In this document: in pieces, positions 1-38,068 of the stretch | How positions within the stretch are numbered: position 1 is the stretch's first letter | How the letters are laid out: each line of letters opens with the position of its first letter | Source of the DNA: a virus | DNA: 38,068 nt | Virus record (IMG/VR): IMGVR_UViG_3300028800_000044 | Coordinates: 1 to 38,068 of that record | Reading direction: 5' to 3' (one strand) | Notes under the pieces: model-generated | What the model saw: the letters and a program-made list of their open reading frames with translations, nothing else | What the model was told of the DNA's origin: nothing | The model's database searches: none | Translations under genes and position numbers: made by a program

Positions 1-127
1 TGCCCGCCGCTGGCAGTACCACCTGCCGACCTAATGCAGCTCCCGCACGACCATTCAGGACGGCTTTCTTTAAGCTAAACGCTCAGGAGTGTGACGATAA
101 CACCGAGCAGCTGTACGGCCTGCAGGA
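1..127. repeat. Left copy of 127-base terminal identity
   Basis: These bases are identical to 37942-38068. Two genes, Rz and Rz1, read in frame through the join if the copies are superimposed, so the two ends are one locus seen twice. The length of 127 equals a common maximum k-mer of de Bruijn assemblers, which suggests the overlap left when a circular or circularly permuted genome is linearised. A true short terminal repeat is less likely because it would lie inside coding sequence. Confidence 0.95.
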
Positions 128-158
128 TTGGGTCAGGAAGCAACAAGCAGTGAAATAG
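1..158 (+). CDS. Rz: Rz-like inner-membrane spanin, C-terminal part
   Basis: This is the end of the spanin gene that begins at 37638. Joining the ends gives one 153-residue frame ending at TAG 156-158. The part here encodes the C-terminal periplasmic region, which contains a CRPN stretch and a CDDN stretch and ends in a basic, glutamine-rich tail. Within it the Rz1 frame is embedded and ends at 78. The gene is the last of the rightward unit and lies 28 bases before the stem of a bidirectional terminator. The fragment is not a pseudogene; it is split only by the choice of the linear start. Confidence 0.85.
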   Translation, partial: PAAGSTTCRPNAAPARPFRTAFFKLNAQECDDNTEQLYGLQDWVRKQQAVK

Positions 159-186
159 ATTCTGCACCTCATGTTTTCAGACAAAA

Positions 187-218
187 AAAGAGGGAGGCCA
201 GCAACGGTCTCCCTCTTT
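187..218. terminator. Bidirectional intrinsic terminator between convergent units
   Basis: An inverted repeat has 10 paired bases (187-196 with 209-218) that extend inward by one G-T and two G-C pairs around a six-base loop. A run of A at 183-189 gives a U tract for the leftward transcript, and TTTcaTTTT follows on the plus strand. It sits between the end of Rz at 158 and the end of the last leftward gene at 234, where both units need to stop. Confidence 0.88.
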
Positions 219-233
219 CATTTTAGTTGTAGG

Positions 234-422
234 TTACGCTGCGCCCTGAGGAGCTTGAGCCTGCGCTGCGTTGGCATTTGCAAGGGCAATGCGCTTGTTC
301 TGGATGATGGTTTTTACCTCAACCTCGACCTCAGACATCACCTGCTCGATGTCCTTGCCCGCCTCCTGCGCGTAAGCGACAATCTCAGCCTCAATTTTGT
401 GTAGCGTTGCTAAAATACTCAT
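234..422 (-). CDS. Small hypothetical protein, last gene of leftward unit
   Basis: This 62-residue protein has a predicted helical, acidic body with alternating E, V and K (residues about 8-45) and a C-terminal tail rich in Ala, Gln and Asn. No signal peptide or membrane segment is seen. A GAAAGGA ribosome site lies upstream of the ATG. The start overlaps the end of the previous gene by four bases, so the two are probably co-translated. It ends just before the shared terminator. I do not recognise a family; the composition would suit a small structural or regulatory protein, but nothing fixes a role. Confidence 0.7.
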   Translation of the reverse strand: MSILATLHKIEAEIVAYAQEAGKDIEQVMSEVEVEVKTIIQNKRIALANANAAQAQAPQGAA

Positions 423-850
423 TGGTAGTCCTTTCGTGGGGGAGAGATTAAACCAGCCAGGAGCTTCCCCGTAACGCTCGCGGTGGTATTCTGGTTCACT
501 GAGCGAGCCTCAGCGACTGCTGTGTTGGCACCTGCCTCAAGCTGATAGAGCACCTTTAACAGCTCGCGCTTTGATACCGTGTGCTCCTCAAGGTGTATGC
601 CCGCAATCACAGCACAGCATCCCTGCAGCCACGCCATTATGGAGTCGTTTACCGGAAGCTGGGGCGTGGTGGCGCGGTGCATCAGCAGCTCTCCTGCCTT
701 CATTGCAGCATCGAGAACTGGCATTATTGCCTCGTCAAAAATATCATCCATTGACCAGTCGTTTCTGCCGAGCTTAATATCATAAGCCCTCATAGCTTCT
801 ATTATCTGCGTGCGCAGGCTGTCACGATTGTTCATTTTGTTGCTGCCCAT
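419..850 (-). CDS. Hypothetical protein, 143 aa
   Basis: A mostly helical soluble protein with no motif I can name. The middle (residues about 60-110) contains a hydrophobic, Cys-containing helix and an EEH segment; the C-terminus is Ala-, Thr- and Ser-rich. The start is uncertain: the first ATG at 850 lacks a clear Shine-Dalgarno site, and a second ATG five codons later is also poorly served. It overlaps the downstream 62-aa gene by four bases and follows a short candidate gene at 869-961. It belongs to the leftward early unit by position and strand. Confidence 0.7.
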   Translation of the reverse strand: MGSNKMNNRDSLRTQIIEAMRAYDIKLGRNDWSMDDIFDEAIMPVLDAAMKAGELLMHRATTPQLPVNDSIMAWLQGCCAVIAGIHLEEHTVSKRELLKVLYQLEAGANTAVAEARSVNQNTTASVTGKLLAGLISPPRKDYQ

Positions 851-868
851 AGAAAGGTTGAAATTTTC

Positions 869-961
869 TTACCCTTTGGGGCTATCATAAAACACCGCAC
901 GGCATAAAGCCAATTTGTTGGCCGTATATTTCGGCGCACGACAAACGGTATAAAGCGCCAT
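869..961 (-). CDS. Candidate 30-aa small protein
   Basis: A short frame fills the gap between the genes at 419-850 and 974-1240. An AAGGTGG ribosome site sits five bases before the ATG at 961, a better site than those of several neighbours. The peptide is basic and Cys/Tyr-containing (starts MALYTVCRAPKY, ends YDSPKG). Tight packing of leftward genes and the good ribosome site favour a real gene. Its length makes a chance frame possible, and no family is recognised. Confidence 0.45.
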   Translation of the reverse strand: MALYTVCRAPKYTANKLALCRAVFYDSPKG

Positions 962-973
962 AATCGCCACCTT

Positions 974-1240
974 TTATAAATTCCCACGGCTCAGCCTTTC
1001 AATCTCTCTGTCGATATACCAGCGCGCCTTCTTGAGGTCTTCAAGGCGCTTTTCTTCCATGCGCAGGTTTGCCTCTGTTGCCTGCATTGCAGGATGAATG
1101 CCTGGGTTTTTAAGCCCAGCCCTCCAGAGGTACTTTATGGCATTGCCCACGTTGAACGTCATGTGCTCCACAACCGTGATGCACTCCACGCCTGATGGAT
1201 GGCTGTTGTAATGCTTTGGGTGATTGACGTTATCGCTCAT
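974..1240 (-). CDS. DUF3310-type phage protein
   Basis: The 88-residue protein starts with NVNHPKHY and continues with GVECITVVEHM, GNAIKYLWRAG and a Leu/Lys-rich helix ending in KKARWYIDREI. This is the hallmark pattern of DUF3310, a family that includes the T7 gp1.7-type nucleotide kinase region. Role in nucleotide metabolism is known only for T7 gp1.7, so it is an inference here. The start is placed at the ATG overlapping the TAA of the upstream gene (TAATG), with GGAGG eight bases before it; a longer GTG-initiated version of six more codons is less likely. Confidence 0.88.
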   Translation of the reverse strand: MSDNVNHPKHYNSHPSGVECITVVEHMTFNVGNAIKYLWRAGLKNPGIHPAMQATEANLRMEEKRLEDLKKARWYIDREIERLSRGNL

Positions 1241-1497
1241 TACCATATCCTCCACCAAGGCTTTGTGCCGCCAGTGAGCGCCGCAATGTCAGCGTCCTTG
1301 ACGACGTATAGTGAGCCTGACGGCATTGCCACTACCCAATCTCCCTGACCTATTTCCAGCTGGCCGGTTGGAGTGTTGACAAGGTAACGGTCTGGGCGGC
1401 TGTACGAGATTCCACGCTCAGGAGCGTCAACGCGCTGAGCCTTCTGGTATAGGATGCCTGGGAAAGGCACGCCATTGAACTGTCGCTTTTTAATCAT
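1240..1497 (-). CDS. Small hypothetical protein with GDWVV motif
   Basis: An 85-residue protein with a probable small beta fold. The section TPTGQLEIGQGDWVVAMP resembles a domain common in phage early and structural genes, where a conditioned residue is followed by a GD(W/Y)(V/I) turn and a tail ending in aromatic residues. No enzymatic residues are evident. The ATG at 1497 overlaps the upstream stop by four bases and is preceded by GGGGGAG; a GTG four codons earlier is an alternative. Function unknown. Confidence 0.75.
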   Translation of the reverse strand: MIKKRQFNGVPFPGILYQKAQRVDAPERGISYSRPDRYLVNTPTGQLEIGQGDWVVAMPSGSLYVVKDADIAALTGGTKPWWRIW

Positions 1498-2084
1498 AAA
1501 CTCCCCCACTGTTTTGCCATAGCAAATGCTATGCCGTGATAAGTAATAGACCTCAGCAGACCTCGGTCTGCTGAGGGCGTCATATAAAATGATTTCTGCT
1601 GCAGGTGCAACGGTAGAGCTTCTGTTGCCTCTTTAAGGTCGCTGATTGGCATTAGCTTTGGCAGCCCGCGCAACCATAGGCATGTTGCTTTCTTTTCCAT
1701 GTGGCCAAACATCCACGGCTGTATAACCTGGTCCGCTCTCCTGCCTGCATTGTGCTCAGGCGCACGCATTATAGGGTTTTCAACGCATACCCGTGGTATT
1801 GGCGAGTTCAAAAGCTCCTTAAAGAAGATTGATGCCAGAGCGGCTTTATTAGGCCTTTCTGGTTCAATATACAGGTGCTTATTGCCACTGTTTGCAAGAT
1901 AGGTGCAGGGAGGATGGAAGATTGCCAGGTCCCAGCCATCATTGATAACAGCAAGCACGTCATCTTGGATATGCGGCCCTTTAGCTCTGGTGGGCAGAAC
2001 ATCACACGACACTGCATCATGACCAAGCCTGATGAACTGGTCACGCACTACGCCAGAGAACTCACAACCGATGAGTACACGCAT
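1494..2084 (-). CDS. Cytosine-C5-methyltransferase-like protein, short
   Basis: The 196-residue protein opens with VLIGCEFSGVVRDQFIRLGH, a nucleotide-binding start like motif I of DNA cytosine methyltransferases. It continues with a motif-IV-like IFHPPCTYLANSG (catalytic Cys in PPC) and a motif-VI-like VCVENPIM. C5 methyltransferases are usually 300 aa or longer because of a target-recognition region; that region seems absent. Related short proteins are common in phages and are annotated as methyltransferases without proof of activity. It may modify phage DNA or have taken another role. ATG start at 2084, two bases after the upstream gene. Confidence 0.72.
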   Translation of the reverse strand: MRVLIGCEFSGVVRDQFIRLGHDAVSCDVLPTRAKGPHIQDDVLAVINDGWDLAIFHPPCTYLANSGNKHLYIEPERPNKAALASIFFKELLNSPIPRVCVENPIMRAPEHNAGRRADQVIQPWMFGHMEKKATCLWLRGLPKLMPISDLKEATEALPLHLQQKSFYMTPSADRGLLRSITYHGIAFAMAKQWGSL

Positions 2085-2086
2085 TT

Positions 2087-2428
2087 CTAACCCTCCTGCC
2101 CGTCAACGATGTTGCGAGCGTCCATGATAATCTCGTTGAGCGTTTGCACTGATTCCTCAAATGGAATTAACCAGCGCCCACATTCGTCTGCGTCGCTCGT
2201 CATCTTTGCTATTCGCTCCACGAGTTCCATTGCACGCTTTCGCTGCTGCATTTCACTGATTTGTTTCATGCCCCTATCAGCTGCACGTGTAGTGCGCGGA
2301 CTTTCGTATCCGTAGGTATGGACTGCACAATAATTTGTCCCAGGCTTCGCAAGGCGTGAACACGGGCGCGTTGTGCCATAACGCCAGTCTCCAGCTGTTG
2401 CCTTGCAAGTTGTCCTAAGCGCTACCAT
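2087..2428 (-). CDS. Small protein with N-terminal Cys/His cluster
   Basis: In this 113-residue protein the first third holds TCKAT, RPCSRL and NYCAVHTYG, spaced like a small zinc-binding knuckle (C-x(n)-C-x(n)-C-x2-H). The remainder is helical and charged, with MKQISEMQQRKRAMELVERI suggesting a coiled coil. I place the start at the ATG of 2428, which overlaps the stop of the ASCH gene by seven bases; a GTG four codons upstream is possible. Metal binding and any nucleic-acid contact are inferences from residue spacing. Confidence 0.7.
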   Translation of the reverse strand: MVALRTTCKATAGDWRYGTTRPCSRLAKPGTNYCAVHTYGYESPRTTRAADRGMKQISEMQQRKRAMELVERIAKMTSDADECGRWLIPFEESVQTLNEIIMDARNIVDGQEG

Positions 2429-2787
2429 TTGATTAACCACCCATGATACTCACCAGCTGCATTGGCACGTCCCTTGAAGAAAGCCCACATATCAGCGTAG
2501 CAGGCAAAGCCGTCAGCCTGTGCGAACTCCTCAAGGCCTATGCCGGTTAGCGCTAAGCCCTTCCACAGCAGAGCGGTGTGCTCCATGAGGATGACCTGAG
2601 TCACGCTCTTGCAGACCGCTTCCCTGAGCAGCTTACACGCCTTGGTGCGCATACCGTGGTATAGCTGGAGGTCATCACCTGGCCGTAATGGAACCCCTGG
2701 GCTTTTATGTGCGGCATTCCTTATGGTCTGGTTCTTGGTGCCAGCCGCCACCTTGTCGGGGAACATTTTGAAATTGATTGCTACCAT
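2422..2787 (-). CDS. ASCH-like domain protein
   Basis: The 121-residue protein has the shape of small phage ASCH-domain proteins: a KNQTIR segment, RPGDDLQLYHGMRTKACKLL (the loop-strand where ASCH proteins contact RNA or nucleotides), and a C-terminal ADGF...MWAFFKG segment. ASCH domains are RNA-binding or RNA-modifying folds related to PUA; the actual substrate here is unknown. GGAG lies seven bases before the ATG. It sits between a small membrane protein and the Cys/His protein in the overlapping early run. Confidence 0.75.
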   Translation of the reverse strand: MVAINFKMFPDKVAAGTKNQTIRNAAHKSPGVPLRPGDDLQLYHGMRTKACKLLREAVCKSVTQVILMEHTALLWKGLALTGIGLEEFAQADGFACYADMWAFFKGRANAAGEYHGWLIKW

Positions 2788-2791
2788 GTGC

Positions 2792-2980
2792 CTACTCCAC
2801 CCAATTCTGCAGGGGCTCGATATTTAAGCCCTTACCCTTAAACTTCACACTCTTCTGGATGTTATCACCCATGATGATGAGGAAAAGCCCTACGTTGATA
2901 CGCCAGTCATTGATGACAAACATGCCACCAATCCAGAACACGGCACCAATAAACTGGTTTGCCCAAAATGTGCTGTTCAT
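2792..2980 (-). CDS. Small membrane protein, 62 aa
   Basis: Two hydrophobic stretches (residues about 6-24 and 28-40) suggest one or two membrane helices, followed by a basic C-terminal tail. The start ATG overlaps the stop of the exonuclease gene by four bases and has TGAGGT just upstream. Small membrane proteins in early phage operons often act on the host envelope or exclude other phages, but nothing here identifies a role. Confidence 0.7.
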   Translation of the reverse strand: MNSTFWANQFIGAVFWIGGMFVINDWRINVGLFLIIMGDNIQKSVKFKGKGLNIEPLQNWVE

Positions 2981-3495
2981 ATTGACCTCAGTATTTGGCT
3001 CAAGTGCTCAGCCTGTGTTTTGGCATCATCGAGCGCATTGTGATGAGTGCCGACACGGTTAAGCTTAATATCCTTTTTCAAGGCTGCTATTGTGCGGTAA
3101 CAACGGTCACCCCAATACGGCCACGGCTGCACCATTCCGGTTGCTTTGTAGGCATTCGAAAGGATAACGTTATCGAAGTTTGCACCGTTACCCCATATCA
3201 GTGAGTTTTTCTTATCGCCTACCCAATTTGAGAAGTCGAGAAGCGCGCCTATAAGAGGAACCATTTTACTCTGGTCATTGAAGGCCAATCTTGCCTCGTG
3301 TGATTGCTTCATCCACCACATCACCGTGGAGGCATCAATTTTAAGCCCAGCGTCCACACATGTCTGCGGGTCTATGATGAGATAGAACTCTTCCCCTAGT
3401 CCGTCATAAACGTCAAATTTAACAGCGCCAATGGCTAACATAGCCGCGTCACTGCCGTTACCAAGGGTCTCCAAGTCAAGCATTATATTATTCAT
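2977..3495 (-). CDS. DEDD-family 3'-5' exonuclease
   Basis: The 172-residue protein carries the three exonuclease motifs: MLDLETLG (D7, E9) as Exo I, WGNGANFDNV (D108) as Exo II, and THHNALDDAKTQA (H151/H152, D156/D157) as Exo III. The overall form, including WW..Q and the PYWGDRCYRT segment, matches the small phage and bacterial exonucleases related to exonuclease VIII's namesake entries and RNase AS (DnaQ superfamily). The expected reaction is removal of 3' nucleotides from DNA or RNA with two metal ions. AAGGAG is eight bases before the ATG. The gene overlaps the Ref-like nuclease upstream, which fits a DNA-processing block. Confidence 0.88.
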   Translation of the reverse strand: MNNIMLDLETLGNGSDAAMLAIGAVKFDVYDGLGEEFYLIIDPQTCVDAGLKIDASTVMWWMKQSHEARLAFNDQSKMVPLIGALLDFSNWVGDKKNSLIWGNGANFDNVILSNAYKATGMVQPWPYWGDRCYRTIAALKKDIKLNRVGTHHNALDDAKTQAEHLSQILRSI

Positions 3496-3790
3496 GGTCT
3501 TCGCTCCTTAAAAGTGATTGGGTTGTCTCAAGTAGAATAGTTTCTGTGCCATATCGTTCTTGCCATGCGCGCTTGCTCATCGCCTTACCGTCTATGCCAA
3601 GCGGGCCTAAGTGATGAGCCCAGCATAGCGGTATAACTTTATCGTGGTCTTTCCGCCCACCGCCGCCAGTACCGCAGTGATGGATTGTAATCCTCCCCCA
3701 GCACGAGCCTAGCTGCAATATGCACCCAAGAGACACTATTCTGTCCCATAGTTTGCGTTGTTTTGCAGTGGGCGGTTTTGCCTTTGCCAT
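3488..3790 (-). CDS. Ref-like RecA-dependent HNH nuclease
   Basis: This 100-residue protein has the pattern of the Ref family (recombination enhancement function of phage P1): a basic start, LWDRIVSLGCIL, an ITIHHCG strand (H37, H38), a Gly-rich turn with RKDHDKVIPLCWAHHLG (H59, H60), and a C-terminal WQERYGTETILL. P1 Ref cuts DNA within RecA-bound displacement loops. Here the second Cys of a zinc knuckle is shifted (GSCW). I choose the ATG that overlaps the upstream stop (TAATG), with GGAAAG before it; two earlier in-frame ATGs are poorer. Family call is from motif layout only. Confidence 0.78.
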   Translation of the reverse strand: MAKAKPPTAKQRKLWDRIVSLGCILQLGSCWGRITIHHCGTGGGGRKDHDKVIPLCWAHHLGPLGIDGKAMSKRAWQERYGTETILLETTQSLLRSEDHE

Positions 3791-3999
3791 TACTTTGCTT
3801 TCCATACCTTGCATAGGTGGCCTCTATCGCTTACTTTCACCTCTCCAGTTGCGACAATCTTACCCTGCTTCTTGAGCGTGCTAAAACAACGGCGCACGTC
3901 AATAAGAACTTCGCCGCTACAGATTGACACTCCCTCAGGTGTGCAGCCATGAAGACACGATTTAATGATGTTGAATATACGAGATTGACGAGTTGCCAT
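3790..3999 (-). CDS. Small winged-helix-like protein
   Basis: A 69-residue basic protein. RIFNIIKSCL, a short linker, VLIDVRRCFSTLKKQGKIVATGEVKV and a closing strand resemble the helix-turn-helix plus beta wing of small DNA-binding proteins: a recognition helix followed by a K/G turn and two strands. AGGAGG lies upstream. It starts one base after the stop of the gene at 4001-4174. A role in regulating early genes or in DNA processing is plausible but not shown. Confidence 0.68.
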   Translation of the reverse strand: MATRQSRIFNIIKSCLHGCTPEGVSICSGEVLIDVRRCFSTLKKQGKIVATGEVKVSDRGHLCKVWKAK

Positions 4000-4000
4000 G

Positions 4001-4174
4001 TTACCTTACCTCCTGTGAGCACCATACCTTGATTTCTGTTGCGAGACCTTCCTGGCGATGGTGCGTCACCATGAACTCGACATCAATACCTGCAGCTGCT
4101 GCAATGATACACTCATCACTTAGGTCTGCCACCTTCTCACGGATGCGTTCAGCGATTAAAATAGCATCTAGCAT
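4001..4174 (-). CDS. Hypothetical protein, 57 aa
   Basis: The 57-residue frame (MLDAILIAERIREKVADLSD at the start, WCSQEVR at the end) fills the space between 3999 and 4168. GAGGG lies six bases before the ATG, and the ATG overlaps the stop of the upstream gene by seven bases. The first half is an amphipathic helix; a Met-Val-Thr-His-His strand follows. Coupling on both sides and the ribosome site make it a confident gene although it is short. No family recognised. Confidence 0.72.
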   Translation of the reverse strand: MLDAILIAERIREKVADLSDECIIAAAAGIDVEFMVTHHRQEGLATEIKVWCSQEVR

Positions 4175-4395
4175 TTGATGCCCTCCAGTGTTTTCTTGGT
4201 GGTGTCGATGTGGATTGTCACCACAGCGCCCTCAGGAGGTGGTTGGTGAAACTGTATCTTGTGACCATCCCATGACTTTAGCGGCCACTCCACACCGTTG
4301 ACAAAGCCATGTACGGCGCTTATAGGGACGGCTGCCAGGTGTCTGGCTATGAGCTTCTTACGTTTGGCGCGCTCGCGCTGTCTGGCCTTTGTCAT
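4168..4395 (-). CDS. Small basic hypothetical protein
   Basis: The 75-residue protein starts with a very basic helix (KARQRERAKRKKLIARHLAA) and ends with a short beta section (VVTIHIDTTKK). The basic head suggests nucleic-acid contact. Its ATG overlaps the stop of the XRE gene by four bases, so it is probably expressed with that regulator. No family recognised. Confidence 0.7.
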   Translation of the reverse strand: MTKARQRERAKRKKLIARHLAAVPISAVHGFVNGVEWPLKSWDGHKIQFHQPPPEGAVVTIHIDTTKKTLEGIKC

Positions 4396-4772
4396 CGCGC
4401 ACCGTCCTTGAAGTTCTGCCCAAGGTTTATGAAGATGGCCTTGACAAGGTTTGCCACCGCTACCTGCACATCCTCTGGAAGGTGGTTATACTCCTCAGTA
4501 ACCTTCTGCTCACGACGCACATCAGCGAGGGTGCGTGTCTCGGCCTTCTTAATCTCTCCCTGCACGCCGGTAAAGAGCTGCTCCAGCTCAACCTCAAGCG
4601 TGTTTGCAAACTCCACCAGGCGGCTGGCGCTGATGCGGTTGGTGCCACGCTCATACTTCTGGATTTGCTGGAATGACAGGCCCACTGCTGTGCCAATATC
4701 CTCCTGCGACATACCACGCTTTATGCGTATGTCGCGCAGGTTCTTGCCCACGATTTCATCAATAGGATTCAT
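4392..4772 (-). CDS. XRE-family transcriptional regulator
   Basis: A 126-residue DNA-binding protein. The helix-turn-helix spans about residues 9-65: GKNLRDIRIKRGMSQEDIG is helices 1-2 and VGLSFQQIQKYERGTNRI contains the recognition helix. The QKYERG(T/A)NRI string is typical of alphaproteobacterial XRE regulators. The C-terminal half is helical and may be for dimerisation; no RecA-sensitive protease domain is present, so it is not a LexA/CI-type repressor. It lies between the ERF gene and a small basic gene, deep inside the leftward operon rather than at the control region, so it may act late on early promoters. Confidence 0.9.
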   Translation of the reverse strand: MNPIDEIVGKNLRDIRIKRGMSQEDIGTAVGLSFQQIQKYERGTNRISASRLVEFANTLEVELEQLFTGVQGEIKKAETRTLADVRREQKVTEEYNHLPEDVQVAVANLVKAIFINLGQNFKDGAR

Positions 4773-5683
4773 GGCGCTTGCTCCTCACACAGTCTGCGTA
4801 ACTCAATGGACTTGCCCACCAGAGCATCGTCTTTTGACATCGCCTCGATGATGGCTATGTGCTTTATCAGCACCTCAGCTCGCCTCTCTTGAGGAAGGTT
4901 GCGCAGTTTGCTTTCAAGTGTGGCGGCTGCCTCCTGCAGAGATAACGGCTGCGATGCCTTTGGTGCCTGCTTTTCAGCCTCGGTCTGCACCCGCTCGCTA
5001 AACTTATCCTCTTTCTTTCCGTCCTCTGGCTTCACACCGTCCAGGTCATCATCGACGTGGTAGATATTGAACGCGCCAACCAATGCACCACGCCGGCTGT
5101 ATTTTGCCGTTGATAGGGCGGCTTGGCTGTTGTTCTTTGCGCCAGTGGTATCGAGCGGCATATACGAGCCCTCATAGACCTCCTTATGACCGCCTACGTG
5201 GCGCACGGTGAGAATCTGGCAAGCCCAGCCCTTAGCATCAGTCCGCGTGCTGTATTCCTTGGTTATGCCGTATTTGCGGCAGATAGGGTCAAGCACGCCC
5301 TCGATGTCGTCAAGGTCAGAGTATGCCCTGCTTTGCTTCTCATTCTTTTTGTCAACAAACTCGATGAGCTTTGTCTTTGGTATTGGTGGCAGCTCCATAG
5401 CGACGGCAACCTTGGCGATGTTGAACTCACGCTCACCCTGCCGGTCTTCTGCCTCCTTCTGCATATTCCAAAGCGTCTGCAGCACCATGACATTATCAGC
5501 AGCACCTTCACTGCCAGCGATTGACAGCGCAGTGCGTGACAGCGTTTCGATTATCTGGTTGCTGGTCTTCCGGTCATGCGCGATGATTTGCGCAGGCACG
5601 GATATAATCTGACCATGAACCTCACGCGGTTGCTGAGCTTGTTGTGGCTGGGGCTTATGCTTTTTGTTGGTGGCTTTCCTCAT
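4769..5683 (-). CDS. erf: ERF-family single-strand annealing protein
   Basis: The 304-residue protein has the ERF core at about residues 55-215: FVDKKNEKQSRAYSDLDDIEGVLDPICRKYGI, then HVGGHKEVYEGSYMPLDT, and KNNSQAALSTAKYSRRGALVGAFNIYHVDDDLDG, the most conserved part. ERF proteins form rings that anneal complementary single strands and help circularise phage DNA, usually with a partner exonuclease. The RecE-like nuclease is two genes upstream, which supports that role. An acidic and Lys-rich linker and a helical tail follow the core. The ATG overlaps the stop of the 51-aa gene by four bases; the C-terminus overlaps the XRE start. Confidence 0.9.
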   Translation of the reverse strand: MRKATNKKHKPQPQQAQQPREVHGQIISVPAQIIAHDRKTSNQIIETLSRTALSIAGSEGAADNVMVLQTLWNMQKEAEDRQGEREFNIAKVAVAMELPPIPKTKLIEFVDKKNEKQSRAYSDLDDIEGVLDPICRKYGITKEYSTRTDAKGWACQILTVRHVGGHKEVYEGSYMPLDTTGAKNNSQAALSTAKYSRRGALVGAFNIYHVDDDLDGVKPEDGKKEDKFSERVQTEAEKQAPKASQPLSLQEAAATLESKLRNLPQERRAEVLIKHIAIIEAMSKDDALVGKSIELRRLCEEQAP

Positions 5684-5835
5684 ATCAGTCTCTCCTCTAA
5701 TTTTTCATCAAGTTGTTTTTCGAGCTGTTTGCTATCGTGTAAGGCATCATGACTTCGTGTCTTGAAATACCTTTTTTGGGCGGCCCTTACTTTACGGGTA
5801 AGTTCTATAATTTCATCTTTTTCTACCTCTGTCAT
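5680..5835 (-). CDS. Hypothetical 51-aa coiled-coil protein
   Basis: This short frame (starts MTEVEKDEIIELTRKVRAAQ, ends KLEERLI) is almost wholly charged helix with heptad-like Leu/Ile spacing. A GGGGAT site lies upstream, and its TGA overlaps the ATG of the ERF gene by four bases, so translation is likely coupled. It lies between the nuclease and annealing genes and could be an accessory to them; that is only an inference from position. Confidence 0.72.
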   Translation of the reverse strand: MTEVEKDEIIELTRKVRAAQKRYFKTRSHDALHDSKQLEKQLDEKLEERLI

Positions 5836-5852
5836 GGTATCCCCTTTGTTGG

Positions 5853-6758
5853 TTAATCTTCGTATTGATAGCGGCGGCGCGGGATAAAGAACGACCCTAT
5901 TTTGCGCACCCGCTCGCGCCCTAAGGGTGGTTTGCCTATGCCAAACATCTCCAGGCCAGCCTTGTAGCGCTGGATGGCAGCATAGACCGAGTTTGCACCC
6001 TCAATGAGTGCATCCTCTTCCAGCTCAACAAAGTCCCATATGTAGGGAGGTGTGGAGCGCTGGAATAGAAAGCGAAACATCACGTCTGTGTCCTGAGCAA
6101 ATTCTGCAAGCCATACAGAGTCCACCTTCTGCTGGAGGCAGAACGCATTAAATTCATCATCGCTCATTGCGTTGAGCATCCTTCGTGCTGCCTTCATTCC
6201 CTCCAGATATAGAAAGTTCTGGATGTCGAGCCCCTGGTCACGCACGGCGTTACCAATAGTCCAGTCATCCATTGCCTTGATGCGCTTCACGTCAATGATG
6301 CCAAAGGTGCGCAGGAAATCGAATTTAGCACGCAGCATGATGCCTGTGTCTGGGTCGCGCCACACCACGGCAACCTCAGCATATCCGTCTTGGAAGTGCT
6401 CAGCGCCAATCTTTACGTCAATGATAGCATCGACACTCTCTGTTAGCTTCTGCCATTGCACGCTGGAGAGCCAGTTACCCTTTGATGTGGGGTTGCTGCG
6501 CCCATGCGTGTTGTACATCTGGTGGAAGACCTTTGGCTGCGTCAACAGCATCCCAGACTGCTTGCCAAACTCCATCGCAGCGGTGGCCTCAAACTTCTTG
6601 CGCTGAGGATTGAGCGAGGAGTTAACCCAGAAATCCGGCCAGCTGATGAGCAGCTTGGTCATACCTGAGTGGCTGAGAGCAGGGTCATTGTGGTACTTTT
6701 CGTCATCGAGACCAAAGTAAATTCCTTCTGGAAGGCCAACTGGTTGCTGTTTAATCAT
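5853..6758 (-). CDS. RecE/exonuclease VIII-like PD-(D/E)XK nuclease
   Basis: In this 301-residue protein the opening (GIYFGLDDEKYHNDPALSHSG) and the core match phage exonuclease VIII-type and DUF3799 nucleases. The catalytic set appears as E128 in GYAEVAVVW, D147 in RAKFDFL and D156-V-K158 in GIIDVKR, followed by the Q180 of DIQNFLYLEGM that completes the RecB-like motif. The expected activity is 5'-3' resection of double-strand ends to give 3' overhangs for the ERF protein. It has a four-base overlap with the upstream gene and a 17-base gap to the 51-aa gene. Confidence 0.9.
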   Translation of the reverse strand: MIKQQPVGLPEGIYFGLDDEKYHNDPALSHSGMTKLLISWPDFWVNSSLNPQRKKFEATAAMEFGKQSGMLLTQPKVFHQMYNTHGRSNPTSKGNWLSSVQWQKLTESVDAIIDVKIGAEHFQDGYAEVAVVWRDPDTGIMLRAKFDFLRTFGIIDVKRIKAMDDWTIGNAVRDQGLDIQNFLYLEGMKAARRMLNAMSDDEFNAFCLQQKVDSVWLAEFAQDTDVMFRFLFQRSTPPYIWDFVELEEDALIEGANSVYAAIQRYKAGLEMFGIGKPPLGRERVRKIGSFFIPRRRYQYED

Positions 6759-7075
6759 TGTGCGCCTGCTTTACTGATTGCGTTCACCAGATGAGAAATG
6801 CACGAAAATAAAGCATCATTTTTCTGAACTATTCTTTGTTCGAGCATGTGGCCAAGTGTGTATTTACAGGCCTCAAATAAATCAGGAGCAGCGGATATAA
6901 GCCTAGCGTTTGCTTCAGAATCCGGCCCAAATGTTTGAGCTATATAAAAAGAGGTATAATTTTCAAAGTTTAAATCATCCGTATCAGCTGTTATGTATAA
7001 TGTTTTATCTCTTTCACACTCTGTGTCGGGTTTTATATTGTCTACATGCCAAGGCCCTTTGGTGTGTTTTATCAT
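6755..7075 (-). CDS. Conserved phage early protein (GPWHV...NARLISAAPDL type)
   Basis: A 106-residue protein of a family very widespread in phages of Proteobacteria. The start HTKGPWHVDNI and the motif EANARLISAAPDLFEACK are its signature, with a variable beta section between. Its function is unknown in all cases I know; it is always an early, non-structural gene. GAGG lies upstream of the ATG. It overlaps both neighbours by four bases. Confidence 0.85.
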   Translation of the reverse strand: MIKHTKGPWHVDNIKPDTECERDKTLYITADTDDLNFENYTSFYIAQTFGPDSEANARLISAAPDLFEACKYTLGHMLEQRIVQKNDALFSCISHLVNAISKAGAQ

Positions 7076-7275
7076 ATAATCCTCATTGCCGTTGAGAGCC
7101 GTTTCACTGTGCCGTCATGCAGGCCGCAATACCAAAGCTCACGGCTTATGAATTGTAGCGGGTGCCTGAAAGGGCATACCGGACGCACAAGGCGCGTGGT
7201 TCCATCAGGCATCATCTCGACATCTGGCTCTGACATGCCAGAGCGAAAGCCGGCTCCGTAAGTTGAATTGAACAT
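7072..7275 (-). CDS. First gene of leftward unit, hypothetical 67 aa
   Basis: This short protein contains VRPVCPFRHPLQFISRELWYCGLHDG, a stretch with two Cys and two His that could form a small metal site. The ribosome site is the strongest in the unit (GGAGG six bases before ATG). It lies about 46 bases downstream of the mapped leftward start, so it is probably the most highly expressed gene of the unit. No family recognised. Confidence 0.75.
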   Translation of the reverse strand: MFNSTYGAGFRSGMSEPDVEMMPDGTTRLVRPVCPFRHPLQFISRELWYCGLHDGTVKRLSTAMRII

Positions 7276-7294
7276 GTAACCTCCATCTGATTAA

Positions 7295-7321
7295 GATAGT
7301 TACGTTTCCCTAGTAACCATC
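7295..7321. promoter_or_regulatory. Inverted repeat at start of leftward transcript (operator or RNA hairpin)
   Basis: The arms 7295-7303 (GATAGTTAC) and 7313-7321 (GTAACCATC) differ from a perfect repeat at one position. In the leftward RNA that position forms a G-U pair, so the transcript would begin with a nine-pair hairpin. The repeat covers about +1 to +27 of the predicted start. It could bind a repressor or protect the mRNA 5' end; the wobble pairing on the RNA side leans to an RNA role. Confidence 0.55.
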
Positions 7322-7327
7322 TCAGGT

Positions 7328-7357
7328 AGTATAAGCGCAGAATAGATATTGCGTCAA
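7328..7357 (-). promoter_or_regulatory. Leftward early promoter
   Basis: On the minus strand, a TTGACG -35 box (7357-7352) is followed after 18 bases by a TATACT -10 box (7333-7328), both close to the sigma-70 consensus. The expected start is near 7321. It drives the whole leftward gene run, which has no other obvious promoter. Confidence 0.75.
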
Positions 7358-7377
7358 CAGAAAAGATTGTGTACTTT
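7349..7377 (+). promoter_or_regulatory. Candidate rightward promoter overlapping the leftward one
   Basis: TTGCGT (7349-7354), 17 bases, then TACTTT (7372-7377). The match to consensus is weak, but the same TACTTT box with a 17-base spacer recurs at 9574-9602. The -35 overlaps the -35 of the leftward promoter, so one bound protein could affect both. A leader of about 120 bases follows before the first gene. Confidence 0.4.
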
Positions 7378-7504
7378 AAATACGCGGGTGATGCCACACC
7401 GTAAGGGTGGTGCCGCGCAAGGAGTAGGTTGATTCGCGGGCTCTGTGATAACCAGCTCACGCCGAGGGAGCTACCTGCCACCCGCTGTAAACAGAGAGGA
7501 TAAT

Positions 7505-7807
7505 ATGCCAAGACAAAAAGCAGACGCAAAACAAGGCCCGACAGTTCAATGGCTGCTGGCGCAAATCGAGGAGTTCTTGAGCGTCAACGACATGGACAAT
7601 GACGGCAACACGTTTGGGTGGCTGGTCTCCAAAGACCGCACCCTCGTGCAGAGACTACGTGACGGCGGTGACATCAGCATCACAAAGATGGATGATGCAC
7701 TTGCTTTCATGCGTCATCCTGACAGAGTATACAGGACGACAACGAGTGAGGGACTCGTGATAAACAAAACTCTCAAACCACTCACCATCAACCATAAGGA
7801 GCTATGA
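7505..7807 (+). CDS. Small putative regulator, first rightward gene
   Basis: The 100-residue protein has the section WLLAQIEEFL...DMDNDGNTFGWLVSKD followed by RTLVQRLRDGGDISITKMDDALAFM. This resembles short alphaproteobacterial proteins with a helix-turn-helix core that begins near an (F/L)G..(A/V) helix and has an (L/V)V.(R/D)LR.G recognition helix, often next to phage regulators. Its place at the head of the rightward unit, opposite the leftward genes, would suit a Cro-like role. The start is the ATG after GAGAGGA; the frame upstream is open but has no better site. Confidence 0.68.
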   Translation: MPRQKADAKQGPTVQWLLAQIEEFLSVNDMDNDGNTFGWLVSKDRTLVQRLRDGGDISITKMDDALAFMRHPDRVYRTTTSEGLVINKTLKPLTINHKEL

Positions 7808-7808
7808 T

Positions 7809-8381
7809 ATGACCGACAGAGCCGCACCAAAATCAAAGAAGCCTGCCAAGGATAAGCCCGCTAAAGTAGCTGGCCCAAAGCTGGTAGATAAAGACATTAA
7901 GCCTGGTATTGGGCATAATTCTGCACCACTGACTGGCGAAAAGAACCCAGAGGCTGTGAAGATAGTCGATGAGATTATCGCGCTGGAAGCTCAAAAAAAG
8001 AGCATCGCCAAAGCCGTTGGAACGCTACGCAACCGCCTACGCACAGAGTTTAGCATCCTGGCATCTTCTGTCTCACGCGAGATTGCCTTGCGAAAACTTG
8101 ACCCTGATGTGCGCGTGCAGGTGGAAACCAACCACGAAGATTTCAAGAAGATGCTGGGCTACCAGCCTTCGCTTGACTTCGCAGGTTCCAAGCCGACTGA
8201 TGCCAGCTTAAAGGCCCAGCCTACAGAGGCAAAACTTGCCGAGCGTAACACAGAGCCCACCCGTGCTGCTCCACCTGACCGAGCAAAGCCTGCCGGCTTT
8301 AGCGTTTCAGATGATGACGGTGACGATGAGGACTCTATCGAGAACCGCGAAGACAGCGGCGTTATCACGCGCGAAGGCTAA
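7809..8381 (+). CDS. GapR/DUF2312-like DNA-binding protein
   Basis: In this 190-residue protein a Lys/Pro-rich head leads to GIGHNS (residues 33-38), a motif that precedes DUF2312 domains in alphaproteobacterial proteins. Residues about 48-120 follow the GapR layout: IIALEAQKKSIAKAVGTLRN as a long helix, then EIALRKLDPDVRVQVETNHE and a closing KKMLGYQ, comparable to the RKKDxxERxExExxL..Y..ALG part of GapR. GapR is the essential alphaproteobacterial protein that binds over-twisted DNA and aids gyrase and topoisomerase IV. The tail is acidic (SDDDGDDEDS). The function here is inferred from a visual match and needs profile comparison. Confidence 0.6.
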   Translation: MTDRAAPKSKKPAKDKPAKVAGPKLVDKDIKPGIGHNSAPLTGEKNPEAVKIVDEIIALEAQKKSIAKAVGTLRNRLRTEFSILASSVSREIALRKLDPDVRVQVETNHEDFKKMLGYQPSLDFAGSKPTDASLKAQPTEAKLAERNTEPTRAAPPDRAKPAGFSVSDDDGDDEDSIENREDSGVITREG

Positions 8382-8385
8382 AAAT

Positions 8386-8916
8386 ATGGGTGACTTCAAA
8401 ACTCTCTCAATCGACATCGGCAGCACGTTTGGTTACTGCGTGGGCAATAACGGTGTGATTATGGATAGTGGAGAGGTCACCCTTTCTTCTGGCACTGCCG
8501 GTAAGACCCATCCTGGACATCGCTGGTTGCGTTTCCAGAAGTGGCTCGGCCAATACACTGACGTACAGGAAATACTTTTTGAGGACGTGCAGTTTGTCAC
8601 AAGCGCGCAGCAGATGAAAGTCTATGGAGCGCTGCTTGGTATCCTGCAGGTTTTTTGCCTTGCGCACGGTATCCGCATGGCAAGCCTGACACCTGGGCAG
8701 ATAAAAAAGGACTTCACAGGCAATGGCGCTGCCAAGAAAGACGTGCTCTGCGATGTTGCGATACGGCTTGGATGGAAGCACGGAGTTGCAGGCACCATGA
8801 ATAACCACAATGAGGTCGATGCGATTGCGCTTTATTGGGTAACATGCGTCAGACGTGGCGTTGAGCCTAGCTTTTACGCAGAACAAAAATACGAGATTGA
8901 CAACTCTGATGTGTAA
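8386..8916 (+). CDS. RuvC-like Holliday-junction resolvase
   Basis: The 176-residue protein has the RNase H fold residues of RuvC: D10 in LSIDIGSTFGYC, E66 in ILFEDVQF, and E143 and D145 in HNEVDAIAL, with basic TPGQIKKDFTGNGAAKKDVL between. Phage versions cut branched intermediates made by recombination and replication so that DNA can be packaged. The start is the ATG at 8386, four bases after the GapR-like gene, with GAAGG upstream; a longer upstream frame overlaps that gene and is not needed. Confidence 0.88.
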   Translation: MGDFKTLSIDIGSTFGYCVGNNGVIMDSGEVTLSSGTAGKTHPGHRWLRFQKWLGQYTDVQEILFEDVQFVTSAQQMKVYGALLGILQVFCLAHGIRMASLTPGQIKKDFTGNGAAKKDVLCDVAIRLGWKHGVAGTMNNHNEVDAIALYWVTCVRRGVEPSFYAEQKYEIDNSDV

Positions 8917-8937
8917 GGAGTATCTCTAAAAACAGTT

Positions 8938-8967
8938 GGGGAGAAGTTCTTTGCGGAACCTCTCCCC
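8938..8967. terminator. Strong hairpin after resolvase gene, terminator uncertain
   Basis: The arms GGGGAGA and GTTC (8938-8949) pair with GAAC and TCTCCCC (8956-8967) across one mismatch and a six-base loop. No T run follows on the plus strand; on the minus strand GTTTTT occurs seven bases beyond. It may terminate weakly, act as a processing or stability element, or be part of a replication origin in the gene-poor gap. Confidence 0.4.
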
Positions 8968-9221
8968 TGGATAAAGCGGTGGCACCCGCGTTTATTCCGT
9001 AGCAAGATTTTACGCTAAGCAGCATAAGAATCAAGCATGGAATTAGGTGCCGCAGCATATAGCGGTAATAAATTCTGTGCGTATCGGCTGGCCTTAGGGC
9101 AAAAGGATGAGGGGACAAAGACCTTCACCGCACACCACCGCAAAAACTCAGCAGCGCTCACTCACGTCATTTTATGGCCCGTGTGATGTTTTTATCTCCC
9201 TTTCATCGAAGCTACAGAAAA

Positions 9222-9235
9222 GGGGGGTAGGGGGG
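9222..9235 (+). other. Paired G6 tracts (G6-TA-G6)
   Basis: Two runs of six G are separated by TA and preceded by AAAA. Such a pair is far outside the composition of the surrounding sequence. It could form a two-repeat quadruplex between strands or serve as a protein site. No function can be read from the sequence. Confidence 0.6.
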
Positions 9236-9471
9236 AACCTTACTTAAACTCTCCTGCAGCTATCATCTTGCGGACGTGCGCAATCTGATTAAACAACCAC
9301 TGACAGCATGCCAAGCAGGTTCCTATCAACAATAAAGAACGATGGTAACTGGCAAGGGGGTTGCAAAACGAGCTTTCAGGGAGTATTGTGCCTGCTCATC
9401 AGGACATGCAACTCCATCATTGTTCCTGGCGGGCGCGATGTTTCCCAAAATATGCGCAGCTCGCAACTTGG

Positions 9472-9546
9472 TGCGGGGAGGACAAACGGCAAGTCGCCAG
9501 ACTCATAATCTGGAAACAGCGGGTTCAATTCCCGCCCCCGCTACCA
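9472..9546 (+). tRNA. tRNA with CAT anticodon (Met-type), CCA encoded
   Basis: The cloverleaf has acceptor pairs 2-7 (GCGGGG with CCCCGC), a three-pair D stem (GAC/GTC) with GG in the loop, an anticodon stem CCAGA/TCTGG with loop CTCATAA (anticodon CAT at 9504-9506), a five-base variable loop, a T stem GCGGG/CCCGC with loop TTCAATT, and an encoded CCA. Two traits recall initiator tRNA: bases 1 and 72 are T and T, unpaired, and pair 11-24 is A-T. The anticodon stem lacks the three G-C pairs of an initiator. A tRNA-Ile2 read through lysidine is also possible. It lies alone in the gap. Confidence 0.87.
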
Positions 9547-9573
9547 AGCATAAGGATTCCATAAAAATACAAT

Positions 9574-9602
9574 TTGACTTTAGGCAAATCGGTGATTACT
9601 TT
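9574..9602 (+). promoter_or_regulatory. Candidate rightward promoter for replication genes
   Basis: TTGACT (9574-9579), 17 bases, TACTTT (9597-9602). The -35 is near consensus and the -10 moderate. It lies between the tRNA and the gene at 9645 and would give a leader of about 36 bases. The same -10 sequence and spacing appears at 7349-7377. Confidence 0.5.
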
Positions 9603-9644
9603 GGGTAGGTCGATTGGGAAACCGACACAACTAATGGGGGTAAT

Positions 9645-10085
9645 ATGCCAAGCATACAGCAGATAATAGCTGAGATTCAGTTAGCCGACGACCTGCCGCC
9701 AAGCCACAAGGTCAAGGCTGTGCAGATAATCCGTGACGCTGAGCAGCGCCTTAAGCTCAAAAACATTGGCAAGCAGCCTCGCAAGGCCCACGGCAAGAAC
9801 CTGATGATATTGCAGGAGTGGGAGAGCAAGCACGCCACGCTGAGCATCGTGATGATGACGAGCTGGATGGATAGCCACAAACTGTGCTACCTTGCAGTTT
9901 CTGATATGGTAGCTGAGTTTCGCGGCGAGATGATTGCCAAGGGCAAGGAATATGCAAACTTCAAGGCGGCTTTCATGACGTACCTGGCGAAGGGGTATCT
10001 CTCAAAGACACTGGAAGCCTGCACGCTTGAGCGCTCACCGCATAAGCAAAAAACAATAATCGACAACAGAGGGGTTACACTATGA
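9645..10085 (+). CDS. Putative replication accessory protein
   Basis: A 146-residue, basic, helical protein with no motif I can name. Segments ILQEWESKHATLSIVMMTSW and AVSDMVAEFRGEMIAKGKEYANFKAAFMTYLAKG are amphipathic helices. Its four-base overlap with the primase-helicase suggests it works with that enzyme, for instance as a loader or origin-binding protein, but this is inferred from position. GGGGG lies four bases before the ATG. Confidence 0.6.
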   Translation: MPSIQQIIAEIQLADDLPPSHKVKAVQIIRDAEQRLKLKNIGKQPRKAHGKNLMILQEWESKHATLSIVMMTSWMDSHKLCYLAVSDMVAEFRGEMIAKGKEYANFKAAFMTYLAKGYLSKTLEACTLERSPHKQKTIIDNRGVTL

Positions 10086-11890
10086 GCATCGTGCAAGAAC
10101 TGAAACGCCGTAACATCGTTCTGCCGCAGGATGTATATTTAACCCAAGATACCAACCAGCAAGTAAAATGCGACTGCCCGCAGGGGTATTGCAAGAAGAC
10201 GCGCGATGATAAGAACCGCACACCCCTGACACTGGAATTGATTCTGCCGGACTTCGCTGAGTGGCGTTGCAGCCATTGCCTCTGGTCAGACCATATTGGC
10301 GAGCGTCCGCCATCCCCAGAGGAGACAGCGGATAGCAAGACTGAGTTCGCAGCGCCAAGCGAGAGGAGGCTGCCAGCAGATGCTTTGGTTTATCTAGCCA
10401 GTAGGGGGATTACCGAAGAGGAAGCGGCAAAGTATAAGCTGGATTGGGACGGTAGGCGCAAGGCAATAAAGATTCCATACTTCGACGGCCCCAATATAAT
10501 CAATTATGCCTTTGTTCGCATCACTGACGGCGTGCGCAAACTGGAGAACCCAGACAACGCCACTATGTACGGCCTGCCGCAGCTAAAGATAGGCAGCAGT
10601 GAGCCTGTGACGATTGCGCAGCGTGAGCTCGATGCCATTGTCCTCATGGAGCGTGGTGTGCCTCACGTCATTGCGCTGCCAAACGGCGGCGATGTGATGG
10701 ACAAGGCAGACGACTTCAACAAAGAGCCTGACAAGTTTGGGTATATGTCGCGTGCCGCGGTTCAAGCAAAGGACTGGTTTCAGGTGCGATTTGCTCTGGA
10801 TGACACCAAGGAGGGTCTGGCATTGCGCCAAGAGCTCGCGCGCCGGCTTGGGCCTGGCCGTTGTATGGCTGCTAAGTTATCGCGTGGCAGCGTATGGCAG
10901 ACGATGGCTGAGCTGGGGCCGGACGAGCTCTGCACTGACATCAACGAAGCAAAGAGCCTGCCAATCCTTGGCCTATTTTCCGTTGATGATTTTGAGAACG
11001 AGCTCAAGGCGTATTTTGAATACGGTATGGCATCAGGCGTGTCCACGGGCTGGCCTAACGTCGATAAGATTTACACTGTGGTGCCAGGGCAGCTCACCGT
11101 CATCACCGGCATCCCAAACAGCGGTAAGTCAGAGTGGGTTGATGCGCTGACGTTTAACCTCGCGCTCAATGAGGGCTGGCGCTTCGCGGCATTCTCCCCA
11201 GAGAACGGCAAGGAGGCGCATACCATAAAGCTGGTAGAGAAGCGCGTGGAGATGTCTGCCGACCCAAAGAGCCACCACCGCATGACCTATGACACCATGA
11301 TGTCTGGCGCGCGGTGGGTGGGCAACCATTACCACTTTATCGAGAGCCTTGACGTGATGCCAACACTCGACTGGATTCTGGAGAAGGCAAAGGACGCTGC
11401 TTTGCGACACGGTATCAAGGGGCTCATCATCGACCCTTGGAACCGCATCGAGAAGACGCTCGGCACCAAGAGTGAGACAGACTACGTTGCAGAATCTATT
11501 CCAAAGATATTGCGCTTTGCAGCCAATCAGGGGGTGCATGTGTGGCTTGTGGTGCATCCTAAGCAGCAGCAGAAGGACAAGAGCGGCAAGATTCCAGCGC
11601 CATCCCTTTACGACATGGCGGGTAGCGCTCACTTCGTCAATATGTGTGACAACGGCATTGTCATCCATCGCTCAGAAGCCATAGACGACACCACTGAGGT
11701 GCTCGTGCGCAAGGTGCGTTTTAAGCACGTCGGCAGGCGCGGCGAGGCAAAGCTCAAGTATCAGCGCAATACGGGCCGCTACGAGCCTATGGACGAAGAG
11801 ACGAAGCAATCAGTAGCCAAGGGTGCTGAGCAATATGAGGCTCACTCACGCGGCGACATCGACGCAATCAAAGTATACGAGGTGGATTAA
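10082..11890 (+). CDS. Primase-helicase (T7 gp4/Twinkle-like)
   Basis: The 602-residue replicative enzyme has a Cys-rich zinc module at its N-terminus (C30, C32, C37, C63, C66), a TOPRIM primase domain with RELDAI (E182, D184) and FALDDTKEG (D240, D241), and a RecA/DnaB-like helicase domain with Walker A GIPNSGKS (343-350) and Walker B GLIIDPWN (D451). Motif H4-like KFRHVGRRGE-type residues occur near the C-terminus. It should prime and unwind DNA ahead of a polymerase. No phage DNA polymerase gene is present, so the host enzyme is the likely partner. The ATG overlaps the upstream stop by four bases. Confidence 0.92.
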   Translation: MSIVQELKRRNIVLPQDVYLTQDTNQQVKCDCPQGYCKKTRDDKNRTPLTLELILPDFAEWRCSHCLWSDHIGERPPSPEETADSKTEFAAPSERRLPADALVYLASRGITEEEAAKYKLDWDGRRKAIKIPYFDGPNIINYAFVRITDGVRKLENPDNATMYGLPQLKIGSSEPVTIAQRELDAIVLMERGVPHVIALPNGGDVMDKADDFNKEPDKFGYMSRAAVQAKDWFQVRFALDDTKEGLALRQELARRLGPGRCMAAKLSRGSVWQTMAELGPDELCTDINEAKSLPILGLFSVDDFENELKAYFEYGMASGVSTGWPNVDKIYTVVPGQLTVITGIPNSGKSEWVDALTFNLALNEGWRFAAFSPENGKEAHTIKLVEKRVEMSADPKSHHRMTYDTMMSGARWVGNHYHFIESLDVMPTLDWILEKAKDAALRHGIKGLIIDPWNRIEKTLGTKSETDYVAESIPKILRFAANQGVHVWLVVHPKQQQKDKSGKIPAPSLYDMAGSAHFVNMCDNGIVIHRSEAIDDTTEVLVRKVRFKHVGRRGEAKLKYQRNTGRYEPMDEETKQSVAKGAEQYEAHSRGDIDAIKVYEVD

Positions 11891-11891
11891 C

Positions 11892-12338
11892 ATGATAGAT
11901 AAAACGTTACTTGCTCCTGCTGATGATTATTGGCAGAACGCATATCAGTACCGGATGATGACGGCGAAGTACGAAGACCTCAAAGCCATATCTGATGAGG
12001 TACGCAATAAGAAAAAGGCTCTGGAGGAAATAAGCGCTGATAACCCATTCTATCACCGCGCTGCTGTGTCTGCTGAGATGGCACAAATGCGCGAGGATAT
12101 GTCCCTCATCGTTCATGAGAACAAGCGTATGCGCGATATGATTGAGACCATTGGTGACCTTCACCAGCGCATGAGTGTTTTGTACGGGGCTTATGACCAT
12201 GTAAAAATGCTGGCGGATAGGAGCAGAATAGATTATGCTCTCATCGCCAAGGGAATTGAAACAATCATCAAACTCAAAGAGGAGCTTACCAATGAAATTA
12301 CCCAAACACGTACTCGACCTAATGGGAAAGAAAGTTAA
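11892..12338 (+). CDS. Hypothetical coiled-coil protein
   Basis: This 148-residue, almost entirely helical protein has heptad-like segments around residues 24-50, 60-90 and 115-140 and no membrane segment. GAGGTGG precedes the ATG at 11892, one base after the helicase stop. It is probably co-expressed with the helicase. Function unknown. Its last 47 bases overlap the next gene. Confidence 0.72.
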   Translation: MIDKTLLAPADDYWQNAYQYRMMTAKYEDLKAISDEVRNKKKALEEISADNPFYHRAAVSAEMAQMREDMSLIVHENKRMRDMIETIGDLHQRMSVLYGAYDHVKMLADRSRIDYALIAKGIETIIKLKEELTNEITQTRTRPNGKES

Positions 12339-12663
12339 GTATTGCCGTGCAAAGCAAAAGGAAGATGGCACGACCGAGCTTTTTAAGGGCGCTGGATTCA
12401 TCACCGGCATCATCATAGGCGCTTCAAAGCGCGTGCAGATACTCATCCAGGATAACGATGAGAACAAGGACAAAGCATGGACGCTTGACCCTATGTGCAT
12501 CGACGCTACTGACGAAGAGGCTAAAGCGTATTTTGAGCATCACCTGCGCCTCAAGAAGATTGTGGAAGACCACAACGCAGCTCAGAGAGTGCGTGAGCAG
12601 GAGAAAATCGCAGAAGTTGACCTAATCAATGCAGAGCTGTTTGGCAAACCATTGGAGCTTTAA
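12292..12663 (+). CDS. Hypothetical protein, 123 aa
   Basis: A basic head (MKLPKHVLDLMGKKVKYCRA) precedes a beta-rich section (GAGFITGIIIGASKRVQILI) and a helical, charged tail. GAGGAG lies before the chosen ATG, so the 47-base overlap with the upstream gene is likely real. The stop overlaps the ATG of the small terminase (TAATG). No family recognised; its position suggests a link to DNA replication or packaging. Confidence 0.68.
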   Translation: MKLPKHVLDLMGKKVKYCRAKQKEDGTTELFKGAGFITGIIIGASKRVQILIQDNDENKDKAWTLDPMCIDATDEEAKAYFEHHLRLKKIVEDHNAAQRVREQEKIAEVDLINAELFGKPLEL

Positions 12664-13190
12664 TGCTTACCGACCAACAGAAACTGTTCTGCCGTGAGTA
12701 TGTCAAAGACTTTCGAATAGTCGCAGCCATGAGGCGTGCTGGGTACTCGGAGTCCAGCGCTGACAAATCTGCTTATAGGATGCTCAAAAATCCTGATGTT
12801 GCCTTTTTCGTAAAGCAATTAATGGACAAGCAGAATGAAAAGCAAGAGCTCACGGCAGAGCGCGTTTTGGAGGAGCTTAAGAGGCTCGCTCTTTCTGACA
12901 TAAGGGCTTATTACAAATGGTCAGAGAAAAAGAAAAAGTACGTCCTCAAGGCTCTTGACGAGCTGACGCTAGAGCAGAGCGCTGCAATCGCTAGGTATGA
13001 GCCTGGGAAGGGTTACACGCTTTATAACAAGGACGGAGCGCTCGACAAGTTGGCGAAATACTTCAAGCTCTATAGCGAGATTGACCAGACCATAACCAAC
13101 TTTGTGCTCATGGGGCAGATGACGATAGGCGGCAAGCCCAAGCATTTCAAAATCGGCAAGCCTGCGCCGCAGCGCATGAAAAAAGATTGA
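12663..13190 (+). CDS. terS: Terminase small subunit
   Basis: The 175-residue protein begins with LTDQQKLFCREYVKDFRIVAAMRRAGYS and continues with SADKSAYRMLKNPDVAFFVKQ, the helix-turn-helix start of the Terminase_2 family. The middle part (VLEELKRLALSDIRAYYKW) is the oligomerisation helix pair of this family. It would form a ring that recognises the packaging site and presents DNA to the large subunit. GGAG precedes the ATG. A small beta protein separates it from the large subunit, which is an unusual insertion. Confidence 0.88.
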   Translation: MLTDQQKLFCREYVKDFRIVAAMRRAGYSESSADKSAYRMLKNPDVAFFVKQLMDKQNEKQELTAERVLEELKRLALSDIRAYYKWSEKKKKYVLKALDELTLEQSAAIARYEPGKGYTLYNKDGALDKLAKYFKLYSEIDQTITNFVLMGQMTIGGKPKHFKIGKPAPQRMKKD

Positions 13191-13217
13191 CCTCTTGTGC
13201 CTTTTAAGCGATATTAT
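13187..13217 (+). promoter_or_regulatory. Candidate promoter before late genes
   Basis: TTGACC overlaps the stop of the small terminase, and TATTAT follows after 19 bases (13212-13217). The boxes are good but the spacer is long. It would start transcription about 25 bases before the gene at 13247 and could serve the large terminase and morphogenesis genes. Confidence 0.4.
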
Positions 13218-13246
13218 GCGCGGAGCTTCAATATAGAGGTAACACA

Positions 13247-13546
13247 ATGGCAAACGCACGAATCCGCAATGGCTCCCTTGGAGTTCTAAACGCACAGTCA
13301 CCTTGGCTATCAGCTAAGCGTGGTATGAACATCAAGATTTCCGGAACATTCGTTGGCACAGTTGCGCTCGTTCGCCGTGATGCCAATGGCAACACATTCC
13401 CTGTAACTGGAGCTACCGGCACTGCCGTTACATTCACCGGCCCCGTAAACTACAGCGTCGCAAATCCGTTTGTGCAGGGTGACTATGCGTTGCAGATGAC
13501 CGCTTATACCTCAGGCACCGCCGTAACTGCGATGGAAGGCTGGTAA
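13247..13546 (+). CDS. Small beta-rich protein, possible virion component
   Basis: The 99-residue protein is strongly beta: KISGTFVGTVALVRRD, GTAVTFTGPVNYSV and DYALQMTAYTSGTAV. The SGTF.GTV.L pattern is seen in small phage proteins found near structural genes and may form an immunoglobulin-like fold. AGAGGT precedes the ATG. Whether it is in the capsid or acts in packaging is unknown. Confidence 0.65.
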   Translation: MANARIRNGSLGVLNAQSPWLSAKRGMNIKISGTFVGTVALVRRDANGNTFPVTGATGTAVTFTGPVNYSVANPFVQGDYALQMTAYTSGTAVTAMEGW

Positions 13547-13563
13547 CTTCCAGACTGTACCTT

Positions 13564-14964
13564 ATGGAGCAGGACAGACTGGTAGAGGCAGAAGAACCAA
13601 AATACCTCGAGGAGATAGTTGGCCCAGAGCTCCTCAGCATTCCCCCAAAGCTCGTGCAGCTCATCGACAAGTTTGATGATTATAAAATCTTTGTTATCGA
13701 AGGCGGACGTGGTTCTGCCAAGTCACACACCATAGCGCGCATCATCCTTTACCTGATGGAAACCTATGTCATCCGTGCGATGGCAGGCCGCGAAGTGCAG
13801 AACACGCTGGAGGAAAGCGTTTACACGCTCTTTGTGGACATCATCACCAAGTACCGGCTGGCATTCAGCTTCAATAAGAAGCGCATACGCAGCATGAATA
13901 GCGGCAGCACTGTGGGCTTCAAAGGACTGCGCGAGCGCGGCATTATCAACGTGAAGGGCATGGAAGGCGTTATAGTATTCTGGGGGGATGAAGCCCAATC
14001 TTTCACAAAGCCTACTCTGGACACGCTCATACCTACCCTGCGCGGCACCCAGGAAGAGGACAACGTAAAGTTTTTCTTTACCCTCAACCGCCTGCACCGT
14101 GAAGATGCGGTAATGGAGCTGACAAAGCGCGCTGATTGCCTACATATCCACATCGACTATTTTGAGAACCCGTTCTGCCCGCTCTCACTGGTTGACGAGG
14201 CAGAACAATGCAAAAACCGCTCCATTCGTGACTATAATCACATCTGGCTTGGCCTGCCGGTCAAGGCTGGTGATGAGTTCATATTTGACAGCGACACGCT
14301 CTATTACTCAAACCGAAATAAGCCCTATGGTGACCTGTTCTTTAAGCAGAAGGTCATCGGTATAGATTGGGCAGCCCAGGGAAGCGACAAGTGCGTGGCG
14401 AGCATTCTGGAGCGTGGTAGCGCTGAGCACTGGACATTGGCACAGCAGGTCAATTGGGATGAACCTGATACCGTGCTGAGCGTAGGGCGCATCCTTAAGC
14501 TCATAAATGAGCACAAGCCTGAGGTGGTAATCATCGACATAGGCGGCGGCGGGTATAACGTATATTGTGACCTGTTGGCCGCGAATATCAAAGGCGTGAC
14601 CATCATGCCATTTGACGGTGGAAGCACCAAGGGAGTCAACAGCCAGCGCAATATCAACATGCGAGCTGATGGATATTGGAACCTGCTGGATTGGTTTGAA
14701 AAGAAGTGGCTTTGCATCGGGGAGGGTTTTAACGAGACGCTCAAGCAGCTGGAGCGCCAGAAGTGTAAGTTTAGGCCAGATGGTCGCAACCAAGTGCGTG
14801 AGAAGGCAGAGTACAAAAAAGAACACGGCCATAGCCCTGATGAGGCAGATAGCTTGATGATGGCTGTTTATGGTATCAAGTACCTCGCGCAGGCGGCGCT
14901 GGCAAAGAGAACCTCAACCGGCCAAGGCGTGGTGCGCAAGACCGGCCTAAGGCGGCGTGTATGA
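13564..14964 (+). CDS. terL: Terminase large subunit
   Basis: The 466-residue packaging motor has Walker A GGRGSAKS (47-54), Walker B VIVFWGDEA (D142, E143), and a C-terminal RNase-H-like nuclease with D268 in IGIDWAAQG, D325 in VVIIDIGGGG and D426/D429 in HSPDEADSLMM. The PBSX/P22-like type with GGRGSAKS usually packages by headful, which agrees with a circularly permuted genome. The start is the first ATG of the frame; the ribosome site is weak. Confidence 0.93.
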   Translation: MEQDRLVEAEEPKYLEEIVGPELLSIPPKLVQLIDKFDDYKIFVIEGGRGSAKSHTIARIILYLMETYVIRAMAGREVQNTLEESVYTLFVDIITKYRLAFSFNKKRIRSMNSGSTVGFKGLRERGIINVKGMEGVIVFWGDEAQSFTKPTLDTLIPTLRGTQEEDNVKFFFTLNRLHREDAVMELTKRADCLHIHIDYFENPFCPLSLVDEAEQCKNRSIRDYNHIWLGLPVKAGDEFIFDSDTLYYSNRNKPYGDLFFKQKVIGIDWAAQGSDKCVASILERGSAEHWTLAQQVNWDEPDTVLSVGRILKLINEHKPEVVIIDIGGGGYNVYCDLLAANIKGVTIMPFDGGSTKGVNSQRNINMRADGYWNLLDWFEKKWLCIGEGFNETLKQLERQKCKFRPDGRNQVREKAEYKKEHGHSPDEADSLMMAVYGIKYLAQAALAKRTSTGQGVVRKTGLRRRV

Positions 14965-15404
14965 AGGTAGAGCGTGTCACAGTTGAGCAGCTCTACGCCC
15001 TCCCAGGCTTCGAGGAAATGATTGCAGAGTACGCCACGCACGCCATCAAGAAGATGCCCACCCCGCTTTACCGGAAAGAGGCTTACCTGCCGTTGGAGGA
15101 AAAGGGCATCCTCGCTGTATGGTGTGCCATGTACGGAGGGTATGTGGTGGGCTTTGCCTCGTGCCTCCTGTCGATGATACCGCATTACGGGTGCGGCATA
15201 GCCATAGCAGAGAGCCTGTTTGTCCGCGAGAGCGTCCGCATGGCTGGCTTTGGTATCCGCCTCATAGAGGCAGTGGAGAACCACGGCAGAGAGGCTGGTA
15301 TGCCCGCCGTGTTCTTTTCCTGCCCAATAGGCTCAGAGTTCAAGAAGGTGCTTGAGCATAGAAACTATTCTGCCGAAACCACAACGTATGTGAAGATGCT
15401 ATGA
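14961..15404 (+). CDS. GNAT-fold acetyltransferase-like protein
   Basis: The 147-residue protein has the GNAT order of strands and helices: AVWCAMYGGYVVGFASC as beta 2-4, AIAESLFVRESVRMAGFGIRLIEAVENHG as the beta-4 to alpha-3 acetyl-CoA region (with RMAGFG in place of the usual Q/RxxGxG/A), and a closing HRNYSAETTTYVKML. It overlaps the terminase gene by four bases and lies ahead of the portal, a spot where similar proteins occur in podoviruses. Substrate unknown. Confidence 0.75.
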   Translation: MKVERVTVEQLYALPGFEEMIAEYATHAIKKMPTPLYRKEAYLPLEEKGILAVWCAMYGGYVVGFASCLLSMIPHYGCGIAIAESLFVRESVRMAGFGIRLIEAVENHGREAGMPAVFFSCPIGSEFKKVLEHRNYSAETTTYVKML

Positions 15405-15823
15405 TGCTCACAGAGACAGTATCTATTCCGCCTATGTCGTCTGAGATGATTGCAAAGGTGCGTGCCATTGAGCATCTATCGCGTAAACGCAAGCAGGTAA
15501 AAATACCAGTTCATCACTATCTGCACGGTGGCATGTACGTGCGCACCGTAAGGATACCAGCCGGCGTGATGATTACTGGAGTGCATATCGTCATCGAGAC
15601 AAATCTGGTGGTGAACGGCCATGCGATGATACACAGCGGTGTTGAGTGGGTAGAAACTGACGGTTACGCTGTGCTTGCATGCGCTGCAAATCGTAAGCAG
15701 ATTTTTGTTGCAATCTCAGATATTGACTTAACTATGTTCTTTCCAACGGACGCGAAAACTGTTAAAGAAGCTGAGGAGCGTTTTACAGATGAGTCATCAT
15801 CACTGCAAAATCGAGGGGAATAA
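15401..15823 (+). CDS. Cupin-like phage protein
   Basis: The 140-residue beta-rich protein has YLHGGMYVRTVRIPAGVMITGVHIV and NLVVNGHAMIHSGVEWVETDGY. This is the pattern of a frequent phage family near terminase genes in which a His and a Gly-Met-Tyr start are followed by IPAG...I.G, consistent with a single-strand jelly-roll (cupin) fold. The start overlaps the GNAT stop by four bases. Role unknown. Confidence 0.68.
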   Translation: MMLTETVSIPPMSSEMIAKVRAIEHLSRKRKQVKIPVHHYLHGGMYVRTVRIPAGVMITGVHIVIETNLVVNGHAMIHSGVEWVETDGYAVLACAANRKQIFVAISDIDLTMFFPTDAKTVKEAEERFTDESSSLQNRGE

Positions 15824-16092
15824 TGTCAGGAATAGCAACAGCGACAGGGATTGCGGGCTCTACAATCCTTGCAGGAGTGGGTGCAGCAGCAGCAGCAGCG
15901 AGCGCCATATATTCTGTAACCGCTAAGGGGGCGACAGCTTCCGCAGCTCCTCAGCAAGCTCAAGTACAGGCATCTGAAAACAACGCGCTATCAGCCCGCT
16001 CAGCGATGCTTGAAACCGCTGGAGGGTCTGCCGGCACACCGCTGGCACCAGACCAGGTGAGCAAAAGCAGTACCACCATCTTTGGTAATTAA
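15823..16092 (+). CDS. Small protein with hydrophobic N-terminus
   Basis: This 89-residue protein opens with a Gly/Ala-rich hydrophobic segment (residues about 7-30, possibly membrane-inserting) and ends in a flexible Ala-, Ser- and Gln-rich region. GAGGGG precedes the ATG. It lies directly before the portal, where podoviruses often have a small internal or connector-associated protein. No function shown. Confidence 0.68.
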   Translation: MSGIATATGIAGSTILAGVGAAAAAASAIYSVTAKGATASAAPQQAQVQASENNALSARSAMLETAGGSAGTPLAPDQVSKSSTTIFGN

Positions 16093-16094
16093 TC

Positions 16095-18038
16095 ATGGCA
16101 CGCTCAAAGACCGGCACGCCAAAAGAACCAACCCCCGTAAACGTGAAAGCGTACCAAGAGCCAGAGACTCCAAAAAACACCGGCCAGATGGAGCCAGTAC
16201 AGCCAGATGACGATTTCAAAAAGATATGGGAAACGTACACCCAGCTCAAAGCCAATGGTGAGCGTTATAAACCCCTTTGGGATAGAATTTCACAGCTCGT
16301 TGGCATCAGCGTTGAGCCAGATTACCAGTGGACAAATTACCTTATAAAGTCACGCCAGCTTGATGAGTATATTGATGACCCCACCAGCGCAATCAGTGTC
16401 AACCAGGCCGGCGATTACCTCGTGGGCATCATGTGGGAGACCGGCGAGAAAGTATTCAAGCTAAAGCCCAGCCGGTACGTCACCGCGCTTGTAGACCCCG
16501 CCGTTGTCAAAGAGTGGTTTACTTACGCCACTGACCAGACGCTCTATCACATGAATCACCCTGAGGCAGGCTATGTGCAGGCGTTACAGCCTTATGCTTA
16601 TGACCAGTTTGCCTTTGGCACCTCAGGTGTCGGCATATTCAAAAACCAATCCTTCCTGCGTGGCATTGACGAGAATTGCCTTGTAGCGCGCAACTACGGT
16701 ATCGACAACACGCGCATCAAAGAAGGTAAGGGCGGCTCACCTGACATAGGCTACGCGATATATCACTGGAGTGTTGCCAGAATCATTTCTGAGTTCTGCC
16801 ATCCCAATGGCGTATTTGACCAGATTCTATTCAGCAACATGCCGCAGGAAATCCAGAGCGCATGGAATACCCGCAACCTCATTACCGAGTTTGACCTAGT
16901 GTTTTTGTGGATGCCTCGTGATGACTTTGACCCAAAGCTGCTGGGCAAGAAGGGTCATAAGTGGCGTGGTGTGTGGTTCATGAACACCGGCAACGCATCC
17001 AACAGAATCTTTTGTGACGAGAGTTTCCGCGAACGCCCTGTAAACATGACGCGCATGATTAAGGTGAGAGGTGAAGATTATGGTCGCAGTTCTGGCACTA
17101 TGCTTCTTTCCTCTATTGGAAGCGTCAATTACATGTTCGCTATCACCCAGGAAATCTTGGAGAAGATGGCAAACCCTGCTCTGGGTGCTTACGGCAACGC
17201 TATATTTGGCGACAGTGTGCTTGATACCTCAGCGGACGGTCTGACCATATTTAATCAGAGCTTTGCCACAAACCCCAATAACCCCGTCTTCCAGATTCAT
17301 GACGTAGGTGACCCCAAAGGTGTTATCGAGTTCCTGCTGCCGTATCTCAATGAGAAGATAACGACAGCTTTCAAGGTTGATGCTCTGCTTGACTTCAACA
17401 GCGCCAAGGACATGACGGCCACCGAGAGCTTGCAGCGCTACAACATACGCGGCAAATCACTCTCAGGCATCCTTGTGCGCCAAAAGAATGAGCGCCTTAT
17501 CCCTGACGTGCGCCGTGCGGTGAGCATCTGCTGGGAGTGCGGCGAGCTCGGTATCAATGCTGCCCACCGTCCTAGCGATGCAGCTGGGCTCAAAAAGCTC
17601 GGTCAGCACCGCCGTATCATCCCCACGCAAGTATTGCAGGTGTTTGCTGATGGTAAGCCGTGGTATGAGCTTGAGTTCAATAACGAGCTGGAAAAGCTGC
17701 TCCGCACTCAGAAGGTGCAAGACCTGGTGCAGTTCATTCAGGGTGTTACCGCAATTGCAGCACTTTACCCTGACATCATTCACGCCATCGACTGGTATAA
17801 GCTGCTCGATGCGCTCAATGCCAATCTGGACATCGACACCCAGATTATGGTCAGCGCTGAGGACTTCAAGAAAACTATCGCAGACGCTGCCAAACAGCGC
17901 GCGCAGATGCAGCAGATACAGGGAGCCCAGGGCATGGCTGGAGCTGCCAAGGACGGAGCCGCAGCCCAGAATCTAAACGCACAAGCAGGAGCAATAAGGA
18001 ATGGTCAAACACAGCAAGCCGGAATCCCAGCCCTCTGA
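16095..18038 (+). CDS. Portal (head-tail connector) protein
   Basis: The 647-residue protein matches the podoviral Head-tail connector family (T7 gp8 type): GERYKPLWDRISQLV, AGDYLVGIMWETG, QTLYHMNHPEAGYV, FGTSGVGIFK, a wing region with MTRMIKVRGEDYGRSSG and an Ala/Gln-rich C-terminus for the barrel. It forms the dodecamer at the unique vertex, through which DNA is packed and ejected. Length and position between terminase and scaffold agree. The ribosome site is weak, so coupling with the preceding gene (two-base gap) is likely. Confidence 0.9.
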   Translation: MARSKTGTPKEPTPVNVKAYQEPETPKNTGQMEPVQPDDDFKKIWETYTQLKANGERYKPLWDRISQLVGISVEPDYQWTNYLIKSRQLDEYIDDPTSAISVNQAGDYLVGIMWETGEKVFKLKPSRYVTALVDPAVVKEWFTYATDQTLYHMNHPEAGYVQALQPYAYDQFAFGTSGVGIFKNQSFLRGIDENCLVARNYGIDNTRIKEGKGGSPDIGYAIYHWSVARIISEFCHPNGVFDQILFSNMPQEIQSAWNTRNLITEFDLVFLWMPRDDFDPKLLGKKGHKWRGVWFMNTGNASNRIFCDESFRERPVNMTRMIKVRGEDYGRSSGTMLLSSIGSVNYMFAITQEILEKMANPALGAYGNAIFGDSVLDTSADGLTIFNQSFATNPNNPVFQIHDVGDPKGVIEFLLPYLNEKITTAFKVDALLDFNSAKDMTATESLQRYNIRGKSLSGILVRQKNERLIPDVRRAVSICWECGELGINAAHRPSDAAGLKKLGQHRRIIPTQVLQVFADGKPWYELEFNNELEKLLRTQKVQDLVQFIQGVTAIAALYPDIIHAIDWYKLLDALNANLDIDTQIMVSAEDFKKTIADAAKQRAQMQQIQGAQGMAGAAKDGAAAQNLNAQAGAIRNGQTQQAGIPAL

Positions 18039-18375
18039 GGCAGGGGAAGCACCGCCAGAAGATTTCAGCCGCCAGCATCCCTTGAACCGTAATAGGTCAC
18101 AGGTGAGCGACATGCTTGAGCGCTCGATGCAGCGCGAAGAGGCCAATGCGTTTAAAATTAAAGAAATTGCCGAGTGGAAGACCTGTATCAACGCCGTCGC
18201 TTCAACGCAAAACGGACGTATGCTCATCAGGTCGATGTTGCAGTATTCTGGGATATTGGATGCACCTGTGCTCAATAACCCAAACAAGATGGTGACCAAC
18301 ACCATTAAGGGCTCGTTCTACCTCACGTGGATTCGCCCTTACCTTGAACCTGACGTGAGAAAGGAGCTAGAATAA
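18001..18375 (+). CDS. Bbp19-like structural protein
   Basis: The 124-residue protein's C-terminal half has CINAVASTQNGRMLIRSMLQYSGIL and SFYLTWIRPYLEPDVRKELE, matching the Bbp19-like domain of podoviral structural genes (a Bordetella phage BPP-1 protein family). The N-terminus is disordered and Glu/Pro-rich. It overlaps the portal by 38 bases; AGGAG at a nine-base distance supports the start. Assembly role is inferred from the family. Confidence 0.7.
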   Translation: MVKHSKPESQPSEAGEAPPEDFSRQHPLNRNRSQVSDMLERSMQREEANAFKIKEIAEWKTCINAVASTQNGRMLIRSMLQYSGILDAPVLNNPNKMVTNTIKGSFYLTWIRPYLEPDVRKELE

Positions 18376-18923
18376 TGTCAAAACAGTACACAATCACAGG
18401 TGTTGGCAACCCCAACACAGTAACCGGCGATGTTAAGCTATTCCACACTGGCAAGGAGCCGTTTGTGGTGACCAAGGCTTGGCTCGATGAGCAATCAAAA
18501 GCACCTGCCGTTGGTGACGTTCTCGAAGTCAGCGACAAAGGCGCGTTGACCCTCGTGACGGAAGCACAGGCAGAAGCTGATGAGGCTGATGATGAAGTTG
18601 ACGAAGCTGGCGGTCAAAAAAAAAGCCTTACCTCAGCCGAGTCTGGAAGTGGTTCACTGCTTTCCCCCTTTAGAGAGTATCAAGGTAAACCTGTGCGCTG
18701 CCATGCCGCAGAAATCACAGCTGTATCTGAGCGAAGCGGTGAGGCTGAATACCTCGTCACGTTTGCAGATGGCAGTGACAAAATCGCCACCGCAGCAATG
18801 ACATCACGCATGATTCCGCATGTAGGGGATTTCTGGGTAATCGCTGAGCAAGGCGATGGCGTTTATGAATACCTCAATCCCAAGGCGGTGTTTGAGGCCA
18901 AATACGCACCAGTAACGGAGTAA
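18375..18923 (+). CDS. Two-domain phage protein with acidic linker and A9 run
   Basis: The 182-residue protein has an N-terminal domain (1-65) followed by an acidic linker with Ala/Glu/Asp repeats (about 66-80) and a C-terminal domain (95-182) whose end PHVGDFWVIAEQGDGVYEYLNPKAVFEAKY matches a common phage family (GDxxVI..DG.EYLNPK.VFE.KY). A run of nine A at 18616-18624 encodes Q81-K82-K83 exactly between the parts, a place where ribosomes may slip. It precedes the scaffold genes. Function unknown. Confidence 0.72.
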   Translation: MSKQYTITGVGNPNTVTGDVKLFHTGKEPFVVTKAWLDEQSKAPAVGDVLEVSDKGALTLVTEAQAEADEADDEVDEAGGQKKSLTSAESGSGSLLSPFREYQGKPVRCHAAEITAVSERSGEAEYLVTFADGSDKIATAAMTSRMIPHVGDFWVIAEQGDGVYEYLNPKAVFEAKYAPVTE

Positions 18924-18927
18924 TCAG

Positions 18928-19149
18928 ATGGCAAACCCCGCTTGGCTCAATCCATTCAATTACGTGACTGTTTTGGTCAACGGGGTGCCTACTGTTATTC
19001 AGCCAAACGGTGACCAGCTGCTCGCAGCCGGCACTGTGCAGGTAACGCCTAACTCAGAGATTCAAGCCGCCCTGCTTGCGACACCGCCTGCTGGAGTGAG
19101 TACGCAGGTTCTTTCCCCAATCCCTAACACAACACCAGGAGCACAATAA
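18928..19149 (+). CDS. Small hypothetical protein, 73 aa
   Basis: A short protein with an N-terminal beta hairpin (FNYVTVLVNGVPTVIQPNG) and a Pro/Thr-rich tail. GGAG precedes the ATG, and its stop overlaps the scaffold ATG by one base (TAATG). Co-expression with the scaffold suggests a virion assembly role, unproven. Confidence 0.7.
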   Translation: MANPAWLNPFNYVTVLVNGVPTVIQPNGDQLLAAGTVQVTPNSEIQAALLATPPAGVSTQVLSPIPNTTPGAQ

Positions 19150-20240
19150 TGACTGACACCGGAGCACCAGCCGCAGCCGCACCAGCTGCACCAGCATCTC
19201 AACCCGCAGCACCCGCTGCAGCACCTGCCGCGCCCGCAGGCGCACCAACTCACGTCACGCAGGCACACAAGACGGATTACCAGCAAGCACCAGCAGGCGG
19301 TGAACCGGCGAAGCCATCTGACCCTGCCAAGCCTGCTGCGCCTGCCGCAGATGCAAAGCCTGACTCTGCAGCCATGAAGGCATATCTCGCTGAGAAGGCA
19401 AAGGATGTGTCACTGGAAGGCAAGAGCGATGCTGACATTGAGCAGCTATACGCAGATACCAAGGCAAAAGAACCTGCGCCGGCTGAGTTCAAGCTCCCTG
19501 ACGAATACAAGGACAAGCCCTGGGCAGCAAAGGTCAAGAGCCAAGATGACCTCTACAAACAGATTGACAACCTCACCACGCTGGTTGGCAAGAAGTCTGT
19601 GGTGCCAAACCTCAAAGAAGCATCACCAGAGGACAAGGAAGCGTTCTACGCGCAGATGCGTGGCAAGGATGCTGCAGAGTACCAGATACCAAACACCACC
19701 TCTGTGCCTATCCCAGCTGACACACAGCCAGAGGTCGCACGCCTATTTATGGAGAACGGAATCTCTCCTGTGCAGGCCGAGCCCTTCCTCAAGGGTTATC
19801 TCGCGCTGCGTGAGAAGCAAATCGGTGAGTTCTACAATCCTGATGGATTCAACAAGGCGATGGAGACAGCGTTTGGCCCTGACCATAAACAGGTCACTGG
19901 AGCAGTACGCAATACCATCACCGCCATGATGAGCCCTGATGACGCAAAGGCGCTCGATGCAATCCCCAATAACCTGCTCGGTGTCGTTTACCGCACGCTC
20001 GGCAATACCATCAAGGCCGTTGATGATACGCTCAAGAAGTACGGAGCAACAGAATCTTTTGCGCATCTTAAAGCACCAGGCGGTCAGGTGCAGCAGGCTG
20101 ACATGAATGCTCAACGCGCAGCATGGCGCACTGAGCTTGCTGGCCTGTCGATGCGCCCTCATGAAGCTGCAGAGAAGGACGCAATTATCAATAAGATTGC
20201 CGACAGCTACAAGAACGACCCACGCCTTCAACCGGCGTAA
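19149..20240 (+). CDS. Scaffolding protein
   Basis: The 363-residue protein has a low-complexity Ala/Pro-rich head of about 70 residues, a charged helical middle (MKAYLAEKAKDVSLEGKSDADI) and a helix-rich C-terminal domain ending with MRPHEAAEKDAIINKIADS. Its position directly before the capsid, its acidic helical composition and its length fit podoviral scaffold proteins that guide procapsid assembly and leave. No protease is visible, so it may exit intact. GGAG precedes the ATG. Confidence 0.78.
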   Translation: MTDTGAPAAAAPAAPASQPAAPAAAPAAPAGAPTHVTQAHKTDYQQAPAGGEPAKPSDPAKPAAPAADAKPDSAAMKAYLAEKAKDVSLEGKSDADIEQLYADTKAKEPAPAEFKLPDEYKDKPWAAKVKSQDDLYKQIDNLTTLVGKKSVVPNLKEASPEDKEAFYAQMRGKDAAEYQIPNTTSVPIPADTQPEVARLFMENGISPVQAEPFLKGYLALREKQIGEFYNPDGFNKAMETAFGPDHKQVTGAVRNTITAMMSPDDAKALDAIPNNLLGVVYRTLGNTIKAVDDTLKKYGATESFAHLKAPGGQVQQADMNAQRAAWRTELAGLSMRPHEAAEKDAIINKIADSYKNDPRLQPA

Positions 20241-20283
20241 TCGTAACGTGCCTATTAACCCCAAACGATGAAGGAACTTTGTT

Positions 20284-21033
20284 ATGTCCAATACCATTAA
20301 AGTGACAATCTCAGGTTCGTATCGTTCGGCTAACCGTCAAATCGAGAGCTTTGATGCCGTTACCGGATTGATGCCGAACCTTGACGAGGATAAGGCAACC
20401 CAGATGGCTATTAAGCGCTACGCCAGAATATGGGTATCTCAGGCTAAGAAGGAAGACGGAGAGCCCAAGTACAAGCACATCTCCAACATACGCCAGGTGT
20501 TCATTGACAGCATTGAGGACAACGAGGACAAGCCAAACGCTAAGCTCTCGTATGTCGGCAAGGACATCATGGAGATGAACTACGAGGAGCTGCAAGACCT
20601 CGCAGCAGCCAACGACCTCAACGGTGTGCCGCTTTACCGCACTGGCAGCTTAATCACTGCCCGCCGCATAGCTTTCTCTGAGTACGCTATCAAGGTGCTC
20701 CAGCTGGAAGAGTACGAAGGCACCGACAAGGAAGAGAAACACAATCTCTATGACCACCGCACTTCAGGCTTCAACCCCAAGAAGTTTGAGCCAATCATCG
20801 CTGATGACATCATACGTCGCAATGACCGTCACCGCATCAGCCTTGAGGACGCAATGCACAAAGAGGCTAAGTCTGTTAAGCGCAAGGGCGGCAAGTCAGT
20901 TGATGGCGAAGTCGCACCCACGCGCATGACGTTTGAGCAGCTAAAGTCCATTGCCACACAGCGTAACATCGCTTTCAATAAGGGTATCAGCTACGAGGTG
21001 CTGTACAAGAAAGTGTACGGCCAAGCAGCTTAA
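20284..21033 (+). CDS. Hypothetical protein with two LEM/SAP-like helix pairs
   Basis: A 249-residue basic protein. Two short sections look alike: MNYEELQDLAAANDL (98-112) and MTFEQLKSIATQRNIAFNKGISYEVLYKKVYG (215-246). Both have the EEL..LA...(D/N).. form of HeH/LEM or SAP/Rho-N helix pairs. Between them is a charged linker with KRKGGK. Position between scaffold and capsid suggests a capsid-associated protein that may touch DNA, but this is inferred. AAGGAA precedes the ATG. Confidence 0.68.
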   Translation: MSNTIKVTISGSYRSANRQIESFDAVTGLMPNLDEDKATQMAIKRYARIWVSQAKKEDGEPKYKHISNIRQVFIDSIEDNEDKPNAKLSYVGKDIMEMNYEELQDLAAANDLNGVPLYRTGSLITARRIAFSEYAIKVLQLEEYEGTDKEEKHNLYDHRTSGFNPKKFEPIIADDIIRRNDRHRISLEDAMHKEAKSVKRKGGKSVDGEVAPTRMTFEQLKSIATQRNIAFNKGISYEVLYKKVYGQAA

Positions 21034-21055
21034 CAGTCGCGTTCTGGCTAACTGA

Positions 21056-21086
21056 GGGCAGGTGTTCACGCATCTGCCCTTCTTTC
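21056..21086 (+). terminator. Intrinsic terminator before capsid gene
   Basis: GGGCAGGTG (21056-21064) pairs with CATCTGCCC (21071-21079), nine pairs with one G-T, over a six-base loop, followed by TTCTTTC. The weak T tract suggests partial termination, which would lower the scaffold transcript relative to the capsid if the leader below has its own promoter. Confidence 0.75.
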
Positions 21087-21284
21087 ATTCAGAATACATT
21101 CTGCCATATCCTTATTATCCCCTTGCAAGTATGCACCACATTTGGTATGGGTTTTTAACGGACACGCTCTATTGAGCCCCGCTGAGAGGACTAAGCCACC
21201 CAAACGGCTAGAAGCCCCAGCATTGGGATACCTTCACAAAAACGCTTTAAGTTGAAACCTTAACCCCTTTGTGGAGACCATAAA
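21087..21284 (+). promoter_or_regulatory. Long capsid leader with possible promoter and RNA stems
   Basis: Between the terminator and the capsid ATG lies a 198-base leader. TTGCAA, 17 bases, TATGGG with an extended TGG before it (21117-21145) may be a promoter. Two stems follow: CT-AGCC with GGCTAG (21191-21211, one bulge) and GAAG/CCCA with TGGG/CTTC (21211-21235). GGAG lies upstream of the start. This suggests control or stabilisation of capsid mRNA; no known ribozyme or riboswitch core is evident. Confidence 0.5.
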
Positions 21285-22217
21285 ATGTCACTTTCATTTA
21301 CCACCAGTCCGAGCATCAGCCAAGCAGCCCGCCTGAATTTCCAGGACAGCTTCTTTGCGCTGGCGCAGCAGACAAAATCCAAGCTCGTTATGACGAAGGC
21401 AATCCGCTTTCTGCCGAGCAAGGGTAAGACCTCCAACTTCGCCCGTATCGGTCGTTTAGAGCTGGATGAGGTCGATGCACGTAACCCAGATAAGCAGTTT
21501 GGCGACTATGCGCTGGACAACCGCTTGTTTGTTAAGCGTCGCTTCACCAAGACCATCCAGATTGACATGAAATATGATGTCAACGAGCTCTTGAAAGACC
21601 CTACCAGCGACATCCTCAATCAGCTCAACAACGCCAAAGAGCGTGTTATTGACCGCGTAGGCATTGCCGCCGCAGTCGGTGCAGTTCTCGTTGGTGGCCC
21701 AGATACCGCTCCTTCCAGCATCACTGCTGCGTCTGACGGTGTAGTGACCATCGACGGCACGGGCGGCTTCGTTTACGAAGTTGTGCAACTTATCACCGCT
21801 ACCTTCATCAACAGCGACTTGCAGTATGATGAGTTTAAGGGTGCTACGCTCTGCGTGACCGGCAACGAAAACTCAGACCTGATGGGTGAAGACCAGTTCA
21901 TCAGCCAAGAGTACATTGCCACCACAGCAGAAGTCGCTGGCTTAGCTCAGAAGGTCGGCACCTACCAGGTGCAGGCGTTCGCAGGCTCAAGCACTGGCGG
22001 CGGCACAATCAGCTACCCCGTACTGCCTGAAGGCGCTACGACCCGTAGCTGTGTTGCGTTGGCACCTGATGCTATCGCTATGGCGATGGAAATTGGTGAC
22101 ATGAGCGTTGAGCGTTCATCTGAGAAGGTGAACTCCCTCGACATCACCATCGACCTCTGGATTAACGCAATGCGGACTGAAGGTGTGCGTGTAATCATCA
22201 TCACCACAACCATCTAA
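21285..22217 (+). CDS. Major capsid protein
   Basis: The 310-residue protein resembles the phage capsid family of short-tailed phages with an HK97-like fold: an N-terminal arm (TSPSISQAARLNFQDSF), a spine-like segment (KRRFTKTIQIDMKYDVNELLKDP), an A-domain region rich in Gly/Thr and a C-terminal MRTEGVRVIIITT strand. Strong ribosome site, own leader and position after the scaffold agree. The N-terminal region lacks a delta domain, as expected with a separate scaffold gene. Confidence 0.87.
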   Translation: MSLSFTTSPSISQAARLNFQDSFFALAQQTKSKLVMTKAIRFLPSKGKTSNFARIGRLELDEVDARNPDKQFGDYALDNRLFVKRRFTKTIQIDMKYDVNELLKDPTSDILNQLNNAKERVIDRVGIAAAVGAVLVGGPDTAPSSITAASDGVVTIDGTGGFVYEVVQLITATFINSDLQYDEFKGATLCVTGNENSDLMGEDQFISQEYIATTAEVAGLAQKVGTYQVQAFAGSSTGGGTISYPVLPEGATTRSCVALAPDAIAMAMEIGDMSVERSSEKVNSLDITIDLWINAMRTEGVRVIIITTTI

Positions 22218-22246
22218 GCATTGGGGAAACCCAGAAAGGAGACACC

Positions 22247-22729
22247 ATGTCACGTCCATTCAAAACGCGCTTAGACCAGCTCCAAGGCAAGAAGAATGTT
22301 AGCAACACGTCCTCTTTAGGCACTGCTGCTACAATCCTCCTGCGCGAGCTGCCCGAAGGCGATAGACGATTGTTTCCGCTCAACCTCGCGGCTGGGCAGG
22401 CAATCACGCTACCTTTTGCCACTGGCAAGGGTAGCTGCTATCGACTTCTTGTTGGCACCACCTACACAGGGTCATCGACCATCGTAACGCAGTCTGGGAA
22501 TAACCCAAAGACTGGCGCGCGCGATGCGTACTTTGGCACGGTTGCTGTAGGCGGCACCACCACGGGGCAGTTTGGTGCCACTGGTTCAAGCCACACCATA
22601 ACGATGAACGGAAGTACCACAGGCGGTCTTGCAGGCTCGTATATCGAGATTGAGGACGTTGCCCCAGGTATATGGCGCATTGACGGCACCTTAAATGGTT
22701 CCGGCACTGTAGCCACGCCGTTGTCGTAA
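22247..22729 (+). CDS. Putative capsid decoration protein
   Basis: The 160-residue protein follows the capsid gene and is rich in Gly, Thr and Ser: GQAITLPFATGKG, SSHTITMNGSTTGG, and IEIEDVAPGIWRIDGTLNGSG. It probably forms a beta fold that binds the capsid surface, as do cement proteins encoded directly after capsid genes. AAGGAG precedes the ATG. The role is inferred from position and composition. Confidence 0.65.
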   Translation: MSRPFKTRLDQLQGKKNVSNTSSLGTAATILLRELPEGDRRLFPLNLAAGQAITLPFATGKGSCYRLLVGTTYTGSSTIVTQSGNNPKTGARDAYFGTVAVGGTTTGQFGATGSSHTITMNGSTTGGLAGSYIEIEDVAPGIWRIDGTLNGSGTVATPLS

Positions 22730-22760
22730 TCGTAACCACTAACCTTGAAAGGTAACTAAA

Positions 22761-23294
22761 ATGACCTCAGTTCTCGCAACAAGCATCGGTGCGGTGGCAT
22801 TCCCACTCAATCCGTACTACAAGACCGGCAAGGAGCTTGTCACCGTTGGTGCCAAGTTTACCGTGCCGACAACCGGCAACATTGGTGACCAGTACGTCCT
22901 GGCAGGCCCGTTGAGCTTTGATGACCGCGTAGCCCGTATCTGGTTTGGACAGTTCGCTGCCCTGACCAGCGCGACCACGTGGAATCTTGGCTTCTATTAC
23001 TCCAAAGACAATCTTGCAACCCAGGCTAACCTGGTGCCAGTTGTTTCTGGCGGTGGTAACGAGCTCTGGTCTGGCGTGTCGCTGGCATCAGCTCCCACGA
23101 GCGGTGCCGACCTGCTGACCACCAAGAACACGTCCCTTGATAACACCAAGGCAATTCGTGACCTCTTGAACCTTGGGCCTGACCATTCGCCCGTAGGCGG
23201 TGTCTTCCTCGTGTTGACCAACACCACGACTGCAAACACTGCAGGCGGTGTAATCGACATGGACATCGAAATCGAAGAAGCCACCACGCGATAA
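22761..23294 (+). CDS. Putative virion protein downstream of capsid
   Basis: A 177-residue beta-rich protein (VAFPLNPYYKTGKELVTVGAKF; WNLGFYYSKDNLATQANLVPV; GGVFLVLTNTTTANT), with no Cys or His cluster. It lies in the capsid block and ends before a strong terminator, so it is likely structural, perhaps a second decoration or head-completion protein. Family not recognised. Confidence 0.62.
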   Translation: MTSVLATSIGAVAFPLNPYYKTGKELVTVGAKFTVPTTGNIGDQYVLAGPLSFDDRVARIWFGQFAALTSATTWNLGFYYSKDNLATQANLVPVVSGGGNELWSGVSLASAPTSGADLLTTKNTSLDNTKAIRDLLNLGPDHSPVGGVFLVLTNTTTANTAGGVIDMDIEIEEATTR

Positions 23295-23314
23295 GCGTGC
23301 GCCGTAGTACCAGA

Positions 23315-23348
23315 GGGCGGCGGCAGAGATGTTGCCGCCCTTTTCTTT
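23315..23348 (+). terminator. Intrinsic terminator after capsid block
   Basis: An eleven-pair stem (23315-23325 with 23330-23340, including two G-T pairs) has a GAGA tetraloop and is followed by TTTTCTTT. It separates capsid genes from tail genes and should limit tail gene expression. Confidence 0.88.
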
Positions 23349-23362
23349 AAGATGGGGGTCAA

Positions 23363-24034
23363 ATGTCGATATTCAACTCTAAAGTCCAGATATGTAACCT
23401 TGCAGCAGGCGCGCAGGGTATCAAGGCACCAATAAACAACATCGACACACCCGTGAGCGACAAAGAGATTATCTTCTCGCAGTGGTATGACATCACCCGC
23501 CAGCATGTGCTCAAGTTCCTGATGCCTAACTTTGCGCTCCAGCGCGTCATACTTGCACCACTTCCAACTGTGCCGCTTGCGTATCAAAGCCAGTATCCGA
23601 CAAACAACAGCTACGGCACCAGCTCAGCTGGTTATGGTTATGCGTACCAGGTGCCGTCAAACTGCCTCAAGGTGCTCGGCCTTGGCCCTGTAGACTCTGA
23701 GGAGACAAAGCCCACCGTTGAGGGCAATATCATTTACACAAACACCTATTATCCTAACGGCCCTGTGCTGAGGTTTATAGGCGACATCACAGACGTGACA
23801 CAGTTCTCAGCTGACTTCATCATGACGTTTGCCAGCATCCTCGGCAAGCTCACCGCGATGGTCAACACGCAAGACCCAGCAAAGAAGGCATCGCTGCTCA
23901 AGGATGCCATGCAGGAGTGGACAAACAGCACCGCTCAGAATGCCCAGGAGAACAAGCCAATGCGCATGTCTCGCTCGCGCTTCCGCGAGGCTCGCCGCAC
24001 CAATAACCCTGGCGCTGGACGCGGTAAAATATAA
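23363..24034 (+). CDS. Tail tubular protein A (T7 gp11-like)
   Basis: The 223-residue protein opens with NSKVQICNLAAGAQGIKAPI and has SDKEIIFSQWYDITRQHVLKFLMPNFALQRV, the pattern of T7 gp11-type adaptors (N..L..(L/I)G...I..l.d...(E/K)...(c/l)...yd..r..ll...pw.fA..r). It joins the portal to the nozzle. The C-terminus is basic. GGGGG precedes the ATG. The overlap with the next gene matches the gp11-gp12 order. Confidence 0.88.
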   Translation: MSIFNSKVQICNLAAGAQGIKAPINNIDTPVSDKEIIFSQWYDITRQHVLKFLMPNFALQRVILAPLPTVPLAYQSQYPTNNSYGTSSAGYGYAYQVPSNCLKVLGLGPVDSEETKPTVEGNIIYTNTYYPNGPVLRFIGDITDVTQFSADFIMTFASILGKLTAMVNTQDPAKKASLLKDAMQEWTNSTAQNAQENKPMRMSRSRFREARRTNNPGAGRGKI

Positions 24035-26382
24035 TGGGAATGCCAGCAGAGAAGGTCGTCAGAGCATACGGTAACTTTTCCAGCGGTCAGATAGACCACG
24101 ACCTCATGGGGCGCTTTGACCTGCCGACCTATCAGAGCGGCATGGATGTCTTCCAGAACTTCATCAGCAACTTTAAGGGCAACGCAATCTATTCAGCGGG
24201 CTTTATCAGTCAGGTAGCTTTCCAGGACTGCGCAATGGTGGAGTTCAAGTTTGGTATCACCCAGAACTATATCGCCTGCTTTTTCACCGGCTCTGTGCAG
24301 TTCCTTGCGTTCGCTACTAATGGCACCTTTGGCTGGGTGCTGAATAGCGGCGGCACCACGCTGAGTGTCTCAAGCCCTTACGCCCTTGCAGACGCAAAAT
24401 ACTTCAGTATCCGTGGAGCTTACGCTCAGAATGACGATGTGATGTATATCACGCATCGCAGCTACGCCCCTTATAAGCTCACGCGCACGAGCGCAAACAG
24501 CTTCACGCTGGTGCAGTATGCCCGCACGGCTGACCCATTCTATGGCCCTGTCGCCGGCACATCGAGCACGAGCAACACCATAAACACTGGCTCTTTGACC
24601 TTTACCACCGCCGCAAGCGCTGGGTATGTCAATGGCGCTACGATAACAATCACAGACACCGGCACGCCTTCAAACTTCATGATTGGCACTGTGACGAGCT
24701 ACAGCGGCACCAGCCTGGTGGTCAATATCACCTCAACAGGTGGCTCTGGCACGTTCACTACATGGACGATTGCGCAGACAGCAAATTGGCCTGGCGCGTG
24801 TGCGTTCTATCAGGGCAAGCTGTACATGGCATCAACGCTTGCAAACCTCACAAACGTCTGGTTTACCAATGCAGGCAGCTATGACGACTTCACCATCCAG
24901 AGTCCGCTCACTGATGCGTCTGGGTTCGCGTTCACCTGCTCAAACATTACGCAGCAGATTGAGTGGCTTTTCCCAGCTGACTACTCGCTCATCGCGGGTG
25001 CGACTGATGGCATACTGGTAATCAACGGCGGGGCGATTAACACGGCTATCACGCCCAGCACAGTGCAAGCGCTCATTACCTCAGCTTACCCTTGCAATGG
25101 CACATACCCGCTCAAGAAGGACGCGCTGGTATTCTATCAGGGGCAAATCAGCCGCAACATTTTCACCATACGCTATGACATCCTCATGCAGACGTTTTCC
25201 AGCCAGGACTGCAATCTGGAGAGCTATGACATGACCCGCGGACTCATCAGCAAGATGCGCTATAAGCGTGACCGCAATGACCTCATCTTCTCAGTACGCG
25301 GCGATGGCAACATAGTGTCGATGGTGTTCAAGCAGGATGAGCATATCAATGGATGGCACCTGCGCACCACGCAAGGCACGATTACTGACGTTGCGCTCAT
25401 TGGTGACAACCTTGGCAATCCCCAGCTATTCATCCTCGTCAACCGCAACGGTACTTTCTACATCGAGCAGCAGGCACCCTATGTCGAGTTCAAGAAGCCA
25501 GCTGACTTCTGGACGCAGTACCCCACAGACCCCCAGAACAACCCAAACATGCAGATGGATGACATCGCGTATATTCGCTATGTCAGTGAGCAGTCGCGCG
25601 CGTGCAATTTCCTCGACAATTCGATGTATTATGCAGATTACCGCACCTCAACCATTACCTTCACACAAACCGGCAATGACCCAAACAGCCATGCTCCAAT
25701 CGGTACGCTCGTATCAACTGCCAACGATTTTGTCACAGGCAGCGTCGGCAGGCACGCGGTCTACAAGACTGCCACAGGCTATGAAAGCGGACGTTTCCTG
25801 ATTACCGGCTACACCTCAGCCACCACAGTGAGCGTTACTGCAATCCAGACTCCTCAGCAGATTAACGGCGCTGCACTCAATACGTGGAGCTCGTGGTATA
25901 TGAGCTTCATCACCGTGAGCGGACTGAGCCAGTACAACGGCCAAAGCGTCGGCATCGTGCAGGATGGTGGCTACAATGGCGCGCAGGTAATTACTGGCGG
26001 CACTGTAACCCTCAACGAGCAGACCACCTCAATCTGCATAGGGTATCTTTACACCGGCATCATCAAGTCGATGTGCATTGGCTTCCAGATTCAAGCCAGC
26101 AACACGCAAATCACCCAGAAAGAGATTGACCGTATCTGCCTGCGCTGCATTAACAGCCTGGGCATGAAGGTAGGCTCAAGCCTTTATGACCTGCAGGAAG
26201 TGCAGCTGCGTGGCCCCAGCGACATCAATTATCTGCCACCAGCTCCGGTTGATGGCACGCAGGACATCGACGTAGACAGCGACAGTGAGGAAGATTTCTA
26301 CTTCTACATCGTGCAAGACCAACCGTTGCCTGCCAACATAGCCAGCTATTTCCTTGAGGCCAACTATGCGATGTCAACATGA
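24034..26382 (+). CDS. Tail tubular protein B (T7 gp12-like nozzle)
   Basis: The 782-residue protein starts with YGNFSSGQIDHDLMGRFDLPTYQSGMDVFQNFI, the usual start of podoviral nozzle proteins (F..Ge.sp.l.gR.Dl..y..g...l.N). A propeller-like beta body with an inserted Ser/Thr/Gly-rich domain (about 170-250) follows. It forms the hexameric nozzle of the short tail. It is close in size to T7 gp12 (794 aa). It overlaps the previous stop (TAATG). Confidence 0.9.
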   Translation: MGMPAEKVVRAYGNFSSGQIDHDLMGRFDLPTYQSGMDVFQNFISNFKGNAIYSAGFISQVAFQDCAMVEFKFGITQNYIACFFTGSVQFLAFATNGTFGWVLNSGGTTLSVSSPYALADAKYFSIRGAYAQNDDVMYITHRSYAPYKLTRTSANSFTLVQYARTADPFYGPVAGTSSTSNTINTGSLTFTTAASAGYVNGATITITDTGTPSNFMIGTVTSYSGTSLVVNITSTGGSGTFTTWTIAQTANWPGACAFYQGKLYMASTLANLTNVWFTNAGSYDDFTIQSPLTDASGFAFTCSNITQQIEWLFPADYSLIAGATDGILVINGGAINTAITPSTVQALITSAYPCNGTYPLKKDALVFYQGQISRNIFTIRYDILMQTFSSQDCNLESYDMTRGLISKMRYKRDRNDLIFSVRGDGNIVSMVFKQDEHINGWHLRTTQGTITDVALIGDNLGNPQLFILVNRNGTFYIEQQAPYVEFKKPADFWTQYPTDPQNNPNMQMDDIAYIRYVSEQSRACNFLDNSMYYADYRTSTITFTQTGNDPNSHAPIGTLVSTANDFVTGSVGRHAVYKTATGYESGRFLITGYTSATTVSVTAIQTPQQINGAALNTWSSWYMSFITVSGLSQYNGQSVGIVQDGGYNGAQVITGGTVTLNEQTTSICIGYLYTGIIKSMCIGFQIQASNTQITQKEIDRICLRCINSLGMKVGSSLYDLQEVQLRGPSDINYLPPAPVDGTQDIDVDSDSEEDFYFYIVQDQPLPANIASYFLEANYAMST

Positions 26383-26792
26383 TAAAGCAATTTAATATAA
26401 GTGACTTGGGCGCTTTCCTCCCAAACGATTACAGCAACCCAGATGAGATATTCCCCTTGTTTCTGGATGCTAAGTATGAGGTACGCACGCTCTGGGGTAA
26501 TGACGGCCTGGTGCAGGCAATCATCTGCTTTCGCAACTATTGGGGCCGCTGCTGGTCATGCTTCGTGCTGATAGCGCGCAACTTCATCTATTCAAACGCC
26601 GTGGTGCTGCGCGACCTGATTAAGCAGTATATGACCGAGCACAACGCAGTGCGCCTCCAGACTGAGAGCAGGTCAGATTCTATTCTGCACAAATGGCATA
26701 CCTTCCTTGGATTCACCCATGAAGGCGTGAAGCGCAAAATGATGTTTAACCAAGACTATGACATGTGGGCGATAGTCCGCGAGGAGGCTTAA
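26379..26792 (+). CDS. Internal virion protein A-like, GNAT-fold
   Basis: The 137-residue protein contains NAVRLQTESRSDSILHKWHTFLGFTHEGVKRKMM and NQDYDMWAIVRE, a GNAT-like core in the style of T7 gp13, which is the internal virion protein A of T7-like phages. The start overlaps the nozzle gene by four bases, the same order as gp12-gp13 in T7. It likely assists assembly of the internal core rather than acetylating a substrate. Confidence 0.72.
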   Translation: MIKQFNISDLGAFLPNDYSNPDEIFPLFLDAKYEVRTLWGNDGLVQAIICFRNYWGRCWSCFVLIARNFIYSNAVVLRDLIKQYMTEHNAVRLQTESRSDSILHKWHTFLGFTHEGVKRKMMFNQDYDMWAIVREEA

Positions 26793-27331
26793 TGGGTTGG
26801 GAAACTGGTATAACGCTGGGAGCAAGTGCCATCAAAGGCGTTGCCGACATCGACAATGCAAAATCAGAGTCAAGCGCCATAGCAGCGTCTGCTGAGAACA
26901 CAGCAACGAATCAGGCAAACCAGACCTCGCGCAATATCGGTAGCCTTGAGACATCGTTCCTTAAGGGTGGCATTGCTCTGACTGGCGGCGGTGGGCCGGC
27001 AGCTTTCTTCCAGCAGGCGGCTGCACAAGGCACCACAGACATCTCGCGCACCATCTCTAACGCAAACGCCTCAATATCAAACACGATGAATGCCGCGCGC
27101 ACCACATCGCTTAATGGCCTCGGCCAGTCATTCTCCAAGATAGGTGTTGGCACCATTGGCTCAGCTGTAAACACCGCGTACCAAGGCTCATGGCTACAGA
27201 CCGCATGGAATGGCATAGCCGGCAACCCAGACCCCAGCCCAGCGAGTACGGGCTTTGGTCAATCGCTTAATTTTAGCGGCACAGGCTCAGTCGGTAGCGG
27301 CGTGAATTGGGGAACACCAAACACATGGTAA
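26792..27331 (+). CDS. Internal virion protein B-like
   Basis: The 179-residue protein is Ala-, Ser- and Gly-rich. A hydrophobic N-terminus (ETGITLGASAIKGVADI) leads to helical segments and a Gly/Ser tail. The start ATG overlaps the previous stop (TAATG); GGAGG lies before it. Position between the gp13-like gene and the large ejection genes corresponds to T7 gp14, a protein that forms the outer-membrane channel during ejection. Sequence similarity is weak, so the call rests on order and composition. Confidence 0.65.
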   Translation: MGWETGITLGASAIKGVADIDNAKSESSAIAASAENTATNQANQTSRNIGSLETSFLKGGIALTGGGGPAAFFQQAAAQGTTDISRTISNANASISNTMNAARTTSLNGLGQSFSKIGVGTIGSAVNTAYQGSWLQTAWNGIAGNPDPSPASTGFGQSLNFSGTGSVGSGVNWGTPNTW

Positions 27332-27337
27332 GCAACA

Positions 27338-28963
27338 ATGGCTGATAGAAATATAAATTTTGACCCGACAGTAACGCAGGTAACTGCTGAAAAGCCAGAC
27401 CTTGGCCTTCTGACTGGTGGCGCTGAGCTGGCTGACCAGGTTGCCACGATGAGCGCCAATTCCAAAGCGCTTAACGCCACCACGCAGAGCGCGCTCGCCT
27501 TCCGTCAGGCTGATGCTCAGTACCGTCAGGACGCTGCAAGCAATCCTAATGACCCAGCTGCCCTGGCAAAGCTCCAGACTACCCGCGCGCAGATTACATC
27601 ACAAATCGGCCAACAGGTGCCTGCAATTGCCTCCAGAGAATACATGCAGCACATGATGGAGGTGCAGCAGAACTCGGATAAGCTCAATGAGCTCTGGGGT
27701 ATGCAGCAGTCAGTAAAGAACGCGCACGCTGACCTCACCACCAATGAAACAACGCAGTTCCAGATGGCTAACGATGCCGGCAGGCAGTTTGGTTCTGATG
27801 GCGCAAACATGAAAGACCTTGACTCTGTGCTGGGCTTTGAGCAGGCGCAGCAGGCCATAGCAAAGTTTGCTGGCCCTGTTCTTGGCGCTGAGCAGACCCA
27901 AGCTTACATGAAGAACTTCAACACCAATTATGTGAAGTCCTTTGTGTCTGGTCTGGCAGAAAATAACCCGTCTGCAGCAGCTGCCATGCTCGAACAGCCT
28001 AACATTAAACAGCACTTCACCACGCAGGACATTGGCGACATGGCTGATGTCATCAAAAAGACCCAGCGCCAGCAGCAGCTAATCCAGAACATCCAGACCA
28101 CAAAGAATGACGGCCAGCTGGCTGACCTCATCAATGACCCAAACACCTCATATTTTGAGAAGCGTGCGGCTATCGACCGGATGGATGCAGCTGGCAGCGT
28201 AACGTCAAAGTCAGCATCTGCTGCCCGCCGCGTCATCAAGTCCACGGAAGACCTTGAAAGCCAGACCGACACACCAAAGATGGCTGACATCGTAAACAAG
28301 GCCTATGACCTCAACGCAAACGCTTCCACCAGTGCTGACGATTACCTGAAAGGCGTACAGAACCTGCACACGGAGATACTGCAGGCGCAGGCAGAAGGCT
28401 CACTCACTGGCCGCGATGCGATGAAGGTGACGCGCCAGATTAACGACCTTACCGGCAAGAAGCTGGCTGACGCCACCAACACGGCCGGCATGGAGTTCTA
28501 TGACGCAAACCAGAAGTTTAACGACCTGCCGCCAGAGTATCGAGGGCAGGCCACGCGCGCGCTATTCTATGCAGGCCAAGGGCAGAACTGGACACCTGAC
28601 CAATACAAGAATCAAGCTACGCAGATTATCCAACAAATCAACACACAACGCCGTCAGGCCGCGCAAAAGACGCTCAACAATATAATACCGCAGCAGGATA
28701 GCGAATTTCTTAAGACCATTCCCAACGCAACGCCTGAGGCAATACAGGCAACGGCTACGAAGTATGGTATCAGCACTCAGCAAGTTATCCTGCAGCTACG
28801 CGCCAATGCTGTCGCCGCGGCGCGCGCCAAGCAGAGCAGCCTCAAGAAAGTTGCCCCCAGCGGTGGCGAGGAAGAGGACAAGGACGAGCCAGCATCACCT
28901 CAGAAGGCTGAGCCAGCAGCGCCGGCAGAAGATGAGCACGAGCTTGAGCAGGAGATGGAATAG
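27338..28963 (+). CDS. Internal virion (ejection) protein C-like
   Basis: The 541-residue, mostly alpha-helical, Gln- and Ala-rich protein resembles the helical ejection proteins (T7 gp15 position). Repeating segments of about 20-40 residues are seen across residues 100-450 (for example DLINDPNTSYFEKRAAIDRMDAAG). The C-terminus is acidic, Pro- and Glu-rich. The ribosome site is weak. It is thought to be carried inside the head and ejected into the periplasm before DNA. Confidence 0.72.
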   Translation: MADRNINFDPTVTQVTAEKPDLGLLTGGAELADQVATMSANSKALNATTQSALAFRQADAQYRQDAASNPNDPAALAKLQTTRAQITSQIGQQVPAIASREYMQHMMEVQQNSDKLNELWGMQQSVKNAHADLTTNETTQFQMANDAGRQFGSDGANMKDLDSVLGFEQAQQAIAKFAGPVLGAEQTQAYMKNFNTNYVKSFVSGLAENNPSAAAAMLEQPNIKQHFTTQDIGDMADVIKKTQRQQQLIQNIQTTKNDGQLADLINDPNTSYFEKRAAIDRMDAAGSVTSKSASAARRVIKSTEDLESQTDTPKMADIVNKAYDLNANASTSADDYLKGVQNLHTEILQAQAEGSLTGRDAMKVTRQINDLTGKKLADATNTAGMEFYDANQKFNDLPPEYRGQATRALFYAGQGQNWTPDQYKNQATQIIQQINTQRRQAAQKTLNNIIPQQDSEFLKTIPNATPEAIQATATKYGISTQQVILQLRANAVAAARAKQSSLKKVAPSGGEEEDKDEPASPQKAEPAAPAEDEHELEQEME

Positions 28964-31900
28964 TGACAGACCTTTTCGCGGAGCAGGGTATCAACTTCAT
29001 GAGCGCGTCGATGGCGAGCACGCATCCAACGACAACACCTGCACCTATACCGGCAGGCCCACCAGTGCAGCAAGACACCGCTGCCTCGATTTACGGCGAC
29101 AACGAAGGGCATGACATACCAGGTGCGCCTATGGGCAACCCAGACCCTTCTGACATGGTGCAGCAAGCATCGTCGCAACAAGCTGACCCTCAACAGATTA
29201 CCCAATCCTTGGCAGGTGCCGGTAATGAGGGCGCAGGGGCGGCTGGGGGAGCTCCACCCCAGCCGCCAACTCCACCTGTAGACCTGTTTGAGCAGCAGGG
29301 CATAAAGTCTGATAGCATAGCTCAGCTCAATGCAAATGCCTTTAACCAAGGTGTAACTATCCCACCGAATGACCCTAATGCTGGCCCAGCGCCAGTTGCT
29401 GAGGTTGGTGGGTACGATAAGAACGGCAAGCCAGTGGTCAATCCTGTTGCATACGCACAAAACCAACAATCAGACGACGACAAGCTGGGGCGTATGCTAT
29501 TCACTCAGCAGCAGCTCGACAGCTTCAAAAACAATCCGATTGGGTTTGCAGAGGGTGCAAGTAGAGTAAACGCCTACGGATATGCGCTTGGTGATAATGA
29601 TGCAGCAGCTCTAAAGCTAGCGCCGATTGGCTTGAAGGTTCTCAATAAAACGCCCTTAACGCAAGATGAGACAAACGAGCTGTTAGCTTGGGCAAAGGAC
29701 AGAACAGAAATGAATCTGCGCGGGTTTTCGTGGGCGGGGCGCACGGCGTACACCGGACTGCAGATGCCGTCATGGATAGCTCAATTCGTTGTGAGCGGTG
29801 GTATCGGTAAAGCAGCAGAAGCCGGTGCTGAGCGCGTTGGTGTAATCGCAGCCGAGAAGGGGCTTGAATCTGCTGCCGTGCGCGTTCTGACGCAGGGCTC
29901 AACGCTTATGGCAACGCATTACAGCGCCGCGCACGCCGAGCAGCAGCTCAATGACATCTCTGCCGTGACCGACAAAGGGCAGCTGATATTTCACGATTCT
30001 GAGAATAGTCCAGCGAAGACATCACTGCTGGCTTTCGGCCATACCGCTGCCGACGTAATCCCTCAGATGCTCACGCCCGCCATTGGCAAGTATGTTGTCC
30101 AGCCGGTAACTGGTGCCGTTGGTAAGCTGGCAAGCCCTATTACCGCTGCCGCCGCAAAACTGTCTCCTCAGGTCACAACCGCGCTATACAGCGCTTGGAA
30201 GGCTGTTGCACCGGCATACGCCACCGTATCAAAGATGTTCACTGCAGCTGGCTGGAATGGTATGGTCGAGCAGCTGGGCGCAAACCGTATCCAGCAGGTC
30301 ATGAATGCTTCGCTGGACATGGCTGGCAACAAGCACGAGACATTTGACCAGTATATGGATGCGCTCACGCCCTCCAAAGACCAGTTGCTAGTAGAGGGTG
30401 GACTTGTATCTATAGCTGGCGGCGTACACGCGGCGACTGCAATAACTATCCACCTGTTGACCTCAAAGGGCGTACCGCCACCGCAGGCGGCTGAGACAGC
30501 AGCCAATATGTCATCTCAGGAAAAGGATGCCTTCGTTAATCAGAACCTTCCATTGCCAAAATCAGACGCGCCTACGCTTGCGGACAACGCGCCTGATAAG
30601 ATTCTTGCTGACCGGCCAAAGACGCAAGGCACTGACACGGCCAAGAACATCATCGCGTCTGCCACAAACTCTGAGAACGCAGCCAGCCCACCGCCAATCG
30701 AAGACAAGCAGAGTGGATTCAACGCTCAGTTTAAGGCTTCGAAGGTATACGCTGAGATGTGGAACGACCTGCAGCCAATAGAGAACCTCGGCAAGACGGC
30801 ACGCGCGGCAGGAGCACCTATATCAGAAAGCGAACTGTCACCCGCTGCACTGAGCCTTGCAAAGTCCACACCTGCGTTGATAGAGCGCCAGTGGACTACC
30901 GGAACCACCTCATGGGATAGCGAAGGCAACCAAGTCGTAACCGGCAAAGGTCTCAAGCAGATTGGTGACGACTTTGATAACGTGATGATGAAGGACGAGC
31001 CAAACCGTGATGCTCGCCAGAAGGACATGAACGATTTCCGCAAGGCAATGACGTTCATTGAAGATAAAACCAAGGGTTACAACCCTGTCAGTGATAAGGA
31101 CTTTAACGAGAGCCAAGCAACGCTTAGCCGGTTATCGGATAAGTACGGCGACAAAATTAAGTGGTTTGAGCAGTTTGCTAAGGAATACCGCGACTTTGAT
31201 AACCGCATCCTGCATAACCTGGTCACCAGCGGCCTTAAAACACAGGCATGGTATGACGACCTGGTGGGCAAGCGCGAGTGGTACTCATCGACGGCGCGCG
31301 TCACTGAGACCGAGTACCCAGAAGATGTTGCAGCCATGAAGGGCAAAGGGCTTGGTGCTGATGTAAACCCCAAGAACATTGGCGCTCTCAAGCAGCGTAA
31401 GGGCAGCACGCTTGAAGTTGCTGACCCCGTACAGAGCTCGATGCGCAACTCTGCAATCATTATCCGGCGCTCAATGCTAAACAAGGTGCGCGGTGACGTG
31501 GCGAAGTACGCGCAGTATTTCCCTGAGCAGGTCAAGGTTAAGCCACCGGCAATTATCCGTGAAGCGGTTGACCACAGCTATGACCCAAAGCTGCGCACGA
31601 AGCTGGAGCAAGTAGTTGACTTTCTCGGTGGTGAAGTAAAGCGCGTGCAGCAGGGTGAGAAGGTTGGAGACAAGAAAAACAATCTCGGTGCCTATGAGCC
31701 TGGTGCCAAGGCAATATGGATGCGCGCAGGCTCCACAGAAGGCACCCTGACGCATGAAGCCGGCCACATGCTGGACTATGTGCTCGGACTCAAAGAGCGT
31801 ATGCTGGGTGACCATGCTATGAAGGCTGAGCTGGAAAAGCTCTCTGAGGACAGACTGCGTTCTGAAATCAAGCTGCAGCAGACCCCAGAAGGCAAGACTG

Positions 31901-33864
31901 AGTTTGCGGAGAAATTTGAGCGCAACCCCAAAAAGTATGTCGATTATGTTAAAAATCCGCGCGAGATACTGGCAAACTTCTTTGATGCGTATGTCAACAG
32001 CCCTAAGCAGGCAAGAGAGGTAGCGCCCAAGAGCGTTGCAGCGTTTGAGAAGCTGATTGACGAAAACCCACAGCTCCACATGCTGAAAGACATCGCACCC
32101 AGCACACAACGCGCAACAGAAACAATTCAGCGTGAGCTGCTCGACTTCAAGGGGCCAAAGGATAGCGTACCGTTCTATGACAATGGCAAGTTGAAGTTTC
32201 TGCACCTAGACCCAGAGATTGCGAAAGCGTTCAAAGGTCTCGACCAGGTTGACAGCACACTCACGGGCGGATTCTTTGCCAAAATAGGCAAAGCCCAGGC
32301 GCGGTTGCTGCAGTTTGGTGCCACCAATAACCCTTATTTCATCGTGCGCCACTTCCTGCGCGGTGCGCAATCGTCATACGTCAACACGCCAGAGGGCGGC
32401 ATGAAAGGCTTCCTGCAGCACTTCGCCGTTGAGATTCCCAAGGGTATTGCCGCTGTAATTGGCAAGAATGACGCATACCGTGAGTGGGCATCATCCTCTG
32501 GCGCTCTGCGCACGTACATGGATACGAGCTCAGAAGGTATCGCAAAGCTGCACAAAGAAATGTTTGAGCACGCAAATTGGGGTAAGTTCCTTGACCCGCG
32601 CAATTGGGCATCCATTGCCAAGGATGGACTGTTGAAGGGCTGGCAGACGGCAAAGCAGGTATCTGACTACGCGCCGCGCATCGCTGCATACGAGCGTTTG
32701 AAGGGTAAAGGGTATTCTGACCTTGAGGCTGGTTTCTTATCGCTGGAAGCCACAGGCAATTATATCCGCCACGGTGCTCTTGGTAAGGAAATAAACGCCT
32801 ATTCCCCGTTCTTCAATGACCGCCTTCAAGGTGCTGACCGCTTCCTGCGTGCCATAAAACGTGACCCAGGCGGTTACGCACTGCGCGCCGCCGCGCTTAT
32901 CACGATGCCTCAGATTCTGGTTGCTGGGTATTACCTATTTGCCGCTGACGATAAGACGCGCAAGGAATATCTCAACCTCAGCGACTTCCGGCGCAGCGCA
33001 GCGATGAACATCAAGATTGGTGACCACTGGATACCTATACCACGCGCATTTGCACCTGGCTTCGTGTTTGGTGCGCTCCCAGAGTTTGCCATGATACACT
33101 TTTCAGGTGTCGCGCATCCTGAGCTGAAAAACTTCTGGCTTCACATGATTGGCGACACCGTGAGCTCGCTGAGTCCCTCGACAGACTGGACACAAACTAT
33201 TCCGCCAGTCCTCAAGGCTGCCATCGAGCATATTACAAATTATTCGTTTTTCCGCCAGCAGGCCATTTTCCACGGCGACAAGGACAAGACCGCGCCGGAA
33301 AACCAGTATAACTCAACCACGAGCGAGACAGCCAAGGCTATGGGCAAACTGTTCGGCATATCGCCTGCAGACATCGACAACACGGCCTATGACATGGCAG
33401 CTCACATTGGTGTGTACGCAGAGCAGCTCGGTGATTACGCGCTTAATAAAGAACGCAGGCTCTCAGGCCAGCCGGTTAATGAAAGACCCACCAAAGGCTC
33501 TGATAACCCCCTGTATGGCCCTCTACTGCAGCAGCCACCAGTCGGCACTGCCAGTGAGAGCTTCCAGGAGTTCCATGAGCATGAAACCGACCTTGCGCAG
33601 CAGCATAACCGTGACCAAGAGTTTACTGGCAAGGACAAGGCGGACTTTGAACGCGATAACCACCAAGACCTCGCGCTCTATCCGACAATCGCGCGCGCCA
33701 ATACACAGGTGATGCACGAGGAGCACCAGATACGGCTGATTACAGAGAATGTCCACTTAAGCGGGGATGACAAGGCTCAGCTTATTGCACAGCACCAGCA
33801 ACGCATCCAAGCAATCACTGACGGTGCAAACAGTGTTTACAGAAACGTGAAGGGACAGAAATAA
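28963..33864 (+). CDS. Giant internal virion protein with zincin motif
   Basis: The 1633-residue ejection protein (T7 gp16 position) starts at a GTG overlapping the previous TAG, with GGAG upstream. A disordered Pro/Gln-rich head covers about 1-150. The middle has GTLTHEAGHML (H931-E-A-G-H935) with E1001 in NPREILANFFDAY as a likely third ligand, a zinc peptidase pattern. The C-terminal half has a conserved podoviral large polyvalent-protein segment (NPYFIVRHFLRGAQSSYVN, then YSPFFNDRLQGADRFLRA) with membrane-friendly stretches near ALITMPQILVAGYYLF. It likely degrades or crosses the envelope during DNA entry. No lysozyme-like domain is seen at the N-terminus. Confidence 0.85.
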   Translation: MTDLFAEQGINFMSASMASTHPTTTPAPIPAGPPVQQDTAASIYGDNEGHDIPGAPMGNPDPSDMVQQASSQQADPQQITQSLAGAGNEGAGAAGGAPPQPPTPPVDLFEQQGIKSDSIAQLNANAFNQGVTIPPNDPNAGPAPVAEVGGYDKNGKPVVNPVAYAQNQQSDDDKLGRMLFTQQQLDSFKNNPIGFAEGASRVNAYGYALGDNDAAALKLAPIGLKVLNKTPLTQDETNELLAWAKDRTEMNLRGFSWAGRTAYTGLQMPSWIAQFVVSGGIGKAAEAGAERVGVIAAEKGLESAAVRVLTQGSTLMATHYSAAHAEQQLNDISAVTDKGQLIFHDSENSPAKTSLLAFGHTAADVIPQMLTPAIGKYVVQPVTGAVGKLASPITAAAAKLSPQVTTALYSAWKAVAPAYATVSKMFTAAGWNGMVEQLGANRIQQVMNASLDMAGNKHETFDQYMDALTPSKDQLLVEGGLVSIAGGVHAATAITIHLLTSKGVPPPQAAETAANMSSQEKDAFVNQNLPLPKSDAPTLADNAPDKILADRPKTQGTDTAKNIIASATNSENAASPPPIEDKQSGFNAQFKASKVYAEMWNDLQPIENLGKTARAAGAPISESELSPAALSLAKSTPALIERQWTTGTTSWDSEGNQVVTGKGLKQIGDDFDNVMMKDEPNRDARQKDMNDFRKAMTFIEDKTKGYNPVSDKDFNESQATLSRLSDKYGDKIKWFEQFAKEYRDFDNRILHNLVTSGLKTQAWYDDLVGKREWYSSTARVTETEYPEDVAAMKGKGLGADVNPKNIGALKQRKGSTLEVADPVQSSMRNSAIIIRRSMLNKVRGDVAKYAQYFPEQVKVKPPAIIREAVDHSYDPKLRTKLEQVVDFLGGEVKRVQQGEKVGDKKNNLGAYEPGAKAIWMRAGSTEGTLTHEAGHMLDYVLGLKERMLGDHAMKAELEKLSEDRLRSEIKLQQTPEGKTEFAEKFERNPKKYVDYVKNPREILANFFDAYVNSPKQAREVAPKSVAAFEKLIDENPQLHMLKDIAPSTQRATETIQRELLDFKGPKDSVPFYDNGKLKFLHLDPEIAKAFKGLDQVDSTLTGGFFAKIGKAQARLLQFGATNNPYFIVRHFLRGAQSSYVNTPEGGMKGFLQHFAVEIPKGIAAVIGKNDAYREWASSSGALRTYMDTSSEGIAKLHKEMFEHANWGKFLDPRNWASIAKDGLLKGWQTAKQVSDYAPRIAAYERLKGKGYSDLEAGFLSLEATGNYIRHGALGKEINAYSPFFNDRLQGADRFLRAIKRDPGGYALRAAALITMPQILVAGYYLFAADDKTRKEYLNLSDFRRSAAMNIKIGDHWIPIPRAFAPGFVFGALPEFAMIHFSGVAHPELKNFWLHMIGDTVSSLSPSTDWTQTIPPVLKAAIEHITNYSFFRQQAIFHGDKDKTAPENQYNSTTSETAKAMGKLFGISPADIDNTAYDMAAHIGVYAEQLGDYALNKERRLSGQPVNERPTKGSDNPLYGPLLQQPPVGTASESFQEFHEHETDLAQQHNRDQEFTGKDKADFERDNHQDLALYPTIARANTQVMHEEHQIRLITENVHLSGDDKAQLIAQHQQRIQAITDGANSVYRNVKGQK

Positions 33865-33945
33865 TGATTACAAATCCGACAACTTGTGCTAAGACAATCG
33901 CCATAGGTTTGATTGTGGGAGCGCATTCAAACACAGGGGGTTATC

Positions 33946-35943
33946 ATGACGGTATCTAATAATTACGCTCCAGTAGTCACAGCCGCAAACGGCGTTACCA
34001 CAGTATTCACGGCCTCTTGGAACGCGCTGGCAGCAGCTAATGTGGTTGTCCAGCTCCTCAATACCACCACTGGTGTTTACACGCCGGTAACCCAAGGCCC
34101 AGGCTCAACACAGTATCAGGTGACGACCCTGACCACTACCAGCCTAGTCATCACCTTTAACACCGCACCGGCAAGTGGTAATAACGTGGTATTATCTCGC
34201 AATACTGCGCAGACGCAGACTATCCCCTATACCACTTCGCGCGGATTCCAAGGCAGTATTGAAGAGAACAGTTTTGATGCGCTCACAAACATGGTGCAGG
34301 AGCTCAACGACCTGGTGGTGAACTCCATTCAGGTTTCAGTTGGTGACCAGACGGCAAATCTTGTTCTACCGATTGCGTCATTGCGCGCAAACTTCGTTCT
34401 CGCCTTTGATGCCAGCGGCAATGTCATCGTGTCAACCCAGACCCTCGCACAGATTCAGGCCGGTAGCACATCAGCTGCCGCAAGTGCCGTTGCTGCTGCC
34501 GCAAGCGCAACAGCCGCCTCTGGCTCGGCCACTTCTGCGTCAGGCTCAGCAACATCAGCAGCCACCAGCGCAACCGCTGCCGCAGCTGCTGCCGTCAGCG
34601 CAAATTATTATAATGGCACGATTGCAGGCACCACCTCAGCTCTAACACTAACCACCGGCCAAGGATTAACAGCTATTGTCGCTGGGCAGCGCTTCCGTGG
34701 AAAGGCCACTCTGAGCAACGCCATCACAGGCGCGACCTTAGCCGTAGACACTGCCACCGCTGCCACAATCTACAAGGATGGCACAGCAGGTGCGCTCATC
34801 GCTCTGGCGATAGGCGACATCGCAACAGGCGTTGACGCAGAGTTTTACGTCATCGACACAACACATATCCAGCTATTGAACCCGCTCGGTGAGTATAAGG
34901 CACAGGCGACTCTTGGCACTGCATCTCAGCAGGTAGCTAATATGAACGCCGTCATGCTCTCGCAGTTTGGTGGTTTTCAGAACGGTTTCCGCAATGGCAC
35001 TATGGACATCTGGCAGCGCGGAACCTCAGGCACCGTCGCAACCGGAAACGTGGCCTACACAGCAGACGGCTGGGCAGTCGGCGCAACGGGCGCAACAGTA
35101 AATTGGGCTCAGGTCACAAATAGCGCTGGTAGTATAAACGACACATTCCGCCTGCAGCTGACTGGTAATACCAGCATGACAGCAACCTTCGTCAGGCAGA
35201 CGATTGAGAGTTACATTGCTCAGAAATATGCTGGCAACCAGGTTACGGTCACCGGCACAATACAAAACAGCACTGGCGCAACCATCACCCCGACGCTGAC
35301 AATCTCGCACGCCGGCTCGTTGGATAATTGGGGCGCTCCAGTGACTGACGTGAGCGCCGTGAACTTGGTAGCATGTCCTAACAACGCATTCACGCCATTC
35401 TCATATACCTTCGCCTGCAATGCCTCGTCATATCTCGGCCTACGCGCACAAATTGACTTTGGCGCAGCGCTTAACGCAAATACCAAGAGCGTTGCAGTTC
35501 TTGACCTCGATATACGTGTCACTCCAGGTGTCGCAAGCGGTCTGCAGAGCTGGGCGCTTACCACAGAAAAGCTTCCATACCCTATCCAGCTCGCCTTCAA
35601 TCAGCGGTATCTATTCACCAACCGTCAGGCCGTCAACGGCGGCTCATCTATTATCATGCTCGGCTGGTGTGCAGATGCAACACACTTGGAAGGATATATA
35701 AACCTTCCTGTGCCTATGCGTGTTACGCCAAGCTCGACCTTACCTGCGTTGGCAAACGTGGGTATATATCCTGGCAACCAAGCTCCAACCGCACTCGCAG
35801 CTGCTAACTACGGCGTACCTACAGTTAACACATTTACGATTTACGCCACAGTCGCCAGCGGTATGACGGTGGGTGGTGCCGGCATTATGCGTTGGAACGG
35901 TACAGCCGACGCAGTAACACTCAGTGCGGAGTTATCAGCATGA
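33946..35943 (+). CDS. Tail fibre protein
   Basis: A 665-residue protein. The first 125 residues (NNYAPVVTAANGVTTVFTASW; IPYTTSRGFQGSIEENSFD; LTNMVQELND) match the T7 gp17-type N-terminus that anchors to the tail. A collagen-like Ala/Ser/Thr repeat stem follows (about 180-225). The C-terminal part has GGFQNGFRNGTMDIWQRGT...TADGW, the receptor-binding beta domain seen in many phage fibres, and a variable tip. GGGGG before the ATG decides the start; an upstream frame of eleven codons lacks support. Confidence 0.88.
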   Translation: MTVSNNYAPVVTAANGVTTVFTASWNALAAANVVVQLLNTTTGVYTPVTQGPGSTQYQVTTLTTTSLVITFNTAPASGNNVVLSRNTAQTQTIPYTTSRGFQGSIEENSFDALTNMVQELNDLVVNSIQVSVGDQTANLVLPIASLRANFVLAFDASGNVIVSTQTLAQIQAGSTSAAASAVAAAASATAASGSATSASGSATSAATSATAAAAAAVSANYYNGTIAGTTSALTLTTGQGLTAIVAGQRFRGKATLSNAITGATLAVDTATAATIYKDGTAGALIALAIGDIATGVDAEFYVIDTTHIQLLNPLGEYKAQATLGTASQQVANMNAVMLSQFGGFQNGFRNGTMDIWQRGTSGTVATGNVAYTADGWAVGATGATVNWAQVTNSAGSINDTFRLQLTGNTSMTATFVRQTIESYIAQKYAGNQVTVTGTIQNSTGATITPTLTISHAGSLDNWGAPVTDVSAVNLVACPNNAFTPFSYTFACNASSYLGLRAQIDFGAALNANTKSVAVLDLDIRVTPGVASGLQSWALTTEKLPYPIQLAFNQRYLFTNRQAVNGGSSIIMLGWCADATHLEGYINLPVPMRVTPSSTLPALANVGIYPGNQAPTALAAANYGVPTVNTFTIYATVASGMTVGGAGIMRWNGTADAVTLSAELSA

Positions 35944-36113
35944 TTCAAGGAACCATACAGAGTGCGCAATATACCGACTCGCAGAATTTCTGTGTGCTGG
36001 TAGTCGATAGCACTGACGCATCTATTTATGTGCCTGCTGACCCAGCAAATGCAGATTACCAGCTTATCGAAGCTTGGGTGGCTGCAGGCAACACAATAGC
36101 AGGAGCGTCATAG
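35940..36113 (+). CDS. Small fibre-associated protein
   Basis: A 57-residue protein that overlaps the fibre stop by four bases (ATGA). The end DPANADYQLIEAWVAAGNTIA resembles the C-terminal pattern of small fibre-linked proteins and assembly chaperones (Y..(Y/I).(A/E)W(V/L)A.GN). A longer frame begins in the fibre gene but lacks a ribosome site. It may help fold or assemble the fibre. Confidence 0.68.
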   Translation: MIQGTIQSAQYTDSQNFCVLVVDSTDASIYVPADPANADYQLIEAWVAAGNTIAGAS

Positions 36114-36114
36114 T

Positions 36115-36639
36115 ATGATTTTGGCATTCCTATACCGCCAACGCGGGACGCACGAGGCAACGGGTGAGACCACGGAAGCTCGCCTGATATACTGGTCTCT
36201 GCCGCTCATGACATTATTCTGCCTGGTGGCTGACCTATACGACCTGCCAAAGTGGTGGGGTATCATCAGCGCGCTTTTGGTGTGGGGTGGTATCTCAATC
36301 GGCCACAGCTTCGCCCAGAACAACGAAGACCGCTCATACGTGGAAATGGGACTCGTATGCTTCACGCGGCTGGAGGCAGCGTTTCTGCCTTTCCTTACCG
36401 CAGGTATCTGGGGTCAAAAGGTGCATTGGATATTCTATGCGGTGCTTCCGCTGTTTTTCCTGATGACATGGTTGGCATCATGGGTGTCATACCAGAGCTT
36501 TTTTCAGAGCAAGACGCTGAATCTATTCGGAGTGACGTGGTGCAAGCCAGGTGACTCAAGCTGGGAGGAGTGGCTCATCGGCCTATCGTATGATGTGGTA
36601 TTCTGGATATTATTTCTGACAGCGGTGCTGGGAAGGTAA
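36115..36639 (+). CDS. Multi-pass membrane protein, possible holin
   Basis: The 174-residue protein has four clear hydrophobic segments (about 24-41, 47-63, 103-122, 154-172) and a fifth weaker one near 78-98. Trp and aromatic residues edge the segments. AGGAG lies nine bases before the ATG. It begins the lysis-like block and might be the holin, but its length and number of helices are larger than most holins. Another option is a receptor-masking or exclusion protein. Confidence 0.68.
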   Translation: MILAFLYRQRGTHEATGETTEARLIYWSLPLMTLFCLVADLYDLPKWWGIISALLVWGGISIGHSFAQNNEDRSYVEMGLVCFTRLEAAFLPFLTAGIWGQKVHWIFYAVLPLFFLMTWLASWVSYQSFFQSKTLNLFGVTWCKPGDSSWEEWLIGLSYDVVFWILFLTAVLGR

Positions 36640-36641
36640 TC

Positions 36642-37154
36642 ATGGACATGGAAGCTCAATTAAACGAAAACACGCGCAATATAACAGCGTTGACGGCAAC
36701 CGTTACCCAGCTAAGCACTGTTGTGGGGTATGAAGTTGAGCGGGCAAAAGAAGACAGAGGCAATGTCAAGGATGTACTGACCGAGCTTAAGTCCCTTAAC
36801 GATAAGATTACTGGCATCGCGGGCGTGCAGAAAGAGCACTCTGGTGCAGCTGCCGCAATCGCTGAGCTCAAAATCCGCGTTGACCAGCTCAAGGAGTGGA
36901 AAGACAAGTATGACCTCAGCAATATGAATACGCGCATAACAGCTCTTGAAAGCGTCAACACCAAAGAGGAGGGTGTCAAAGAAGCTGTATCAACTGGCGC
37001 TGAATGGTTTTGGAGACTGTTTGGGCCTGCCATATCAGCATTAACTGTCGCAGGCTGTGCATGGTATTTCAGCCAGCATGGAATGAATAGCTACCAGCAC
37101 ACAGAAGAAACGTTCAAGGGGAGCGCAATACATGGGGCAATTACAGGCGAATAA
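36642..37154 (+). CDS. Coiled-coil protein with C-terminal membrane helix (XhlA-like)
   Basis: The 170-residue protein is helical for its first 115 residues (NITALTATVTQLSTVV, then a second coiled coil ending at LESVNTKEE), followed by a membrane segment 125-143 (LFGPAISALTVAGCAWYF) and a short tail. This layout is like XhlA-type proteins that assist lysis. It overlaps the SAR endolysin by 23 bases. A holin or pinholin role is an inference from order and topology. Confidence 0.68.
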   Translation: MDMEAQLNENTRNITALTATVTQLSTVVGYEVERAKEDRGNVKDVLTELKSLNDKITGIAGVQKEHSGAAAAIAELKIRVDQLKEWKDKYDLSNMNTRITALESVNTKEEGVKEAVSTGAEWFWRLFGPAISALTVAGCAWYFSQHGMNSYQHTEETFKGSAIHGAITGE

Positions 37155-37641
37155 AGGCAAGATTATCAGTGCTGGTATCCTTGCAGCTGCCACAATGATT
37201 GCCATACCATTTATCGGTGACAAAGAGGGTGACAAGCTCGACAGCTACAAAGATGTGGTTGGCGTGTGGACTATCTGCGAAGGCGTTACCGGCAAGCAGG
37301 TGCGACCAGGCGAAAAACTCACGCAGAGCCAATGCGACTCGCTGGACAAATCGAAGATAGGTCAATTCATGTCAGAGGTTGCCATTCTCCTTAAGGTGCC
37401 TGTGTCACCACAGACACTTGCGGCACACACCAGCTTTGCATATAATATAGGTATCTCAGGGTACGCACGGTCAAAGACCCTCAAGCTCACCAATGAAGGC
37501 CATATAGCCCAAGGCTGCCACGCAATGGCGAATTGGGAGACGGCTGGTGGCTTGGACTGCAACGTGCGGGCAAATGATTGCTACGGTCTCGTAGAGCGCC
37601 GTAACGATGAGATTAAATTATGTTTGGAGGGCGTGAAGTGA
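37132..37641 (+). CDS. SAR endolysin (T4-lysozyme-type muramidase)
   Basis: The 169-residue glycoside hydrolase 24-type protein has E32, D41 and T47 at exactly the T4 lysozyme spacing (E11, D20, T26). The N-terminus (residues 11-29) is a weakly hydrophobic segment rich in Gly and Ala, typical of a signal-arrest-release helix that tethers the enzyme until the membrane depolarises. It should cut the N-acetylmuramic acid to N-acetylglucosamine bond of peptidoglycan. AAGGGGAG lies seven bases before the ATG. Confidence 0.92.
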   Translation: MGQLQANKGKIISAGILAAATMIAIPFIGDKEGDKLDSYKDVVGVWTICEGVTGKQVRPGEKLTQSQCDSLDKSKIGQFMSEVAILLKVPVSPQTLAAHTSFAYNIGISGYARSKTLKLTNEGHIAQGCHAMANWETAGGLDCNVRANDCYGLVERRNDEIKLCLEGVK

Positions 37642-38068
37642 ATATATACGGGGTAGTAGCACTTCTGGTTTCGTTTGTCGCATGGTCTGGTTTCATGTAC
37701 TATGAAGGCGGCGACAAGCAAAAGGTAGTGTGTAGTCAGGCAGATGAGAAGCATGACCTTGCACAAACCAACAATACAGTCGCTGCTCAGAGCGGCGTAA
37801 TCGACACGGTGGCTAAACAACAATCTACATCACAGGGGGTAGACAATGCGTACCAAACAAAAAAGAGCCTTATTGATAATCAGTATGCTGCTGACTTTGG
37901 CGGCGTGCTCGGACAAACGCCAGCTCCAGCCGTCAACAGTCTGCCCGCCGCTGGCAGTACCACCTGCCGACCTAATGCAGCTCCCGCACGACCATTCAGG
38001 ACGGCTTTCTTTAAGCTAAACGCTCAGGAGTGTGACGATAACACCGAGCAGCTGTACGGCCTGCAGGA
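37638..38068 (+). CDS. Rz: Rz-like inner-membrane spanin, N-terminal part
   Basis: A GTG start overlaps the endolysin stop (GTGA). The protein begins with one membrane helix (residues about 3-21, YGVVALLVSFVAWSGFMYY) and continues as a periplasmic helical region. The frame runs off the end of the window and continues at base 1 to TAG 156-158, giving 153 residues. Spanins of this type join inner and outer membranes with a lipoprotein partner and disrupt the outer membrane after the wall is broken. The partner Rz1 is embedded. Confidence 0.88.
   Translation, partial: MNIYGVVALLVSFVAWSGFMYYEGGDKQKVVCSQADEKHDLAQTNNTVAAQSGVIDTVAKQQSTSQGVDNAYQTKKSLIDNQYAADFGGVLGQTPAPAVNSLPAAGSTTCRPNAAPARPFRTAFFKLNAQECDDNTEQLYGLQ
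37846..38019 (+). CDS. Rz1: Rz1-like outer-membrane spanin lipoprotein, embedded in Rz
   Basis: The 57-residue frame lies wholly within Rz in the +1 frame. It has a basic start (MRTKQKR), a hydrophobic signal (LLIISMLLTLAAC) with lipobox LAAC that would place the lipid Cys at residue 21, and a Pro-rich mature part (CPPLAVPPADLM), the hallmark of Rz1. The stop is at 38017-38019, equal to 76-78. GGGGG precedes the ATG. The embedded arrangement is that of lambda. Confidence 0.9.
   Translation: MRTKQKRALLIISMLLTLAACSDKRQLQPSTVCPPLAVPPADLMQLPHDHSGRLSLS
37942..38068. repeat. Right copy of 127-base terminal identity
   Basis: Identical to bases 1-127. This is the other end of the seam described there. 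The unique genome therefore ends at 37941. Confidence 0.95.

Follow-up and report, generated by a model that had tools for sequence, protein, structure and literature searches.

A formylmethionine-specific tRNA coded by phage T5 was reportedly described by Chen et al. in 1975, as the title of that paper has it, and is presumably the product of the T5 gene annotated as 'initiator tRNA fMet' at positions 32428-32505 of AY543070.1. Initiator tRNA has also been identified among the genes encoded by cyanophages (PMC4810235). The canonical bacterial initiator is characterized by an unpaired or weak 1:72 pair, by G2-C71, C3-G70 and G4-C69, which belong to the formylation determinants (PMC9976931, PMC7949028), by an R11-Y24 pair in the D arm, and by three G-C pairs in the anticodon stem. 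For E. coli, it was shown that an initiator with mutated G-C pairs is fully charged and formylated and is poor in P-site binding and initiation (PMC2268962). G30-C40 is contacted by A1339 of 16S rRNA in a type I A-minor interaction, and flipping of this pair resulted in an approximately 20-fold loss of initiation, while G1338 reaches 29:41 through a type II contact (PMC11497404).

The window analysed here is a virus record of IMG/VR of 38,068 nucleotides, with phage genes for Erf, exonuclease VIII, a RuvC-like protein, primase/helicase, terminase, head-tail adaptor, capsid, tail and endolysin. ARAGORN called a single tRNA in the whole 38-kb record, a tRNA-Met(CAU) of 75 nt at positions 9472-9546 on the plus strand. 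The same positions matched the Rfam model RF00005 with 57 bits, compared to a cut-off of 29 bits, and the fold energy had a z-score of -2.8 relative to shuffled sequences. The acceptor stem is formed by UGCGGGG (9472-9478) and CCCCGCU, the latter followed by A73 and an encoded CCA (9536-9546). Both the sequence and a script parse place U1 (9472) and U72 (9542) opposite each other without pairing, and GCGGGG/CCCCGC at 2-7/66-71, with G2, C3 and G4 as in E. coli tRNA-fMet. After A8 and G9 (9479-9480), the D arm GACAAACGGCAAGUC (9481-9495) contains the pairs G10-C25, A11-U24 (9482/9494) and C12-G23, the unpaired A13 and A22, and further A14, A15, G18 and G19. The anticodon arm CCAGA-CUCAUAA-UCUGG (9497-9513, with the anticodon CAU at 9504-9506) is built from C27-G43, C28-G42, A29-U41, G30-C40 and A31-U39, and is followed by the variable loop AAACA (9514-9518), which contributes A48, and by the T arm GCGGG-UUCAAUU-CCCGC with the T loop UUCAAUU (9519-9535). 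A previous reading of this DNA from the letters alone, termed here the sequence-only reading, had pointed out the U1/U72 mismatch, the A11-U24 pair and an anticodon stem with A-U, G-C and A-U in place of three G-C pairs. All of these are present, and 30-40 is the only G-C pair of the three. Further odd features, which that reading did not list, are A8 instead of the usual U8, the unpaired A13-A22, A15, and A48 instead of C or U.

Like the window tRNA, the T5 initiator tRNA-fMet has a CAU anticodon, U1/U72, G2-C71, C3-G70, G4-C69, A11-U24, A29-U41 and G30-C40, with the three G-C pairs incomplete. It differs by U8, a long D arm (GAUCUCUGGUAGAGAUC), U73 instead of A73, U31/G39 instead of A31-U39, and the presence of more than 20 other tRNAs. 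Since the T5 gene shares the trait set, the combination has a precedent in a classic phage, and the features of the T5 type, namely a phage-borne CAU tRNA without G-C at 1:72, with R11-Y24 and with G30-C40 next to two free pairs, are all found in the window. The tRNA-fMet of Agrobacterium and other alphaproteobacterial hosts resembles the window tRNA in the acceptor sequence GCGGGG/CCCCGC from position 2, the unpaired 1:72, A11-U24, A29-U41, G30-C40, CAU and A73. However, it has C1/A72, U8, G12-C23 together with C13-G22, G31-C39 and C48. The tRNA-fMet/Met genes of Felix O1-like and Aeromonas phages also combine CAU and an initiator-type D arm with a relaxed anticodon stem, but show A1-U72 with U73, have U37 in the anticodon loop and are accompanied by several tRNAs. 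The tRNA-Met of Sinorhizobium phage phiM5 (MF074189.1, 7352-7426), the sole tRNA of this 44-kb phage, has the same D-arm motif, A8 and A48; it differs by U1-A72, a U31/U39 mismatch, G11-C24 and its placement after the major capsid gene.

Relatives of the window tRNA were collected with sequence patterns. An earlier pattern anchored in the acceptor gave 68 loci, few of them tRNAs. The first family pattern consisted of the unusual D arm alone, without a constraint on positions 11 and 24. A second D-arm pattern together with phiM5 enlarged the collection to 60 distinct sequences, and of these, 50 were well folded in a fixed-frame parser. The family is defined by the D arm G9-G10-R-C-A-A-A-Y-G-G-N-A-A-G-Y-C and by A8 and A48 together, and the window tRNA carries the motif and both bases. 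Almost all of the about 50 distinct, well-folded D-arm relatives lie in phage or prophage contigs, where all family counts refer to distinct sequences picked by sequence patterns from related contigs and not to independent events. Where the host of a carrier is known, it is rhizobial. Besides phiM5 of Sinorhizobium, these carriers are prophage-type loci of Agrobacterium, Shinella and Rhizobium and megaplasmid copies in Sinorhizobium, of which some are altered. A role of the motif as a general host feature was rejected, as it was present in 1 of 298 genomes of the family of the Agrobacterium genome, namely in the query genome itself, and the motif-bearing Agrobacterium locus is adjoined by phage genes, for example TerS. 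Further matches were found on contigs of more than 150 kb with many tRNAs and, in one case, in a Eubacterium MAG; due to these matches, the family is not limited to rhizobia. Similar tRNA copies are present in 118 rhizobial plasmid records, nearly all from Sinorhizobium and including pSymB. For the copies inspected no annotation is listed, and the copy of S. meliloti 1021, which is not called by ARAGORN, may be decaying.

The mixed traits described in the sequence-only reading exist as a combination, but they are the normal state of a widespread phage initiator-like class, the T5 gene included, and not a one-off hybrid. The window tRNA belongs to a family of putative start tRNAs spread over many phages, and phages may commonly bring their own initiator. 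A published description of the A8/A48 core of this family was not found in the open-access literature, and an earlier one may exist.

At the acceptor end, positions 1 and 72 of the 50 family members are C/A in 13, A/A in 10, U/U in six, C/U in five, A-U in four, U/C and U-A in three each, C/C and A/C in two each, and U-G and G-U in one each. This amounts to 41 mismatches, seven A-U or U-A pairs, two G-U pairs and no G-C or C-G pair. The mismatch itself is conserved while its bases vary, and a sequencing error at U1/U72, which had been named beforehand as a result that would refute the mixed-trait reading, is thus very unlikely, six distinct family members having U1-U72. Of the 50 members, 48 have G2-C71, 48 have C3-G70 and 46 have A73. 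Although positions 11 and 24 were free in the search, every motif-bearing CAU tRNA among the matches listed has A-U or G-C (R-Y) at 11:24. The window tRNA contains the complete set of initiator and formylation signals (U1/U72, G2-C71, C3-G70, G4-C69, A11-U24, A73, CAU and CCA), and the suggestion that it could be formylated holds at the level of these signals, which are conserved in the family. In several phage initiator-like tRNAs, such as those of Aeromonas phage AS-zj, Erwinia phage Omen and Salmonella phage BD13, U73 replaces A73, and U37 is present in the anticodon loop of two; neither base would be expected for MetRS recognition and initiator function.

The usual tRNA core contains the tertiary pairs U8-A14 and R15-Y48. 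Within the D-arm family, A8 and A48 occur together in 42 of 50 members and U8 with C or U48 in seven, leaving one exception (Fisher p = 8e-8, with relatedness ignored). Since the search pattern prescribes A14 and A15, the tertiary pairs 8-14 and 15-48 change jointly. With this unusual core (A8, A15/A48), folding or modification of the window tRNA could be impaired.

Of the 50 D-arm family members, 40 have G30-C40 in the anticodon stem, 26 have G31-C39 and 12 have G29-C41, and all three pairs are present in two. An independent scan from the T arm and the 3' end, in which A or U was required at position 72, added phage tRNAs that are initiator-like and have an ordinary D arm. After removal of four host-like sequences, the pooled phage initiator-like set comprised at least 114 sequences; among the matches listed, G30-C40 is present in 100 of 114 (88%), G31-C39 in 49%, G29-C41 in 23% and all three pairs in seven. 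Phage elongator-like CAU tRNAs have G30-C40 in 70% (p = 0.013 versus the initiator-like set, 0.004 after clustering, among the matches listed), and since the pair is common there as well, the difference is real but modest. Retention of G30-C40 with 29:41 and 31:39 set free fits the structural work on the A-minor contacts. The idea that such a tRNA is not strictly held at the P site was correct in that two of the three G-C pairs are missing, but it is too strong, as G30-C40 is kept. The remark that alphaproteobacterial initiators vary at these pairs applies to 29:41, where the host initiators sampled have A29-U41, but not to 31:39, where all of them keep G31-C39. With the T-arm/3'-end pattern, the host initiators in 299 Pseudomonadota genomes have C39; the matches without C39 all have U39, with no G39 or A39, and the U39 matches that were read have G1 and C11-G24 and are of the elongator type.

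The window tRNA is best explained as, and probably is, an initiator tRNA encoded by the phage in which the anticodon stem, by which the ribosome grips it, is relaxed. It is kept apart from the canonical bacterial initiators because 30-40 alone is G-C, the unpaired 1:72, the G2-C71/C3-G70/G4-C69 series and R11-Y24 being canonical. A small TFAM-like log-odds score, trained on 30 host CAU tRNAs (10 initiators and 20 of elongator type, mostly from alphaproteobacteria), gave +21 bits for the window tRNA, +26 for the T5 tRNA-fMet and -13 and -32 for two elongators, and all 35 CCA-bearing family members were on the initiator side; the window value lies far below that of host initiators (at least +86) and derives mainly from the D arm. 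This score argues against an elongator tRNA-Met, a very unlikely identity for which A31-U39, present in many elongators, and the U72-A73 ending (GCUACCA) of host elongator-type CAU tRNAs could be adduced. The host elongator-type CAU tRNAs sampled have C11-G24, however, and the Y11-R24 and paired 1:72 typical of elongators are replaced by A11-U24 and U1/U72 in the window tRNA; in the D-arm family, R11-Y24 is the rule and a strong 1:72 pair almost never occurs. The gain from an elongator would be one tRNA for AUG, a codon of ordinary use (24.8 per 1000).

A tRNA-Ile2 that reads AUA with lysidine at C34 might be of profit to the phage, as AUA accounts for 170 of 653 Ile codons (26%) in the main ORFs. 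E. coli tRNA-Ile2 likewise has A31-U39 and G30-C40, which counts for this identity. It is nevertheless very improbable: where E. coli has C4-G69, U12-A23 and C29-G41 as determinants of Ile identity (PMC9976931), the window tRNA has G4-C69, C12-G23 and A29-U41, and the unpaired 1:72 and R11-Y24 kept by the family would be of no use to Ile2. A tRNA-Ile2 with lysidine determinants was the other outcome named beforehand as contrary to the mixed-trait reading, and all three determinants fail. The non-standard core (A8, A15/A48) and the absence of the tRNA from the four nearest phage relatives, identified through the primase, could also be taken as signs of a decaying pseudogene or an attachment-site remnant. 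Such an origin has very little probability, since the cloverleaf is complete with an encoded CCA, the odd core is common to 42 of 50 relatives, and the stems vary with pairing kept. The gene is moreover internal to the record, upstream of the replication genes and not terminal, and no integrase was identified among the ORFs scanned. Its absence from the four closest relatives marks the window copy as an accessory gene.

As an initiator, the window tRNA would be charged by host MetRS, given its CAU anticodon and A73. Formylation by the host formyltransferase (Fmt) is expected because of the unpaired 1:72 together with G2-C71, C3-G70, G4-C69 and A11-U24. IF2 would then carry the fMet-tRNA to the P site of the 30S subunit, where G30-C40 should still offer 16S A1339 its strong contact, with the G-C pairs at 29:41 and 31:39 lost. 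During infection the tRNA may supplement or replace host tRNA-fMet, to the presumed benefit of the phage.

Among 24 related virus and phage records of at least 30 kb, one of which is a Mesorhizobium phage with a U8 relative and a different D arm, the tRNA is the sole tRNA in 18. Codon supply, the usual account of phage tRNAs, cannot explain a lone initiator-like tRNA; extra initiation capacity or replacement of a host tRNA-fMet destroyed by a toxin may do so. A possible, if doubtful, reason for its existence, which leaves its identity untouched, is that it resists a nuclease such as VapC that destroys host tRNA-fMet, with the altered 31:39 and 29:41 as escape changes. VapC toxins, one of which comes from the alphaproteobacterium Bosea, cleave tRNA-fMet where the anticodon stem joins its loop and spare elongator tRNA-Met (PMC8522696), and escape of phage tRNAs from nucleases through anticodon-loop changes has already been proposed (PMC10264068). 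Besides the solitary occurrence in phage records, it speaks for this reason that position 39, at the border of stem and loop, is G in 42 of 114 phage initiator-like tRNAs among the matches listed, compared to C39 in the host initiators of the 299 Pseudomonadota genomes. This frequency is no more than suggestive, since a 31:39 pair simply free of constraint would be expected to vary likewise. Against it, half of the phage tRNAs in this set retain G31-C39, and the changes are dispersed and not concentrated on one base, which fits a simple loss of constraint at pairs that the ribosome reads loosely. In addition, tRNA-fMet is generally not encoded by phages of VapC-bearing S. flexneri (PMC10264068).

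It is tentatively proposed that phages of many lineages encode an initiator tRNA dedicated to this role, often as their sole tRNA, with a core rewired by the joint A8/A48 switch and with only G30-C40 kept, in order to seize initiation or to survive nucleases that destroy tRNA-fMet. If true, this class would show phages acting at the initiation step, and would provide a concrete, testable link of phage tRNAs to initiator-cutting toxins such as VapC. The phage family would further represent a natural mutagenesis of the three G-C pairs, in which 29:41 and 31:39 were discarded and G30-C40 was retained, as predicted by the A-minor structures.

Near and distant DNA searches with the tRNA region, and a near search with 24 kb in annotated phages, gave no match. 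Searches with TerL and primase identified remote relatives only, none of them among genome contigs, and a search with the major capsid protein gave one match of 29%. The tRNA is located in a noncoding region of 728 nt (8917-9644) between the RuvC-like gene and a small ORF at 9645. A large phage RNA of the GOLLD or ROOL type near the tRNA was considered and rejected, as no match to the Rfam models was obtained at E values up to 5 in 8900-9700; for other Rfam families, nothing notable beyond tRNA-like matches was found in the noncoding region around the tRNA. The tRNA lies between two hairpins whose loops, GTTTCCCAA (9440) and TTGGGAAAC (9614), are complementary. Similar hairpin pairs with different stems are present in the nearest relatives, and in two of these, L003 and L004, both loops are changed to CC/GG from CCC/GGG. 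These loops suggest a kissing loop or a paired operator. In the same noncoding region, the G-rich run AAGGGGGGTAGGGGGG at 9219-9235 is common to L004 (8942-8958), and a similar run is present in L003. On the minus strand, a strong hairpin of 12 pairs followed by a T run (8938-8967) has the appearance of a terminator.
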